Of a DNA stretch of 64,000 bases, positions 1-64,000 are shown piece after piece (positions within the stretch are counted from its first letter, which is position 1; each line of letters opens with the position of its first letter). Under the pieces are notes generated by a model, which ran no database searches, was not told where the DNA came from, and was given only the letters and a program-made list of their open reading frames with translations. This DNA is from Pseudomonadota bacterium (lineage in GTDB: Bacteria > Pseudomonadota > Alphaproteobacteria > SP197): contig JBCCIS010000008.1 of assembly GCA_039028155.1 (NCBI GenBank), forward strand, positions 1 through 64,000. Direction: 5' to 3'. The translations under genes and the position numbers were made by a program.

Positions 1-1
1 C

Positions 2-538
2 GACGGTTACACCGGCGTCACGGACAACGACTCCGGCGCCTACCAGGACCAGCCGGGCTACGGCAGCGGCAGCGGCGATGGCTACACCGGCATCACGGAC
101 AACGACTCCGGCGCCTACCAGGATCAGCCCGGCTACGGCAGCGGTGGTGGTGACGGCTACACTGGTGTTACGGACAACGACTCCGGCGCCTACCAGGATC
201 AGCCGGGCTACGGCAGCGGCGGTGGCGACGGCTACACCGGCATCACGGACAACGATTCCGGCGCCTATCAGGATCAGCCGGGCTACGGCTCCGGCGGCAG
301 CGGCGACGGCTACACCGGCATCACGGACAACGATTCCGGCGCCTATCAGGATCAGCCGGGCTACGGCTCCGGCGGCAGCGGCGATGGCTACACCGGCATC
401 ACGGACAACGATTCCGGCGCCTACCAGGATCAGCCGGGCTACGGCTCCGGCGGCAGCGGCGATGGCTACACCGGCATCACGGACAACGACTCCGGTGCCT
501 ATCAGGACCAGCCGGGTTACGGCACCAGCGGTCAGTAG
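2..538 (+). CDS. Tandem-repeat protein, 5' end outside window
   Basis: The frame is open from base 2 to a TAG at 536-538, so only the C-terminal 178 residues are seen. They consist of seven tandem copies of a 25-26 residue unit that reads approximately DGYTGITDNDSGAYQDQPGYG followed by a short Gly/Ser spacer. Units begin at 2, 77, 152, 227, 305, 383 and 461. The first three are 25 residues, the next three 26 with an extra Gly/Ser, and the last ends TSGQ. The repeat is rich in Gly, Asp, Tyr and Gln and has no hydrophobic segment, suggesting an exposed or disordered, perhaps surface or acidic ion-binding, region. This is inference only; I do not recognise the family. Frame choice rests on the conserved protein repeat and mostly synonymous differences between copies. 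Confidence 0.75.
   Translation, partial: DGYTGVTDNDSGAYQDQPGYGSGSGDGYTGITDNDSGAYQDQPGYGSGGGDGYTGVTDNDSGAYQDQPGYGSGGGDGYTGITDNDSGAYQDQPGYGSGGSGDGYTGITDNDSGAYQDQPGYGSGGSGDGYTGITDNDSGAYQDQPGYGSGGSGDGYTGITDNDSGAYQDQPGYGTSGQ
2..538 (+). repeat. 75/78-nt tandem repeat array (7 copies)
   Basis: Seven head-to-tail copies, three of 75 nt then three of 78 nt plus a terminal copy, lie inside the repeat-protein gene. Copies differ mainly at third codon positions (gac/gat, ggc/ggt, tcc/tca-type changes). The 78-nt copies are nearly identical to each other, suggesting recent duplication or gene conversion. Confidence 0.85.
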
Positions 539-622
539 CGTAATCCTGACTGGCAGATTTCCTTTGCTGTATGCGGAGCTGATGATGACATGGCGGGATA
601 AGCCGCCGGGTCACCCTCTGTG

Positions 623-1807
623 ATGGAGCCGTTGCGCTTCGCACGGCCGTCCGACGCGGTCGACTACCTCCTGGCGCCGTGCCCCATGACCAAGTTCAAT
701 GACGAGGTCTATGAGCGCACGCCGCTGATCATCCGGCGCGACGAACCCGAGCGCTATCGTGGCCTGCTGTCGATCGATGTCATCGACCATCTGGTTGCCA
801 ATGTCGAGATGCGCAGCGACATGCTGCAGATCGTACGGGCCAATCCCAAGGTCGCGCCGCGCGAGTACACCTTGTCGAACGGCGTTGTCGATCCGATCCG
901 GCTTGCCGATCTATATGCCGACGGCGCGACCATCGTCCTCAATCAGCTTCAGCGGCTTCATGCGCCGCTGGACCGCCTGACCCGCGCGCTCGAGGCGGCC
1001 TTCAGCATGCAGTTCCAGACCAATGTCTATCTGACACCGGCGATCGGGAAGGGGTTCCCGGTACACTACGACAATCACGACGTCGTCGTGCTACAGGTCG
1101 AGGGCAGCAAGGCGTGGCGTCTCTACGAAGCACCCATTCATCTCGTCTATCGCGGCGAACGTTTCGAGCCCGGCGCCTACGATCCCGGGGAAACCACCGA
1201 CAGCTTCACGCTGCACGCCGGTGACGCGCTCTATATTCCGCGCGGCCAGATGCACGAGGCCGCCGGTAACGAGCATGGTCCGTCACTCCACATCACCGTC
1301 GGCATCCTCGCCAAGACCTGGACCGACCTGATCCTGGAGGCGGTTGCCGACGTTGCCTTGGTGAATCCGGAGTTCCGGCGCAGCCTGCCGCTGGGCTTCA
1401 CGCAACAGGGTGCCGATCTCGACGCGATGCGGGATACGTTTGAAGAACTGATGGCCTGGCTTGCCGATCACGCGACGATGGATCCGGCGCTCGCGGTCAT
1501 GCGCGACGACTTTGTGCGCCGCCGTCGGCCGCACATTGATGGCGCCGTGTTGACGCCGCGTCCGGTGGTCCAGGCGACGACCCAGCTTGTCGCCCGGCCC
1601 CACCTGGTGTGGCGCCTGGCGCAGGATGACAAGGGTCTGGAGCTGTTGGCGAACGGGCGTACGCTCCGATTTCCGGTGGAAGACCGCGAGGCGATCAAGC
1701 TGGCGCTGTCCGGCGAGACGTTCGTCGCCGGTGACTTGCCGAACATCCGACCGCTCGAGCTTGCCCGTTACCTCGTCAACAGTGTCCTGGTCGTGCCAGT
1801 CGACTAA
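623..1807 (+). CDS. JmjC/cupin-4 type 2-oxoglutarate Fe(II) oxygenase
   Basis: A 394-residue protein resembling the ribosomal-oxygenase group of JmjC/cupin_4 proteins, which hydroxylate residues of ribosomal or other proteins using Fe(II) and 2-oxoglutarate. The metal triad is visible as an HxD at about residues 148-150 (in FPVHYDNHD) and a distal His at about 211 (in RGQMHEA), on a cupin fold with the typical KAWRLY strand between. The C-terminal third is the winged-helix-like tail seen in the family. A GTG codon directly precedes the ATG at 623, so 620 is an equally possible start. It follows the repeat protein by 84 nt and converges with the downstream dioxygenase gene, 3 nt away. The substrate cannot be told. 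Confidence 0.75.
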   Translation: MEPLRFARPSDAVDYLLAPCPMTKFNDEVYERTPLIIRRDEPERYRGLLSIDVIDHLVANVEMRSDMLQIVRANPKVAPREYTLSNGVVDPIRLADLYADGATIVLNQLQRLHAPLDRLTRALEAAFSMQFQTNVYLTPAIGKGFPVHYDNHDVVVLQVEGSKAWRLYEAPIHLVYRGERFEPGAYDPGETTDSFTLHAGDALYIPRGQMHEAAGNEHGPSLHITVGILAKTWTDLILEAVADVALVNPEFRRSLPLGFTQQGADLDAMRDTFEELMAWLADHATMDPALAVMRDDFVRRRRPHIDGAVLTPRPVVQATTQLVARPHLVWRLAQDDKGLELLANGRTLRFPVEDREAIKLALSGETFVAGDLPNIRPLELARYLVNSVLVVPVD

Positions 1808-1810
1808 AAC

Positions 1811-2671
1811 TCAACGGCCTGCGGTGCCCGTGCCGCCGGACCAGGTGGCGTCGCCGCCTTCGAAGTAATAGGCGCTCTGTTCGTCGCTGATTTTCCGCCA
1901 GGCGGCGACTGCCTCGGGCATCAGATCGCCTTGTGGCCGGGGCATGGCCAAGAAGTTTCCTTCGTGGTCGGATCCGCGCACCAGGCTGGCGTAATCGCGC
2001 TCACCCTTGGTCTGTCGGGCGCTGGGCGCGAGGAAGCGCATGGCCAGACCAATACGCCGATGGTCGGACCGGTTGGGTTCGGAGGCATGAAGCGCGAGGC
2101 CGTGATGGATCGACATCTGTCCGGCCATCAGCGGCCCGGCGACGGCCTGTGTCTCATCGATACCGTCGCGCACGGTCTGGCCGCGGGTCAGAAGGTTGGT
2201 GTCGGCGTGGGTGTCGACGTGCTCCAGCAGCCCGCGCCGGTGCGAACCCGGCAAAAAGCGCATGCAGCCCATATCGCCGGTCGCCGGCGACAGCGCCAAC
2301 CACGCCGTGAAGCTCTCCAGGGGTTCGATGCCCATGTAGCGGAGGTCCTGGTGCCAGCTGATAAACCCCGGCGTATTCGGCTCCTTGATGATGAGGTCAC
2401 TGTCCCACAGCAGAATGTCGGGACCGATCAGCGACTCCATGACATCGACGATGCGGGCGTCGTGCACCAGTTCGTCGACCGGCGTGAAGACGACATGGGC
2501 GGCGGTACGGCGGAAGTCGGCGATCGGCAGATCGGCGGGCGCGCTCGCTTCGATCGCTTCCAGGCGTTCGCGCATGCTCGCCGCATCCGCTTCGTTCAGC
2601 ACGTCGACGGGCGCCAGGAAGCCGTCACGCGCGAAGCGCTCGGTCTGCTCGGTGGAAAGCGATCCCGTCAT
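1811..2671 (-). CDS. Phytanoyl-CoA dioxygenase (PhyH) family protein
   Basis: 286 residues, the usual size for bacterial PhyH proteins, which are non-haem Fe(II)/2-oxoglutarate hydroxylases of small molecules. The iron-binding HxD is at residues 107-109 (SWHQDL), the distal His at about 195 (LALHAS), and the 2-oxoglutarate-binding Arg about ten residues later (RRIGLAMRF). The start has a good ribosome binding site (GGGAGG 8 nt upstream). It lies 18 nt downstream of the FAD oxidoreductase gene on the same strand, so the two are probably cotranscribed. The association with amine-oxidising flavoproteins suggests a role in breakdown of a methylated or hydroxylated amine, but the substrate is unknown. 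Confidence 0.8.
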   Translation of the reverse strand: MTGSLSTEQTERFARDGFLAPVDVLNEADAASMRERLEAIEASAPADLPIADFRRTAAHVVFTPVDELVHDARIVDVMESLIGPDILLWDSDLIIKEPNTPGFISWHQDLRYMGIEPLESFTAWLALSPATGDMGCMRFLPGSHRRGLLEHVDTHADTNLLTRGQTVRDGIDETQAVAGPLMAGQMSIHHGLALHASEPNRSDHRRIGLAMRFLAPSARQTKGERDYASLVRGSDHEGNFLAMPRPQGDLMPEAVAAWRKISDEQSAYYFEGGDATWSGGTGTAGR

Positions 2672-2689
2672 GGTCGGATCCTCCCGTAG

Positions 2690-4021
2690 TCAGACGCCCG
2701 GCCCAAGCTGCAGCTCGGTGCCATCGAAGAAGCGGTTGTAGCGGAACGGCTCCAGTTCGACGCAGGTTGGCGTGTCCGTCACCATCTCCGAGACCAGCCG
2801 TCCGGCGCCCGGCCCGATGCCGAAGCCATGGCCGCTGAAACCGGTCGCCAGATAGAAGCCCGGAATCTCGTCGACCGGCGAGATGACCGGGATGGCGTCG
2901 GGTGTGACGTCAATCAGGCCGGCCCAGCTGCGATCGATCTTGACGTCCTTCATCACCGGATAGGCCTGTTTCAGATTGGCGAAGGTGGCGTCGATGACAT
3001 TCCGATCGGGTTTGGGGTCCAGGATGCGCGTGGATTCGAAGGGCGATGGGGTATCAAGCGTCCAATATCGCTGGGTGAAGAGTTCGCGCCAGAAGCGGCT
3101 GCCGAATTTCAGCCTGATGGAATCGCGCTCTTCCTTCAGCGCCGGCAGGAACTTGCGGAAGTAACGGAAGGCGTCGGGCACTAGGGGGAACTGGTTCAAG
3201 GTGCCGTGGGCGACCGTATAGCCGCCGTCGACACGACGCCGGATCGCGACCGGCCCCGACCAGCAGGCTCCGTCGGTGACATTGGGCGCCGGTGTCGTTC
3301 GCAGCACGTTGTTCTGCACCTTCAGCTGCGGCAAGGTCAGACCCTCGCGTCCGCATAGCAGCGACGACCACGCGCCGCCCGCCAGCACGACCCGCTCGCA
3401 GGCGACGCGGCCCTGTTCGGTGACCACGCCGACGACACGGCCGCCTTCGATGTCCAGGCCGCGTACGGCGCAGTTGGTCACCACATTGGCGCCGATCCTG
3501 ACCGCCGCGCGGGCGATTGCCGGGGCGGCCTTCATCGGTTCGGCGCGACCGTCGCTCGGTGTCGTCATGGCGCCGGCCCAGTCGCCGGCCAGGTCGGGCA
3601 TCTTTTCCTTAAGCTCGGCCGCCGACAGAAGGCGGGTGTCCAACTGATACTGCTTGGCGAGCTCGGCCCAGGTCTCGTACTGCGCCAGGCCCTTTTCCGT
3701 CTCTGTCGCGTAGACGACGCCGCCCTGGAAGAAGCCGGTGTTGTCGCCGATCTCCGCGTCCAGACCGCGCCACAGGCGCAGCGATTCCATGATCAGCGGG
3801 ATTTCCTGGGGCGCGCGGCCCTGCTGGCGCACGAAGCCCCAGTTGCGGCTGGACTGTTCGCCGCCGATCACGCCCTTTTCGCAGAGCAGGACGGAAACAC
3901 CCTGTTTGGCCAGGAAGTAGGTCGCCGACGTGCCGATGATGCCGCCGCCGATGATCACGACTTCCACCTTGGCCGGAAGCTTGCCACTCTCCGGCCCCGG
4001 ATCCACCTGAACCATCACCAC
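2690..4021 (-). CDS. FAD-dependent amine oxidoreductase (DAO family)
   Basis: 443 residues with an N-terminal Rossmann FAD motif GGGIIG at about 25-30 and the SSRNWGFVRQQGR stretch typical of the D-amino-acid oxidase/sarcosine oxidase beta-type superfamily. The C-terminal FAD-contact motif ATGFSGHGFGIGPGAGR is intact. Such enzymes oxidise secondary or tertiary amines (sarcosine, glycine, opines, hydroxyproline-like compounds). The gene sits between the SelW-like gene (80 nt upstream) and the PhyH gene (18 nt downstream), all on the minus strand. No quinone or subunit partner typical of heterotetrameric sarcosine oxidase is present, so it is probably a stand-alone dehydrogenase or oxidase. The substrate is not determinable. 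Confidence 0.8.
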   Translation of the reverse strand: MVMVQVDPGPESGKLPAKVEVVIIGGGIIGTSATYFLAKQGVSVLLCEKGVIGGEQSSRNWGFVRQQGRAPQEIPLIMESLRLWRGLDAEIGDNTGFFQGGVVYATETEKGLAQYETWAELAKQYQLDTRLLSAAELKEKMPDLAGDWAGAMTTPSDGRAEPMKAAPAIARAAVRIGANVVTNCAVRGLDIEGGRVVGVVTEQGRVACERVVLAGGAWSSLLCGREGLTLPQLKVQNNVLRTTPAPNVTDGACWSGPVAIRRRVDGGYTVAHGTLNQFPLVPDAFRYFRKFLPALKEERDSIRLKFGSRFWRELFTQRYWTLDTPSPFESTRILDPKPDRNVIDATFANLKQAYPVMKDVKIDRSWAGLIDVTPDAIPVISPVDEIPGFYLATGFSGHGFGIGPGAGRLVSEMVTDTPTCVELEPFRYNRFFDGTELQLGPGV

Positions 4022-4101
4022 CCCGCGCTGAACGTTAACGAACCGCGCCTATCTTTCTCGATCCATGATCGACAAAGCAAGGTTTCCCTTATGGATTGGC
4101 T

Positions 4102-4335
4102 TTAGCGCCCGTCCAGCATGTGGCGGAGTTCGTCGTCTTCGGGGAAGCGGTGGTCGGCGAACTTGGAGAACAGCAAGTCGTCGCCGACGGTGATCTCAAA
4201 CGAGCCGGAGCGGCCGCCCTCGATCGTCACCTCGGCGCCGTAGGTCTCTTCGAGCAGGCTTCTCGCACGGAGCGCCCTGGGCTCGTAGTTTCACTGTACG
4301 CAGTATTCTATATGAACCTTGATCGGCTCGCTCAT
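4102..4335 (-). CDS. SelW/Rdx-family selenoprotein (in-frame UGA = Sec)
   Basis: Reading from ATG at 4333-4335 gives MSEPIKVHIEYCVQ, then TGA at 4291-4293, then 62 more codons without a stop to TAA at 4102-4104: 77 residues if TGA is read as selenocysteine. The result fits the SelW/SelT/SelH (Rdx) thioredoxin-like fold: an N-terminal beta strand IEYC, the redox motif C12-V-Q-U15, a following helix (PRALRARSLLEE), and the later strand pattern TIEGGRSGSFEITVGDDLLFSKFADHRFPE. The TGA falls exactly where relatives carry Cys or Sec. A ribosome binding site (GAGAGG) precedes the ATG. The gene lies between two amine-oxidising flavoprotein genes, suggesting a thiol-redox role linked to them (inference). 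Conventional gene finding would stop at TGA and miss it. Confidence 0.88.
4251..4285 (-). promoter_or_regulatory. Candidate bacterial SECIS element
   Basis: Starting 6 nt after the UGA of the SelW-like gene, the mRNA can fold into an imperfect hairpin: CGAGC pairs with GCUCG at the base, AGG with CCU above a two-C bulge, C with G, then CUC with GAG closing a 5-nt apical loop CGUGC. The loop lies about 22-26 nt after the UGA and has G at its second position, matching the known general form of SelB-binding bacterial SECIS elements. The fold was worked out by hand; no energy was computed. Confidence 0.6.
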
Positions 4336-4423
4336 CGCGACCTCTCTTCCAAACACGTGCTCCATTTGACCATACATGGTCGTCTCTTGCCACTGTCGGT
4401 CATGGTCCGACGGTATCGGCTCC

Positions 4424-4487
4424 GGCCCACTCCCCCGCCCGGCCACCCCGAGGATGCTGCCATGGGGGGCCGGGCAGGGGAGTGGCC
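4424..4487. other. Long GC-rich inverted repeat
   Basis: The left arm (4424-4449) and right arm (4464-4487) form a near-perfect stem of about 20 bp with a roughly 15-nt loop. It stands between the end of the dimethylglycine dehydrogenase-like gene and the SelW-like gene. No T-run follows on the minus strand, so it is not a standard intrinsic terminator. It might attenuate or process the transcript, protecting the upstream mRNA or lowering SelW expression (inference). Confidence 0.55.
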
Positions 4488-4513
4488 CGGCGATGCCATT
4501 CGCCAAAAGTGCG

Positions 4514-6931
4514 CTAGCCGCGCAACCGCTCGTTGGCCGGATCAAACAGCGGCTCGGTCTCGACCCGGGCCGGGCGCATGTCGCCCAGGATCTCGATGGC
4601 GAACCCGTCGGCGGTCACGTCGATATCCGGATTGAGGTAGGCGAGCGCTATGCTCTTGTCGACGACATGGCCATAGCCGCCGGAGGAGACGACGCCGGCG
4701 ACGTCGCCGTTCAAGAGCACCGGTTCGTTGGCCCAGCAGTCGGCGTCGTCGGCATCGACGGTCATGGTGACGAGCTTCCAGCGCAGGCCTTGATTGTGCC
4801 GGGCGATCAACCCGTCGCGGCCGATGAAGTCGCCCTTGTCCAATTTGACGAAGCGGTCGAGGCCGGCTTCGAACGGGGTTGTGTCGGCGGTGAACTCCAT
4901 GCCCCAGCGCCCGTAGCTCTTTTCCAGGCGCAGGCTGTCGAGCGCCCGGCCACCGGCGAGCGACAGGCCCATATCGGCGCCCGCCTTGCGCAGCGTATCG
5001 TAGACATGCATCTGGTATTCGGCGGGCATGTGGAGCTCGTAGCCGAGGTCGCCGGTAAACGAGACCCGCATCACACGGCACGGCGCCATGCCGACATCCA
5101 TGTCGCGCGCGGTCATGAACGGCATGGCGTCGCTTGAAACGTCGGCGCGAGTGACCGCTGCCAAGAGTTCGCGCGAATACGGCCCGGCGATCGCCAGGCC
5201 GGCGCGCTCCGTCGTCTCCGAGCGGATGGTGACGCCGGACGGCGGCATGTGTTCGTCCCACCAGCGGCGGTGGAACCGTTCGGCGGTGCCACCGCCGACC
5301 ACATAGAAGGACTCCGGTCCCAGCCGCGTCAGGGTGAAGTCGCCGATGATGCCGCCCTTGGCGTTGAGCATGGGCGCCAGCACCATGCGGCCAATCTTCT
5401 GCGGGATGCGGCAGGCGAGCACGCGGTCCAGGAAGGCTTCAGCGCCCGGACCTTCGACCAGGTACTTGGCGAAGGTCGAGATCTCCAGCATGCCGACACC
5501 GGCACGCAGCGCCCGGCATTCCTCGCCGACCGGTTCGAACCAGTTGGGTCGGCGGAAGCTCAGGATGTCGCGGCCTTCGACGCCATCCTTGGCAAACCAC
5601 AGCGGCCGCTCGAAGCCGTAGGCCGAGCCGAACACCGCGCCTTCTTCCTTAAGCCGGTCATAGACCGGCGAGGTCCTGAGCGGCCGACCCGCCGGGCGTT
5701 CCTCGGCCGGGAAGGCGATGGCGAAGCGCATGCCGTAGTTCTCGGCCGACTTGATGAGGGTGTAGCTCTTGGTTGCCCAGTCACCGAAGCGCGCGACGTC
5801 CATCGGGAAGAGGTCGAGCGGCGGGCTGCCCTCGACGATCCATTCGGCAAGCGCCCAGCCGACGCCGGCGCTCTCCGAGAAACCGGGGATCATGCCGCAG
5901 GCGACGAAGTGGTTTCTGAGCCCCGGCATCGGCCCGATCAGGACCGTGCTGTCCGGCGAGTACATCATCGGCCCGTTGACCACCCGCTTGATGCCGGCAT
6001 TGGCGAAGCACGGCACCAGTGAGATTGCCGCTTCCATGTTCGGCATCATGCGTTCCATGTCGTCGGGCAGGAGCTCCTGGCCGAAATCCATCGGCGTGCC
6101 GTCGACCGACCAATGACGGCCATGGCGCTCGTAGGCGCCGAGCAACAGGCCGTCGCGTTCCTGGCGCAGGTAGAACTCGCCGTCCTGGTCGCGGGTCAGT
6201 GGGATTTCGAAGCCCAAATCCGCGAGTTCCGGCACGGTCTCGGTCACCACATATTGGTGCTCCATCGGCACCAGCGGCAGGCGATAGCCGGCCATGGCGG
6301 CGACTTCGCGGGCCCACAGGCCGGCGACATTGATGACGACCTCCGCATGCACCGTGCCCTTGGGCGTCGAAACATCCCACGTACCGTCGGCGCGCTGACT
6401 CAAGGCTTCGACCGGGCACTGGCGTTCGATCGTCGCGCCGCCCATGCGCGCGCCCTTGGCGAAGGCGTGGGTCACGCCGCTGGGATCGACATGGCCGTCA
6501 TCGGGGCCGTACATGCCGCCCAGGACCCGTTCGGTATCGACCAGCGGATTGATCTTCTTGATCTCCTCGACGCCGACCATCTCCAGATCGACGCCCAGAT
6601 AGCGGGCGCGGGCGCGCTGCACCTTCAACTCGTCCAGACGGTCCTGACTGGTCGCCAGATAAATGCCGCCGCAGCGGTGTAGGCCGACCGATTGTTCGGT
6701 CTCCTCCTCCAGCTTGCTGTAAAGCTTCAGCGTGTAGTCATGCAGCCGCGCGATGCTGGCATTGCCGTGCATGGCGTGAATGTTGGCGGCGGCATGCCAG
6801 GTCGAACCGGCGGTCAGCTCGGCGCGCTCCAGAAGCATGATGTCCGACCAGCCAAGCTTGGTGAGGTGATAGAGGATACTGCATCCAAGAACGCCGCCGC
6901 CGATGACAACGGCTTGGGTTTCGGTTTTCAT
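4514..6931 (-). CDS. Dimethylglycine/sarcosine dehydrogenase-like flavoprotein
   Basis: 805 residues in two halves. The N-terminal half is a DAO-type FAD domain: GGGVLG near 11-16 and the AGSTWHAAA motif at about 42-49, whose His46 corresponds to the covalent-FAD histidine of mammalian DMGDH/SARDH. The C-terminal half is a folate-binding GcvT-like domain (FTGDLGYELHMP, LRLEKSYGRWGMEF, then the C-terminal barrel). This layout oxidatively demethylates dimethylglycine, sarcosine or related N-methyl amines and passes the one-carbon unit to tetrahydrofolate. I chose the ATG at 6931 because it begins just before the FAD motif; an in-frame start 27 codons earlier would run into repetitive DNA. It is the first gene of the minus-strand group continuing to the SelW-like, FAD and PhyH genes. 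Confidence 0.85.
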   Translation of the reverse strand: MKTETQAVVIGGGVLGCSILYHLTKLGWSDIMLLERAELTAGSTWHAAANIHAMHGNASIARLHDYTLKLYSKLEEETEQSVGLHRCGGIYLATSQDRLDELKVQRARARYLGVDLEMVGVEEIKKINPLVDTERVLGGMYGPDDGHVDPSGVTHAFAKGARMGGATIERQCPVEALSQRADGTWDVSTPKGTVHAEVVINVAGLWAREVAAMAGYRLPLVPMEHQYVVTETVPELADLGFEIPLTRDQDGEFYLRQERDGLLLGAYERHGRHWSVDGTPMDFGQELLPDDMERMMPNMEAAISLVPCFANAGIKRVVNGPMMYSPDSTVLIGPMPGLRNHFVACGMIPGFSESAGVGWALAEWIVEGSPPLDLFPMDVARFGDWATKSYTLIKSAENYGMRFAIAFPAEERPAGRPLRTSPVYDRLKEEGAVFGSAYGFERPLWFAKDGVEGRDILSFRRPNWFEPVGEECRALRAGVGMLEISTFAKYLVEGPGAEAFLDRVLACRIPQKIGRMVLAPMLNAKGGIIGDFTLTRLGPESFYVVGGGTAERFHRRWWDEHMPPSGVTIRSETTERAGLAIAGPYSRELLAAVTRADVSSDAMPFMTARDMDVGMAPCRVMRVSFTGDLGYELHMPAEYQMHVYDTLRKAGADMGLSLAGGRALDSLRLEKSYGRWGMEFTADTTPFEAGLDRFVKLDKGDFIGRDGLIARHNQGLRWKLVTMTVDADDADCWANEPVLLNGDVAGVVSSGGYGHVVDKSIALAYLNPDIDVTADGFAIEILGDMRPARVETEPLFDPANERLRG

Positions 6932-7024
6932 GGGGTGAGGGGGCTCTTGTTGGTTTGTCCGCGCCATGCTGCCGCAGTCGCGGGCCCAGGCATAGCCCAA
7001 AGCCGCCGTCATGCGCCCAAACGC

Positions 7025-7087
7025 GCCAAAGAGCCCGAGCCCGCCAAAGAGCCCGGGCCCGCCAAAGAGCCCGGGCCCGCCAAAGAG
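7025..7087. repeat. 18-nt tandem repeat between divergent genes
   Basis: Three and a half copies of gccaaagagcccgggccc (the first with one change) lie between the divergent dehydrogenase and MFS genes, where their promoters should be. Each unit contains a GGGCCC-type palindrome. Both strands are open through the array but neither frame resembles a protein; I treat it as non-coding. Confidence 0.7.
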
Positions 7088-7152
7088 ATTTCCTCTGGGG
7101 CCGGATCTGCTCTAAAGCTGGTGGGTCGATCCCATCCACCTGTTCCCCTGTG

Positions 7153-8376
7153 ATGCCTGATAAGCCGCACGCGACAGCCAGTGAGGATGCACCGCCGACG
7201 GCGCCGAGACCGGCGCGGCGTCCGCTGCTGATCATCCTGATTCTGGTCGCGGCCATGGGCCCGCTGGCGTTGCAGATCCTGGTGCCCTCCATGCCCGGGC
7301 TGGTCGAGGTCTTCGCGCAGCCCTATCACGTCGTGCAGCTCTCGCTGATGCTATTCCTGATCGGACTGGCGGTGGCGCAGCTCATCTACGGGCCGTTGTC
7401 GGACCGCTTCGGCCGCCGCCCGATCATGCTGGCGGGTATCGGGATCTATCTTGTCGGGACGCTGGTCTGCATGCTCGCGCCGACGATCGAGGTTCTGTTG
7501 GCCGGACGCATTATGCAGGCGGTCGGCGGCTGCGCCGGCATGGTGCTGAGCCGAGCGATCGTGAGAGATCTCTACGAGCGCGACCGCGCGGCCAGCATGA
7601 TCGCCTACATCACCGTTGCCATGGTTGTCGCGCCGATGATCGGTCCCATCATCGGCAGCTCGCTCGACCTGTGGCTGGGATGGCAGGCGGTGTTCGGCTT
7701 TGTGCTCGCCTATGGCGTTCTGGTCATGGCAGCGTGTCTGTTCGGTCTGCATGAAACACTGAAGCAGCGTGTTGTGATGTCACGCACCGCCGATCTGGTG
7801 AACGGCTTCGGCTACTTGCTGCGCTCGCGCGCGTTCCTGGGCTACAGCCTACAGGTCAGCTTCACGTCCGGCACTTTCTTCAGCTTTCTGGGTGGCGCCG
7901 CTTATGTTGTCGTCGACGTGCTGGGCGGCACGGCGATCGACTACGGTATGTGGTTCCTGCTGATCTCGGCAGGTTACATGTCCGGCAACTTCATGGCTGG
8001 GCGCATCACCCCACGGGTGGGGTCAGATAACATGATCACGCTGGGCACGTTCATTTCGATGCTGGGCACGATCGCGTTGCTGATTGTGACGCTGGCCGGC
8101 GGCCTGACCATCGCGTCCCTGTTCCTGGTTTGCATCAGCGTCTCGTTCGGCAATGGGTTTGCCATGCCCAACGGTTTCGCCGGCGCGGTCAGTGTCGATC
8201 CCAACCGCGCGGGCGCCGCATCGGGGCTGTGCGGCTTCATGCAGATGACCATCTCTGCCGCGATGATGCGCGGCGTCGGCGTCTGGCTCGACCAGACCGC
8301 CGTGCCGATGGTGGTGATGATGCTGACCGGCGCGGTGCTCGCCTTTCTCGTCCATCAGTGGGGCACACGGCGCTGA
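7153..8376 (+). CDS. MFS transporter, Bcr/CflA drug-resistance type
   Basis: 407 residues with about twelve hydrophobic segments. The first cytoplasmic loop carries the MFS signature GPLSDRFGRRPIML, and the next half-loop contains the RIMQAVGGCAGMVLSRAIVRDLY region typical of Bcr/CflA proton-driven drug exporters. The inner membrane is the expected location. The start at 7153 is placed just before the cytoplasmic N-terminus PDKPHATAS; an upstream in-frame extension would cover the 18-nt tandem repeats and is low-complexity Arg/Ala, so it was rejected. A GTG immediately before the ATG is an alternative. Expression is probably from the repeat-containing intergenic region. Confidence 0.85.
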   Translation: MPDKPHATASEDAPPTAPRPARRPLLIILILVAAMGPLALQILVPSMPGLVEVFAQPYHVVQLSLMLFLIGLAVAQLIYGPLSDRFGRRPIMLAGIGIYLVGTLVCMLAPTIEVLLAGRIMQAVGGCAGMVLSRAIVRDLYERDRAASMIAYITVAMVVAPMIGPIIGSSLDLWLGWQAVFGFVLAYGVLVMAACLFGLHETLKQRVVMSRTADLVNGFGYLLRSRAFLGYSLQVSFTSGTFFSFLGGAAYVVVDVLGGTAIDYGMWFLLISAGYMSGNFMAGRITPRVGSDNMITLGTFISMLGTIALLIVTLAGGLTIASLFLVCISVSFGNGFAMPNGFAGAVSVDPNRAGAASGLCGFMQMTISAAMMRGVGVWLDQTAVPMVVMMLTGAVLAFLVHQWGTRR

Positions 8377-8441
8377 CAGTCCGGTTCGGCGCCCCTATGA
8401 TGCACCGCAACATGAGATCATGAGATGGTGATGAGGTGGTA

Positions 8442-9416
8442 ATGAAGGCGGTGCGGTGTGTGGAACTGGGTGGACCCGACAAGCTTGAGGTCGCGGAGGT
8501 GTCCGTGCCGGAGCCCGGTGACGGCGAGGTGCGTCTGAAGGTCGCAGGCTGCGGCGTCAACTTCGCGGACTCCCTGATCATCCAGGGCAAGTATCAGCAC
8601 AAACCGGACCTGCCGTTCACGCCCGGCATGGAGGTCGCCGGCACCATCACGGCGGTTGGCGCCGGCGTTGCTGCGGTGGAAGTCGGCCAGACGGTGATCG
8701 GCATGACCGGCACCGGCGGCTTTGCCGAGGAGGTCGTGTGCCCGGCGCGCGACGTCATGGCGTGTCCCGACGGCTTGGACCCGGTGGTTGCCGCGTCGCT
8801 ACCGGTCGCATACGGCACCGCCCATCTGGGGCTTGATCACCGGGCGCACCTGCGGCCGGGCGAGACGCTCCTGGTACATGGCGCATCAGGCGGCGTCGGT
8901 CTGGCGGCCGTCGAGGTCGGCAAGGCTATGGGTGCGACCGTGATCGCGACGGCAAGCAGCGCCGACAAACTGGCGCTTGCCGGTGAGCATGGCGCCGATC
9001 ACCTGATCAACTACACGGACGGGCCGTTCAAGGACGAGGTCAAGGCGCTTACCGACAGGCGCGGTGCCGATGTCATCTTCGATCCTGTCGGTGGTGACGT
9101 CTTCGACCAATCCCTGCGTTGCATCGCCTGGGAGGGCCGCATCCTGGTCGTCGGTTTTGCATCAGGCCGCATACCCGAGGCGCCGGCCAACCTGACCTTG
9201 GTCAAGAACATGGCCATCATGGGTGTGTTCTGGGGCGCTTACCGCGATAAGGATCCGGCCGTGATGACCGCGTCGTTCGCGCAACTGTCGGACTGGCTGG
9301 TAGCCGGCAAGCTGAAGCCGCTGGTATCAAAGACCTACGGTCTGGACGATACGGCCCAGGCGATCACCGACCTGATGGAACGCCGCGCGAAGGGTAAGAT
9401 TGTCGTGACGCCCTGA
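8442..9416 (+). CDS. NADPH:quinone oxidoreductase-like (zinc-free MDR family)
   Basis: 324 residues of the medium-chain dehydrogenase/reductase family without zinc-ligand cysteines. The N-terminal GroES-like domain (GCGVNFADSLIIQGKY) is followed by a Rossmann domain with the NADP-binding motif HGASGGVGLAAVEVGKAMG at about 146-164. The family reduces quinones or acts as enoyl/crotonyl-CoA reductase; this member looks most like the quinone oxidoreductase branch. The start at 8442 has GAGGTGG immediately upstream. It follows the MFS gene by 65 nt on the same strand and converges with the purine phosphorylase gene 8 nt beyond its stop. Confidence 0.85.
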   Translation: MKAVRCVELGGPDKLEVAEVSVPEPGDGEVRLKVAGCGVNFADSLIIQGKYQHKPDLPFTPGMEVAGTITAVGAGVAAVEVGQTVIGMTGTGGFAEEVVCPARDVMACPDGLDPVVAASLPVAYGTAHLGLDHRAHLRPGETLLVHGASGGVGLAAVEVGKAMGATVIATASSADKLALAGEHGADHLINYTDGPFKDEVKALTDRRGADVIFDPVGGDVFDQSLRCIAWEGRILVVGFASGRIPEAPANLTLVKNMAIMGVFWGAYRDKDPAVMTASFAQLSDWLVAGKLKPLVSKTYGLDDTAQAITDLMERRAKGKIVVTP

Positions 9417-9424
9417 GGGCTGGG

Positions 9425-10237
9425 CTATGCGCGCTGCGGCCAGGCCGCGATCAGGGCGGACAACAAGGCCTCGATATCCTGGGCGGCTGCAGCCGCTGTC
9501 TCCATGACCTCATCGGCGCTCGGCGGCGTCTCGACCAGACCCGCCGCCATGTTCGTCATCAGCGAAAGGCCGAGCACACGCAAGCCCGCTTGGCGCGCGG
9601 CGATAACCTCCTGCACCGTCGACATGCCGACCGCATCCGCGCCCAAGGTGCGGAAGGCTCTGATCTCCGCCGGCGTCTCGAAACTGGGCCCGGTGACTGC
9701 CAGATAAACGCCTTCGGCCAGGAGCACGCCCACATTGTCCGCGACACGGTGTGCGAGCTGGCGAAGCTCGCCGTCATAGGCGCCGTTCATCGGCACGAAC
9801 CGTTCACCGAGAGCAGGGCTATGTGGGCCGGCCAGCGTGTTCGCGCCCTGCAGGTTGATATGGTCGCGGATCACCATGATGCGGCCCGGTGGTGCTTCGG
9901 GGTCGAGCGAGCCCGCCGCGTTGGTGACGATCAGGCTGTGGCAGCCAAGTTCAGCGAGGGTCCGGATGGGAACGGCGAGCTGGGCCGCTGCGACGCCTTC
10001 ATAGAGATGCGCGCGGCCATTGAGGCAGGCGACCGCGCGCCCATCGATTGTCCCCAATACCAATTCGCCCGGATGGGTCTGATTGGTGCAGGGTGGAAAC
10101 CCGTCGAGATCGCCATAGGGAAGGCGGACCGCGGCGTCGATTTGGTCGGCGAAGCCGGAAAGGCCCGAGCCCAGAACAAGACCGACCTCCGGGACCAGGT
10201 CCTTGGCGCTGTCACGGATCTGTTCGGCGGCGCTCAT
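9425..10237 (-). CDS. punA: Purine nucleoside phosphorylase (trimeric PNP family)
   Basis: 270 residues of the low-molecular-mass PNP family, which splits inosine, guanosine or xanthosine with phosphate into base and ribose-1-phosphate. Visible motifs are the phosphate-binding [11 protein letters not shown] near the N-terminus, [29 protein letters not shown] and [13 protein letters not shown]. Its ATG overlaps the stop of the upstream phosphoribosyltransferase gene by 4 nt (ATGA), so the two are translationally coupled. Together they release and recapture guanine/xanthine bases, a purine salvage pair. Confidence 0.9.
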
Positions 10238-10716
10238 CCCTGGCCGCGGCGTTCGGCCAGCGGCTCGGCATAATGCAGCTCGGTATCCCAGGGGAAGTGA
10301 ATCCAGGTGTCCTGGCTGACCTCAGTCAAGAACAGGTCGACCAGTGGCCGGCCTTCCGGCTTGGCGTAGACTGTCGCGAAGAACGCCTTGGGCAGCATGT
10401 CGCGCACGACGCGGGCGGTCTTGCCGGTGTCGACGAGATCGTCGATCAGAAGCGTGCCCTCGCCGTCGCCAACGACGCCCTTCAGAATGCTCATCTCCCC
10501 CTGATCCTGATGGTCATAGGACGCGATGCAGACAGTGTCGACCAGGCGGATGTCCAGTTCGCGCGCGACAATGGCCGCCGGCACCAGACCGCCGCGCGTG
10601 ATGGCGACGATGCGCGACCACGTCCCCATGCCGTTGAGCCGCCACGATAGGGCGCGCGTATCGCGGTGGAGCTGATCCCACGAAACGGTGAAGTTCTTGT
10701 CCGGCGGCATGTCCAT
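10234..10716 (-). CDS. gpt: Xanthine-guanine phosphoribosyltransferase
   Basis: 160 residues, close to the 152 of E. coli Gpt, with matching landmarks throughout: [18 protein letters not shown], the [12 protein letters not shown] stretch, the PRPP-binding [11 protein letters not shown] at about 90-100, [10 protein letters not shown] and [10 protein letters not shown]. It converts xanthine or guanine plus PRPP to the nucleotide. The start at 10716 gives MDMPPDKNF; a second ATG two codons on is possible. A longer upstream extension has no similarity and was rejected. It is the first gene of the gpt-phosphorylase pair and is divergent from an EamA transporter. Confidence 0.93.
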
Positions 10717-10813
10717 GGCTGCCTGTGTAGCGCCATGAAGACGGTGCCGTAAAGCGGACGTGCAGAATTGACGAGCTGATCGGTACGAATCTGCTTTTCC
10801 CGGAGCGGTTTTG

Positions 10814-10828
10814 GTGAAACGTTTCGCT
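10814..10828. promoter_or_regulatory. Candidate LacI/PurR-type operator
   Basis: The perfect palindrome GAAACGTTTC (10816-10825), with a central CG and flanking bases GT/GC, has the form bound by LacI-family repressors, including PurR-like proteins. It lies between gpt (minus) and the EamA transporter (plus), so it could control purine salvage, the transporter, or both. A single site; no regulator is in the window. Confidence 0.35.
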
Positions 10829-10866
10829 TGGCAAAGGGGCCTGCGATCGCAAGGGGAAAGCACGCC

Positions 10867-11847
10867 ATGAGCGAGCAAGCGGTTACCGCTCAGCCGCGCG
10901 ACGAGACGGTCAAGGGCATCCTGTTCCTGTTGCTCGCGATCGCCATCTTCTCGATCCAGGATGTGATCGTAAAGGAGATGAGCACGAGCTATCCGGTGCT
11001 GGAGTTCGTCTTTGGACGCTCGCTCGCATCGTTGCTGCCGGTCATCTTTTTGGTGTGGCTGGAGACGAGGGGCAAGGGCTTCACGACGAAGCGGCCCCTG
11101 TTCCATGCGGCGCGCGGCTTCATCATGCTGCTCGCCTATACGACTTATTACCTGGCGGTCGCGTCGATGCCGCTTGCCGCCGCTGTTGCGGTGTTCTTCG
11201 CCGGGCCGCTCTTCGTGACGGCGATCTCGGCAATCTTCATGGGTGAACAGGTCGGTCCCAGGCGCTGGACGGCTGTCGTTGTCGGCTTCATCGGTGTTCT
11301 GGTGGTCATGCGTCCGGACATCGACGACATGGACCTCGGCGCGATCTTCGCTGTCGCTTCAGCATTTTTCTATGCCATCAGCGTTGTCATGACACGCTCG
11401 TTGGGCCGCACCGAAAGTGGCGCCAGCATGGTGCTATCGCAATCGTTGATTTACCTGCTGTTCTCCGGTTTGGCAGGTCTCGCTATGCAGGACATCGCCG
11501 TCGACCGCGATGCCCATGCGGGCATCCAGTTTCTTTTGCGTGGCTGGATCATACCCGACTGGGAGGGCATAGGCTTGATGGTCCTTTGCGGATTGATCGC
11601 GACGATCGGTTTCTACGGCATCGCCCAGGCCTATCGCATCGGAGCATCAAGCGCGGTCGCGCCGTTCGAATACAGCGGCATCCTGTGGGGCACATTCTGG
11701 GGTTTCGTCATCTGGACTGAAGTGCCTGACTTCTGGACCATCGTCGGCATCGTCATCATCGTCGGCAGCGGCATTTACGTCCTGCGTCGCGAGGCCCAGG
11801 TCGGGCGCAAGGTCGTCACCGGCCGCAGCCTTCGCAACCGCATGTGA
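10867..11847 (+). CDS. EamA/DMT-family transporter
   Basis: 326 residues with about ten hydrophobic segments arranged as two EamA repeats, the drug/metabolite transporter layout. The first repeat begins at [18 protein letters not shown] and contains the conserved positive segment [29 protein letters not shown]; the second has [23 protein letters not shown]. These proteins export amino acids, metabolites or nucleobase analogues; this one cannot be assigned a substrate. The ATG at 10867 has AAGGGGAAA upstream. It is divergent from gpt and shares the palindrome-bearing intergenic region. Confidence 0.85.
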
Positions 11848-11905
11848 CGCTTGACGCCCGCCGTTCGTGCGCCATGCTGCCCGCCACGACTCCAGGGAGG
11901 TGATC

Positions 11906-12832
11906 ATGAGCGAGCGGCCTAATGAACGCGTGGCGTACTTCAACGGCGAGATCATTCCCGAAAGCCATGTGCTCGTGCCGTTTCGTGACCGCGGTTTCCG
12001 ATGGGGCGACGGCGCGTTCGACACGGAGCGCACGGTCGACGGCAAGATCTTTAAGCTGGGCCCGCATATCGACCGCCTCTACCGCTCCTTGCGTTACCTA
12101 AGGATCGACATCGACGAGACGCCGGATGAGCTTGCCGCGGCGACCGAAGAAGTCGTTGCAAAGAACCTATCCTTGCTGCCGGAAGGCGAGGATTACTGGG
12201 TATTCCAGAATGTGTCTCGTGGTGCCGACTGGATCGGCGACGAACCGAATAAGCGCGAGGGGCCAACGGTCATCGTCCATGTTCAGCCGCTGCCGCTGCG
12301 CCCGCGCGCGACGCTGTTCCGCGACGGCATCGAGCTGATGACCGCGCCGATCCGCCGCACACCGCCGGAAGCGCAAAGCCCGCGCGCCAAGCTGACCAAC
12401 TATATCAATGTGACACTTGCCGATATGCATGTGAAGTCGCAGAACCCACAGGCCTGGGCGGCGCTCTTGGACGTCAACGGCAACCTGAACGAGGGCACCG
12501 GCCAGAACATGTTTCTGGTGCGCGATGGCGGTTTGCTGACACCGCGTGGCGAGATGGTGCTGGAGGGCGTCAGCCGACAGACCGTCTTCGAGCTTGCCGA
12601 GACCTGCAGCATTGAGGTGCGCGAGGCCGATCTGGATCTGTTCGACGCCTATACGGCCGATGAGGCCTTTCTGTCATCGACCAGCCTGTGCATCTGCCCG
12701 GTCAGGAGCATCGACAACCGGCCGCTGGCGAACCCGGCGATCCCGGGGCCGGTCACGCGGCGCCTGATGGATGCCTATAAGGACATGATCGATTTCGACT
12801 TCGAGCAGCAATACCTGCAGTTCTTAAACTGA
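11906..12832 (+). CDS. Class IV aminotransferase (PLP, ilvE/Dat-like)
   Basis: 308 residues of the fold type IV PLP enzymes: branched-chain aminotransferase, D-amino-acid aminotransferase and aminodeoxychorismate lyase. The N-terminal RDRGFRWGDGAFDTERTVDGKIFKLGPHIDRL is diagnostic, the PLP lysine is probably K162 (SPRAKLTNYINV), and LNEGTGQNMFLVRDG carries the conserved Glu/Asn. It most resembles a branched-chain-type enzyme, but the acceptor is uncertain. The start at 11906 has a near-ideal AGGGAGGTGATC upstream. The 3' end overlaps the convergent acidic-protein gene by 9 nt. Confidence 0.85.
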   Translation: MSERPNERVAYFNGEIIPESHVLVPFRDRGFRWGDGAFDTERTVDGKIFKLGPHIDRLYRSLRYLRIDIDETPDELAAATEEVVAKNLSLLPEGEDYWVFQNVSRGADWIGDEPNKREGPTVIVHVQPLPLRPRATLFRDGIELMTAPIRRTPPEAQSPRAKLTNYINVTLADMHVKSQNPQAWAALLDVNGNLNEGTGQNMFLVRDGGLLTPRGEMVLEGVSRQTVFELAETCSIEVREADLDLFDAYTADEAFLSSTSLCICPVRSIDNRPLANPAIPGPVTRRLMDAYKDMIDFDFEQQYLQFLN

Positions 12833-13213
12833 CGTCTCGTCTTCGCCGTCCGTCTCGTCTTCGTCTTCCATGCCGGCGGGCGCGTTGGTGACGTAGATAT
12901 CGCCGTCTTTTTCGACCAGCAGGATGTCGCCTTCGATGCGGTCTTCTTCGTCGGAGGCTTCGTTCAGCAGAAACCACACGGTGGCCGTCGCGGCGATCTG
13001 GGCTTCCAGGATGTTCTCGTCGATCAGTTCCGCGCCGATCCTGACATTGGCGCTGAGCATCGCGAGCGCCTTCTCGAACGCGTCGTCCAGGTCGGTATCG
13101 CCGCTGGAGAGGTTGCTGGCGACAGTCTGATAGTGCAGATCGTCGACCTCGAACACGAAGGTCTCGCGGCCTTCGTCATCGTCACCGAGATTGTAATAGA
13201 CCCGACGTGTCAT
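12824..13213 (-). CDS. Acidic protein of unknown function
   Basis: 129 residues, strongly acidic, with a Glu/Asp-rich C-terminus (MEDEDETDGEDE). No signal peptide or membrane segment. The middle (DDAFEKALAMLSANVRIGAELIDENILEAQIAATATVWFLLNEA) looks like amphipathic helix followed by strands. The N-terminal part is MTRRVYYNLGDDDEGRETFVFEVDDLHY. I do not recognise the family. It lies tail-to-tail with the aminotransferase and 11 nt downstream of the lipoprotein gene on the same strand, so it may be cotranscribed with that gene. Confidence 0.6.
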   Translation of the reverse strand: MTRRVYYNLGDDDEGRETFVFEVDDLHYQTVASNLSSGDTDLDDAFEKALAMLSANVRIGAELIDENILEAQIAATATVWFLLNEASDEEDRIEGDILLVEKDGDIYVTNAPAGMEDEDETDGEDETSV

Positions 13214-13224
13214 ACGGGTCCCGC

Positions 13225-13875
13225 CTACGATGCGGTGTCGGAGGCTTGCGCGAACGACACGGCCGGCATCACGTCATCGGGCGACCAGCCGCCAACCCAT
13301 TCGTCCAGTCCGACGACTTCCGGTGGTACGCCGTTGCCGTGGAACCAAGAATCGACGACGTAGAGTTCGCCGCTCTCGATCTCGGCCAGGACGGCGGTCG
13401 TGTGTGGCCAGCCGTTGATGAAAAAGCCACGCGAAACGGGAACCCGGGGTTCGTGCCAGTAAAGAAGGCCGGCCTCCTTCAGCATCACCAGATAGGTCGT
13501 CGTGTTGATCGTCTCGTCGATGCAGTCCTGCTGGCCGGCCTCGCCGAACCCGACAAAGGTGCCGCCGACGTCCTCGCTGGTCAGGGTCTTTTCGCCAACC
13601 GCCATCTCAATCCCAGCGATCACCTCGGCGACAAGTCGGCGCTCCTCGGCGGGGTTCTCCGGGGGCTCCATGAGTGGCGCCACCAGGTCATCCCATTCGC
13701 GCGTTAAACTGACCCGTTCACTCAACCGGCAGCCGTAGCCGTGGCAGACCTTGAAGCCAGACGGTTTGGGATCCTTGGCGGTGTGGCGCGCCAAATAGTC
13801 TTCCGCTGGCCGCGTTGTGGTCACGCAGGCGGTCAGCGCCATGGCGCATAGGAACATGGGTATGAGTCGAATCAT
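13225..13875 (-). CDS. Lipoprotein with possible Cys-His-Asp hydrolase triad
   Basis: 216 residues starting with a lipoprotein signal (hydrophobic MFLCAMALTA, lipobox LTAC, modified Cys17). The mature part has two close cysteines (CHGYGC, 44-49), a Cys in QQDCIDETINTTTYL (C118), a His in NGWPHTTAV (H158) and an Asp in LYVVDSWFHGNG (D175). Spacing and contexts (C before a helix, H at a strand start, VDSW) resemble transglutaminase/papain-like cysteine hydrolases; this is inference, and I know no named family for it. The ATG at 13875 is chosen because it begins the signal peptide; an in-frame ATG 26 codons earlier would spoil it. Likely outer- or inner-membrane anchored and periplasm-facing. 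Confidence 0.65.
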   Translation of the reverse strand: MIRLIPMFLCAMALTACVTTTRPAEDYLARHTAKDPKPSGFKVCHGYGCRLSERVSLTREWDDLVAPLMEPPENPAEERRLVAEVIAGIEMAVGEKTLTSEDVGGTFVGFGEAGQQDCIDETINTTTYLVMLKEAGLLYWHEPRVPVSRGFFINGWPHTTAVLAEIESGELYVVDSWFHGNGVPPEVVGLDEWVGGWSPDDVMPAVSFAQASDTAS

Positions 13876-14002
13876 GGAAAACAGCCTGAAAACGGCCCTT
13901 TTTTTGGCGTGCCCCGGAGCGGCGATGCTAGGCCGGTGGTCCCGATGACGCAATCAATGAAATGGTCTCGCTATGGTTGGCCCCATGGCCGAAACGCTCC
14001 GC

Positions 14003-14821
14003 TCAGCCGTTTGCCGCAACACCGTCCTGTTCAGCGCGAAACCGTGTCACCCACTCGTGGTTCGTCCGGTCGAACAGCTTGGCGGTGCCGGGTTCGACAC
14101 CGCTTGCCGTGTCGGGGTCGAGACCGAGACGCACCAGTACCGATTGCAGAACGCCGACCGGATCGGCCGAGAGGGCCTTATAGGTCACGCGGAACGGTTC
14201 TATGTCCTCTCCCGCGAACCAGTCGATCCAGGCCGCGTCCATCGCCATCATCTCGTCGATCTCCTTCTGGATTTGATCGCGGTCGTAGCGAAGCTCTTGG
14301 GGTTCGGAAAGGCGTTCAAGTTCGGTTCCGTCGGGTGCCTGGTGCCACAGTCCAGATTGCTGCGCCTTGATATAGGAGACCGCTTGCTCGACCTTGTCGT
14401 CTCGCGTCAGGTGAAGGAACTGCGTGCGGCCGAACGCGGCTTCGAAGCGCGCGCGATCCGTGGCGATGTCAGGGTACAGGACTGCGAGCTTCGTTGTGAA
14501 GAAGTCGAAGCTGTGGCGCTGCAGTCTGAGCCCGAACATGCCGGTGTCCAGACTGCCCTGCGCGATGGCGGCACGGAACACATCGCGCAAGACTTCAAAC
14601 TCCGATGCCGATGGATTGGGCGAAAGATCGAGCTCGGTCTGCCAACTCGAAACAGACGGCTCGTGAAAGTAGGACTCTGGATTGCCGGAAACACCGGTCG
14701 CGGCCAGCAGCCTGCACAACAGCGTGCTGCCGCTTCTGGGCGACGTGCAAATGACATAGGAGTCGAACGTTGTCGTACTCACGGCCGGGAACCCTCTGTT
14801 TCGCGTGCCGGTAACTCGCAT
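14003..14821 (-). CDS. Stf0-type sulfotransferase
   Basis: 272 residues. The N-terminal PAPS-binding loop CTSPRSGSTLLCRLL at about 25-39 and the following YFHEPSV, GMFGLRLQRHSF and FLHLTRDDKVEQAVSYIKAQQSGLWH segments match the Stf0 (trehalose 2-sulfotransferase-like) family of bacterial sulfotransferases. It would transfer sulfate from PAPS to a carbohydrate or lipid acceptor; the real substrate is unknown. An in-frame GTG at 14782, close to the conserved loop, is an alternative start. No PAPS-synthesis genes lie nearby. Confidence 0.8.
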   Translation of the reverse strand: MRVTGTRNRGFPAVSTTTFDSYVICTSPRSGSTLLCRLLAATGVSGNPESYFHEPSVSSWQTELDLSPNPSASEFEVLRDVFRAAIAQGSLDTGMFGLRLQRHSFDFFTTKLAVLYPDIATDRARFEAAFGRTQFLHLTRDDKVEQAVSYIKAQQSGLWHQAPDGTELERLSEPQELRYDRDQIQKEIDEMMAMDAAWIDWFAGEDIEPFRVTYKALSADPVGVLQSVLVRLGLDPDTASGVEPGTAKLFDRTNHEWVTRFRAEQDGVAANG

Positions 14822-14884
14822 GTCCGTCGCGCCAAGGCAACGACATCGGCCCCGGTCCGGTTACTTCCGGCTGGCTTCGGCACG

Positions 14885-16228
14885 TCACTTCGGCAGTTGA
14901 AGAAGCTCCTTCATCAGCCTGACGCCGAACCGTCCTTGGAACTTCAGCTTGCGCAGTGGCGGGATGGCGAAGCGCGGCAGTGGCTGTGACATGGTCGCGG
15001 GGATGGCGGTGTTCGCCCGGCCGCTGATCAGACCAGCGATGGTACGTCCCGACCATGTCGCCATGGCGACGCCGTTGCCGTGATAGGCCAGACTATAGAA
15101 GACGCCGGGATCATCCTTCACCTCGCCCAGATGTGTCATGCGATCGGCGGTCAGGCAAACAAAGCCGCGCCAGGTGTAATCGAAAGGAACGTCGCGCCAG
15201 GCCGGGAACATGGTGGCGACCCGCCGCTTCAAGAACGCCGCCCAACGCTGCCCCGATCCAGGCGAACCGGACATGCCGCCGGCGCCGCCCAGGATCAGGC
15301 GCCGGTCCGGCAGAACACGGAAATAGCTGAACATGGTCCTGGTATCGTAGAGCGGCTCCTGCGATGACCAGTTGTGCGCCTTCAGTTCGTCATCGGTTAG
15401 TGGCCTGGTCGCGACGATTTGCGAGATTATCGGCAAAAGGCACCCGTCGAAGGCCGGGTGCAGGTCATCGCGGGTAAACCCGTTGGTCGCGACCAGGACC
15501 TTCGGTGCCGTCACGCTGCCGCCGGGCGTCAGCAAGCGGTGCTTGCCGCCTTCGCGCCGCCAGCCGGTCACCGGGCTTTGGCCGTGAACAATGGCGCCAT
15601 GACGCTGGGCGAGCCTGGCAAGCTCGCGTGCATACTTCATCGGATGCAGGCCAAAGCCGAAGGGGAACAGCATGGCGCCATGGACGGCCGGACCGCGATA
15701 ACCGCGTTCGAAAAACGCCTCGGCCGATAGAAGTTCGCAGTCAAAGCCGCCCAGCTGCCGCCACATGGCGACCTCGTCCTTGAGCTCATCGTTGGCGCGC
15801 GGCGTATGGGCGACGCAGTACTCGCCGTCACCCTGGCGATCGATGGCGAGACCCTCGGATGCCGCGAGATCACCGACCAGATCGATCGATGCGCGCTGGG
15901 TATCGATGTTCTCGCGCGCGACCTCCGCACCGAACTTCTCGGCGATCTCGTTCGCCCCCAGGCCCGCGCCGCCGAAGCAACAATGCCCGCCATTGCGTCC
16001 GGACGCGCCCCAGCCGGGCACGCCGGCCTCCAGAATGCGCACGGACATCTGGCTGTCGCGAAGCAGGTGGTAGGCCGCCGACAGGCCGGTATAGCCGCCG
16101 CCGATGATGGCGACGTCGCAGTGTTCGTCACCGTCGAGCGGCGCGCAGTCGGTGACGGGATCGCCGGCGCTTGCTTCCCAATAGCTGCCGACGGCCGCGT
16201 CCCGGTCGTACATGACATCGTGATACAT
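14885..16228 (-). CDS. FAD-dependent oxidoreductase, PuuB-like
   Basis: 447 residues of the DAO superfamily. The sequence SYWEASAG precedes the dinucleotide-binding motif IIGGGYTGLSAAYHL at about 41-55, and GWGASGRNGGHCCFG follows, the signature of gamma-glutamylputrescine oxidase (PuuB/OrdL) and related amine oxidases. The C-terminal part has LAYHGNGVAMATWSGRTIAGL, the usual FAD-contact region. Polyamine or other primary-amine oxidation is likely, but no other puu gene is present here. The gene is preceded by a minus-strand terminator at 16306-16340, so it has its own promoter between about 16230 and 16306. Confidence 0.8.
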   Translation of the reverse strand: MYHDVMYDRDAAVGSYWEASAGDPVTDCAPLDGDEHCDVAIIGGGYTGLSAAYHLLRDSQMSVRILEAGVPGWGASGRNGGHCCFGGAGLGANEIAEKFGAEVARENIDTQRASIDLVGDLAASEGLAIDRQGDGEYCVAHTPRANDELKDEVAMWRQLGGFDCELLSAEAFFERGYRGPAVHGAMLFPFGFGLHPMKYARELARLAQRHGAIVHGQSPVTGWRREGGKHRLLTPGGSVTAPKVLVATNGFTRDDLHPAFDGCLLPIISQIVATRPLTDDELKAHNWSSQEPLYDTRTMFSYFRVLPDRRLILGGAGGMSGSPGSGQRWAAFLKRRVATMFPAWRDVPFDYTWRGFVCLTADRMTHLGEVKDDPGVFYSLAYHGNGVAMATWSGRTIAGLISGRANTAIPATMSQPLPRFAIPPLRKLKFQGRFGVRLMKELLQLPK

Positions 16229-16305
16229 GGGGGCCCTCTAAGGTGTAGAACGCGGCAAGGCCCTGCATAACCCATCCCGCTGCCGTCGGCTACGCGGCGG
16301 GCGCG

Positions 16306-16340
16306 GGCAAGAAAAAAGGGGCCGGTGGAACCGGCCCCTT
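16306..16340 (-). terminator. Intrinsic terminator (minus strand)
   Basis: A perfect 10-bp stem (AAGGGGCCGG / CCGGCCCCTT, 16316-16340) with a 5-nt loop, followed on the minus strand by a run of six T then C (16311-16317). This is a strong rho-independent terminator pointing left, yet no recognisable protein gene on the minus strand ends there, which supports a small RNA gene immediately to the right. Confidence 0.85.
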
Positions 16341-16430
16341 GAAGTTATGCGTGAACAGGGAGGACGCTCATGAAGAGCTTCCACAGAACATAAGGATCCC
16401 TTGGGGGTGTGCATGTGACTGCCGTCACGT
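16306..16430 (-). ncRNA. Candidate small RNA with anti-SD loop
   Basis: The minus-strand segment that ends at the strong terminator contains no convincing ORF but can form a small hairpin at 16349-16367, GCGT/ACGC, whose 11-nt loop is CCTCCCTGTTC. A loop exposing CCUCCC complements Shine-Dalgarno sequences and is the hallmark of the anti-SD (cuckoo/alpha-r14-type) small RNAs of alphaproteobacteria, which also end in a terminator hairpin. The 5' end is a guess; another hairpin (16450-16477) lies further up and could belong to the RNA. On the plus strand the same bases read as a ribosome binding site and a 7-codon ORF (16370-16393), an alternative reading. Confidence 0.45.
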
Positions 16431-16503
16431 TTCCCGACTTTTGCCAAAAACCGCCCTTTTTCGTCGCTTTGGGCGGTCGGGCCTTGTTAGTTTTTGGCCC
16501 GTC

Positions 16504-17397
16504 ATGTTCGATCCCCTGGTTTTTCTACGCTCCGTCGGCCTTGATTGCGGCAACGACTCGATCGCAGAGCCTCTGGCAGGTGGCTACTGGAACCAGGTCT
16601 TTCGCGTCCGTGGTGACGGACGAGACCTTGTTGTTAAGCATTTTGGCGGTTCATCGGTGGAGTCGAGCCTGTTTCCGGTGCTCCCTGATGACGAGGCCCG
16701 CGCGCTCGACGTGCTTTCAGGACGTGGCGTAGCGCCCGACCCGGTCGGTTACTATCCCGCCGGCGACGACCACGGCCCGGTCCTGGTCTACGCGTTCTTT
16801 GCCGGCCAGATGTGGGATGGTGACGTCGCCGAGGCGGCGGATCTGCTGTCGCGGATCCACAGCGTCGATACCTCGGGATTCCGATTGATGCCCGCATCAC
16901 CGTCGGCCATTCTTGCCGACGCCGACCGACTGCCCAAGCCGCCGGACGACGACGAGACCTGGCATCGACTGTTGGGACTTCGCCCGGCGGTCACGATCGA
17001 CGAAGCACCATCACGGCGCGTGCTGGTTCACGGCGACTTCAGCGCCGGCAACATGATCGCAGGTCCGGATGGGGTGCGGAGCATCGACTGGCAGTGTCCG
17101 GGTATGGGCGATGCCGCTGAAGACCTCTGGAGTTTTTTGTCGCCGGCCTTCCAGATCCTCTATGACCGCGGGCCCCATGACAGCGACGCCGTCGCTCGCT
17201 TTTGTCGCGCCTATGGCGATGACGTCGCCGTGGCCAGGCTCGATCTCTTGGCGCCCTATCTATCCTATCGGTTTGCACACTACTGCTGCTTCAGAACCCA
17301 CCAGTTGGCCGAGGTCAACCCGGTGGGGAGCGACCGATACGCACGCGCGAGCGACGCCGAGCTCGACGTTCTCGCCCGCCATCAGGCAACGGCTTAG
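16504..17397 (+). CDS. Aminoglycoside phosphotransferase/choline kinase-like protein
   Basis: 297 residues with the APH/choline-kinase fold. Visible are the glycine loop region LAGGYWNQVFRVRGDGRDLVVKHF with the ATP-anchoring Lys near 45, the catalytic-loop HGDFSAGNM at about 176-184 (HGDxxxxN form), and the metal-binding Asp in SIDWQCPGMGDAAEDLW at about 195. These kinases phosphorylate antibiotics, choline, ethanolamine, sugars or other small alcohols; nothing here picks one. I chose ATG 16504, which starts just before the domain; the open frame upstream runs through the small-RNA locus. It converges with the ACT-protein gene 7 nt beyond its stop. Confidence 0.75.
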   Translation: MFDPLVFLRSVGLDCGNDSIAEPLAGGYWNQVFRVRGDGRDLVVKHFGGSSVESSLFPVLPDDEARALDVLSGRGVAPDPVGYYPAGDDHGPVLVYAFFAGQMWDGDVAEAADLLSRIHSVDTSGFRLMPASPSAILADADRLPKPPDDDETWHRLLGLRPAVTIDEAPSRRVLVHGDFSAGNMIAGPDGVRSIDWQCPGMGDAAEDLWSFLSPAFQILYDRGPHDSDAVARFCRAYGDDVAVARLDLLAPYLSYRFAHYCCFRTHQLAEVNPVGSDRYARASDAELDVLARHQATA

Positions 17398-17404
17398 GTC
17401 GAGC

Positions 17405-17935
17405 CTAAACGTCGACCTCTTCGTAATGGAACGTCATCCGCAATTCGCCGGCCGTGTTCGCCACCGTGGCCAGGCAAGCATGGGCGCGTCGTTCGGGCAC
17501 GAAGACGGCAAACCGGGTGATGTAGTGGTCAGTATCGCTACCGGGAAGCCTTTCTGAGTTCATGCGCACGATGTTGGCGCCGAACTGACCGAAGACCTCG
17601 GCCATGCGCGCGACCAGGCCGGGCCGATCCTCGCCGCTGAGCTCGATCCGATGAGTGATATGACCGCTTTCGGCGTGCACGGGACCAAGTTCGAAGCCGG
17701 TAACCGACACCTTGCTCTCGGTCATGCCCGGCATGGCGGTGAGTTCGCGCTCGATATCGCTCAGCTTGTGCTGTTCCGGCACATCGGCGAGACAGGTGAA
17801 CTCCGCCATTTCGCCGAGGACCGCGAAGGTCGTGTCGCCGAGATTGACCTCAAGGTCAAACAGCCGCCCGGCAACATCGGCAATCATGCCTTGCCGGTCG
17901 GGGCCGATTACGGAAATCAAAGCGTTTTTTGGCAT
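17405..17935 (-). CDS. Double ACT-domain protein (GcvR-like)
   Basis: 176 residues made of two ACT domains: residues about 1-80 (LISVIGPDRQGMIADVAGRLFDLEVNLGDTTF) and 90-172 (HRIELSGEDRPGLVARMAEVFGQFGANIVRMNSERL). Both show the ligand-loop pattern GPDRxGM / GEDRPGL. This arrangement is that of glycine cleavage repressor GcvR and related amino-acid-sensing regulators. Given the dimethylglycine/sarcosine-type genes in the same window, glycine sensing would fit, but that link is inference. The ATG at 17935 begins MPKNAL; an upstream in-frame ATG 16 codons earlier is less likely. It is a cytoplasmic protein without a DNA-binding domain. Confidence 0.75.
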   Translation of the reverse strand: MPKNALISVIGPDRQGMIADVAGRLFDLEVNLGDTTFAVLGEMAEFTCLADVPEQHKLSDIERELTAMPGMTESKVSVTGFELGPVHAESGHITHRIELSGEDRPGLVARMAEVFGQFGANIVRMNSERLPGSDTDHYITRFAVFVPERRAHACLATVANTAGELRMTFHYEEVDV

Positions 17936-18007
17936 GGTGTCCCGCGGATCTTGTGCTCGCTCCCACAATGCGTCAAAGGCCAACGTAAATGAAGACTCAT
18001 CTGCTGA

Positions 18008-19459
18008 TCAGCGCTGGTTTTCAGCGATTGTGACCTGCCCATCAGCAGGCCCCAGCTTGTTGCGCATCAACCAGGCGAGCATAGCGAGGCCAGGCAGAGC
18101 GGCGATGGTCGTCAGCACGAAGAAGCCGATCCAGTTGACCTGAAGCGCGACGTCCTCCGGCGGCGGCGTGCCGACCAGCCAGACCCAGGCGCCAGCCCAG
18201 TTGACATGTTCGACCAACCAGCCAGCCGGCGACGACATGAAGGTGCGTCCAGCCGCCATGAACGACGTCAGAAGAGCGTATTGGGTCGCCGTATAGGCAA
18301 CGTTACACAAAGACGACAGGTAGGCGACGAAAGCGGCGGTGCCCATGCCGCCGGCCAGGTTCTCGAAGCTGATGGTCGCGATCAACACCATCGCGTTGTC
18401 ACCGTACCAAGCCTGTACGGCAAACATCAGGTTGGATATGGCCTGTAGGATGCCGCAGATCCACAGGCTCTTCAGAATACCAAGTGCTCGGATCAGGTAT
18501 CCGCCGACAAAGACGCCAATCATCGTGGCGGCGAAACCGTAGACCTTGGCGATCTCGGCCAGTTGTGCCTTGGTGAAACCGATCTTCAAGATGAACGGCG
18601 TCGTCATGGTTCCGGCCAGCGCATCGCCGAACTTGTAGAGCAGCACAAAGAGCAGAATCGCGATGGCGCCGGGGCGCGTCAGAAACTCCAGGAACGGTGC
18701 GACAACGGCGCTGTAGAGCCACTGGCCGGCTTCTTGGATCAACGAAGGACCTTGCCCGACAAGGCGCGAGAACTCTTGCCGGCGCAGCGTGTCTTCGGCT
18801 TCGCGCTCGACCTTGTCGTCCGGCTCGCGCGACACCAGCACCGTGACGACGCCGACGCCGAGCAGCGCTGCCATGGCGAGGTAGCTCAAGGACCAGCCGT
18901 AGTACTCGGCCAGGATCAACGCGCCGGCTCCCGAGACCAGCATCGCGATCCGGTAGCCGCCGATGATCATGGCCGCGCCGGCGCCCTGTTGGCGGTCGTC
19001 CAGGCTTTCGATACGAAAGGCGTCGATGACGATGTCCTGGCTGGCCGACAGGAAACTGACGGCAACCGCCAGTCCCGCGATAAGCCAGGGTGAATGCGCG
19101 GGATCGGTGAGGGCCATGATGATAATGGCCGCGCCCAGCAGCATCTGAACAGTTAACAGCCAGCCGCGGCGGCGCCCAAAAACACGGCTCATAAGGGGTA
19201 ATGGCAGCCGATCGATCACGGGCGCCCACAAAAACTTGAAGCCGTATGGCGTCCCCACCAGGGCGAAGAAACCGATGATCGTAAGGTCGATATCGACGTC
19301 CGTGAGCCAGGCGGCGAGCGTCGCGCCGGTCAGCGCAAGCGGCAAACCGCTTGAAAAACCAAGGAAAAGTACGGCGAGGACACGCGGCTCAAGATAGACC
19401 GCGAAATGGCGCAACCAGGGGTTACCGCCGTGGTCGTCTCGCTTGTCGGCTGTTATCAT
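18008..19459 (-). CDS. ampG: AmpG-type muropeptide permease (MFS)
   Basis: 483 residues with about twelve to fourteen transmembrane segments. The N-terminal LGFSSGLPLALTGATLAAWL, the GTPYGFKFLWAPVIDRLPLP loop, SFLSASQDIVIDAFRIE and the later SFENLAGGMGTAAFVAYLSSLCNVAYTATQYALLTS segment are characteristic of AmpG, the inner-membrane importer of GlcNAc-anhydromuropeptides for cell-wall recycling. It fits the cell-wall theme of the region (amidase and dcw cluster a few kb away). It lies 73 nt downstream of the ACT-protein start on the same strand and is divergent from the HtrA protease. Confidence 0.88.
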   Translation of the reverse strand: MITADKRDDHGGNPWLRHFAVYLEPRVLAVLFLGFSSGLPLALTGATLAAWLTDVDIDLTIIGFFALVGTPYGFKFLWAPVIDRLPLPLMSRVFGRRRGWLLTVQMLLGAAIIIMALTDPAHSPWLIAGLAVAVSFLSASQDIVIDAFRIESLDDRQQGAGAAMIIGGYRIAMLVSGAGALILAEYYGWSLSYLAMAALLGVGVVTVLVSREPDDKVEREAEDTLRRQEFSRLVGQGPSLIQEAGQWLYSAVVAPFLEFLTRPGAIAILLFVLLYKFGDALAGTMTTPFILKIGFTKAQLAEIAKVYGFAATMIGVFVGGYLIRALGILKSLWICGILQAISNLMFAVQAWYGDNAMVLIATISFENLAGGMGTAAFVAYLSSLCNVAYTATQYALLTSFMAAGRTFMSSPAGWLVEHVNWAGAWVWLVGTPPPEDVALQVNWIGFFVLTTIAALPGLAMLAWLMRNKLGPADGQVTIAENQR

Positions 19460-19630
19460 GCGGTCGGGAACCTAAAAGACCCTACACAGGTTTGTGAAGC
19501 CCGCGCCCCGGTTTTGCCACGAACCGAACTTAGATCGAGCGGGAAGGTGGCGCGGCCTGCGGCCGTGCCCAAATTTATGCCCGGAACGCCCCCACCGCGA
19601 GACCGGGTCAGACAAGATCTTGGAGGAAAC

Positions 19631-21028
19631 ATGCGCGTACGTTCAGCCTTTCTGACGGCGCTGGTTGTTGTGGTCGGCGTCGCCGGCGCAGCGGTTGCCC
19701 GAGCCGACTCGGTCATACCGTTTACCAACGCTGAAGGCGAGCCGACCCTGGCGCCGATCATCAAAGAGATCGGCCCGGCCGTCGTCAACATTGCAACCGA
19801 GGGCACCGTCAAGGGCGGTTCAGAGAACCCGCTGCTCGACGACCCGTTCTTTGAGCAATTCCTGCCCAATGCGCCGCAAGGCAACCAACAGGGCCGCCCG
19901 GCCAACAGCGTCGGCTCTGGTGTCATCGTCGATGCCGACAAGGGCTACATCATCACCAACCATCACGTCATTCAGCATGCCGACAAGATCTATGTCACGC
20001 TGACCGACCGACGCCAGCTCGAAGCCGAGCTGGTCGGTTCCGATTCCGAGACCGACATCGCCGTGCTCAAGGTCGAGCCGATGGCATTGACCCATCTGGA
20101 GATCGGTGACTCCGACCGGCTTGAAGTCGGCGACTTCGTCGTCGCGATCGGCAACCCGTTCGGCCTGGGTCAGACCGTGACCATGGGCATCGTCAGCGCG
20201 GTTGGCCGCAGCGGTTTGGGCATCGAAGGTTACGAGGACTTCATCCAGACCGACGCGTCGATCAATCCAGGTAACTCCGGCGGCGCGCTTGTCACCCTTT
20301 CCGGTCAGGTGATCGGTATCAACACCGCGATCCTGGGCAGCTCGGGCAACATCGGTATCGGCTTTGCCATTCCGATCAACATGGCCACCAACATTATGGA
20401 TCAGATCATCGAGCACGGCTCGGTGCAGCGTGGCCTGTTGGGCGTGAACATCCAGGATCTGACGCCTGATCTGGCTGGCGCCATGGGCGTCGATGCCAAC
20501 GGTGGTGCGCTCGTCGCGCGTGTCTTCCCCGAATCCGCGGCCGCGGCCGCCGGTATCGTCGAGGGCGACGTCATCACCCAGGTCAACGGCGACGACGTTC
20601 ACGACGCCAGCGATCTGCGCAACGCCATCGGCCTTATGAGGGTCGGCGAGACCGCCGATCTGACAGTCCTGCGCGACGGCAAGGAAGTCGACATTGCCGC
20701 CGTCATCAAGCCGCGTGAGGAAGCCGAGGTGGCCTCGCTTGAGGTCCCGGCCGAGGTCGCGGAAGGTCCGTCCCTGGCGGGCGCGACCTTTGGCCCGATC
20801 GATCCGATGCTGGGCTATCCCGACGATGTCGTCGGTGTGCAGGTCCTGACGGTCGAACCCAACAGCGATGCCTTTCGTGCCGGTTTGCGCGAGGGCGACG
20901 TGGTGACAGAGGTCAACCGTGAGCCGGTCGCCGACATCAAGGATCTGATGGCCGAGGCCGAGGAGGCGAGCGAGCAGCTTCTGCTGCACGTGCGCCGCGG
21001 TGAGGCCGCCTTCTACGTCCTGATTTAG
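19631..21028 (+). CDS. HtrA/DegP-family periplasmic serine protease
   Basis: 465 residues. An N-terminal Sec signal (hydrophobic AFLTALVVVVGVAGAAVARA, cleavage after about 25) is followed by a trypsin-like domain with catalytic H112 (ITNHHV), D142 (SETDIAVLK) and S216 (GNSGGAL), then two PDZ domains (about 270-360, GLLGVNIQDL..., and about 375-460). It degrades or chaperones misfolded periplasmic and outer-membrane proteins. Length and two PDZ domains fit the DegP/DegQ group; which ortholog is uncertain. The ATG at 19631 has GGAGGAAAC directly upstream; a longer in-frame extension back to 19406 overlaps the ampG promoter and is rejected. A terminator follows at 21080. Confidence 0.92.
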   Translation: MRVRSAFLTALVVVVGVAGAAVARADSVIPFTNAEGEPTLAPIIKEIGPAVVNIATEGTVKGGSENPLLDDPFFEQFLPNAPQGNQQGRPANSVGSGVIVDADKGYIITNHHVIQHADKIYVTLTDRRQLEAELVGSDSETDIAVLKVEPMALTHLEIGDSDRLEVGDFVVAIGNPFGLGQTVTMGIVSAVGRSGLGIEGYEDFIQTDASINPGNSGGALVTLSGQVIGINTAILGSSGNIGIGFAIPINMATNIMDQIIEHGSVQRGLLGVNIQDLTPDLAGAMGVDANGGALVARVFPESAAAAAGIVEGDVITQVNGDDVHDASDLRNAIGLMRVGETADLTVLRDGKEVDIAAVIKPREEAEVASLEVPAEVAEGPSLAGATFGPIDPMLGYPDDVVGVQVLTVEPNSDAFRAGLREGDVVTEVNREPVADIKDLMAEAEEASEQLLLHVRRGEAAFYVLI

Positions 21029-21079
21029 TTCCGGGGGAAGAAGCCCGGCGTTTACCGGGACACCTCTTGTAACCCTTGG

Positions 21080-21114
21080 CGGGCGGGGCCGGTATCGACC
21101 CCGCCCGTTTTGTT
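21080..21114 (+). terminator. Intrinsic terminator after the HtrA gene
   Basis: CGGGCGGGG (21080-21088) pairs with CCCCGCCCG (21099-21107), a 9-bp GC stem with a 10-nt loop, followed by TTTTGTTT. It ends the protease transcript, so the downstream exported-protein gene needs its own promoter. Confidence 0.85.
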
Positions 21115-21207
21115 TGCGCGCTCACGATTGATTTGATGGTCCGTTCGATGGTCGCCGCCGTAACATCGCTACCCGGATACCGGATCAATTTGACAAGGGA
21201 CGGACAT

Positions 21208-21861
21208 ATGCTCTCGGCGATTAGGCGCGCGGTGCCGCGCATTTTCAGGAACGGCCTGCTGGGATCTCTCGCCGCCGTCATCCTGGCCTCGGCTTCCGCT
21301 CAGGCGGAAACGTTGTTTGTCCGCATACCGACCCAGTACATCGCCGCGTTGGGCGACTCATCGTCCACATCCGGCACGGATGCGGGAACGTGGGGCCTCT
21401 GGCCCGTGGATCCCGGCCCGCGCGGGGTCTGGACCACGGACTATGACGACCTGGTCGCCAACGAGGGCGTGGCGCCAAGCGGCTGGCAATTCAACAGTTC
21501 CGCGTGGTGGCTGGAAGAGAACGGACTGATCATGGAAGCGCCAAGGTTTCCACTACCAGCTGGGCAGTATGTCGTGACTGGTGGACGCGACGTGACGTCG
21601 GTGCTGACGGTCGAGCCAGCCGATGAAACGGGAACACAAGCCTGGAGCCTGGCCGATGGCGCGACGATTTATGACGTCACTCACCTGGGCTGCCGCGCCG
21701 CGCTCTACACCGCGCGAAGCGACGGTGAAACCTGCACGCCCGACAAGACACCCAGGGACGTGTTCCCGATGAGTCCGGGCGTTTCCATGCCCACGGTCGA
21801 CGGCTGCGACAAGCGCGACTATCAGGTCCTGATTGTCGTCGGCATGCTGATCGAAACCTGA
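21208..21861 (+). CDS. Exported protein of unknown function
   Basis: 217 residues. The N-terminus is basic (MLSAIRRAVPRIFRNG) and followed by a hydrophobic stretch ending ASASAQA, a clear Sec signal with cleavage near residue 32. The mature part is rich in Trp, Asp and Gly (WGLWPVDPGPRGVWTTDYDDL, SAWWLEENGLIM) with a few Cys that could pair (HLGCRAALYT, ETCTPDK, VDGCDKRDY). No known domain recognised; it looks like a small beta-rich periplasmic or secreted protein. The ATG at 21208 has AAGGGA upstream. It stands alone between the HtrA terminator and the convergent EF-G-like gene. Confidence 0.65.
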   Translation: MLSAIRRAVPRIFRNGLLGSLAAVILASASAQAETLFVRIPTQYIAALGDSSSTSGTDAGTWGLWPVDPGPRGVWTTDYDDLVANEGVAPSGWQFNSSAWWLEENGLIMEAPRFPLPAGQYVVTGGRDVTSVLTVEPADETGTQAWSLADGATIYDVTHLGCRAALYTARSDGETCTPDKTPRDVFPMSPGVSMPTVDGCDKRDYQVLIVVGMLIET

Positions 21862-21910
21862 GACGATCAGGCTTGGTTCAGACGACGGCCTAGCTGAAGC
21901 CGGGTGAGGC

Positions 21911-21956
21911 GAGGGGTCACGCCAACAGATTGGCTACCTGTTGAGCACGACCCCTC
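21911..21956. other. Two-tier inverted repeat between convergent genes
   Basis: GAGGGGTC (21911-21918) pairs with GACCCCTC (21949-21956), and inside it CAACAG pairs with CTGTTG. The resulting hairpin sits between the stops of the exported-protein and EF-G-like genes and probably acts as a bidirectional transcript end, although neither side has a clear T-run. Confidence 0.5.
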
Positions 21957-21991
21957 ACTTAGTCCTTTGGTCCACGAGACGGGTGTGCGCC

Positions 21992-24019
21992 CTACGCCGC
22001 TTCCAGCTGTTCCTTGCGGTCTTCGACAACCTGATCGGCGACGCGTCCCGACAGCTCCTGCAGATGATCGAAGCTGGCGGTGTAGGATGCCACGCCCTGG
22101 CTCAATGATCTGAGCTCGGCGACCAGGTCCTGGATCTCCGATTGCGGCATGTGGGCGGTGACGGTGTCCCAGCCCTTCCAGCCTTCGCGAACCTCGTAGC
22201 CCAGGAGTTGACCGCGACGGCCGGTGACCAACTGCTGCACCTTCGATGTCGCCGTATTGGGGGCGTGGATGTGCACCTCCATGATCGGCTCCAACAGGAC
22301 GGGGTTGCAGTTCGGCATGCCTTCGCTCATCGCCGTGCGGGCGGCGAGCTTGAACGCCATCTCGTTGGAGTCGACGTCGTGATACTTGCCGTCGAACAGT
22401 TCGACCGAGACGTCGACCACGGGAAATCCGAGCGGTCCGCGTTCGAGATACTCCTTCACGCCGGCTTCCACAGCCGGGATGTACTGGCGAGGCACCGAGC
22501 CACCTGAGATCGAGTTGACGAACTCGAACCCGTTGCCGCGCGCCAGCGGTTTGATGTTGACGTGCACGTCACCAAACATGCCGCTGCCCCCGGTCTGGCG
22601 TTTGAAACGGCCGTGCTGGGTGACCGGCTTGCGGATCGCCTCACGGTAGGGCACGCGCGGCCGTTCGGACGTGACCGCAACGCCGTAACGTTCACGCAGT
22701 TTCTCGAAGGCGACGTTCAGGTGCATGTCGCCCTGGCCCCAGAGGACGAGCTGGTTGATATCGCTGTTCTGCTCGGCGATCAGCGAGGGATCCTCGTCCT
22801 GGATCTTCTGCAGCGCCGCCGACAGCTTGACCTCGTCGTCACGCCGCTCGGCATGGATCGCCAAGCCGTACAGGCGCGGCAGTTCTTCGGCACGCGGGAT
22901 CTCGTCGGCCGATGACGGTGCGGCTCCGCCGATCAACAGCGTGTCGCCGGTACGGGCTTCGTCAAGGCGGCCAAAGGCAACGATGTCGCCGGCCTCGGCT
23001 TTGTCGACCTTGTCCTGGTTAGCGCCCATCATGTGATACATGCCGCCGATGCGCTCGCCGTTGACCGTTTCGCCGTCCTTGATTGTGCCGGCCCATACGC
23101 GCGCCAGCGAGAGTTTGCCGCCGTGTGGCGTGTGGAACGTCTTGAGCACCTGCGCTGAGGGTTTGGTTTTTTCGATGCCGCGATGCTCCACGGTCGTCGA
23201 CGCGTCCGGTGTCCACTCGGCGAGATGTTGCAACAGACGGCGCACACCGTTCTCCTGCTCGGCGGCGCCGATCAGGACCGGAACGAGATTGCCGTCGCCG
23301 AGGGTGTCGTGCAGGTCGTTGATGACCTCCTCGACCGAAGGGATCTCGTCCTCCAGCAGCTTCTCAAGCAGCGTGTCGTCGAAGTCGGCGAGGGTCTCCA
23401 GCATCATGGTGCGCGCTTCCTGCTCGCGCTCCTTGACGGAGTCCGGCATCTCGGTTTCTTCCGATGCCGCGCCTGACTTGTAGTTGTATGCCTGTTCGGT
23501 CACCAGGTCGACGTAACCGGTGACGTGTTCACCATCGCGCACCGGGACCTGATTGATCAGCAGGGGTTTGTCGGAGACTTCCTGCATGGCCGGGATCAGG
23601 TCGCGCATCATCGTCGCGGTGCGGTCCATCTTGTTGATGAAGACGATATGCGGAATGTCGTTCTCGCTGAGGAAACGGAAGATCGGGGCCAGTGTCGTGG
23701 CGCGCTCGATAACCGGTTCGTAAACGACGACGGCGGCGTCGCAACCAATCAGCGCGTTGCGCGCTTCGGCCTGAAACTCGATGGAGCCCGGGCAGTCGAG
23801 AAAGTTGAAGGTGACGTCATCGAATGTGGCGCGCGCGGCGCTGACCTCAGTGCTCATCTGGCGCGCGCGGGCCTCCGGCGCGCTGTCGCCGACCGAATTG
23901 CCGTCCTTGACCGTACCCTTGCGGCCGATCGCGCCGCTGACGAACAGCATGCTCTCCAGAAGCGTGGTCTTGCCACTCAATGAGGGGCCGACAATAGCGA
24001 CATTTCTAACGTCAGACAT
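21992..24019 (-). CDS. EF-G-like translational GTPase, variant switch II
   Basis: 675 residues with the full elongation factor G layout: GTPase domain, domain II (AQVLKTFHTPHGGKLSLARVWAGTI), then III-V (RQTGGSGMFGDVHVNIKP, the EF-G IV/V region). The P-loop is GPSLSGKTTL (11-20) and NKMD is at 129-132. The switch II motif, DTPGH in canonical EF-G, reads DCPGS (75-79): the catalytic His is Ser and the usual GH before the P-loop is GP. It is thus a paralog (EF-G2-like group), not the main fusA, which would sit with ribosomal genes. Its job may be slow-GTPase or stress-related translation. The ATG at 24019 has GGGAGGTTCC upstream and is divergent from the amidase. Confidence 0.85.
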   Translation of the reverse strand: MSDVRNVAIVGPSLSGKTTLLESMLFVSGAIGRKGTVKDGNSVGDSAPEARARQMSTEVSAARATFDDVTFNFLDCPGSIEFQAEARNALIGCDAAVVVYEPVIERATTLAPIFRFLSENDIPHIVFINKMDRTATMMRDLIPAMQEVSDKPLLINQVPVRDGEHVTGYVDLVTEQAYNYKSGAASEETEMPDSVKEREQEARTMMLETLADFDDTLLEKLLEDEIPSVEEVINDLHDTLGDGNLVPVLIGAAEQENGVRRLLQHLAEWTPDASTTVEHRGIEKTKPSAQVLKTFHTPHGGKLSLARVWAGTIKDGETVNGERIGGMYHMMGANQDKVDKAEAGDIVAFGRLDEARTGDTLLIGGAAPSSADEIPRAEELPRLYGLAIHAERRDDEVKLSAALQKIQDEDPSLIAEQNSDINQLVLWGQGDMHLNVAFEKLRERYGVAVTSERPRVPYREAIRKPVTQHGRFKRQTGGSGMFGDVHVNIKPLARGNGFEFVNSISGGSVPRQYIPAVEAGVKEYLERGPLGFPVVDVSVELFDGKYHDVDSNEMAFKLAARTAMSEGMPNCNPVLLEPIMEVHIHAPNTATSKVQQLVTGRRGQLLGYEVREGWKGWDTVTAHMPQSEIQDLVAELRSLSQGVASYTASFDHLQELSGRVADQVVEDRKEQLEAA

Positions 24020-24136
24020 GGAACCTCCCTGCATCTCGTTTATCGCCGTCCCGTCCTCTATGGCGGGACTTTCCAACGGGCTGGCGATAGTCTGCGGCAA
24101 ACTCAAAGCCATGGCGAGTCCTGCGCGAGCCGTTTC

Positions 24137-24883
24137 ATGCCCTCTATTTCCCGGCCCCTGACAGTGATCGAGAGAGCCTCGCCCAATCATGGACCGCGGC
24201 CCCCCGAAACCGCCATTTCCATGCTGGTTCTGCATTACACCGGAATGCAGACGGCGGAGGATGCGCTTGAGCGTCTGACGGCACCGGAGGCCGGCGTCAG
24301 CGCCCACTACCTGATCGACCGGGCGGGCCAGCTCTTCCGCCTTGTCCCGGAGACGGAGCGGGCGTGGCATGCCGGTGTTTCGCACTGGCGCGGCATCAGC
24401 GACGTCAACAGCGCCTCGATCGGCATCGAACTGGAGAACAAGGGCCACGAGTTCGGGCCCGAGCCCTATCCGGCGGCCCAGATGGCGACACTGGTGGCGC
24501 TGGCTGGCGACATCGTGACGCGCCATTGCATCGAGGCCAGAAACGTAGTCGGGCACAGCGATATCGCGCCGTCGCGCAAGCAGGATCCCGGCGAATGGTT
24601 CGACTGGGCCGCTCTGGCGGCGGCGGGCATCGGGCTGTGGCCCGCGCCACGGCCGTCGCGCGGCCGGATCCTCACCACCGGCGACCAGGGCGAGGATGTC
24701 GAGCGGTTTCAGGCGGCGCTGGCGACCTATGGCTACGGATTGGTGGCCGATGGCCGCTTCGGACCGGTCAGCCGTGCGACTGTCGTGGCGTTCCAGCGTC
24801 ATTTCCGGCCCCAAAACGTCGATGGTGTCGCCGATTTGGAGACCCTTGACCGTCTGGCCGGTCTGCTTTCGATGCTGGATTGA
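24137..24883 (+). CDS. N-acetylmuramoyl-L-alanine amidase (AmpD-type) with PG-binding domain
   Basis: 248 residues. An Amidase_2 domain (about 20-165) with zinc ligands at H33 (VLHYTGM) and in VVGHSDIAPSRKQDPG, and the substrate-cleft segment SAHYLIDRAGQLFRLVPETERAWHAG, is followed by a peptidoglycan-binding helical repeat (ILTTGDQGEDVERFQAALATYGYG...). It cleaves the lactyl-peptide bond of muropeptides. No signal peptide is seen, so it may be a cytoplasmic AmpD for anhydromuropeptide recycling, complementing the AmpG permease nearby, though the PG-binding domain would equally suit a periplasmic form (AmiD-like). It directly precedes rnpB. Confidence 0.88.
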   Translation: MPSISRPLTVIERASPNHGPRPPETAISMLVLHYTGMQTAEDALERLTAPEAGVSAHYLIDRAGQLFRLVPETERAWHAGVSHWRGISDVNSASIGIELENKGHEFGPEPYPAAQMATLVALAGDIVTRHCIEARNVVGHSDIAPSRKQDPGEWFDWAALAAAGIGLWPAPRPSRGRILTTGDQGEDVERFQAALATYGYGLVADGRFGPVSRATVVAFQRHFRPQNVDGVADLETLDRLAGLLSMLD

Positions 24884-24910
24884 CCCGCAAAGCCCGGAAG
24901 ACTACGTAGA

Positions 24911-25328
<418 letters not shown>

Positions 25329-25524
25329 GCGATAACTGGCAGCCGGAACAATCAATACACAGTTAAGTAATGAAACAAAAAGGGAACATACTGGACATCT
25401 ACATGTAGTACCTGCATAATGTCAGACTACGAGACCTTGATCGTGGGAACGAGCATCGGATGCAGGAAAGCAATCGAGCAAAAGAGAAAGCACCGTTAGC
25501 CCAGGGATTTACTTGGTAATGGCA

Positions 25525-25553
25525 TTGACGCCCATGTAGTCCCATGATATCCC
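25525..25553 (+). promoter_or_regulatory. Candidate promoter of the dcw cluster
   Basis: TTGACG (25525-25530) is followed after 17 nt by TATCCC (25548-25553), a good -35 and a weak -10 for the housekeeping sigma factor. It overlaps the TGGG boxes, which fits autorepression by MraZ. The start site is unproven. Confidence 0.4.
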
Positions 25554-25564
25554 ATGCTGTCCCA
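25531..25564 (-). promoter_or_regulatory. MraZ operator: four TGGG boxes, 10-bp period
   Basis: On the plus strand CCCA occurs at 25531, 25541, 25551 and 25561, that is, four TGGG direct repeats on the minus strand exactly 10 bp apart. MraZ proteins are known to bind tandem GTGGG-like repeats with this spacing just upstream of their own gene and repress the dcw operon. The array ends about 70 nt before the mraZ start. Confidence 0.75.
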
Positions 25565-25635
25565 ACGGTTACATGGTGTCGGCATGCGCAGCCAATACCC
25601 GGCCGCCGGGACACGGCGGGCAAGGGGATGGCGAC

Positions 25636-26109
25636 GTGCCAGTATTCGTCGGGACACACATCAACAAGATCGATCGCAAGGGGCGGGTCTCTGTGCCTGC
25701 CGCGTTTCGTGGTGTGCTCGCCAGCCAGACCCAGCCCGGTATCTATGTCATGCGCTCTATCCGTAGGGTTCAGGCGCTTGACGCGTTCGCCCCCGATGCT
25801 TTTGCCGATCTCGCCAACAGTATTTCGAACCCGTTTGCCGCCAAACATGAAGACGTCACCAGCGCCATCTTTGGCGCCGCGATCCACTTGCCGTGCGACA
25901 GTGAAGGACGGATGGGCATCCCCGACCATCTCCGTGACTTCGCCGGTATTGTCGATCAGGCGTGTTTTATTGGTCGCGGTCCGTTCTTCCAGATTTGGGA
26001 ACCTGAAGCCGGTCTGCGTTTCCAGGAGGAGGCGTTCCAGCGGGTCTCCGACAACCCCGCCGACGTCGAGCTTGCCTTCGCCAGCAAGCTGGGAGGCGGC
26101 GATGGCTGA
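25636..26109 (+). CDS. mraZ: Transcriptional regulator MraZ
   Basis: 157 residues with two SpoVT-AbrB DNA-binding repeats: [20 protein letters not shown] near the N-terminus and [21 protein letters not shown] in the second half. MraZ forms a ring and binds repeated boxes upstream of its gene, repressing the division and cell wall cluster. The GTG at 25636 is chosen because translation then begins directly with the first strand ([13 protein letters not shown]), as in other MraZ proteins, and AAGGGGAT lies 8 nt upstream. It overlaps rsmH by 8 nt. Confidence 0.93.
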
Positions 26110-27070
26110 GCGGCCCACCGAAAACGTACACGTGCCGGTTCTGCTGGATGAAGTCCTGGCGGTGCTGGCGCCGGCTGATGGCGAGACCCATGTCGACGGC
26201 ACCTTTGGCGGCGGCGGTTACAGCCACGCCATGCTGGATGCTGCCGACTGCATGGTGGTCGGCATCGACCGCGATCCCGAGGCGATCATCCGTGGCGAGG
26301 CGCTGGCGGCCCAGTACGGTCCGCGTCTGACCTTGGTCCAGGGCGCGTTCTCGTCGATGGACCGACTGCTCGCCGATCGGGCGATCCCGGTCGTTGACGG
26401 CGTCGTGCTCGACATCGGCGTCTCATCCAACCAGCTCGACGATGCCGTGCGCGGTTTCTCGTTCCGTGCCGACGGCCCGCTCGACATGCGCATGGAGCCG
26501 GTCGGCGAGGACGCGGCCGATGTGGTCAATCGGCTCGACGAGCGCGATCTCGCTGCGATGATCGCCAAGCTTGGCGAGGAGCGCCGGGCCCGCGCCGTCG
26601 CCCGCGCCATTGTCGCGGCGCGCCAGAATTCACCGATCACCCGCACCGGCGAGCTTGCCGATATCGTGCGTTCGGTCGTGCGCCCATCGGCCGATGGCAT
26701 CGATCCGGCGACGCGGACCTTCCAGGCGCTCAGGCTCTATGTGAACGACGAGCTCGGCGAACTGGAGCGCGGTCTGGCTGCGGCCGAGCGCGTCCTTCGC
26801 GCCGGTGGCCGTCTGGTCGTCGTTGCCTTCCATTCGCTCGAAGACCGCATCGTCAAGAAGTTCCTGCAGGAGCGCAGTGGTGCCGCGGCCCGGCCTAGCC
26901 GGCATCTTCCCGACCTGCCCGACGCTGCGCGCGCGCCGAGCTTCCGCCTGATCGGCAGGAAGCCGGTGACGGCGGGCGAAGCTGAAGTGCGCGACAACCC
27001 GCGCGCCCGTTCGGCGCGTCTGCGCGCGGCGGTGCGGACGGACGCGCCGGCATGGGCGGAGGCGGCATGA
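26102..27070 (+). CDS. rsmH: 16S rRNA m4C1402 methyltransferase RsmH
   Basis: 322 residues. N-terminal [13 protein letters not shown] and the SAM motif [56 protein letters not shown] are the RsmH/MraW signature; [12 protein letters not shown] is at the C-terminal side. It N4-methylates C1402 in the ribosomal P site. Standard second gene of the cluster, overlapping mraZ by 8 nt and ftsL by 4 nt (ATGA). Confidence 0.95.
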
Positions 27071-27408
27071 TGCGACGCGGAAGCCCGATATGGATGGTGG
27101 CCGCGGTTGGCGCGGCTGTGGCGGCCTTCGTCATCAAGTACGAGGTGCGCAGCCTGGAAGACGAGCTGGCGCGGCTGGAAACCGAGCTGGTCGACCGGCG
27201 CGAGGCCATTCACGTGCTGCGGGCCGAGTGGAGCTATTTGAACCGGCCTGACCGTCTGACCGAACTCGCCGAACGCCATCTCGATCTGGTGCCGATGGCG
27301 CCGGCCCAGATGGGCGTCTTGGTCGACGTGCCTTACCGGCCGAACGGACTGCCCGACTACGTGCTGACGCCGTCCATCTCGTTGGTCACCTTCGAGGCGA
27401 CACAATGA
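27067..27408 (+). CDS. ftsL: Cell division protein FtsL
   Basis: 113 residues, short bitopic protein: a cytoplasmic N-terminus (MMRRGSP), one transmembrane segment ([18 protein letters not shown]), then a periplasmic coiled coil ([47 protein letters not shown]). This is the FtsL layout that joins FtsB and FtsQ and activates FtsWI. The start is the ATG overlapping the rsmH stop, with GGAGGCGGC upstream. Confidence 0.88.
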
Positions 27409-29162
27409 GCGACCACGCGCACAACGATCGCCAGTGGTATGGCGGCGCCATGGAGCCGCAACCGACGCTGCGTCTTGAAGGGGCGATCAAGCAGGCGGCA
27501 GACATCTGCCGATCGCGCCTGGTTGTGCTGACCGTTGTCTTCTGCGCGGCGTTTCTGTTGATTGCCGGCCGCCTTGTCGAGGTGATGTTGATCGAGGCCG
27601 GCGACAGCGACGCGCTTGCCTATAGCACCGCGTTGGCGCCCATCGGACGCGCCGACATTGTCGATCGCAACGGCATGTTGCTGGCGACCGATCTGCCGAC
27701 CGCCTCGCTCTATGCCAATCCGCGCGTCGTGATCGACGCGGAAGAAGCAGCGGTGATGTTGGAATCGGCGCTGCCCGATATCGATTTCGATGAGGTCGTC
27801 GCCAAACTCTCCACCGACCGCGGTTTTGTCTGGCTGAAGCGCAACCTGACGCCGCGCCAGCAGGCCGACATCCACGCGCTCGGTATCCCGGGGCTGGGGT
27901 TTGTGCGGGAGGAGCGGCGGATCTACCCGCAAGGTCACCTGGCCGCCCATGTCGTCGGCTTTACCGATATCGACCGTCATGGTCTTGCCGGTGCCGAGCA
28001 GGCATTTGATCATGAACTGCAGGCGCGCGCCGAGGCCGACGAAACGCCGTTGGCTTTGTCGATCGATCTGCGCTTCCAGCAGATCGTGCGTGAAGAACTG
28101 ACGGCGACGATCGATCGCTTCGGCGCCATTGGCGGTACCGGCATCGTGCTGGACGTGCATACCGGCGAAGTGCTGGCCATGGTCTCCTTACCCGACTTCG
28201 ACAGCAACCGCGCTGGCGAAGCGCACGAGGACACCCGCTTCAACCGCGCGACGCTGGGCGTTTATGAGGTCGGTTCGGTTTTCAAGGTATTCACCGCGGC
28301 CATGGCGCTCGATGCCGGTCTGGTAAACATGACGAGCGGCTATGACGCGACGGACCCAATCCGCATCTCGCAGTTCACGATCCGCGATTACAAGCCGAAG
28401 AACCGCTGGCTGTCGCTGCCGGAGATCCTGATCTATTCGTCGAACATTGGCGCGGCCAAGATGGCGCTCGATGTCGGTGCCGAAGGCCAGCAGGCGTTCT
28501 TGCAGCGCGTCGGCCTTCTGTCGACATCGCAGCTTGAGCTGCCGGAAAACGCGCTGCCCATGGCGCCCTCGCCATGGCGCGAGATCAACACGATGACCAT
28601 CGGCTTCGGCCACGGTATCGCCGTGACGCCGATCCAGGTCGCGAGCGCCATGGCCGCCATGGTCAACGGCGGCACGCTCTATCAGCCGACGATCCTGCGT
28701 TGGACATCCGACCAGTCGCCGCCGGGCGTTCAGGTGATCCGGCCGGAGACGTCGGAGGCCGTGCGCATGCTGATGCATCTGGTCGTCGAGTACGGCAGCG
28801 GTCGCAAGGCGCAGGTCGACGGCTATCTGATCGGTGGCAAGACCGGCACGGCCGAGAAGCTGGATAGCTGGGGCGGATACAACGAGGACAAACTGCTGTC
28901 GTCGTTCGTCTCGGCGTTCCCGATCGACGATCCCCAGTACATCGTTCTGGCGATGATCGACGAGCCCAATGGCATCGAGGAGACCTACGGCTATGCGACC
29001 GGCGGTTGGACCGCGGCGCCGACGGTCGGAAACATCATCGCGCGTATCGGTCCGCTTGCTGGTTTTGCGCCCGACGAAAACGCCATGCCTGATTTGCCAC
29101 AGGCGGTGGCCGGACAAGATTTGGAACTGGAGGCCATTCTTGCGGCTTACGGCGCTCATTAA
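27405..29162 (+). CDS. ftsI: Septal peptidoglycan transpeptidase FtsI (PBP3)
   Basis: 585 residues. One transmembrane helix at about 37-57 is followed by the pedestal (GRADIVDRNGMLLATDLPTASLYANP) and the penicillin-binding transpeptidase domain: nucleophile motif SVFK with S291, YSSNIGAAK (SxN) and KTGTAEKL. It cross-links septal peptidoglycan with FtsW. The active-site tetrad reads S-V-F-K rather than the more common S-T-x-K, within the family pattern SxxK. Its ATG overlaps the ftsL stop by 4 nt. Confidence 0.95.
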   Translation: MSDHAHNDRQWYGGAMEPQPTLRLEGAIKQAADICRSRLVVLTVVFCAAFLLIAGRLVEVMLIEAGDSDALAYSTALAPIGRADIVDRNGMLLATDLPTASLYANPRVVIDAEEAAVMLESALPDIDFDEVVAKLSTDRGFVWLKRNLTPRQQADIHALGIPGLGFVREERRIYPQGHLAAHVVGFTDIDRHGLAGAEQAFDHELQARAEADETPLALSIDLRFQQIVREELTATIDRFGAIGGTGIVLDVHTGEVLAMVSLPDFDSNRAGEAHEDTRFNRATLGVYEVGSVFKVFTAAMALDAGLVNMTSGYDATDPIRISQFTIRDYKPKNRWLSLPEILIYSSNIGAAKMALDVGAEGQQAFLQRVGLLSTSQLELPENALPMAPSPWREINTMTIGFGHGIAVTPIQVASAMAAMVNGGTLYQPTILRWTSDQSPPGVQVIRPETSEAVRMLMHLVVEYGSGRKAQVDGYLIGGKTGTAEKLDSWGGYNEDKLLSSFVSAFPIDDPQYIVLAMIDEPNGIEETYGYATGGWTAAPTVGNIIARIGPLAGFAPDENAMPDLPQAVAGQDLELEAILAAYGAH

Positions 29163-30609
29163 CGGTCTCGACCTCACGGTCGAACGCTGCGGCGGGGATG
29201 TCGACATCCTGGGCTTAAGCGCTGACTCGCGCGACTGCGCGCGCGACTATCTGTTCGCGGCCGTGCCGGGCGTCGAGACCGATGGCCGCCGTTTCATCGA
29301 CAACGCGGTATCGCGTGGCGTGGCCTGCGTGCTGACAACACCGGATGCGGCGTCGAAGGTGACACAAGACAACGTCTCGGTTCTGACCAGCGACCGGCCG
29401 CGCCGGGCGCTCGCGCAAATGGCCGCGCGTTTTTTCGGCGACCAGCCGGAGCGCGCCGTCGCCGTGACCGGAACGAACGGCAAAACGTCGGTCGCCGTCT
29501 TCTGCGCGCAGCTGTGGCGTGCCTTGGGAATCAAGGCGGCGGCGGTCGGTACCCTGGGCGTGTGCGGCAATGGGTACCGCGCCAGTCTTGCGCACACGAC
29601 GCCTGATCCGGTGACCTTGCACAAGGTGTTGGCCGATCTTGGCGTGCGCGATTTCAAGCGCGTCGCGCTGGAAGCATCCAGCCACGGTCTCGATCAGAAC
29701 CGTGTCGACGGTGTGCGTCTGTCTGCCGCCGGCTTTACCAATCTGACCCAAGATCACTACGACTATCATCCGAACTTCGATGCCTACCGGGACGCCAAGT
29801 TCAGCTTGTTCGGATTGGTCGAGGCGGACGGTGTCGCGGCGCTGAATGCCGACAGCGATCAGTTTGAAGCGATTGCCGCCGTGTGTCGCGACAACGGCTT
29901 GCACGTGGTCGGTTATGGCCACTCAGGCAACGACCTGCGACTTGTCGACAGCCGCTATCGCGGTCCGGTGCAGATCCTGACGATCGAGGCTGACGGCGAG
30001 CGCATCGACACGGAATTGCCGCTGCCCGGACACTTCCAGGCCATGAACGCCTTGTGTGCTGCGGCCATGGTCGCAGGCGTCGAAGGCGTTGAGGTCACGC
30101 GCGTGCTGGAACTGCTGCCGTCGCTTGCGGGCGTGCGTGGACGCTTGGAGCGTGTCGCCGAACATCCTGACGGCGGTCCGATCTATGTCGACTATGCGCA
30201 TACGCCGGATGCACTGCAGACCGTGTTGGCGGAAGTTCGTCCCGCGGTGACCGGCAAGCTGTTTGTTGTTTTCGGCTGCGGTGGTGATCGTGACCGCGAC
30301 AAACGCGCGCGCATGGGCGCGATCGCCGCGCGCCTTGCCGACAAAGTGTTTGTCACCGACGACAATCCACGCACCGAGAAACCAGCCGACATTCGCCAGG
30401 AGATCATGGTTGGCTGCCCCGACGCGACCAATGTCGATGGCCGTGCGGAGGCGATCCGCGCTGCGGTCGGCGAGATGACGGATGGCGACGTCCTGGTCGT
30501 TGCCGGCAAGGGGCACGAGCAGGGCCAGATCGTCGGCAAGCAGGTTCTGCCGTTCGATGACGGCGACGAAGTGCGTCGCGCGGTCGACGACCTGGGGCGC
30601 GCGGCATGA
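29140..30609 (+). CDS. murE: UDP-MurNAc-tripeptide synthetase MurE
   Basis: 489 residues. ATP-binding VTGTNGKTSVAVF, the N-terminal fold LSADSRDCARDYLFAAVPG, the carbamylated-lysine region and the C-terminal DNPRTEKP, the motif that selects meso-diaminopimelate. It adds the third residue to the UDP-MurNAc peptide. The most plausible start is TTG at 29140 (LRLTALINGLDL), with GGAGG 8 nt upstream and a 23-nt overlap with ftsI; no ATG or GTG lies nearby in frame except far upstream inside ftsI. Confidence 0.93.
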   Translation: MRLTALINGLDLTVERCGGDVDILGLSADSRDCARDYLFAAVPGVETDGRRFIDNAVSRGVACVLTTPDAASKVTQDNVSVLTSDRPRRALAQMAARFFGDQPERAVAVTGTNGKTSVAVFCAQLWRALGIKAAAVGTLGVCGNGYRASLAHTTPDPVTLHKVLADLGVRDFKRVALEASSHGLDQNRVDGVRLSAAGFTNLTQDHYDYHPNFDAYRDAKFSLFGLVEADGVAALNADSDQFEAIAAVCRDNGLHVVGYGHSGNDLRLVDSRYRGPVQILTIEADGERIDTELPLPGHFQAMNALCAAAMVAGVEGVEVTRVLELLPSLAGVRGRLERVAEHPDGGPIYVDYAHTPDALQTVLAEVRPAVTGKLFVVFGCGGDRDRDKRARMGAIAARLADKVFVTDDNPRTEKPADIRQEIMVGCPDATNVDGRAEAIRAAVGEMTDGDVLVVAGKGHEQGQIVGKQVLPFDDGDEVRRAVDDLGRAA

Positions 30610-32024
30610 CGGGGCCCGTGCTTTGGAACGACCGCGATGCGGCGGCGGCGACCGGCGGCGAGAGCCTGCAGTCGTGGTCGGCTTTCGGTGTCGCATTCGA
30701 CAGCCGCCAGATCGCGCCGGGTGATCTGTTCGTCGCGCTTAATGGTGAAACGTCGGACGGTCACAAGTATGTCGGTCAGGCTCTCGACGGCGGCGCGGCG
30801 GCGGCTATGGTGGCGCGTACGTTCGATCATGGTCATCCGGCGCCGCTGCTGCTGGTGCCCGACACGATGGCCGGTCTGAACGATCTCGCGCGCGCTGCCC
30901 GCGCGCGCTGCGCTGGACGCATTTGCGCGATCACCGGCAGCGTCGGCAAGACCGGCACCAAGGAAATGCTGCACCATGTGTTGGCGCGCCAGGGTGCAGC
31001 CCATGTCAGCGAGAAGAGCTTCAACAATCACGTGGGAACCCCGCTCAGCCTGGCACGTATGCCGGCGGCGACGCGATTCGGCGTTTTCGAGATCGGCATG
31101 AATGCGCCGGGCGAAATCGCGCCCTTGTCCGGTTTGGTGCAACCGAACATCGCCGTCATCACCACGATCGAGATGGTGCACGGCGCGACCTTCGACGGGA
31201 TCGACGGCATCGCTGCTGAGAAGGCCGATATCTTCAACGGCCTCACGGAAGATGGCGTTGCAGTCATTAACGGTGATAGTGCGTTTGCGGACTACCTGAC
31301 CCAATGTGCGATTGACGCCGGTGCCGCGCGCATCGTGCGGTTCGGCGAAACAGACGGCTGCGATGTCAGGTTGCTTGACTGGCGGTTGGGTGACAGGGGC
31401 ACCGTCGTCAAAGCCGATGTCTTCGGGCGGTCGATCGAATACCAACTCGGGTTCTGGGGCCGCCACCAAGCGCTCAACAGTCTGGCTGTGCTGGCCGTTG
31501 TTGTGCTGATGGATGCCGATGTCGACCAAGCCGCCGCCGCCTTGAGTTCGGTGGCGCCGCCGCCCGGGCGTGGCCAGCGCCATCGCGCAACGATCGACGG
31601 CGGTGACGTCCTCGTCATCGACGAGTCCTATAACTGCAGCCCAGCTGCCCTGCACGCCGCGCTCGGTGTGTTGCGTGCGACCCCGGTCGGCGACGGTGGC
31701 CGGCGCGTCGCGGTGATTGGCGACATGCTGGAGCTGGGTGACCAGAGCGCGGCGCTTCACGTCGCGCTGGCCGAGCAAATTCTGGAAAGCGCCGACCTCG
31801 TTGTGCTGATCGGGGACGAGGTCGCTCATACGAAACAAGCCCTGCCTGCCGAACGTTGTGTGGCGCACGTCCAGGCCGCGAGCGATGCGCTCGCGCCGGT
31901 CGTCGACGTCTTGCGGGCGGGCGATGTGGTGATGGTCAAGGGGTCGAGGCGCGTGGGTCTGGAGACCGTTGTCGAGGCGCTGTTGCGGCAGGGCGCCGCG
32001 CAGCCCATGGTCGGCAACGGGTAG
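30606..32024 (+). CDS. murF: UDP-MurNAc-pentapeptide synthetase MurF
   Basis: 472 residues. [22 protein letters not shown] and the ATP-binding [14 protein letters not shown], then [18 protein letters not shown] and the C-terminal [20 protein letters not shown]. It adds D-Ala-D-Ala to complete the stem pentapeptide. The ATG overlaps the murE stop (ATGA). The last step in the cytoplasmic chain before MraY. Confidence 0.95.
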
Positions 32025-32034
32025 GGGGCGAACC

Positions 32035-33123
32035 ATGCTGTTCAATCTCCTTTCGCCTCTGTCCGATGATATCGGTGCGCTCCGGTTGTTCTCGTTCATC
32101 ACGTTTAGGACCGGCGGCGCGATTTTGACGGCGCTTCTGATCAGCCTGATCTTTGGGCCGCTGGTGATCCGCTGGCTGAAGTCGGTGCAAGGCAAGGGCC
32201 AGCCCATCCGCAGTGACGGACCGGAGAGTCACATCATCACAAAGGCCGGCACACCGACCATGGGTGGCGTCTTGATCTTGCTGTCGCTGGGTGTCGCCAC
32301 GTTGCTGTGGGCCGACCTGTCGAACGGCTTCGTCTGGATCGTCCTGCTGCTGACCCTGGGCTTCGGCGCCATCGGTTTTGCCGACGACTACCTGAAGGTC
32401 ACCCACCAAACCAGCAAGGGTCTGTCGGGCTACGTCAAACTGGCGATGGAAATCGTGCTGGCCTTGGTCGCGGCGTTCGCCATCGCCGCGTTGACCGAGA
32501 GCCACATGTCGTCCCATCTGGCCATGCCGTTCCTGAAAGATGTCCTGATCAACTTCGGCTGGATGTTTGTCGTCGTCGTTGTGTTCGTGATCGTCGGCGC
32601 GTCGAACGCGGTGAACCTGACCGACGGGCTGGATGGCCTGGCGATCGGCCCGATCATCATCGCGGCCATGACGTTCGGCATCATCTGCTATCTCGCCGGC
32701 AACACGGTCTATGCGTCATACCTGCAGCTGCCGCTGGTCGTTGGCGCCGGCGAGCTGGCTGTCTTGTGCGGCGCGATGGTCGGCGCCGGGCTCGGCTTCC
32801 TGTGGTTCAACGCGCCACCGGCCATGGTGTTCATGGGCGATACCGGCAGCCTGGCCAGCGGCGCCGCGCTGGGCAGCATTTCGGTCGTGACCAAGCATGA
32901 GCTGGTGCTGGCGATCGTCGGCGGTCTCTTTGTGTTGGAGACGGTTTCGGTGATTGTCCAGGTCGCTTCGTTCAAGGCGACCGGGCGCCGCGTATTCCGT
33001 ATGGCCCCGATCCATCATCACTTCGAAAAAATGGGCTGGGCTGAACCGACAATCGTGATCCGCTTCTGGATCATCGCCATCATCCTGGCGCTTGTCGGTC
33101 TTGCCACGCTGAAGTTGAGGTGA
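32035..33123 (+). CDS. mraY: Phospho-MurNAc-pentapeptide translocase MraY
   Basis: 362 residues with about ten transmembrane helices. Landmarks are [11 protein letters not shown], the catalytic [52 protein letters not shown] and [23 protein letters not shown]. It transfers phospho-MurNAc-pentapeptide to undecaprenyl phosphate, making lipid I. ATG 32035 has TAGGGGGCG upstream; the 10-nt gap after murF is one of the few non-overlapping junctions in this half of the cluster. Confidence 0.96.
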
Positions 33124-33127
33124 GCCG

Positions 33128-35026
33128 ATGATCGATCTTTCACGCCATGCAGATTCATCGATCGCGGTCTTCGGACTGGGCCGCTCCGGCGTGTCAAGTT
33201 CACTCGCACTGGCGGCTGCCGGTGCGCAGGTCCACGCCTGGGACGATGATCCCGCACGGCGCCGACTTGCCGCCGACAAGGGCGTCACGCTCAACGACCT
33301 CTACCGCCTGGAATGGGACATCGTGCGTGCGCTGGTCTTAAGCCCCGGCGTGCCGCTCACGCATCCGGCGCCACATCCGCTGGTCGCCCGCGCCATGGCG
33401 GCCGGTGTCGAGGTGATCGGCGACATGGAGCTGTTCGCCCGTTCGCGTCCGCCCGGACGCGTGGTCGGCGTGACCGGCACCAATGGCAAGTCGACGACAT
33501 CGGCGCTGATCGCGCATCTGATCCGTTCGTCAGGCCGCTCCGTGCAGCTGGGCGGCAATATCGGCACGCCGGTGCTCGATCTCGATCCGCTGGATGATGA
33601 CGGCATCTATGTTCTGGAACTGTCGTCCTATCAGCTCGATCTCATTCGCTCGCTGGTCAGCGATGTCGCGGTTCTCCTCAACATCTCGCCCGACCATGTC
33701 GAGCGCCACGGTGACTTCGCCAACTATATCGCGGCGAAGACACGCATCTTCTCGCGCCGGGCGTCTCATCAGACGTCGGTCATTGGCGTCGACGACGATA
33801 TCTGTCGGCGCATTCACGCCGAGCTCGCCGGTCGGCGCGGCCGCACCATCATTCCGGTCTCCGTGCTGCGACGTATCGCCGACGGCGTCTACGTGAAGAA
33901 GGGCGTGATCATCGATGAGACGTCGGGCAAGCCCGACGAGGTCGTCGATCTGAACAAGGTCAAGGTGCTGCCCGGCGTGCACAACTGGCAGAACGCCGCC
34001 GCGGCCCTTGCCGCCATTCGCGCGCTCGGCATTCCCGCCGAAGAGGTCGCCAAGGCGTTCAAGACATTCCCCGGCCTGGCGCACCGCCAGGAAGTCGTGT
34101 GCAAGGTCGGCCGGGTGACCTTTATCAACGATAGTAAGGCGACCAACGCGGCTGCCGCCGCGCGTGGCCTTGCCTGTTACGACCGTATCTACTGGATTGC
34201 CGGTGGACGCGCCAAGGAGGGCGGCATCGCGACGCTCTCTCCCTACTTCCCGCGGATGGCGCATGCCTTCCTGATCGGAGAGTCGGCCGGTGCGTTCGCC
34301 CAGACATTAGAAGGACGCGTGCCGTACACCGTAAGCGGCGATCTTGTGACAGCCGTCAAGCAGGCGAGCGACATGGCGCTCGCCGACCGACGCGCCGGCG
34401 CGATCGTATTGCTGTCACCGGCATGCGCGTCTTTCGATCAGTTCTCCGATTTTGAAGATCGGGGGAACAAGTTCCGTGAAATCGTGCTCGAAGAGAAGAG
34501 AAAGCGCGATCAGGAACTTGAGAAGGACACATCTCTTGTCCCACCCGCAACACGCAAAAGGGGGTCTGACATGGCCACGAAACGTTCTACGGCCAAGAAG
34601 TCAACTGCCAAAAAGAAAGCTGCCAAACGCAAGGCTCCGGCCAAGCGCAAGGCCGCGACCAAGAAGAAAGCCGTTAAGCGCAAAGCGCCGGCGAAACGTA
34701 AGGCTGCGACCAAGCGCAAAGCTCCGGCTAAGCGCAAAGCCGCAACCAAGAAGAAAGCCGTCAAGCGCAAAGCTCCGGCCAAGCGTAAGGCAGCGACCAA
34801 GAAAAAAGCCGCCAAGCGTAAGGCTCCGGCCAAGCGTAAAGCCGCCAAGCGTAAGGCTCCGGCTAAGCGTAAAGCCGCCAAGCGTAAGGCTCCGGCTAAG
34901 CGTAAAGCCGCCAAGCGCAAGGCTCCGGCTAAGCGTAAAGCCGCCAAGCGCAAGGCTCCGGCCAAGCGTAAGGCTCCGGCCAAGCGCAGGGCGCCTGCCA
35001 AGAGGAAGACCGCTAGGAAGAGATGA
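33128..35026 (+). CDS. murD: MurD fused to a histone H1-like Lys/Arg/Ala-rich tail
   Basis: 632 residues against about 450-470 for MurD. Residues 1 to about 456 are a complete D-glutamate ligase: IAVFGLGRSGVSS, ATP loop GTNGKSTT at about 117-124, and the normal C-terminal SPACASFDQFSDFEDRGNKFREIVLEE. Without a stop the frame continues through a charged linker (457-481) into residues 482-632, made almost only of Lys, Arg, Ala, Pro and Thr in KRKAPAKRKAA-type repeats, like bacterial H1-like proteins (Hc1/Hc2, AlgP). The tail should bind nucleic acid. The gene lies in the usual place between mraY and ftsW, and its stop overlaps the ftsW start by 4 nt. An internal ATG at 34571 may produce the tail alone. 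Confidence 0.88.
   Translation: MIDLSRHADSSIAVFGLGRSGVSSSLALAAAGAQVHAWDDDPARRRLAADKGVTLNDLYRLEWDIVRALVLSPGVPLTHPAPHPLVARAMAAGVEVIGDMELFARSRPPGRVVGVTGTNGKSTTSALIAHLIRSSGRSVQLGGNIGTPVLDLDPLDDDGIYVLELSSYQLDLIRSLVSDVAVLLNISPDHVERHGDFANYIAAKTRIFSRRASHQTSVIGVDDDICRRIHAELAGRRGRTIIPVSVLRRIADGVYVKKGVIIDETSGKPDEVVDLNKVKVLPGVHNWQNAAAALAAIRALGIPAEEVAKAFKTFPGLAHRQEVVCKVGRVTFINDSKATNAAAAARGLACYDRIYWIAGGRAKEGGIATLSPYFPRMAHAFLIGESAGAFAQTLEGRVPYTVSGDLVTAVKQASDMALADRRAGAIVLLSPACASFDQFSDFEDRGNKFREIVLEEKRKRDQELEKDTSLVPPATRKRGSDMATKRSTAKKSTAKKKAAKRKAPAKRKAATKKKAVKRKAPAKRKAATKRKAPAKRKAATKKKAVKRKAPAKRKAATKKKAAKRKAPAKRKAAKRKAPAKRKAAKRKAPAKRKAAKRKAPAKRKAAKRKAPAKRKAPAKRRAPAKRKTARKR
34571..35026 (+). CDS. Possible internal gene: histone H1-like basic protein
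   Basis: In the same frame as murD an ATG at 34571 is preceded by a strong ribosome binding site (AAAAGGGGG, 5 nt spacing). Initiation there would give a 151-residue protein beginning MATKRSTAKKSTAKK and composed almost wholly of Lys, Arg, Ala and Pro repeats, a typical free-standing H1-like nucleoid protein. This looks like a former separate gene whose upstream spacer lost its stop codon, so that MurD reads into it. Whether the tail is made only as a fusion, only alone, or both cannot be told. Translation would couple to ftsW through the ATGA overlap at the stop. Confidence 0.55.
   Translation: MATKRSTAKKSTAKKKAAKRKAPAKRKAATKKKAVKRKAPAKRKAATKRKAPAKRKAATKKKAVKRKAPAKRKAATKKKAAKRKAPAKRKAAKRKAPAKRKAAKRKAPAKRKAAKRKAPAKRKAAKRKAPAKRKAPAKRRAPAKRKTARKR
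34808..34972 (+). repeat. 33-nt tandem repeats in the H1-like tail
   Basis: Five consecutive 33-nt units start at 34808, 34841, 34874, 34907 and 34940, each coding for 11 residues (AAKRKAPAKRK). They differ at only a few third-codon positions (cgt/cgc, gct/gcc, aaa/aag). Upstream (about 34620-34807) the repeat is longer and less regular and includes ATKKKAV segments. Confidence 0.85.
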
Positions 35027-36147
35027 CAACTTTCGCCCGCACGGACCGCAGCTTACTAGGAAGATGGTGGTGGACCGTCGACCGGTGGACGCTGGCCGCG
35101 CTCGTGATCCTGATGCTCTGCGGAGTCATCTTGATCATGGCGGCCAGTCCGCCGGTCGCGGACCGCATAGGTGCGGACTCGTTCTATTTCGTGCGGCGAC
35201 AGTTCATCTTTTTACCGATCGCACTGGCCGTGTTGATGGCCGTTTCCCTGCTATCGCCGCGGGGCGTGCGTCGGCTTGCCGTTATTGTGTTCGGAATCTC
35301 GGTCGTGCTCTTGGCGCTGACCCTGTTCATCGGGGCCGACATCAAGGGTTCACGTCGTTGGATTTCTTTGCCGGGATTCTCATTGCAGGCGTCGGAGTTT
35401 GTAAAGCCGGCTTTCGCCGTCGTTGTCGCCTGGATGTTTGCCGAACAGCGTACCCGCCCGGGGTTTCCGGGCGATCTTGTTGCTCTTTGCCTGTTCATCA
35501 TGGTTGTCAGCCTTATCGTGCTGCAACCCGACTTTGGTATGGCCGCCACGGTTACGGCGATCTGGGGCGGCCAATTTTTCCTCGCCGGCATGCCGCTCAT
35601 CTTGGTTGCCGGCGTGGCGGGGGTTGTCGTGGTCGGCGTGGTCGCCGGCTACAGCTTTCTGCCGCATGTCGCGGACCGGATCGATCGTTTTCTCGATCCG
35701 GCTTCCGGTGACAGTTTTCAGGTGAACACGGCATTGAGAGCGTTTGAATCCGGAGGAGTCTTTGGACGGGGGCCGGGCGAAGGCGTCGTTAAGGACGTCC
35801 TGCCCGATGCCCATTCGGACTTTATCTTCGCCGTCGCCGGCGAGGAGTTTGGTCTTTTCGTCTGTTTGCTGATCGTGGCGTTGTTCGCCTTCGTCGCCTT
35901 GCGCGGCTTGATCCGCTTGATGGCGGAGAAGGATCTGTTTGTCCTGTTGGCTGTGGCTGGGCTGCTGATTCAGTTCGGGGCTCAGGCGGTGGTCAACATG
36001 GGCGTCACGTTGCGTTTGGTGCCGTCGACCGGCATGACGTTGCCGTTCATGTCCTATGGCGGTTCATCGCTGGTGGCGATTGCGATCGCGATGGGCATGG
36101 TGTTGGCGCTGACGCGACGCCGGCCCGAGCACGGGAGGCCATCATGA
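35023..36147 (+). CDS. ftsW: Peptidoglycan glycosyltransferase FtsW
   Basis: 374 residues of the SEDS family with about ten transmembrane helices. IKGSRRWISLPGFSLQASEFVKPAF contains the SEDS signature, LQPDFGMAATV the functionally important Asp region, and VNMGVTLRLVPSTGMTLPFMSYGGSSLVAIAIAMGMVLAL the C-terminal motif. It polymerises septal glycan strands from lipid II with FtsI. The ATG overlaps the stop of the extended murD by 4 nt. Confidence 0.94.
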   Translation: MTTFARTDRSLLGRWWWTVDRWTLAALVILMLCGVILIMAASPPVADRIGADSFYFVRRQFIFLPIALAVLMAVSLLSPRGVRRLAVIVFGISVVLLALTLFIGADIKGSRRWISLPGFSLQASEFVKPAFAVVVAWMFAEQRTRPGFPGDLVALCLFIMVVSLIVLQPDFGMAATVTAIWGGQFFLAGMPLILVAGVAGVVVVGVVAGYSFLPHVADRIDRFLDPASGDSFQVNTALRAFESGGVFGRGPGEGVVKDVLPDAHSDFIFAVAGEEFGLFVCLLIVALFAFVALRGLIRLMAEKDLFVLLAVAGLLIQFGAQAVVNMGVTLRLVPSTGMTLPFMSYGGSSLVAIAIAMGMVLALTRRRPEHGRPS

Positions 36148-37280
36148 CCGGCCCCGTGATGCTGGCGGCCGGCGGAACCGGCGGCCATTTGTTCCCGGCC
36201 CGCGCGCTTGCCGGCGCATTGATCGATCGCGGCCGCGACGTCGTCTTCGTGACCGACCGCCGCGGCGTCGACCTCGGTACCGGCTTGCAGGGCGTGCCGG
36301 TCTATACCGTTCGCTCGGCCGCCATGGCCGGACGCAAATTGACCGGCCGTGTTACCGGCGTGGTCGACCTGTTGCGCGGCACATGGGAAGCGCGGCGCCT
36401 GACCAAGACCTTGGGCGCGTCCTGTGTCGTTGGTTTCGGCGGCTATCCGTCCGTGCCGCCGGTGTTGGCCGCGACGCGTGTGCCGCTGCCCACAGTCATT
36501 CACGAACAGAATTCGGTGCTGGGTCGGGCCAATCGCCTCCTGGCGCCGCGCGTCGACGTGATCGCGACATCGTTTGCCGATACGGCGCGGCTTGACGAGG
36601 CGGGCCGCGCGCGTGTGGTGCTGACCGGCAATCCGGTGCGTCCGGAGATCGCGGCACTGGCCAACCAGTCGTACATGCCGCCGAACGGCGACGGCCGGCT
36701 GCGTGTCCTTATCGTCGGCGGCAGCCAGGGTGCCAGCATCCTGAGCCGCGTGCTGCCCGAGGCGCTCGCCACCATGCCGTCCGGCGCGCGTCGCCTGCTG
36801 GTGATTACGCAACAATGCCGTCCTGAGGATCTGGACGGTGTGCGTCAAGCCTACGAGTCGCTGGGCGTGCAGGCGACCTTGCAGAGTTTCTTCGACGACA
36901 TGGCGGGGCGTCTGGGCGAGGCGCAATTGGTGATCGGCCGTGCCGGCGCGTCGACAGTCGCGGAGATCGCCGCGGCTGGCAAACCCGCGATCCTGGTGCC
37001 TTATCGCCATGCCGCCGACGACCACCAGACCGTCAACGCGATGGCGGTGGAGGCGGATGGCGCCGGGTGGTTGATGCCTGAGCAGGCGTTCACCGCTGAG
37101 GCGCTGGCCGCGCGCCTGGAAGCGTTGATCGCGACACCGCAGACACTTCGAACGGCTGCCGAGAACGCGCGCCAGCGCGCCCGTGTGGATGCCGCGTCGG
37201 CATTGGCCGATGAGGTCGAGCGCCTGGTGCCCGGCAACGGTGACGGCCACGACGCCCTGATTCGTCCGGAGGCGGCATGA
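36144..37280 (+). CDS. murG: UDP-GlcNAc transferase MurG
   Basis: 378 residues, GT-B fold. The N-terminal glycine-rich [16 protein letters not shown] and [35 protein letters not shown], and C-terminal [19 protein letters not shown] and [32 protein letters not shown] are all present. It adds GlcNAc to lipid I, giving lipid II. ATGA overlaps at both ends. Confidence 0.96.
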
Positions 37281-38716
37281 GAGCGCTACCTCGTGAAATC
37301 GGGCCGATCCACTTCATCGGCATGGGCGGCATCGGCATGAGCGGCATCGCCGAGGTGCTGCACAACCTGGGTTACGTCGTTCAGGGCAGTGACCTCACCG
37401 AAAGCGCCAATGTGCGCCGGCTGCGCGCCATGGGCATCACGGTCCACATTGGACATCGCGAGGAGAACCTGGGCGACGCGGCGATCGTGGTGACGTCCTC
37501 GGCGGTCAAGCCCGACAATCCCGAGGTTCTGGCCGCGCGCGAGCACTGGATTCCCGTCGTACGCCGTGCCGAGATGCTCGGCGAGCTGATGCGCCTGCGC
37601 TGGTCGGTTGCGGTCGGCGGTACCCACGGCAAGACGACGACAACGTCGATGATCGGCTGGGTCATGGAATGCGGCGGGTTCGATCCGACCGTGATCAATG
37701 GTGGCATCATCAACGCTTACGGCACCAATGCGCGCCTTGGCACCGGCGAATGGATGGTGGTCGAGGCCGACGAGTCTGACGGCAGCTTCGTCAAGCTGCC
37801 GGCGACCGTCGCCGTGGTCACCAACATGGATCCAGAGCATCTGGAGAACTACGACTCTTTCGACGAGGTGCGTGACGCCTACGATGCCTTTGTGGGGAAC
37901 GTGCCGTTCTATGGTTTCGCGGTGCTGTGTCTCGATCATCCGGAAGTCCAGGCGCTTATCGGCCGCATTGCCGATCGCCGGGTCGTGACCTACGGCATGA
38001 CGCCGCAAGCTGATGTCTACGGCACAAACCTGCGTCCGACCGGCAATGCTTATGAGTTCGACGTGGTCATCCGCGACCGCATCTCCGACACGACGCGCCA
38101 GGTCGATGACGTCTACCTGCCCATGGTCGGGCGCCACAACGTGTCGAACGCGCTTGCCGCGATCGCCGTTGCGCAGGAAATGCGCATTCCCGACGCCGCG
38201 ATCGTTGACGCGCTCAAGCGGTTCGAGGGCGTGAAGCGCCGCTTCACCAAGACCGGTGAGGTCGGCGGTATCACGGTGATTGACGATTACGGCCACCACC
38301 CCGTCGAGATCTCGGCCGTGCTGTCGGCCGCGCGCGATGCCTATGACGGACGCATCATCGCGATCGTCCAGCCCCATCGCTATACGCGGCTGCGTGATCT
38401 CTTTGATGATTTCTGCACCTGCTTCAACGACGCGGACGCCGTGATCGTCGCCGATGTCTACCCGGCCGGCGAGGCGCCAATCCCCGATTACGATCGTGAT
38501 GCGCTGGCCCAGGGGCTCAGCACCCACGGCCATCGCGAAGTCGAGGTCCTGGACGATCCCGCCGGCTTGGCCGCCATGGTCGTGGGCAAGGCGCAGTCGG
38601 GCGATGTCGTCATTTGCTTGGGTGCCGGGTCGATCACGGCATGGGCGAACGACTTGCCGCAACAACTGGAAGAGCTGGTTGGCGACAAGACGGCATGCGC
38701 GGGAGGTCGGACATGA
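37277..38716 (+). CDS. murC: UDP-MurNAc-L-alanine ligase MurC
   Basis: 479 residues. [20 protein letters not shown] at the N-terminus, ATP loop [28 protein letters not shown], and [14 protein letters not shown] with [15 protein letters not shown] in the C-terminal domain. It joins the first amino acid to UDP-MurNAc. Coupled to murG and murB by 4-nt overlaps. Confidence 0.96.
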
Positions 38717-39651
38717 TGGCTGCGTCCAAGCATAGCGCCCTGGCCGATCGTCTGCCCGACGTGCGTGGCCGCTACAGCTTCGGTGTCGCGCTGTCGAAGA
38801 CCACGTGGTTCCGCGCTGGCGGTCCCGCGGAAGTCGTCTTCAAGCCGGCCGACGAAGAGGATCTCGCGACCTTCCTGCAGAACCGGCCAGCGGATACGCC
38901 CGTGACGGTCATCGGCGTCGGCTCCAACCTGCTCATCCGCGATGGCGGTATCCCCGGTGTCGTCATTCGCATGGGCCGCGATCTCGCACGGGTGACGGTC
39001 GACGGCGAGACGGTCGTGGCTGGCGCCGGGGCGCTGGACCTCAATGTCGCGAAGACGGCGAGTCAGGCCGGTCTGGCCGGCCTTGAATTCCTGGTTGGCG
39101 TCCCCGGTACGATCGGTGGCGCGCTGCGCATGAACGCCGGTGCCTATGAACGTGAGCTCAGTGACGCGTTGATCCACGCGCGGGCGATCGATCCGCGTGG
39201 CGAGGTTCAGGTGCTGACGCCGGAGCATCTTGGCCACAGCTATCGTTTCTGCAGTCTGCCGGAGGGCTGGGTCTTCACCCAGGCTGTTTTGAAAGGTGAG
39301 CCGGGTGACGCACCGGCCATCGAACAGCGCATGGCCGAGATCCAGACACAACGCAGTAGCACACAGCCGGTGCGCTCGCGCACGGGCGGCAGCACGTTCA
39401 AGAACACGCCCGATGCCAAGGCCTGGGAGCTGATCGACCGCGCCGGTTGCCGCGGTCTGACGCGTGGCGCGGCCATGGTGTCGGAGCAGCACTGCAACTT
39501 CCTGATCAACACCGGCGGTGCCACGGCGGCGGATCTGGAAGGGCTCGGCGAAGAAGTGCGCCGCCGGGTGTTTGAGAAAACGGGTGTCCGGTTGGAATGG
39601 GAAATCCGCCGCATCGGGCGGCACGCAACGGGGCCGGAGGAAGTCGCATGA
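38713..39651 (+). CDS. murB: UDP-MurNAc synthesis reductase MurB
   Basis: 312 residues. FAD-binding domain with [38 protein letters not shown] and [23 protein letters not shown], and the C-terminal [11 protein letters not shown], type I MurB. It reduces UDP-GlcNAc-enolpyruvate with NADPH. Start at the ATG overlapping the murC stop, with GGGAGG upstream; longer in-frame extensions lie inside murC. Confidence 0.95.
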
Positions 39652-40568
39652 GCCGGCATGTCGCAGTTTTGATGGGTGGATGGAATTCCGAGCGCGAGGT
39701 CTCCCTGGTCAGTGGGCGCGAATGCGCTGATGCGCTGGAAGCCAGCGGCTATCGCGTCACGCGGATCGATGTTGATCACGATATCGCCCAGGTCCTGATG
39801 GAGATGGACCCCAAACCCGATGTCATTTTCAACGCGCTGCACGGCCGCTTTGGCGAGGACGGTTGCATTCAGGGTCTGTTTGAAATCCTGCAACTGCCTT
39901 ACACCCATTCCGGACCGCTGGCCTCGGCGCTTGCCATGAACAAGCAGGCGGCCAAGCGCGTGTTCCACACCGCCGGCATTCCGTGTGCGGAAAGCGAAAT
40001 CGTGACCCGCGAGGCAATCGGCCAATCGGCGCCGATCGAGCGACCGTTCGTCGTCAAGCCGAACCGCGAAGGTTCCAGCGTCGGCGTGCGCATCGTCGAG
40101 AAGAACGACAACGACGACCGTCTTCAGCCCGAAGACTTCCATTACGGCGACGAGGCTATCGTCGAGCGTTTCGTGCCCGGCCGTGAACTGACCGTCGCCG
40201 TCATGGGCGACCGCGCGCTAGGCGTCACTGAGATCACGACGCCCCAAGGGTTCTACGACTACGATAACAAGTACACGGAAGGCGGTTCCGTCCACACGAT
40301 TCCCGCGCCGATCCATAGCGACGTCTATAGCGCGGCATCTGAGATGGCCGTCAGCGCACATCAGGCGCTTGGTTGCCGCGGCGTGACGCGGTCGGACTTC
40401 CGCTATGACGACACCGGCGGGGAGCCCGGCGAGCTCGTCATGCTCGAGGTCAACACGCAGCCCGGCATGACCCCGCTTTCGCTGGTGCCCGAGCAGGCCG
40501 CCTATGTCGGTATCGATTTTGGTCAGCTCGTCTCCTGGATGGTCGAGGAGGCGCAATGCGGGCAGTGA
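39648..40568 (+). CDS. ddl: D-alanine--D-alanine ligase
   Basis: 306 residues, ATP-grasp enzyme. MGGWNSEREVSLVSGRECADAL (family GGxSxEREVSL), ALHGRFGEDGCIQGLFE, PFVVKPNREGSSVGVRIV, and GVTRSDFRYDD with LEVNTQPGMTPLSLVPEQA. It makes the D-Ala-D-Ala dipeptide used by MurF. ATGA overlap with murB; its 3' end overlaps ftsQ by 13 nt. Confidence 0.95.
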   Translation: MSRHVAVLMGGWNSEREVSLVSGRECADALEASGYRVTRIDVDHDIAQVLMEMDPKPDVIFNALHGRFGEDGCIQGLFEILQLPYTHSGPLASALAMNKQAAKRVFHTAGIPCAESEIVTREAIGQSAPIERPFVVKPNREGSSVGVRIVEKNDNDDRLQPEDFHYGDEAIVERFVPGRELTVAVMGDRALGVTEITTPQGFYDYDNKYTEGGSVHTIPAPIHSDVYSAASEMAVSAHQALGCRGVTRSDFRYDDTGGEPGELVMLEVNTQPGMTPLSLVPEQAAYVGIDFGQLVSWMVEEAQCGQ

Positions 40569-41410
40569 AGAAGCGTCAGAGCCGGAAGAACGCGCGCAAC
40601 CGCAGTCCCGCGCAGCGTTGGCGCGCGACCGCGAAACGCTGGTGGCCGCTTGCCGGGTCGATGACCGTCGCCATTGTCGCGGTGGCCGCTTTGTTCCTGA
40701 GCGGTGCCGCCGACAGGCGTTGGGCCGAGACCCGACAACTGTTCGCCGATGCCACGGCACAGATGGGTTTTTCGGTCGAACGGGTCTACGCGACCGGTCG
40801 GTTCCAGACTGATCGCCAGACATTGATCGAAGCACTGGGCGTCGACATTCATCAGCCGATCTTCGAGATTTCGCTCGAAACGGCACGCCAGCGGGTTGAG
40901 GCCTTGCCGTGGGTGAGCGAGGCGTCGGTCGAGCGGCGGCTGCCGGATACGATCATCCTGCGCATCGACGAACGCACGCCGCTGGCCTTGTGGCAGAACG
41001 ACGGGCGGCTTGCGGTCGTCGACGACAACGGTGACGTGATCGATGGCGCCCACCCGCAGGACTTCCGCGAGCTCTTGCTGGTGGTTGGCCCTGACGCCGC
41101 CGATGTCGCTGCCGATCTGATCGCCGTCATGAACCTGGTGCCCGAGGTCAGGGATCGCGTCCGGGCCGCCGTCAGGATCGGTAACCGGCGCTGGAACCTG
41201 AAGCTGGACGACGGCATCGACGTCCAGCTGCCCGAGGACGACCTGGACGGCGCCCTCTACCGGCTGGCGGATCTCGACAGCTCTGAACAACTGCTGGCGC
41301 GCGATGTGCAGGCCGTCGATCTGCGCCTGCCCGACAAACTGGTGCTGCGCCTGACGCCGGAGGCGCAGGCACGTATGTCAGTCGACCCCGAAGAGGGCGA
41401 AGACACATGA
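40556..41410 (+). CDS. ftsQ: Cell division protein FtsQ
   Basis: 284 residues. A basic cytoplasmic N-terminus (MRAVKKRQSRKNARNRS), one transmembrane helix (MTVAIVAVAALFLSGAA), a POTRA domain (FSVERVYATGRFQTDRQTLIEALGVDIHQPIFEISLETARQRVEALPWVSEASVERRLPD) and the FtsQ C-terminal domain. It connects the early and late divisome with FtsL and FtsB. Confidence 0.92.
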   Translation: MRAVKKRQSRKNARNRSPAQRWRATAKRWWPLAGSMTVAIVAVAALFLSGAADRRWAETRQLFADATAQMGFSVERVYATGRFQTDRQTLIEALGVDIHQPIFEISLETARQRVEALPWVSEASVERRLPDTIILRIDERTPLALWQNDGRLAVVDDNGDVIDGAHPQDFRELLLVVGPDAADVAADLIAVMNLVPEVRDRVRAAVRIGNRRWNLKLDDGIDVQLPEDDLDGALYRLADLDSSEQLLARDVQAVDLRLPDKLVLRLTPEAQARMSVDPEEGEDT

Positions 41411-41423
41411 GGATGGGAAAACC

Positions 41424-42671
41424 ATGACACCGCGTTCAGGGCTCGTCGCAGCTATCGATATCGGCAGCACCAAGGTGTGCTGTTTCGTCGCGCGACCGGA
41501 CGACAACGGTGGCTTGCGGGTCACCGGCATAGGCTGCCAGGCGTCGCGCGGTGTGCACGCCGGCACCGTCGTCAACATGGAAGCGGCTGAAGAGTCGATC
41601 GCCGCCGCCGTCAACGCGGCTGAGGAAATGGCCGGCGAAACACTGCGTGACGCTTGGGTCAACATCACCGCCGGTCAGCCGCGCTCGCACACTGTCGCCG
41701 TCGACGTCACAATCAACGGCCACCAGGTCGGCGAGGCCGATCTGCGCCGGGTGATGATGCAGAGCCGGCAGACCATCGACACAGTCGACCAGTCGATCAT
41801 TCACGCCATGCCCGTCGGCTACAGCATCGACGGCAACCGCGGCATTCGCGATCCACGCGGCATGGTCGGCGACCGGCTGGGCGTCAACGTTCATTTGGTG
41901 ACGACGGGCGAGGGCCCGCTGGCCAATCTGGAGACCTGCGTCACCCGCTGTCACCTGGACGTCGCGGGCCGCGCATCGACGCCTTATGCGTCGGCGCTGG
42001 CCGCCCTGGTCAAAGACGAGATGGATCTGGGTGTCACCGTGGTCGACATGGGTGGCGGCACGACGACCGTTGCCGTGTTCTTCGACGGCGACTGCATACA
42101 CGTGGACGCTGTGCCGGTCGGCGGCATGCATGTCACCAACGATATCGCGCGCGTGCTGTCGACGCCGGCCGAAATGGCCGAGCGGCTGAAGATCCTTTAC
42201 GGCAGCGCCTACGGCTGCACGGACGATGACCGCGAGATGATCGACGTGCCGATGATCGGCGAGCACGACAACGGCAACGTTAATCAGGTGCCGCGATCGA
42301 TGCTGGTCAGCATCATCCGGCCGCGGATTGAAGAGACGTTAGAGATGGTGCGCATGCGCCTGGAGTCTGTCGGGCTTGAGAAGCTTGCCGGACGCCGGCT
42401 GGTCCTGACCGGTGGCGCGTGCCAACTCCATGGCGTGAGAGACCTGGCTGGCCAGATCCTCGGCAAGCAGGTCCGCGTCGGCAACCCCCTTTGGCTCAAG
42501 GGCCTTGCCCAAGCAACGTCAGGCCCGGCGTTTACCACCTGCGCCGGTCTCCTGCGTTACGCGGTCAAGGAACACGACGAAGTCGAGATGAGCTTTTCCC
42601 ACTGGCCCGCCCATGGCGGTCTGCTCGGCCGGTTCGGTCGGCTAGGTCAGTGGTTCCGGGAGAACTTGTGA
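41424..42671 (+). CDS. ftsA: Actin-like cell division protein FtsA
   Basis: 415 residues. ATPase phosphate loop AAIDIGSTKVCCFVA, the 1C (SHS2) subdomain, TVVDMGGGTTTVAVFFDG, and RRLVLTGGACQLHGVRDLAGQI. The C-terminus SRLGQWFRENL-like (here GRLGQWFRENL) is the amphipathic membrane-targeting helix. It tethers FtsZ to the membrane. Located 13 nt after ftsQ with AGGATGGG upstream. Confidence 0.95.
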   Translation: MTPRSGLVAAIDIGSTKVCCFVARPDDNGGLRVTGIGCQASRGVHAGTVVNMEAAEESIAAAVNAAEEMAGETLRDAWVNITAGQPRSHTVAVDVTINGHQVGEADLRRVMMQSRQTIDTVDQSIIHAMPVGYSIDGNRGIRDPRGMVGDRLGVNVHLVTTGEGPLANLETCVTRCHLDVAGRASTPYASALAALVKDEMDLGVTVVDMGGGTTTVAVFFDGDCIHVDAVPVGGMHVTNDIARVLSTPAEMAERLKILYGSAYGCTDDDREMIDVPMIGEHDNGNVNQVPRSMLVSIIRPRIEETLEMVRMRLESVGLEKLAGRRLVLTGGACQLHGVRDLAGQILGKQVRVGNPLWLKGLAQATSGPAFTTCAGLLRYAVKEHDEVEMSFSHWPAHGGLLGRFGRLGQWFRENL

Positions 42672-42768
42672 CGAAGGTGTGGGTCCGGGCGGGCGCGGTC
42701 CGGATCGGCGGTGGTAGGCCAAGCGGCCAACAGAAGATGGGCGTCATTCTTTGTGCTGGAGGCAACAT

Positions 42769-44643
42769 ATGACAATCAACTTGGGCGTTCCCGAAACGCA
42801 ATGCCTGAAGCCGCGTATCACCGTCATTGGTGTTGGCGGTGCTGGCGGCAACGCCGTCAACAACATGATCGCCTGCGGGCTTAACGGCGTCGAATTCGTC
42901 GTCGCCAATACCGATGCGCAGGCCCTTAACCAGACGATTTCCGAGCGCAAGATCCAGCTGGGAACGTCGATTACGCAAGGCCTGGGTGCGGGATCCAGAC
43001 CAGACATTGGCAAGGCCGCGGCCGAAGAAGCGATCGAAGAGATCATGGAGCAGCTTATCGGCTCCCACATGGTCTTCATCACCGCCGGCCTTGGTGGGGG
43101 AACAGGTACCGGTGCGACGCCGGTGGTGGCGCGCGCCGCCCGTGAGCAGGGCATGCTGACGGTCGGCGTCGTCACCAAGCCGTTCCACTTCGAAGGCGCG
43201 CAGCGCATGCGCCTTGCCGAGGAGGGACTGCGTGAGCTGCAGCAGTTTGTCGACACGCTGATCATCATCCCGAACCAGAACCTGTTCCGGGTCGCCAACG
43301 ATCAGACGACGTTCGCCGACGCCTTCAAGATGGCGGACGACGTGTTGCATGCGGGCGTCCGGGGCGTCACCGACCTGATGGTGCAGCCCGGCCTTATCAA
43401 TCTGGACTTCGCCGATGTCCGTTCGGTGATGAGCGAGATGGGCAAGGCCATGATGGGCACCGGTGAAGCCGGTGGCGAACGTCGTGCGCTGGAAGCGGCG
43501 GAGGCGGCAATCGCCAACCCGCTCCTCGACGAGGTCTCCATGAAGGGCGCCAAGGGTGTGCTGATCAACATCACCGGCGGTCCCGACATGACGCTGTTCG
43601 AGGTCGACGAAGCGGCCAACCGTATCCGCGAGGAAGTCGATACCGACGCCAACATCATCTTCGGCGCGGCCTTCGACGACGACATGGAAGGGGCTGTTCG
43701 CGTGTCGTTGGTTGCCACCGGCATCGAGGCCGAGGGCATGGCCGTCGGCTCGCCGGGCCGTCCATCGCTGACCGCCATCGAAGGCGGCCAGTCGGTCAGG
43801 ACGCCGGTTGCCGGAAGCGGTATCACGGCAAGTGCCGGTCAGCATGCGTTGGCGCTGAACACGCAGACGCAGAGCGAGACCGAGGATCCGCAGTCCATGT
43901 TGAGCCCGGCCGAAAACCTGGCGCCGGAGCCGGTCACCGTCCGTCCGGCGATGCCTCAGCAGGCGGCGAAGCCGACCTACACCTCCCAGCCGGCGGTGCA
44001 GGCGAAATCGTTGTCGGAGACAATGGCGGCACCGCAGCCTCAGGCAGCGGCACAGCCGCAGGTCTCGGTCCCGCCCGCCATGCCGGCGCCCACTCCGGTA
44101 CAGGCCCCTGCGCAGGTGCAGGTGCCCGTCCAGCCTCAGGCACCGGTACAGCCGCAGGTCCGCACACAGGTGGAGCCGCAAGCCAAGCCCGCGCCCCAGG
44201 CGCCGGCCGCGCCCAAGGCGATCGCCATGCCGGCGGCTCCGGCTCAGCCCGCGCAACCGGCCCAGCCCGTGCAGCCGGCCAAGGAAGCAAGCTTCATTGC
44301 TCCGGCGCCGGTCCAGCCCCAGCGCCGGCCTGAGCCCGAGGCCAAGGCCGATCCGGCAGCGGCTTCGGCGCTAGCCAACGGTACCGGTGAGTCCCGGCGT
44401 CCGAGTTTGTTTGAACGGATGACGGGAACGGGCCGCGCCAAGGACACGCGCTCCGAGACCAAGGTGCGCGCGGAACCGGCAATGCGGGCCGAACCTAAGG
44501 TCGAGCAACCGGCACCGGAACCGGCGCGTCAGACCCGTTCGGAACCGTCGCTCACCAGCGGTTCAGACACCAGTATGGAAATCAGCTCTGTCGAGGACGA
44601 TGTGCTTGATATTCCAGCATTTTTGCGTCGTCAGGCGAACTGA
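42769..44643 (+). CDS. ftsZ: Cell division GTPase FtsZ, very long linker
   Basis: 624 residues; typical FtsZ is 350-500. The GTPase domain is standard: [22 protein letters not shown] tubulin loop at 109-115, and the T7 loop ending near residue 320. Then comes about 280 residues of Pro/Ala/Gln/Val-rich linker ([15 protein letters not shown]-like stretches) and the C-terminal conserved peptide [14 protein letters not shown] that binds FtsA and other partners. Long linkers are known in alphaproteobacteria; this is at the long end. The ATG at 42769 has TGGAGGCAACAT upstream. A 97-nt gap after ftsA may hold its own promoter. Confidence 0.95.
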
Positions 44644-44694
44644 TCGACGGCTCCTGCAGGACTGAAACATCCTGTAACAAAGAGTGACTTGAGG

Positions 44695-44730
44695 GCTCCA
44701 GAGGCGGTTGTTAGGTAACGTCTCTGGAGC
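44695..44730. other. Hairpin in the ftsZ-lpxC intergenic region
   Basis: GCTCCAGAG (44695-44703) pairs with CTCTGGAGC (44722-44730), a 9-bp stem with an 18-nt loop, about 50 nt after ftsZ and 95 nt before lpxC. There is no T-run, so a processing site, partial terminator or lpxC leader structure are all possible. Confidence 0.45.
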
Positions 44731-44823
44731 GCTCGCCCGCAGGATAGAATATTTCCGCTGGTGACCGGGTGCGATGGGGATCCGGGGGTGGATCCGTTGG
44801 ACCTAGAGTAAGGAGGGCCAGTA

Positions 44824-45735
44824 GTGGCCACAACACAACAAACGACGCTGAAGACGCCGATCTCGTGCACAGGTATAGGCCTGCATTCCGGCGAGAAGAC
44901 GTCGATGACGCTGCGGCCCGCTCCGGCCAATTCCGGTATCGTCTTCGAGCGCACCGATCTTCAAAATGGCGCCCGGCTGTTTCCGGCGCGCTATGACTAC
45001 GTCTCCGACACGTTTCTCTGCACGACCCTGACCAATGCCTCCGGCGCCACTTTGGCGACGATCGAGCATGTCATGGCCGCGTTGGCCGGCTGCGGCATCG
45101 ATAACGCCGTCGTCGAGGTCAGCAGCGCTGAACTGCCGATCATGGACGGCAGCGCGTCGCCCTTCGTTTTTCTGATCGAGTGCGCCGGCATCGAGACGCT
45201 GGATGCGCCGCGCCGCGCCGTTCGTATCCGCAAGCCCGTGACCGTTGAAGACGGCGACAAGCGTGCCACCCTGACGCCGTTTGACGGACGTCAGGTCAGT
45301 TGCGAGATCATTTATGACAACAGCCGCATCGCGCGTCAGCGAGCCACCGTCCAGGTGTCCGCCGATACGTTCAAGAACGACGTGTCGCGGGCGCGCACAT
45401 TCGGACTGATGGAAGACGTCGCTGGCCTGCAGGCCAACGGCCTTGCGCTTGGTGGTTCGCTCGACAACGCTATCGTTGTCAGCGGCGATAAGGTGCTTAA
45501 CGAAGGTGGCCTGCGGTTTGACGACGAGTTTGCCCGCCACAAGGTGCTCGACGCTATCGGCGACCTAGCCCTTGCCGGTGCGCCAATTATCGGTTCGTTC
45601 GACGGCCATTGCTCCGGCCACGCGCTGAATGTCGAGCTGCTGAAGGCGATCTTTGCCGACGACAGCGCATGGGAATGGTCGGACTATGTAGAAGCGAGCG
45701 ACTGGCCTGAGATGCCGATGGTGGCCAGCGCCTGA
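44824..45735 (+). CDS. lpxC: UDP-3-O-acyl-GlcNAc deacetylase LpxC
   Basis: 303 residues. ISCTGIGLHSGEKTSMTLRPA, the zinc-ligand region TIEHVMAALAGCGIDNAVVEV, SRARTFGLMEDV, and RHKVLDAIGDLALAGAPIIGSFDGHCSGHALN carry the conserved His/Asp residues of the catalytic site. It performs the committed step of lipid A synthesis, so the organism makes LPS. The start is GTG at 44824, with a strong AAGGAGGGC upstream. Confidence 0.96.
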   Translation: MATTQQTTLKTPISCTGIGLHSGEKTSMTLRPAPANSGIVFERTDLQNGARLFPARYDYVSDTFLCTTLTNASGATLATIEHVMAALAGCGIDNAVVEVSSAELPIMDGSASPFVFLIECAGIETLDAPRRAVRIRKPVTVEDGDKRATLTPFDGRQVSCEIIYDNSRIARQRATVQVSADTFKNDVSRARTFGLMEDVAGLQANGLALGGSLDNAIVVSGDKVLNEGGLRFDDEFARHKVLDAIGDLALAGAPIIGSFDGHCSGHALNVELLKAIFADDSAWEWSDYVEASDWPEMPMVASA

Positions 45736-45802
45736 GTTCCTTGTCCTTGTGTCTCCCTGCCTTAACGGCCGTCGATCAAAGTGATCTGTGACGACGGCCT
45801 CA

Positions 45803-45839
45803 AGCAGATCCCAATAGGTTGGGATCTGCTCTTTCTTTT
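45803..45839 (+). terminator. Strong intrinsic terminator ending the dcw-lpxC block
   Basis: A perfect 12-bp stem, AGCAGATCCCAA (45803-45814) with TTGGGATCTGCT (45819-45830), a 4-nt loop TAGG and the tail CTTTCTTTT. The only clear terminator after mraZ, 20 kb upstream. Confidence 0.92.
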
Positions 45840-45875
45840 CAGTACCGTTCGGATCGACGTCGATTGGCTGAAACC

Positions 45876-46580
45876 GTGAGCGGTTCAGCTCATCAACGAT
45901 ACGGGCTGATTGTCTTTGACTGCGATGGCGTCTTGATCGACAGCGAGCCACTGTCGTGTGTCGCAACCTCGATCGAACTGCATGATGCGGGTTTCCCGAT
46001 CAGCGCCGAGGTCATCGCAGAGCGTTTCACCGGCATGTCCAATGACAGCATGTTGGCGGCCATCGAAGACGAGACCGGACGGCCAATGCCGGACGATATG
46101 GCCGAGCGTCTCCACAACCGAGAGATGGCCCTGTTGCGCGAGGACCTGGAGGCCGTAGCGCACGTCGCCGACGTGCTGGATCATCTTGATTCCCTGGGTA
46201 TGGCCTATTGCGTGGCATCGAGCAGTACGCCGGAGCGGCTCAGCGTGACCCTTGGCCATGTCGGGCTTTATGATCGCTTTCCCAAGGTTCTGAGCGCGAC
46301 CATGGTGAAGAACGGTAAACCGGCGCCTGACCTGTTTCTGCTGGCGGCCAGGGAAATGGCCGTTTCACCGGATGCCTGCATTGTCATCGAAGACAGCGTC
46401 CCCGGTGTGCGTGGCGGGCGGGCCGCGGGCATGACTGTCCTCGGTTTTTGTGGCGCCAGCCACTGCCGCCCAGGCCATGGTGACGATCTTATGGCTGCCG
46501 GCGCCAAATCGACGTTTGACACCATGCGCGACCTGCCCGATTTGCTCTCAACTTTGCTTCCGCGGGCGAACGTCGTATAG
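45876..46580 (+). CDS. HAD-superfamily phosphatase
   Basis: 234 residues. The nucleophile motif DCDGVLIDSEP (DxDG type) near residue 15, cap domain, ASSSTPERL (motif II Ser/Thr), KNGKPAPDLFLLAAREM (motif III Lys) and VIEDSVPGVRGGRAAGM (motif IV) mark a beta-phosphoglucomutase/phosphoglycolate phosphatase-like HAD hydrolase. The substrate is unknown. GTG at 45876 is chosen because it begins close to the first strand; upstream in-frame codons overlap the terminator. It lies just after that terminator. Confidence 0.78.
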   Translation: MSGSAHQRYGLIVFDCDGVLIDSEPLSCVATSIELHDAGFPISAEVIAERFTGMSNDSMLAAIEDETGRPMPDDMAERLHNREMALLREDLEAVAHVADVLDHLDSLGMAYCVASSSTPERLSVTLGHVGLYDRFPKVLSATMVKNGKPAPDLFLLAAREMAVSPDACIVIEDSVPGVRGGRAAGMTVLGFCGASHCRPGHGDDLMAAGAKSTFDTMRDLPDLLSTLLPRANVV

Positions 46581-46601
46581 GACGTCGGCGGGTCCGGTGC
46601 T

Positions 46602-47468
46602 ATGATCCCACGCATGCAAACATGGCGGGTCTTTCCATTGTCTCTACGCTTCCTATCCGAAAGAGCCGGTCGCGGCGGCGCGATCTTTCTGGTGGCAACG
46701 GCGCTGGTGCTCGGCGCTTGTGAGTCCGAGCCCGAGCCCTATGTCGAGCGGCCGGTCGAGGATCTCTACAACACAGCGCTCAACCTGCTGATCGCCGGCC
46801 AGTATCCCGAGGCCGCCAGGGAGTTCGACGAGGTCGAGCGCCAGCACCCGTACTCCCAGTGGGCGACGCGCGCCCAGCTGATGTCGGCGTTTGCCTACTA
46901 CCAGAACGACAACTACGACGACGCCATCCTGGCGGCCGACCGATTTATTCAGCTTCATCCCGGCCACAAGGATGTCGCGTATGCCTACTATCTGATCGGC
47001 CAGAGCTACTATGAGCAGATCTCGGATGTTGCCCGTGATCAGCGCATGACCCAGTTGGCGCGCCAGGCGTTCACCGAGGTCGTGCGTTTGTTCCCCAACA
47101 CAGAATATGGCCGCGATGCGCAGCTCAAGCTGGAGCTGACCGACGATCATCTGGCCGGCAAGGAAATGGCGATCGGCCGCTGGTACCAGAACCGCAACGA
47201 GTGGATCGCCGCACTGAACCGCTTCCAGGTCGTCATCGTCAACTACCAGACGACGAGCCACGTGCCGGAAGCGCTGATGCGGCTGACCGAGACCTATCTG
47301 GCGATTGGTGTGGTCAGCGAGGCCCAGACTGCAGCCGCGGTGCTTGGTTACAACTTCCCGGGCAGCGTCTGGTACGAGGATAGCTACAAGATGCTCGCCG
47401 AGCGCAACCTGGTGCCGCAACTCTACGAAGACTCCTGGATAGCCGAGTCCACAGAGTTAGAGGGCTAG
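46602..47468 (+). CDS. bamD: Outer-membrane assembly lipoprotein BamD
   Basis: 288 residues. A lipoprotein signal ends at the lipobox LGAC (Cys40), after which TPR-like repeats begin (ALNLLIAGQYPEAAREFDEVERQHPYSQWATRAQLMSAFAYYQNDNYDDAILAADRFIQLHPGHKDVAYAYYLIGQSYYEQI). This is BamD/ComL, an essential part of the BAM complex inserting beta-barrel proteins. The signal is longer than usual; a second ATG 4 codons in is an alternative start. It precedes recN, a common alphaproteobacterial order. Confidence 0.9.
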   Translation: MIPRMQTWRVFPLSLRFLSERAGRGGAIFLVATALVLGACESEPEPYVERPVEDLYNTALNLLIAGQYPEAAREFDEVERQHPYSQWATRAQLMSAFAYYQNDNYDDAILAADRFIQLHPGHKDVAYAYYLIGQSYYEQISDVARDQRMTQLARQAFTEVVRLFPNTEYGRDAQLKLELTDDHLAGKEMAIGRWYQNRNEWIAALNRFQVVIVNYQTTSHVPEALMRLTETYLAIGVVSEAQTAAAVLGYNFPGSVWYEDSYKMLAERNLVPQLYEDSWIAESTELEG

Positions 47469-47540
47469 CGGTCATGCATGCAGGGGCCGGACCGGTGATA
47501 TCAGCCCACTTCAGACGACGTTAGCGGCGGCGGGTTTGTC

Positions 47541-51325
<3,785 letters not shown>

Positions 51326-51406
51326 GCCGCTCGCGTAAAGGTGACTGGTGCTATGTTCGATCGCCATGTTTGGGTCGTGATGGGGCGTGTTGCTGAGGAT
51401 GCACCT

Positions 51407-52039
51407 ATGACGCCAGCATTCAGTCAGTTGTCACGGCGAAGGCTTATGGCAACCGGCCTGGCCGCCGGAAGCGCGGCCGCGTCGCCGGTTTGGGCCTCTC
51501 TCGTGACAACGCCGCGTCAGACATCCGGGCCGTTCTATCCGCTTGAGCTGCCGCTGGACGACGACAACGATCTGACATCGGTTGACGGCGCGTCGGTTGG
51601 CGCGACCGGGGAGGTGATTCACGTCACCGGCCATATCCTCAATATCGATGGCACACCTCTGGATGGAGCGCGCGTGGAGCTGTGGCAGGCCAACGCGGCC
51701 GGTCGCTATCACCACCCGCTGGATTCGAGCAGCCGCGCGGTGGATGCAGGCTTCCAAGGCTTTGGGCACACGATCACGGCGGGCGACGGCGCCTATCGCT
51801 TCAAGACCATCAGGCCTGGTCTCTATCCCGGCCGCACGCGGCATCTGCACTTCGCGGTTCGGGCACCCGACGGCAGAGAGTTGGTCACCCAGATGTATTT
51901 TGCCGGCGAACCGGGCAACACCAAGGACGGACTCCTGCGCCGTATCGAGGATCCCGCGCAGCGCGAGAACGTCGTTGTCGACTTCGCGCCGATCAACGAT
52001 GGCGGTACACACGGTCAGTTCAACATGGTGTTGGCTTAG
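51407..52039 (+). CDS. Tat-exported intradiol ring-cleavage dioxygenase-like protein
   Basis: 210 residues. The N-terminus has a twin-arginine signal (SRRRLMATGLAAGSAAASPVWA), so it is probably secreted to the periplasm. The rest is the protocatechuate 3,4-dioxygenase/catechol 1,2-dioxygenase beta-sandwich: QTSGPFYP, ARVELWQANAAGRYHHP, and iron(III) ligands likely Y101, Y140, H146 and H148 (GLYPGRTRHLHF). Cytoplasmic enzymes of this type cleave catechols; an exported form is less understood. ATG 51407 is chosen for the Tat signal. The gene converges with the DmpA-type gene, whose stop begins one base beyond. Confidence 0.82.
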   Translation: MTPAFSQLSRRRLMATGLAAGSAAASPVWASLVTTPRQTSGPFYPLELPLDDDNDLTSVDGASVGATGEVIHVTGHILNIDGTPLDGARVELWQANAAGRYHHPLDSSSRAVDAGFQGFGHTITAGDGAYRFKTIRPGLYPGRTRHLHFAVRAPDGRELVTQMYFAGEPGNTKDGLLRRIEDPAQRENVVVDFAPINDGGTHGQFNMVLA

Positions 52040-53176
52040 TCAGGGCAGGCCCGGTGGTTCGACCCAGCGTTTGTGGTCCTTCAGCACGGCGACAAGACGG
52101 TCGCGGTCCAGCGCTTCGGCCGGGTTGCCGTTGATGCCGATCATCGGTTCGCTGACGGCGAGCACATTCATGATCGCCTCGTCCACCGCCTGTACGACCG
52201 CGTCGAAGAACGGGTCGAGCCTGTGGTCGGGGATGCAGGAGAGCTCCAGGTAGCTGCCGCCGGCCATCAACGTGTCGGAGCCAGCGGTCGTGAAGGCGAG
52301 GAAGATGTCGCCGGAGCCGTGACCGGAAAAGGAGCCGCCACGGCCGATCCCCAGACCGATGCGCCGCGCCAGCCGCTTACACTGATGGGACAGAAGCGGC
52401 GCGTCGGTGCCGACCACGGCGATGATCGAACCGGTGTCGACGTCATAGGGATCGATGCCCGGTAGATGCTCGGCCATGGGCATACCGGCGATCATCAGGT
52501 CCTTACGCCGCCCGAAATTGGCCTGAACGAACGCGCCGACCGTGTAGGCGGAACCGTCATGGTCGACGACGCGCGACGCGGTGCCCGATCCGCCCTTCAT
52601 GCCATAGAGCATCATGCCGGTGCCGCCGCCGATGCTGCCTTCCTCGACCGGGCCGGAACGCGCGCTGTCGATGGCCTCGAACACATGCTCGCGTTTGATA
52701 TGGAAACCATTGATATCATTAAGATATCCGTCATAGGTCTCACCCGCGACCGGCAGGCCCCATGACGGTCCGTCGCCATAGCTGTTGGCGTTCTTGTGAA
52801 GCCATTCGATCGTGGCGTCGCGCGCCACGCCGCAGGAATGGGTGTTGGTTATGGTGATCGGTCCGTCGCAGTGGCCGGCCTCGTCGACCCACCAGCTGCC
52901 GGTCAGCTCGCCGTTGCCGTTCAGGCTGAACATGCCGGACCAGACCGGGAAGGCCGCCTTGGCGCGCCCGCGCGGGATGATTGCTGTGACCCCGGTGCGG
53001 ACCGGTCCTTGGCCGACGACGAGATCGCCCTCGCCCTCGATCAGCGTCGCGTAGCCAACTTCGACGCCCGGCACGTCGGTGATGGCATTGTTGGTCCCGG
53101 GCAACCCGTTGAACGGGATGCCGAGCGCGCGGGCGCGCGTCTTACCGGCTGGCGTTGCGAGCAGAGAACTGGTCAT
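52040..53176 (-). CDS. P1-family aminopeptidase/D-esterase (DmpA-like)
   Basis: 378 residues of the self-cleaving Ntn-type peptidases (L-aminopeptidase D-Ala-esterase/amidase DmpA). Landmarks are ITDVPGVEVGYATL near the N-terminus, the GSIGGGTGMMLYGMKGGSGTASR region and GHGSGDIFLAF, where cleavage before the Ser would give two chains. It removes N-terminal residues, including D-Ala or beta-amino acids, from peptides and esters. No signal peptide. Confidence 0.85.
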   Translation of the reverse strand: MTSSLLATPAGKTRARALGIPFNGLPGTNNAITDVPGVEVGYATLIEGEGDLVVGQGPVRTGVTAIIPRGRAKAAFPVWSGMFSLNGNGELTGSWWVDEAGHCDGPITITNTHSCGVARDATIEWLHKNANSYGDGPSWGLPVAGETYDGYLNDINGFHIKREHVFEAIDSARSGPVEEGSIGGGTGMMLYGMKGGSGTASRVVDHDGSAYTVGAFVQANFGRRKDLMIAGMPMAEHLPGIDPYDVDTGSIIAVVGTDAPLLSHQCKRLARRIGLGIGRGGSFSGHGSGDIFLAFTTAGSDTLMAGGSYLELSCIPDHRLDPFFDAVVQAVDEAIMNVLAVSEPMIGINGNPAEALDRDRLVAVLKDHKRWVEPPGLP

Positions 53177-53203
53177 GACATGGCTCCCGGGAAGGTGCTG
53201 TCG

Positions 53204-53467
53204 TCAGGCGTGACGAAGCGCCTGCTTAACACGCTTTAGCACATCCTGCTGTTGACGGAAGGTGGTGACCGGAAATCGCTCGAAGTCCGCGTCATGCGCC
53301 AGGCGGACATCACAGAACAGATCGGCGTCATCTTCATGAAAGTGCAAAAATGCCTTGGACTTCTGATAGAAGATGCCGCGTTTGCGTTCGGTGATACCGT
53401 CGAAACCGCGCAACTGATCGAGCATCGTCTCCAATCGATCGAGCGATGCTTGGCCGGCGTGTTTCAT
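53204..53467 (-). CDS. Small protein of unknown function
   Basis: 87 residues: MKHAGQASLDRLETMLDQLRGFDGITERKRGIFYQKSKAFLHFHEDDADLFCDVRL and a C-terminal helix of Lys/Gln/Arg. Mixed alpha/beta, no membrane segment. Its ATG overlaps the stop of the M24 peptidase gene by 4 nt (ATGA), so the two are translationally coupled. The His/Asp/Phe-rich middle (FLHFHEDDADLFCDVRL) resembles small conserved luciferase/YjbR-like strand motifs, but I cannot assign a family. Confidence 0.65.
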   Translation of the reverse strand: MKHAGQASLDRLETMLDQLRGFDGITERKRGIFYQKSKAFLHFHEDDADLFCDVRLAHDADFERFPVTTFRQQQDVLKRVKQALRHA

Positions 53468-55524
53468 GCTCCGTCGGCAAGCGGGCGCGTAACGTCCGCC
53501 AGCCAGGCTGCGGTCGCAGCGTCCAGCGTTGGCGTTAACGTCTCGCGAACGTCGCGGTGGTAAGCATCGACCCACGCGATCTCAAGCTCGTTGAGCTCCT
53601 CCACCGCGATCAGGCGCCGGTCCAACGGTGCCTTTGTAATCGTCTCAAAGCGCAGCATGGGACGCTCGCTCTCCGTGTCATCCTGGCGCACGACGATGAG
53701 GTTTTCGATGCGGATACCGTAGGCCCCCGTTTTGTAGTAGCCGGGCTCATTGGAAATGATCATGCCCGGCTTGAGCGCGACATCGCTGGGCCGTTTGGAG
53801 ATGCTTTGCGGTCCTTCATGAACGGCAAGATAGCTGCCCACGCCATGACCGGTGCCATGATCATAATCCAGACCCAGCTGCCACAGCGGTGCCCTGGCAA
53901 GTGCATCGATCTGCGCGCCGCTGGTCCCGGCCGGCACACGCGCCGTCGCGATGGCGATATGGCCCTTCAGGACCGCCGTAAAGTGGCGGCGCTGGTCGTC
54001 GCTCGGTTCTCCGACGGCGATGGTGCGGGTGACGTCGGTCGTTCCGTCCTCGTATTGGCCGCCGGAATCGACAAGGTAGAGGTCGCCTTGCTCCAGCTTC
54101 CGATTGGTCCGCTCGGTCGAGTGATAATGCACGATGGCACCGTTCGGACCCGCGCCCGAGATTGTATCGAAACTGGGGCCTCGGTAGCGCTCGCCTTCCG
54201 CCCGGAAGGTGCCGAGACGTTCGGCGACGCCGATTTCGTCGAGTTCCTGGTTGCTGCCTGGACCCGTTTGTATCGCCAACCAGTGCAAAAAACGGGTCAA
54301 AGCGGCGCCATCCCTGACGTGAGCCGCCTTCGATCCTTTGACCTCGACGTCGTTCTTGCAGGCCTTGGGCAATCGGCAGGGATCGGCGCCTTCAACCACC
54401 GTGCCACCGGCCTTTTCGATCCGGTCGGCAAACCACATTGGGCCGCTCGCGCTGTCCAATCTGACGGGAGCCCCCTTTGCGGCGAGGGCATCGATGGCCG
54501 ATGGCAACGCGCCCGGCGTGTTCACGATGGCGTTGCGCTCGACCGCCTCGACCAGCGCCGGTGTCAGTTTTCGGCGATCAACGAAGAGCTGCACCCGGCC
54601 GCTTGCCTCGACAATCGCCCAGCTCAAGCAGAACGGCGTATTCGGTAAATCCTGACCACGCAGGTTCAGGAGCCAGGCGACCGACGCCGGGTCCGACAGG
54701 ATCGCCGCACCATGGCCATCGGTGGTCAGCGCCGCGGCGATCTCGTCGATCTTGTCTTTGGAATCGCGACCGGCCAGGTCAAGCGGGTGAACAACCGCGG
54801 GCGTCAGGGGCGCGGCCGGCTGGTTCGACCAGACCGCGTCGATGGGGTTGCTGTCGAGCGCCACAAGTTTGCCGCCCGCCTTGGCGCAGGCCTGTTCCAG
54901 CCGGCGAACCGAAGGCGGCGTGTGGAGCCAGGGGTCATAGGCGAGTGTCTTGCCGTCGCCCAGATGCTCGGTAATCCAGTCGGTCGCCGGTTGCTCAATG
55001 AGATGACGGTGTTCGAAGTGGTCGCCGTCCACTTCATCCGCCGCCTGCAAGGTATAGCGGCCATCGACAAAGATCGCCGCTTGATCGGCCAGGACAACCG
55101 CCAGGCCGGCGGAACCGGAAAACCCGGTCAGCCACAAGAGACGGTTGCTGCGCGCCGCGACATATTCGCCCTGGTGCTGGTCGGCACGCGGGATCAGGAA
55201 ACCGTCAACGCCGCGCCGTTCCAGTTCCTCCCGCAGCGCCTGCAGGCGCCAGGCCGGTGCCGGCGGTCCGGCGTCGAGGCCATCTTCATGGTCTGCCGCC
55301 ATGACCTCTTTGAGGGCCTTGAGCTCGCCAATCAGCTCGTCATCGGGATTGCGGTCGACCAATTCGATCCAGCTGTCGGGCTGCCAAAGGGGCGGCGCGG
55401 CGATAACGCCCGCCAGCAGACCGCGGACATCGGCGACGCTCTTGCCCGACTTCTCGCGCGCCAACAGTCGGGCCAGCACGGCGTCGCCGCGATAGGATCC
55501 TTGCTTCTTGCTTGTTGCCGTCAT
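53464..55524 (-). CDS. Xaa-Pro aminopeptidase (M24B) with N-terminal extension
   Basis: 686 residues. The C-terminal half is the pita-bread metallopeptidase: GAIVHYHSTERTN, LVDSGGQYEDGTTDVTRT (metal-binding Asp), DHGTGHGVGSYLAVHEGP (His) and SNEPGYYKTGAYGIRIENL (Glu). The N-terminal part (from about 95, LREELERRGVDGFLIPRADQHQGEYVA) is the creatinase-like domain of the XPNPEP1/PepP type. Residues 1-90 are an extra segment not usual for this family, which averages about 600 residues. The enzyme removes an N-terminal residue before proline. It is coupled to the small downstream gene. Confidence 0.88.
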   Translation of the reverse strand: MTATSKKQGSYRGDAVLARLLAREKSGKSVADVRGLLAGVIAAPPLWQPDSWIELVDRNPDDELIGELKALKEVMAADHEDGLDAGPPAPAWRLQALREELERRGVDGFLIPRADQHQGEYVAARSNRLLWLTGFSGSAGLAVVLADQAAIFVDGRYTLQAADEVDGDHFEHRHLIEQPATDWITEHLGDGKTLAYDPWLHTPPSVRRLEQACAKAGGKLVALDSNPIDAVWSNQPAAPLTPAVVHPLDLAGRDSKDKIDEIAAALTTDGHGAAILSDPASVAWLLNLRGQDLPNTPFCLSWAIVEASGRVQLFVDRRKLTPALVEAVERNAIVNTPGALPSAIDALAAKGAPVRLDSASGPMWFADRIEKAGGTVVEGADPCRLPKACKNDVEVKGSKAAHVRDGAALTRFLHWLAIQTGPGSNQELDEIGVAERLGTFRAEGERYRGPSFDTISGAGPNGAIVHYHSTERTNRKLEQGDLYLVDSGGQYEDGTTDVTRTIAVGEPSDDQRRHFTAVLKGHIAIATARVPAGTSGAQIDALARAPLWQLGLDYDHGTGHGVGSYLAVHEGPQSISKRPSDVALKPGMIISNEPGYYKTGAYGIRIENLIVVRQDDTESERPMLRFETITKAPLDRRLIAVEELNELEIAWVDAYHRDVRETLTPTLDAATAAWLADVTRPLADGA

Positions 55525-55632
55525 GATCCCGTCCAGAATTGAAGCCCGGAGGGTAGCGGGCCGTGGACGCGTGTGGCAACAAGGGGTATCGGAATCGACC
55601 GCGTGTCACCACGTCGACACAAAGGGGGCAGG

Positions 55633-56388
55633 ATGACCAGCGGCGTCGACATCGTTCAGATCACGGACCTACATATCCACAGTAACCCAGAAAAGCGCGT
55701 GCATGGCCGCGATTCCCTGGCCACGCTGCAGCAGGTTGTCGATGCCATCCGCCGCGACGAGACGACGCCCGCGATCGTCTTGGCGACCGGCGATCTGACC
55801 GACAACGCCAAGCCGGTCGCCTATGACCGGTTGCGGCCGATTCTGTCGGCGCTGGACCTGCCAGTCTACATCATACCCGGCAATCATGACCTGGTGCCCG
55901 CCATGGAGGACGGCCTGGTCGGCGGTGCCATCCACTATGTGCCAACCAAAGAAGTCGGCGCCTGGACCCTGGTCTTCGTCGACACGACGATCCCCCATAA
56001 GACCGAGGGGCATCTGGACGACCAACGCCTTGATGCCCTAGACCGCGTGATCGGCGAGGCCGGCACGCCCCATGTCATGGTCGTTATGCATCACCAGCCG
56101 GTACCGATTGGCAGTCCGCTCGATGTCTGCGGCCTGATGAACGCCGATGCCCTCTACGACGTCCTGGATCGCCATGAGGCCGTGAAGGGCTTGCTGTGGG
56201 GGCACATTCATCACATCCATGACAGCATGCGCAACGGCGTCAGGCGGCTGGGCACACCAGCGACCTGCGCGCAATTCCTGAACAAGATGGGTGTCGACGC
56301 GACCTTCACGGACGAACCGCCGGCCTATCGCCGGCTTCGGTTGAACGACGACGGCACGATCGACACCGACGTCGTATGGGTCGCCTAA
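55633..56388 (+). CDS. 3',5'-cAMP phosphodiesterase CpdA-like
   Basis: 251 residues, calcineurin-type metallophosphoesterase. Motifs are VQITDLHIHSNPE (D12, H14), ATGDLTDNAKPVAYDRL, IPGNHDLVPAMEDGL, VVMHHQPVPIG and LLWGHIHHIHDS, the order seen in CpdA and related class III phosphodiesterases. It may hydrolyse cAMP or other cyclic nucleotides or phosphodiesters. ATG 55633 has AAGGGGGCAGG just upstream; earlier in-frame ATG lies 20 codons back and would add an unrelated segment. The 3' end overlaps prmA by 4 nt tail-to-tail. Confidence 0.85.
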   Translation: MTSGVDIVQITDLHIHSNPEKRVHGRDSLATLQQVVDAIRRDETTPAIVLATGDLTDNAKPVAYDRLRPILSALDLPVYIIPGNHDLVPAMEDGLVGGAIHYVPTKEVGAWTLVFVDTTIPHKTEGHLDDQRLDALDRVIGEAGTPHVMVVMHHQPVPIGSPLDVCGLMNADALYDVLDRHEAVKGLLWGHIHHIHDSMRNGVRRLGTPATCAQFLNKMGVDATFTDEPPAYRRLRLNDDGTIDTDVVWVA

Positions 56389-57269
56389 CGATCCCTGGTC
56401 ATGACCAGCGCGGTCCAACCGCGCAGATCGTGGCGGTCGACAAGCACGAGACCGTGTTTCTCATGGGCGGCGACGGCCGCATCGGCCTGATCGACCAATA
56501 GACCCGATAGAACAGCCGTGCCGCCGGGCGCCAGATGGCAGGCCAGATCGGCTGCCATGGCGACCAGGGGCCGAAGCAGAATGTTGGCGGCGATCAGATC
56601 GTAGGGACCACGTGAGTCAACCTCGGCGGCGCTGTAACCATCGCCCTCTGCGATCGTCACCTGTTCGGCGACACCGTTTGTGGCGACCGCTTCGCGCGCG
56701 AAGCGGACCGATGGCCGGTCGTTGTCGACACCCAACACGGCGGCATCGGGCCAGCGTTTGGCAATCGCGATGGCCAGGATGCCCGAGCCGCAGCCCATGT
56801 CGAGGGCGCGCGATACCTTGGTGGTCGCTGCGAGTGTGTCGATGGCGATCAGGCAGCCTTCCGTTGTCGCGTGCTCGCCTGAGCCGAAGGCGGGGCCGGC
56901 ATCGATCACGATGGGGATCAGGTCGTTGTCCGGCGCGTCGGTATGACTGCCGTGGATCCAGAAGCCGGCGGCGGCGAGCGGCGGAAACGCCGCGAGGTTC
57001 TCGCTGACCCAATCGCGCGGCTCCAGTTGCGCGATATCGAGATCGTCGATCGCACCGGTCTCGGGACCGAGCGCCGCAATGAGCGCGTTGACCAGGGCAT
57101 CGTGAGCGGGTTCGTCGGCGAACAGTGCGGTAACACGCCACGACGGGCCGCCGTCTGCCTCAAAGCTGCTTATCGAGTGCGCGCCGGCGTCGCTCATGAC
57201 GTCGTCGACTGTCTCGACGTCGGCTTTCGCGGCAACCAGAGTAACCTGCCAGAGAAGCTGATCCGTCAT
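56385..57269 (-). CDS. prmA: Ribosomal protein L11 methyltransferase PrmA
   Basis: 294 residues. The N-terminal L11-binding domain is followed by FGSGEHATTEGCLIAID and the SAM-binding ALDMGCGSGILAIAIAKRWPDAAVLGVDND, then LIAANILLRPLVAMAADLACHLAPGG, all PrmA hallmarks. It trimethylates L11 lysines. It lies 26 nt downstream of the helicase gene on the same strand. Confidence 0.92.
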   Translation of the reverse strand: MTDQLLWQVTLVAAKADVETVDDVMSDAGAHSISSFEADGGPSWRVTALFADEPAHDALVNALIAALGPETGAIDDLDIAQLEPRDWVSENLAAFPPLAAAGFWIHGSHTDAPDNDLIPIVIDAGPAFGSGEHATTEGCLIAIDTLAATTKVSRALDMGCGSGILAIAIAKRWPDAAVLGVDNDRPSVRFAREAVATNGVAEQVTIAEGDGYSAAEVDSRGPYDLIAANILLRPLVAMAADLACHLAPGGTAVLSGLLVDQADAAVAAHEKHGLVLVDRHDLRGWTALVMTRDR

Positions 57270-57295
57270 GGAGGGAGAAGGCGTAGCGACCGTGG

Positions 57296-59563
57296 TCAGA
57301 CCGGTTCGACGAACTCGGCCATGACCTTTTTGTCGCCGGCCTTGTCGAAGGCGATGTCGAGTTTGTTGCCGTCAATCGCCTGTACTTCGCCATAGCCAAA
57401 CTTTTGATGGAACACGCGGGTGCCGATATCCGGAACACCGCGGCCCTGGCCGACGGGCACATAGACCTCGCTGCCATCGTCGAAGCGTTTGGCGCGGGCT
57501 TCGACAACCCGGTAGTAGTTCGATTGCCGGCCACCGAAACTGGGCCGGCGCATGGCCGATTCCCAGAGCGAGTCGTCGTCCTGCTCGATGTCATAACCGC
57601 CGTGATCGCCACGATCGATGTGATCGGTGGGCAGTTCGTCGATGAAGCGGGAGGGGATGTTGTTCTGCCACTGGCCGTGAACGGTGCGGTTACCGGCATA
57701 GAGGATGATGGCGCGGGTCTTGGCGCGCGTGATACCGACATAGGCCAGGCGCCGTTCTTCTTCCAACCCGGCATAGCCGTTCTCGTCGATCGCCATCTGG
57801 TTAGGGAAGACGCCTTCCTCCCAGCCCGGCAGGAACACGGTCTCAAACTCCAAGCCCTTGGCGCTGTGCAATGTCATGACATTGACCATGTCCTCGTCCG
57901 GACCGGTCTCCACGTCCATCACCAGGCTGACATGATCCAGGAACTCGGCGAGGGTCTCGAACTCCGCCATGGCGCGAACCAGTTCTTTCAGGTTCTCCAA
58001 GCGGCCTGGCGCCTGCACCGACTTATCCTGCATCCACATCATGGTGTAGCCGGACTCGTCCAGCACCAGCTCGGCCAGTTCGGAAGGCGGCATGGTCGTC
58101 GATTCGGCACGCCAGCGTGCGAGGTCCTCAACGAAACCGCGCAAGGCGGATCGGCGCTGCGGCGGCAATTCGTCAGTCTCGACAATAAGCTGGGATGCGG
58201 TCAGCAGTGACTGGCCACGGCTGCGCGCGACCGCATAGAGGGTCTGCAGCGACTTATCGCCCAGGCCGCGCTTCGGCGTGTTGACGACACGCTGGAAGGC
58301 GAGGTCGTCATCGGGCTGGTTCAAGAGCCGGAAATAGGCGATGGCGTCGCGGATCTCCTGGCGCTCATAGAACCGCAAGCCGCCAATAACGCGGTAGGGC
58401 ACACCGATGGTGATCAGCCGTTCCTCGAAGGCGCGGGTCTGGTAGCCGGCGCGCACCAGGATCGCCATGTGGTTCAGCAGGTGATCCTGGCGTTGCAGCT
58501 CCTCGATCTTCTCGCCGACCGTGCGGGCCTCCTCGGCCTCGTCCCACACGCCCTGAACGTGGACGGGCTCGCCGTTGTCGCCATCAGGCGGCTCGGTGAA
58601 CAGCGTCTTGCCGAGCCGGCTTTGGTTGTGGGCGATCAGGCCGGAGGCCGCCCCCAGGATGTTGGCGGTCGAACGGTAGTTGCGTTCGAGCCTCACCACG
58701 GTGGCACCGGGAAAGTCGTCCTCGAAGCGCAGGATGTTGCCGACCTCAGCGCCGCGCCAGCCATAGATCGACTGATCGTCATCGCCGACGCAGCAGATGT
58801 TGCGCTCGCCTTGGGCCAACAGGCGCAGCCACAGGTACTGCGACACGTTGGTGTCCTGGTATTCGTCGACCAGGATGTAGCGGAAGCGGCGCTGGTAGTC
58901 GGCCAGCACGTCCTCGTGCTCGGTGAAGAGCTTGAGGCAGAGCAGCAGGAGATCGCCGAAATCGGCGGCGTTCAGCGCGGTCAATCGATCCTGGTAGTCC
59001 TTATAGAGCTCGACCGCCTTGCCGTGGGCGAAGTCGCCGACATCTTCGGCCGGCACCTTCTCAGGCGTCCAGCCCTTATCCTTCCAGCGGCTGATGATCG
59101 CGGCGAGCACGCGGCCCGGCCAACGTTTTTCATCGATCCGCGCGGCCTCGATCACCTGTTTGATCAGGCGCAGCTGGTCGTCGGTATCCAGGATCGTGAA
59201 GTTGGACTTGAGCCCCACCAGCTCGGCGTGACGGCGCAGGATGCGTGCGCCGATGGCGTGGAAGGTGCCCAGCCACATGCCGTCGGTCGGCCTGCCGATC
59301 AACCCGGCAATCCGGTCCGACATTTCGCGTGCGGCCTTGTTGGTGAAGGTCACGGCCAGGATCTGGGCCGGCATGGCGCGCCGTGTCTGCAGGATGTAGG
59401 CCAGGCGCACAGTAAGCACGCGTGTCTTGCCGGTGCCGGCGCCCGCCAACACCAGAACAGGACCGTCAGCGGCTTCGACCGCCTGGCGCTGCGCCTCGTT
59501 CAGGTGGGCCAGCATGTGATCGGCCGGCGCAGGGGCGGATGGTGCGATTTCCGTCTGGGACAT
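57296..59563 (-). CDS. uvrD: UvrD/PcrA-type DNA helicase
   Basis: 755 residues, superfamily 1A. LNEAQRQAVEAADGPVLVLAGAGTGKTRVLTVRLAYIL (motif I, P-loop at 41-47), LAVTFTNKAAREMSDRI (Ia), ILVDEYQDTNVSQYLWLRLLA (II), CCVGDDDQSIYGWRGAE (III), LERNYRS (IV) and NVMTLHSAKGLEFETVFLPGWEEG (V) and EERRLAYVGITRAK (VI). It unwinds DNA in repair. Upstream of prmA. Confidence 0.95.
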   Translation of the reverse strand: MSQTEIAPSAPAPADHMLAHLNEAQRQAVEAADGPVLVLAGAGTGKTRVLTVRLAYILQTRRAMPAQILAVTFTNKAAREMSDRIAGLIGRPTDGMWLGTFHAIGARILRRHAELVGLKSNFTILDTDDQLRLIKQVIEAARIDEKRWPGRVLAAIISRWKDKGWTPEKVPAEDVGDFAHGKAVELYKDYQDRLTALNAADFGDLLLLCLKLFTEHEDVLADYQRRFRYILVDEYQDTNVSQYLWLRLLAQGERNICCVGDDDQSIYGWRGAEVGNILRFEDDFPGATVVRLERNYRSTANILGAASGLIAHNQSRLGKTLFTEPPDGDNGEPVHVQGVWDEAEEARTVGEKIEELQRQDHLLNHMAILVRAGYQTRAFEERLITIGVPYRVIGGLRFYERQEIRDAIAYFRLLNQPDDDLAFQRVVNTPKRGLGDKSLQTLYAVARSRGQSLLTASQLIVETDELPPQRRSALRGFVEDLARWRAESTTMPPSELAELVLDESGYTMMWMQDKSVQAPGRLENLKELVRAMAEFETLAEFLDHVSLVMDVETGPDEDMVNVMTLHSAKGLEFETVFLPGWEEGVFPNQMAIDENGYAGLEEERRLAYVGITRAKTRAIILYAGNRTVHGQWQNNIPSRFIDELPTDHIDRGDHGGYDIEQDDDSLWESAMRRPSFGGRQSNYYRVVEARAKRFDDGSEVYVPVGQGRGVPDIGTRVFHQKFGYGEVQAIDGNKLDIAFDKAGDKKVMAEFVEPV

Positions 59564-59620
59564 GGCTAGGAATTGGCTTTACAGGAAACTAGCACAAAAT
59601 GGCAACATCAGACATGGGGA

Positions 59621-61381
59621 CTAAATCGTCCCGCCGCGTGATTCGGTGCTGGCATCGACAAGCGCGCGGTTGTGCTCGCGCACCAGATCACGCTTTCTGA
59701 CGATGCCTTCGAGCCGCATATCCGTGTCGTTGTCGACGACAGGAATGAAGTCGTCGTCGCATTTGTCCATGCGGTCAAGTGCCAAGGCCAGATCGTCCTG
59801 CGGCATCAGGAGCACGCGCGGCTCGCGTGCCAGTTGCCCGGCCGTCTCGTCGGTATCGGTCTCGCCGAACAGGAGGGGCCGCAGGTCTTCAAGCGTCACC
59901 ACGCCGAGCAAGGTCTGGTCGGCGCCGGCAACCACGAAGTCGCCCTTCGGCGAGATGGCGAGTGCCGCGAGGATCGCGGGTTTGTCGGCATCGGGCGCCA
60001 GGGATGGCGGCTCTTTGTCGACAATCTTGCTGACCCGCGTGTCGTGCATCAGCGCGCGGACCTGGCCGCCGGCAACATCGACATTCCGGCGCTCCAGGTG
60101 CCATCGGAAGAACGATTTGCCGATCACATGGTTGGTGATAAGGGACGCCAACGCGGTCGCGATCATCACGGCGATGGTCAGGTCGAAGTTGGCGGTCAGC
60201 TCGAACACGATGAGGATGGTGGAGATCGGCGCGCCCAGCACAGCGCCCGCCACCGCGCCCATGCCGACAATGGCATAGACGGAATGATGGCTGGCGTAGT
60301 CGGGCAGGGTCAGGCTCGCGATAAGCCCGAACGCGCCGCCCAGCATGGCACCGATGTAGATTGACGGCGAAAAGACGCCGCCGCCGAACCCCGATCCTAA
60401 GGTGGCCGATGTGGCCACGGTCTTCAGGACGACAAGCGTCAACATCAGGGCAATCGTCATGCCGCCCTGGAGCGCCGTATCCGTCGCGTCATAGCCGACG
60501 CCCAGAACCTGCGGATAAAAGACGGCGATGGCGCCGACCAGGAGACCGCCGCCAATGGGCCGCAGAATCATGGGGATCTTGAGCGACGACAGGGTGTCCT
60601 GAACAAAGAAGATCCCGAACATGAAGAGATACGCGACACCGGCAGCGACAATACCCAGCAGGGCAAAAGCCGGGGTCTCCCACAGCGAGACGATGACGTG
60701 TGATTCCACGGCAAACGCCGGAAAGTCGCCGAAGGCAATGCGCGTGACGATCGTGCCCATGACCGAAGCCAGCACGACGGGCGCGAAGGCGGTGAGGCCA
60801 TAGTGGCCGATGACCACCTCGAGCGCGAAGAAGACGCCGGCGATCGGAGCGTTGAACGAGGCCGCGATGCCGGCGGCAACACCGCAGCCCAAGAGCGTCA
60901 TGGTCAGACTGCGTCTAAGCTTGAACCATTGGGCGACGGTTGACGCGAGCACGGCGCCGATGTGCACGACGGGCCCCTCGCGTCCGGCCGAGGCGCCGAA
61001 GCCGAGTGACGTAAACGAACCCAGCGCGGCGACGCAGCCGTCCCGCAGTTTCATGCGGCCGCCATGCAGCGCGCTCGCTTCGATGACATCCGGCACGCCA
61101 TGAAAACGCCGATCGCTGGTCAGGTAGCGCGCCATCAACGCGACGACCAGACCACCGACGGCGGGCGCCAGCAGGATCTGCCACCACGGCAAGGACTCAA
61201 CGAAGGTATTCAGGCGGTTGGTGCCGCTGCCATAGACCAGGTATTGGACGCCAGAAATGGCATAGCGAAAGGCGACGCCGCCCAAACCGGCCGCGACGCC
61301 CGTGATAACCGCAAGCATCGCCAAGACGATCTGCTCGTTGCGGAAGAAACCGGCAAGGCGCGACTGAGCCGTCTGAGACAC
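59621..61381 (-). CDS. ClC-family chloride channel/antiporter with CBS domains
   Basis: 586 residues. Eleven to thirteen hydrophobic segments with the chloride-filter motifs GFGASAGREGP (gating Glu135), and GSGFGGGVFSPSIYIGA (family GxFxP). The C-terminal part (about 445-580) contains two CBS repeats (MHDTRVSKIVDKEPPS... and QDDLALALDRMDKCDDDFIPVVDN). The first filter motif reads GFGAS instead of the usual GSGIP, as in several bacterial ClC branches. Whether it is a channel or H+/Cl- exchanger cannot be decided. Confidence 0.85.
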   Translation of the reverse strand: MSQTAQSRLAGFFRNEQIVLAMLAVITGVAAGLGGVAFRYAISGVQYLVYGSGTNRLNTFVESLPWWQILLAPAVGGLVVALMARYLTSDRRFHGVPDVIEASALHGGRMKLRDGCVAALGSFTSLGFGASAGREGPVVHIGAVLASTVAQWFKLRRSLTMTLLGCGVAAGIAASFNAPIAGVFFALEVVIGHYGLTAFAPVVLASVMGTIVTRIAFGDFPAFAVESHVIVSLWETPAFALLGIVAAGVAYLFMFGIFFVQDTLSSLKIPMILRPIGGGLLVGAIAVFYPQVLGVGYDATDTALQGGMTIALMLTLVVLKTVATSATLGSGFGGGVFSPSIYIGAMLGGAFGLIASLTLPDYASHHSVYAIVGMGAVAGAVLGAPISTILIVFELTANFDLTIAVMIATALASLITNHVIGKSFFRWHLERRNVDVAGGQVRALMHDTRVSKIVDKEPPSLAPDADKPAILAALAISPKGDFVVAGADQTLLGVVTLEDLRPLLFGETDTDETAGQLAREPRVLLMPQDDLALALDRMDKCDDDFIPVVDNDTDMRLEGIVRKRDLVREHNRALVDASTESRGGTI

Positions 61382-61473
61382 GGTCAGACCGAACCCGGTG
61401 AGGCGATGGTGACACCAAGATGTGAACGAACAGGGCCTTCTATCACAGGGCTAGCCAGCCTTCCTGGCGCGGT

Positions 61474-61671
61474 TCAGCCGGCTTCGGGAGGATCGTTGTC
61501 CTCGGATGTCTTGCTGTTGGTCTCGGGGCTGGGCGTGCCGAGCGAGAGTTGGCGGGTCGTATCGTCGCTAAAGCCGCGCCCGCCCGGGGTTTTGCGCCGT
61601 CTAGGCCGCCCTTTTTGGCCGCCGGCTTCCTTGGCTTGTTTGTATCGGTTGAAATCTACGACTTCGCCCAT
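61474..61671 (-). CDS. Small basic protein of unknown function
   Basis: 65 residues: MGEVVDFNRYKQAKEAG followed by a basic stretch (GRPRRRKTPGGRG) and an acidic Ser/Thr/Pro-rich tail. The N-terminal VVDFNRYKQAKE resembles small conserved alphaproteobacterial proteins starting with a short strand and a basic helix, but no family is assigned. GGAG stands just before the ATG, spacing short. It is divergent from the AsmA-family gene. Confidence 0.5.
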   Translation of the reverse strand: MGEVVDFNRYKQAKEAGGQKGRPRRRKTPGGRGFSDDTTRQLSLGTPSPETNSKTSEDNDPPEAG

Positions 61672-61706
61672 TGCTCCAACGATTGTACGCGTTGTTTTTT
61701 CGTCGT

Positions 61707-61735
61707 TTGTTCAAAGCCCCATTCGCACCTAGATT
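61707..61735 (+). promoter_or_regulatory. Candidate promoter of the AsmA-family gene
   Basis: TTGTTC (61707-61712), a 17-nt spacer, and TAGATT (61730-61735) make a plausible housekeeping-type promoter about 65 nt before the GTG start, within the divergent intergenic region. Confidence 0.3.
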
Positions 61736-61800
61736 AAAGCAAAGGGCCGGGCGCGCAACAACGCGGGATACTGAATCCGCGAAAAGGGAGGGCATCGAAG

Positions 61801-64000
61801 GTGCGCAAGCTGTTTTATGCGGTCATGGGCCTCGTCGCCCTGTTGATCGTTGCCGTCATCGCCGTGGCCCTGTTTGTCGACCTCAATCAGTACAAGGGTG
61901 AAATCGCGGCTGAACTGGAAGCCGCGACCGGACGCGAGGTGACGCTTGGCGGCGACATCCACGTGACGTTCTGGCCGTCGATCGGCGCGGCGATCGAGGA
62001 TGTGGAAATCGCCAACGCGCCTGGCGCCTCCGATGAGCCGATGCTGCGCGCCGAGACGATCCAGGCGGTCGTCGCGATCACCCCACTCCTGTCCGGCGAG
62101 GTACAGGTCGAGAGCATCAGGATCGTCAATCCAGTCCTGCTGGTCGAGACGTTGACCGACGGATCAAGCAACCTGACTTTCGAAGGCACAGCCGACGCCG
62201 CCGGCGGAACCGGGTCCGGTTCGTTATCGCCGAGCGGCGACCAGACCGAGGTTCGAATCGACGAGGTCGAGATTGTCGGCGGTACGGTGATCTATCGCGA
62301 CCTTGCCGGCGGTGTCGACGAAACGATCGGCGACATCGCGCTCACCGCCCAGGCGCGGACACTGCAGGGACCGTTTGAGGCGGACGGAAGCCTCACCGCG
62401 CGCGGCGTGACGACCAGTTTCGCCGTTGATGTCGGCAGTTTGTCACGGCCCACGATCCCGATCAGCCTCAGGCTGATCGAGGGTGATCAAGTTGCGCGCT
62501 TGACCTTCACCGGCAATCTGGAGGCGATCGACAGCGCGCCAAAGGCGTCCGGCAGCCTGATCGTGCAAGCCGACTCACTGGCGGCGGCGCTGACACCGCT
62601 GGTTGCCGACCTGTCGCCGGCCGTCCGCGAACTCACCAATGAAACATTCGAACTGGATGCCCAGGTCTCGGCCGGCAGCGAAGCCATCAGCCTGGTTGAT
62701 CTCGCGCTCTCGCTCGGCGACTTGCGGGCGACTGGTGACGCCGAGGTCGCATTGGGTGAGATCACCACCGTGGATATCGCGCTGAGCGCCAATCAGTTGG
62801 ATGGTGATCGGCTCGCGGCAATGTTTGCCGGCGAGCCCGGTGCTCCCGCTGACGACACGGAAGGCGACGCGCAGGCCGGCGGCGATGAATTGGTCGGTGA
62901 AGATGGCGCAGGCGACGAAGGCCTGGCCGACGACAACCCCATGGCGGGGCTGGCGGTCACGGCGGACATCCGGGTCGGCGCGGTGACCTATCAGGAAGGC
63001 GTCATCCGCCAAGCGCATTTGATCGCCCAGATGGAAGACGGCGTGATTGCCGTTCAACAGCTCAGCGCGGGTCTGCCGGGTGGCACCAGTCTTGCGGTGA
63101 CGGGAGAGCTGGACAGCGATCTCGACCGACCGGCCTTTCGTGGCCAGATGGAGTTGGCATCCGACAATATCCGCGCCGCCCTGGATTGGCTTCAGATCGA
63201 ATTGCCGCAGATGGCCGCCGAACGTCTGCGACGGGTCGACCTCTTTACCTCATTCAGTGTGGAGCCCGGTGTCGTCGCCCTGGTTGATATGGACCTCAGC
63301 ATTGATTCCTCCCGCATGACCGGCAGCCTGGGCGCTGATTGGACGGGCATACCGGCCGTCACCGCGAACGTCGCGCTCGATCGCATCAACCTGGACGCCT
63401 ACATCGTCAGCCCGGTGCCGGACGATGGTGCCGGTGACGTGGCGGTCGACCAGCAGTCAGACGGTTCGTCGGAAACCGCGACCGGGTTGGCACTGCCGCC
63501 GATGCCGGAAATCAACGCGGACATCAAGGCACGGGTCGGCGCGCTGACCTATAACGGCGTCGCCATCGACTCGCTGGTCTTGGACGGCACGCTGATCGAT
63601 CGCCGCATCGATCTCAGAAACTTCAGCGCCGACATCGCGGATGCGTCGGTTCGCGCGGCCGGTCTGATCGATCCGGCGACAACGGCGGTTTCGGTACGGT
63701 ATGCGATTGAAGCACCCAACATCGGCGGGCTTGTGCGTTTGCTGGCCATCGATCTTCCGGTGTCGCCGGAAGATCTGGGCGCCACAAGCCTGGTCGGCAG
63801 CGTCGAGGGCGACACGTCGACGGCCGAGGTCAAGCAGAGGCTGGAGACCGCGCTCGGCTCGGCGTCGGCCGATGGTACGCTTAGCGACGTGCTGGGCACG
63901 CCCGGCTTCGACGGCCGGCTGGGTTTGCGCAGCGAGAGCTACATGCGCCTGGTGCGGGCGTTTGGCGGCGATGTCGGCGGCGCCAGGGACTCAGCGATTG
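61801..64000 (+). CDS. AsmA-family envelope protein, 3' end outside window
   Basis: The frame is open from GTG at 61801 to the window edge, at least 733 residues. AGGGAGGG lies 9 nt upstream of the start. An N-terminal transmembrane helix (LFYAVMGLVALLIVAVIAVALFV) is followed by DLNQYKGEIAAELEAATGREVTLGGDIHVTFWPSIGAAIEDVEIANAPGASDEPMLRAETIQAVVAI, the AsmA N-terminal signature. Repeated beta-rich segments follow (EVEIVGGTVIYRDLAGG, GALTYNGVAIDSLVLDGTLIDRRIDLRNFSADIADASVRAAG) and an acidic insertion at about 340-380 (ADDTEGDAQAGG...). AsmA-like proteins span the periplasm and help in lipid transport to the outer membrane. Confidence 0.88.
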   Translation, partial: MRKLFYAVMGLVALLIVAVIAVALFVDLNQYKGEIAAELEAATGREVTLGGDIHVTFWPSIGAAIEDVEIANAPGASDEPMLRAETIQAVVAITPLLSGEVQVESIRIVNPVLLVETLTDGSSNLTFEGTADAAGGTGSGSLSPSGDQTEVRIDEVEIVGGTVIYRDLAGGVDETIGDIALTAQARTLQGPFEADGSLTARGVTTSFAVDVGSLSRPTIPISLRLIEGDQVARLTFTGNLEAIDSAPKASGSLIVQADSLAAALTPLVADLSPAVRELTNETFELDAQVSAGSEAISLVDLALSLGDLRATGDAEVALGEITTVDIALSANQLDGDRLAAMFAGEPGAPADDTEGDAQAGGDELVGEDGAGDEGLADDNPMAGLAVTADIRVGAVTYQEGVIRQAHLIAQMEDGVIAVQQLSAGLPGGTSLAVTGELDSDLDRPAFRGQMELASDNIRAALDWLQIELPQMAAERLRRVDLFTSFSVEPGVVALVDMDLSIDSSRMTGSLGADWTGIPAVTANVALDRINLDAYIVSPVPDDGAGDVAVDQQSDGSSETATGLALPPMPEINADIKARVGALTYNGVAIDSLVLDGTLIDRRIDLRNFSADIADASVRAAGLIDPATTAVSVRYAIEAPNIGGLVRLLAIDLPVSPEDLGATSLVGSVEGDTSTAEVKQRLETALGSASADGTLSDVLGTPGFDGRLGLRSESYMRLVRAFGGDVGGARDSAI

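Follow-up and report, generated by a model that had tools for sequence, protein, structure and literature searches.

Known SelW-like Selenoproteins and Their Relatives

No prokaryotic selenoprotein family is more abundant in the Global Ocean Sampling than the SelW-like proteins, with 427 selenocysteine (Sec) forms and 56 Cys homologues (PMC2398784), and a 2026 review gives the family with a CxxU motif and the Pfam model PF10262 (PMC13188914). A survey of 2006 reported that, in organisms that use Sec, Cys homologues of SelW-like proteins are few or absent, and that formate dehydrogenase was the only selenoprotein in the Sec-decoding alphaproteobacteria known at that time (PMC1794560). As for the eukaryotic relatives, human MIEN1 (C17orf37; 2ljk) and mouse SelW (2npb) belong to the same superfamily and have CxxC or CxxU in the loop after the first strand (PMC3527542).

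The gene reported here was found in a stretch of alphaproteobacterial DNA of 64,000 nucleotides, hereafter the window, and it is a further member of this known selenoprotein family, not a new kind. It resembles the prokaryotic SelW-like (SELENOW-like) proteins, PF10262 and TIGR02174, in its length, its CxxU motif, its family match and its predicted use of Sec; it differs only in being an additional member, in an alphaproteobacterial lineage where the domain search found no Sec formate dehydrogenase.

Gene Frame and Family Assignment

The coding sequence spans positions 4102-4335 on the minus strand, and was defined by family models and orthologues. Read from 4335 to 4102, this strand gives MSEPIKVHIEYCVQ-TGA-NYEPRALRAR...DGR-TAA, 77 codons in all: the ATG is at 4335-4333, the Cys codon at 4302-4300, the TGA at 4293-4291, then 62 sense codons follow up to the TAA at 4104-4102. 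With TGA taken as a residue, the 77-residue product is MSEPIKVHIEYCVQUNYEPRALRARSLLEETYGAEVTIEGGRSGSFEITVGDDLLFSKFADHRFPEDDELRHMLDGR, where Cys12 (4300-4302) opens the CxxU redox motif and is an invariant column of the alignment, and the in-frame TGA (4291-4293) is residue 15, the second active-site residue of C-V-Q-U. A possible ribosome-binding site, GAAGAGAGGTCGCG, was read from the sequence ahead of the ATG, at 4336-4349 of the same strand. A preliminary description had claimed a 77-codon ATG frame broken only by this TGA, with the order Cys-Val-Gln-TGA and 62 further sense codons; translation of the minus strand agreed exactly on each point, and supplied the strand, which had not been given.

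Regarding its family, the continuous translation matched Pfam Rdx (PF10262) with 68.2 bits (7.2e-19, cut-off 22.6) over residues 6-72, a range that spans the TGA, and TIGR02174 (CXXU_selWTH) with 62.8 bits, above the cut-off of 34.2; these curated models cover nearly the full length, as expected of a member of the Rdx/SelW superfamily. The NCBIfam model with the top score was NF041051 (SelTWH_Campy, SelT/SelW/SelH family (seleno)protein), which aligned over nearly the whole length; unlike its members, the window protein scored 75.3 bits against a curated cut-off of 88, which leaves it outside that equivalog.

Solved relatives recognized by sequence include human C17orf37/MIEN1, SAV_2001, Atu0228 and mouse SelW. 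The AlphaFold model (mean pLDDT 89.6) has the order strand-helix-strand-strand-strand-helix, with C12-V-Q-U15 predicted in the loop between strand E6-12 and helix H18-32, as in a thioredoxin-like fold. The top Foldseek structures for this model were the bacterial SelW-related proteins 2ojl, 2fa8, 2obk, 3dex and 2p0g, with TM values of 0.84-0.90. The CxxC proteins of this kind (Atu0228 2fa8, 2ojl, 2obk, 3dex) share the fold and have Cys at the Sec site of the window protein, whereas their identity to it is about 29% and they form a subfamily of their own, with C-x-x-C-R/S-W; both forms, CxxU and CxxC, occur in one relative (G002). MIEN1 and mouse SelW differ in being eukaryotic and of low identity to the window protein. 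The SelW/Rdx assignment of the preliminary description stands at the superfamily level, through TIGR02174 and PF10262; within it, the gene belongs to a CxxU subfamily of bacterial SelW-like proteins that is distinct from the CxxC paralogues.

Ordinary annotation could miss this gene, because in six-frame ORF lists it is divided between an 84-aa ORF that ends at the TGA and a 42-aa ORF from GTG 4230, and is overlapped by an antisense ORF, 179 aa long, at 4096-4635 on the plus strand. That antisense ORF, or the short one from GTG 4230, might be the real gene and the SelW-like frame an accident of the kind frequent in GC-rich DNA, where shadow frames abound, and the antisense strand is indeed open for 179 codons; this is the least probable of the alternatives considered, and it is refuted because the minus-strand frame has homologues: its translation matches the curated SelW families across the TGA, and its orthologues from other genomes can be aligned with it almost from end to end. 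Judged from its sequence, the SelW-like frame is far beyond chance, since the continuous translation matches both Pfam Rdx and TIGR02174 through the TGA.

Conservation of the TGA across Genomes

Two sets were used for comparison, one of 16 genomes of the same order (own genome included) and one of 385 sampled genomes of the class. In the order, a close homologue was present in 9 of the 16 genomes (the own one and 8 of the 15 others), each with exactly one internal TGA, and all nine also had selA; the two order genomes without selA (G004 and G015) had only a distant CxxC homologue, and G003, the only other member of the genus in the set (95% complete, 500 contigs), gave no match to the SelW-like gene. 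In the class, a match occurred in 44 of the 385 genomes: the 28 best (E below 1e-13) had one in-frame TGA each, so that the codon is kept in 28 of 28 strong matches, and the 16 weaker ones had zero TGA, those inspected being CxxC paralogues of a different subfamily. selA was found in 27 of the 28 genomes with the TGA versus 29 of the 357 others (Fisher p = 8e-25, a value that overstates independence because the genomes are related, though spread over many families); the only TGA genome without selA (G026) is 77% complete. As for the CxxC paralogue of G001 (C179:1239-1448, L026), it has a TAA directly before CxxC, where its relatives have Tyr, and it is possibly a broken copy or an assembly error.

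These data bear on the reading of the TGA as the product of a pseudogene or of a sequencing error, in which a Cys codon (TGC or TGT) became TGA and left a truncated peptide of 14 residues. One-base changes of this kind are common and the organism is known from a draft assembly of 118 contigs; against this, TGA stands at this one site in 9 order genomes and 28 class genomes, the protein beyond it is conserved, and its presence goes together with that of selA. Conservation in independent genomes refutes this explanation, and its probability is very low. An in-frame UGA at the redox Cys position of the orthologues is instead the mark of a selenoprotein, and the check on close relatives proposed in the preliminary description came out in favor of Sec: in both the order and the class, the protein past the TGA is kept, and so is the TGA itself.

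Selenocysteine Machinery

The own genome (5.31 Mb, 118 contigs, 97.4% complete) encodes selA (583.9 bits), selB (447.5 bits), selD (290.5 bits) and a tRNA-Sec (82.4 bits; anticodon TCA by ARAGORN), all within a 7-kb stretch of contig C6, at 99904-106588. The organism had been predicted to decode Sec, with a search of the rest of its genome for the machinery as the proposed check; the search returned the complete set, and not the absence that would have spoken against the prediction. The SelD ORF (L030:3773-5998, minus strand, 741 codons) has, by eye, an NAD(P)H-dehydrogenase-like part at its N-terminus, an extension that resembles the Ndh-SelD fusion described in PMC2398784. By eye as well, the residue at GGCGAK in the SelD domain is Cys and not Sec.

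If TGA had been reassigned throughout the genome, for example to Trp, this would also account for a TGA that is read through in the SelW-like gene, with a residue other than Sec. TGA acts as a normal stop in this organism, which contradicts such a reassignment: of 39 long ORFs picked mechanically in the window, 25 have TGA as their last codon, and most of the orthologues inspected also end in TGA. The presence of a dedicated tRNA-Sec, SelA and SelB, together with the Cys found at the Sec site of the structural relatives, further argues against reassignment, to which we give hardly any weight.

Candidate SECIS Hairpin

In the bSECIS model (PMC13188914), the apical loop of 3-9 nt has a G in its first two positions, followed by G or U; the element lies 16-37 nt after the UGA, with an MFE of at most -7.5 kcal/mol and an upper stem of 4-16 bp. 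A putative bSECIS hairpin was located in the mRNA at 4252-4284 (minus strand), on the basis of its MFE structure, pair counts and codon bias. Its putative parts are an outer stem (4284-4281/4255-4252), an inner stem (4274-4270/4264-4260) and an apical loop CGUGC (4269-4265) that starts 21 nt after the UGA, all on the minus strand. The window hairpin agrees with the model in loop, distance and MFE, having a 5-nt loop with G at position 2 followed by U, and an MFE of -15.6 kcal/mol. The inner stem comprises 5 pairs in most homologues; in the window copy, 3 contiguous loop-proximal pairs are followed by an internal loop and further pairs, with a G-A mismatch at the fourth pair.

The alignment of 33 distinct 51-nt stretches, taken ungapped from the TGA onward, gave the loop consensus CGUGY, with positions 24-28 (C-CGUG) invariant in all 33 homologues. 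Standard pairing occurred in 84.5% of the hairpin cells; double-changed cells were 13 versus 5.5 expected from shuffles, and the covariation score was 0.143 versus 0.072 ± 0.012 for the shuffled alignments, a value reached by 0 of 500 shuffles, with every slid register of the hairpin scoring much worse. Compensatory changes of the stem included CCCUC/GAGGG to CGCUC/GAGCG or to CCCGC/GCGGG. Finally, the Arg codon in the loop was CGT in 33 of 33 sequences, versus 11 of the 161 other Arg codons of the same genes.

The MFE of the hairpin was not below that of synonymous-codon shuffles (mean z of -0.10 for the 33 sequences and -0.54 for the window copy), so its support comes from conservation and covariation, not from stability; RNAalifold alone predicted only the three loop-proximal pairs. 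A search of Rfam families at the locus returned only chance matches, microRNA-type and similar, below gathering scores. The alignment of the 33 distinct sequences is usable as a seed to find further members.

Proposed Decoding and Function

The conserved TGA, the Sec machinery of the own genome and the conserved, covarying SECIS-like hairpin together support the reading of the TGA as Sec advanced in the preliminary description: the stop-like codon almost certainly encodes Sec, whose incorporation we infer from the frame, the family, the TGA, the machinery and the hairpin as read in the DNA. The best explanation of the whole, which we consider very probable, is a small redox protein with a thioredoxin fold and a Cys-Val-Gln-Sec active site, a member of the Rdx/SelW superfamily; at UGA 4293-4291, SelB and Sec-tRNA(Sec) would insert Sec, brought there by the putative bSECIS just downstream, inside the coding sequence. 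During thiol/peroxide redox chemistry, Cys12 and Sec15 would join in a selenenylsulfide that is afterwards resolved. What is known of the family, together with the work on MIEN1 (PMC3527542), makes a thiol-disulfide redox role likely.

As for the gene neighborhood, no conserved partner gene emerged across the 12 homologous loci compared; within the same family, just a few members have a PhyH-like dioxygenase and FAD (DAO-type) oxidoreductases nearby, which is too weak for a pathway assignment. The present analysis sets right a gene that is often cut short in standard annotation, and gives an alphaproteobacterial genome a well-supported Sec gene together with its RNA signal.

Sec Genes Elsewhere in the Genome

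A second Sec gene was found at C30:33126-33830 on the minus strand (L074, L086); it has 235 codons, encodes a redoxin/deiodinase-like protein with EFGSYS-TGA-AYC, a UxxC arrangement, and its TGA is kept in six of the six genomes of the family with a homologue. No Sec formate dehydrogenase was detected in the domain search of the own genome, because the molybdopterin-oxidoreductase matches, seven in all, were without an internal stop; the AhpD-like (CMD) matches also had no internal stop. A Cys form of the close CxxU subfamily was found in none of the 385 sampled class genomes. These data agree with the 2006 survey on the scarcity of Cys homologues and extend its set of alphaproteobacterial selenoproteins (PMC1794560). 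Tentatively, and with less confidence than doubt, a Sec-obligate SelW-like subfamily and the deiodinase-like protein, not formate dehydrogenase, might be what maintains the Sec machinery in these alphaproteobacteria.

Other Features of the Window

At positions 1-531, the window has a 78-bp tandem repeat (6.9 copies, 91% matches), and the 206-codon frame that runs through it (3-623) had no Pfam match. A Mur ligase (MurD-like) ORF at 33128-35026 on the plus strand runs in frame into a long Lys/Ala/Pro tail, histone-H1-like, with KRKAPAKRKAA repeats and a tandem repeat at 34667-34971; this tail could be a separate gene that starts from an internal Met (MATKRSTAKK). Finally, judging from translations only, the region from about 26000 to 51300 holds an ordinary-looking division and cell-wall cluster (ftsI, mur genes, mraY, ftsW, ftsA and ftsZ), after which come recN and ligA.
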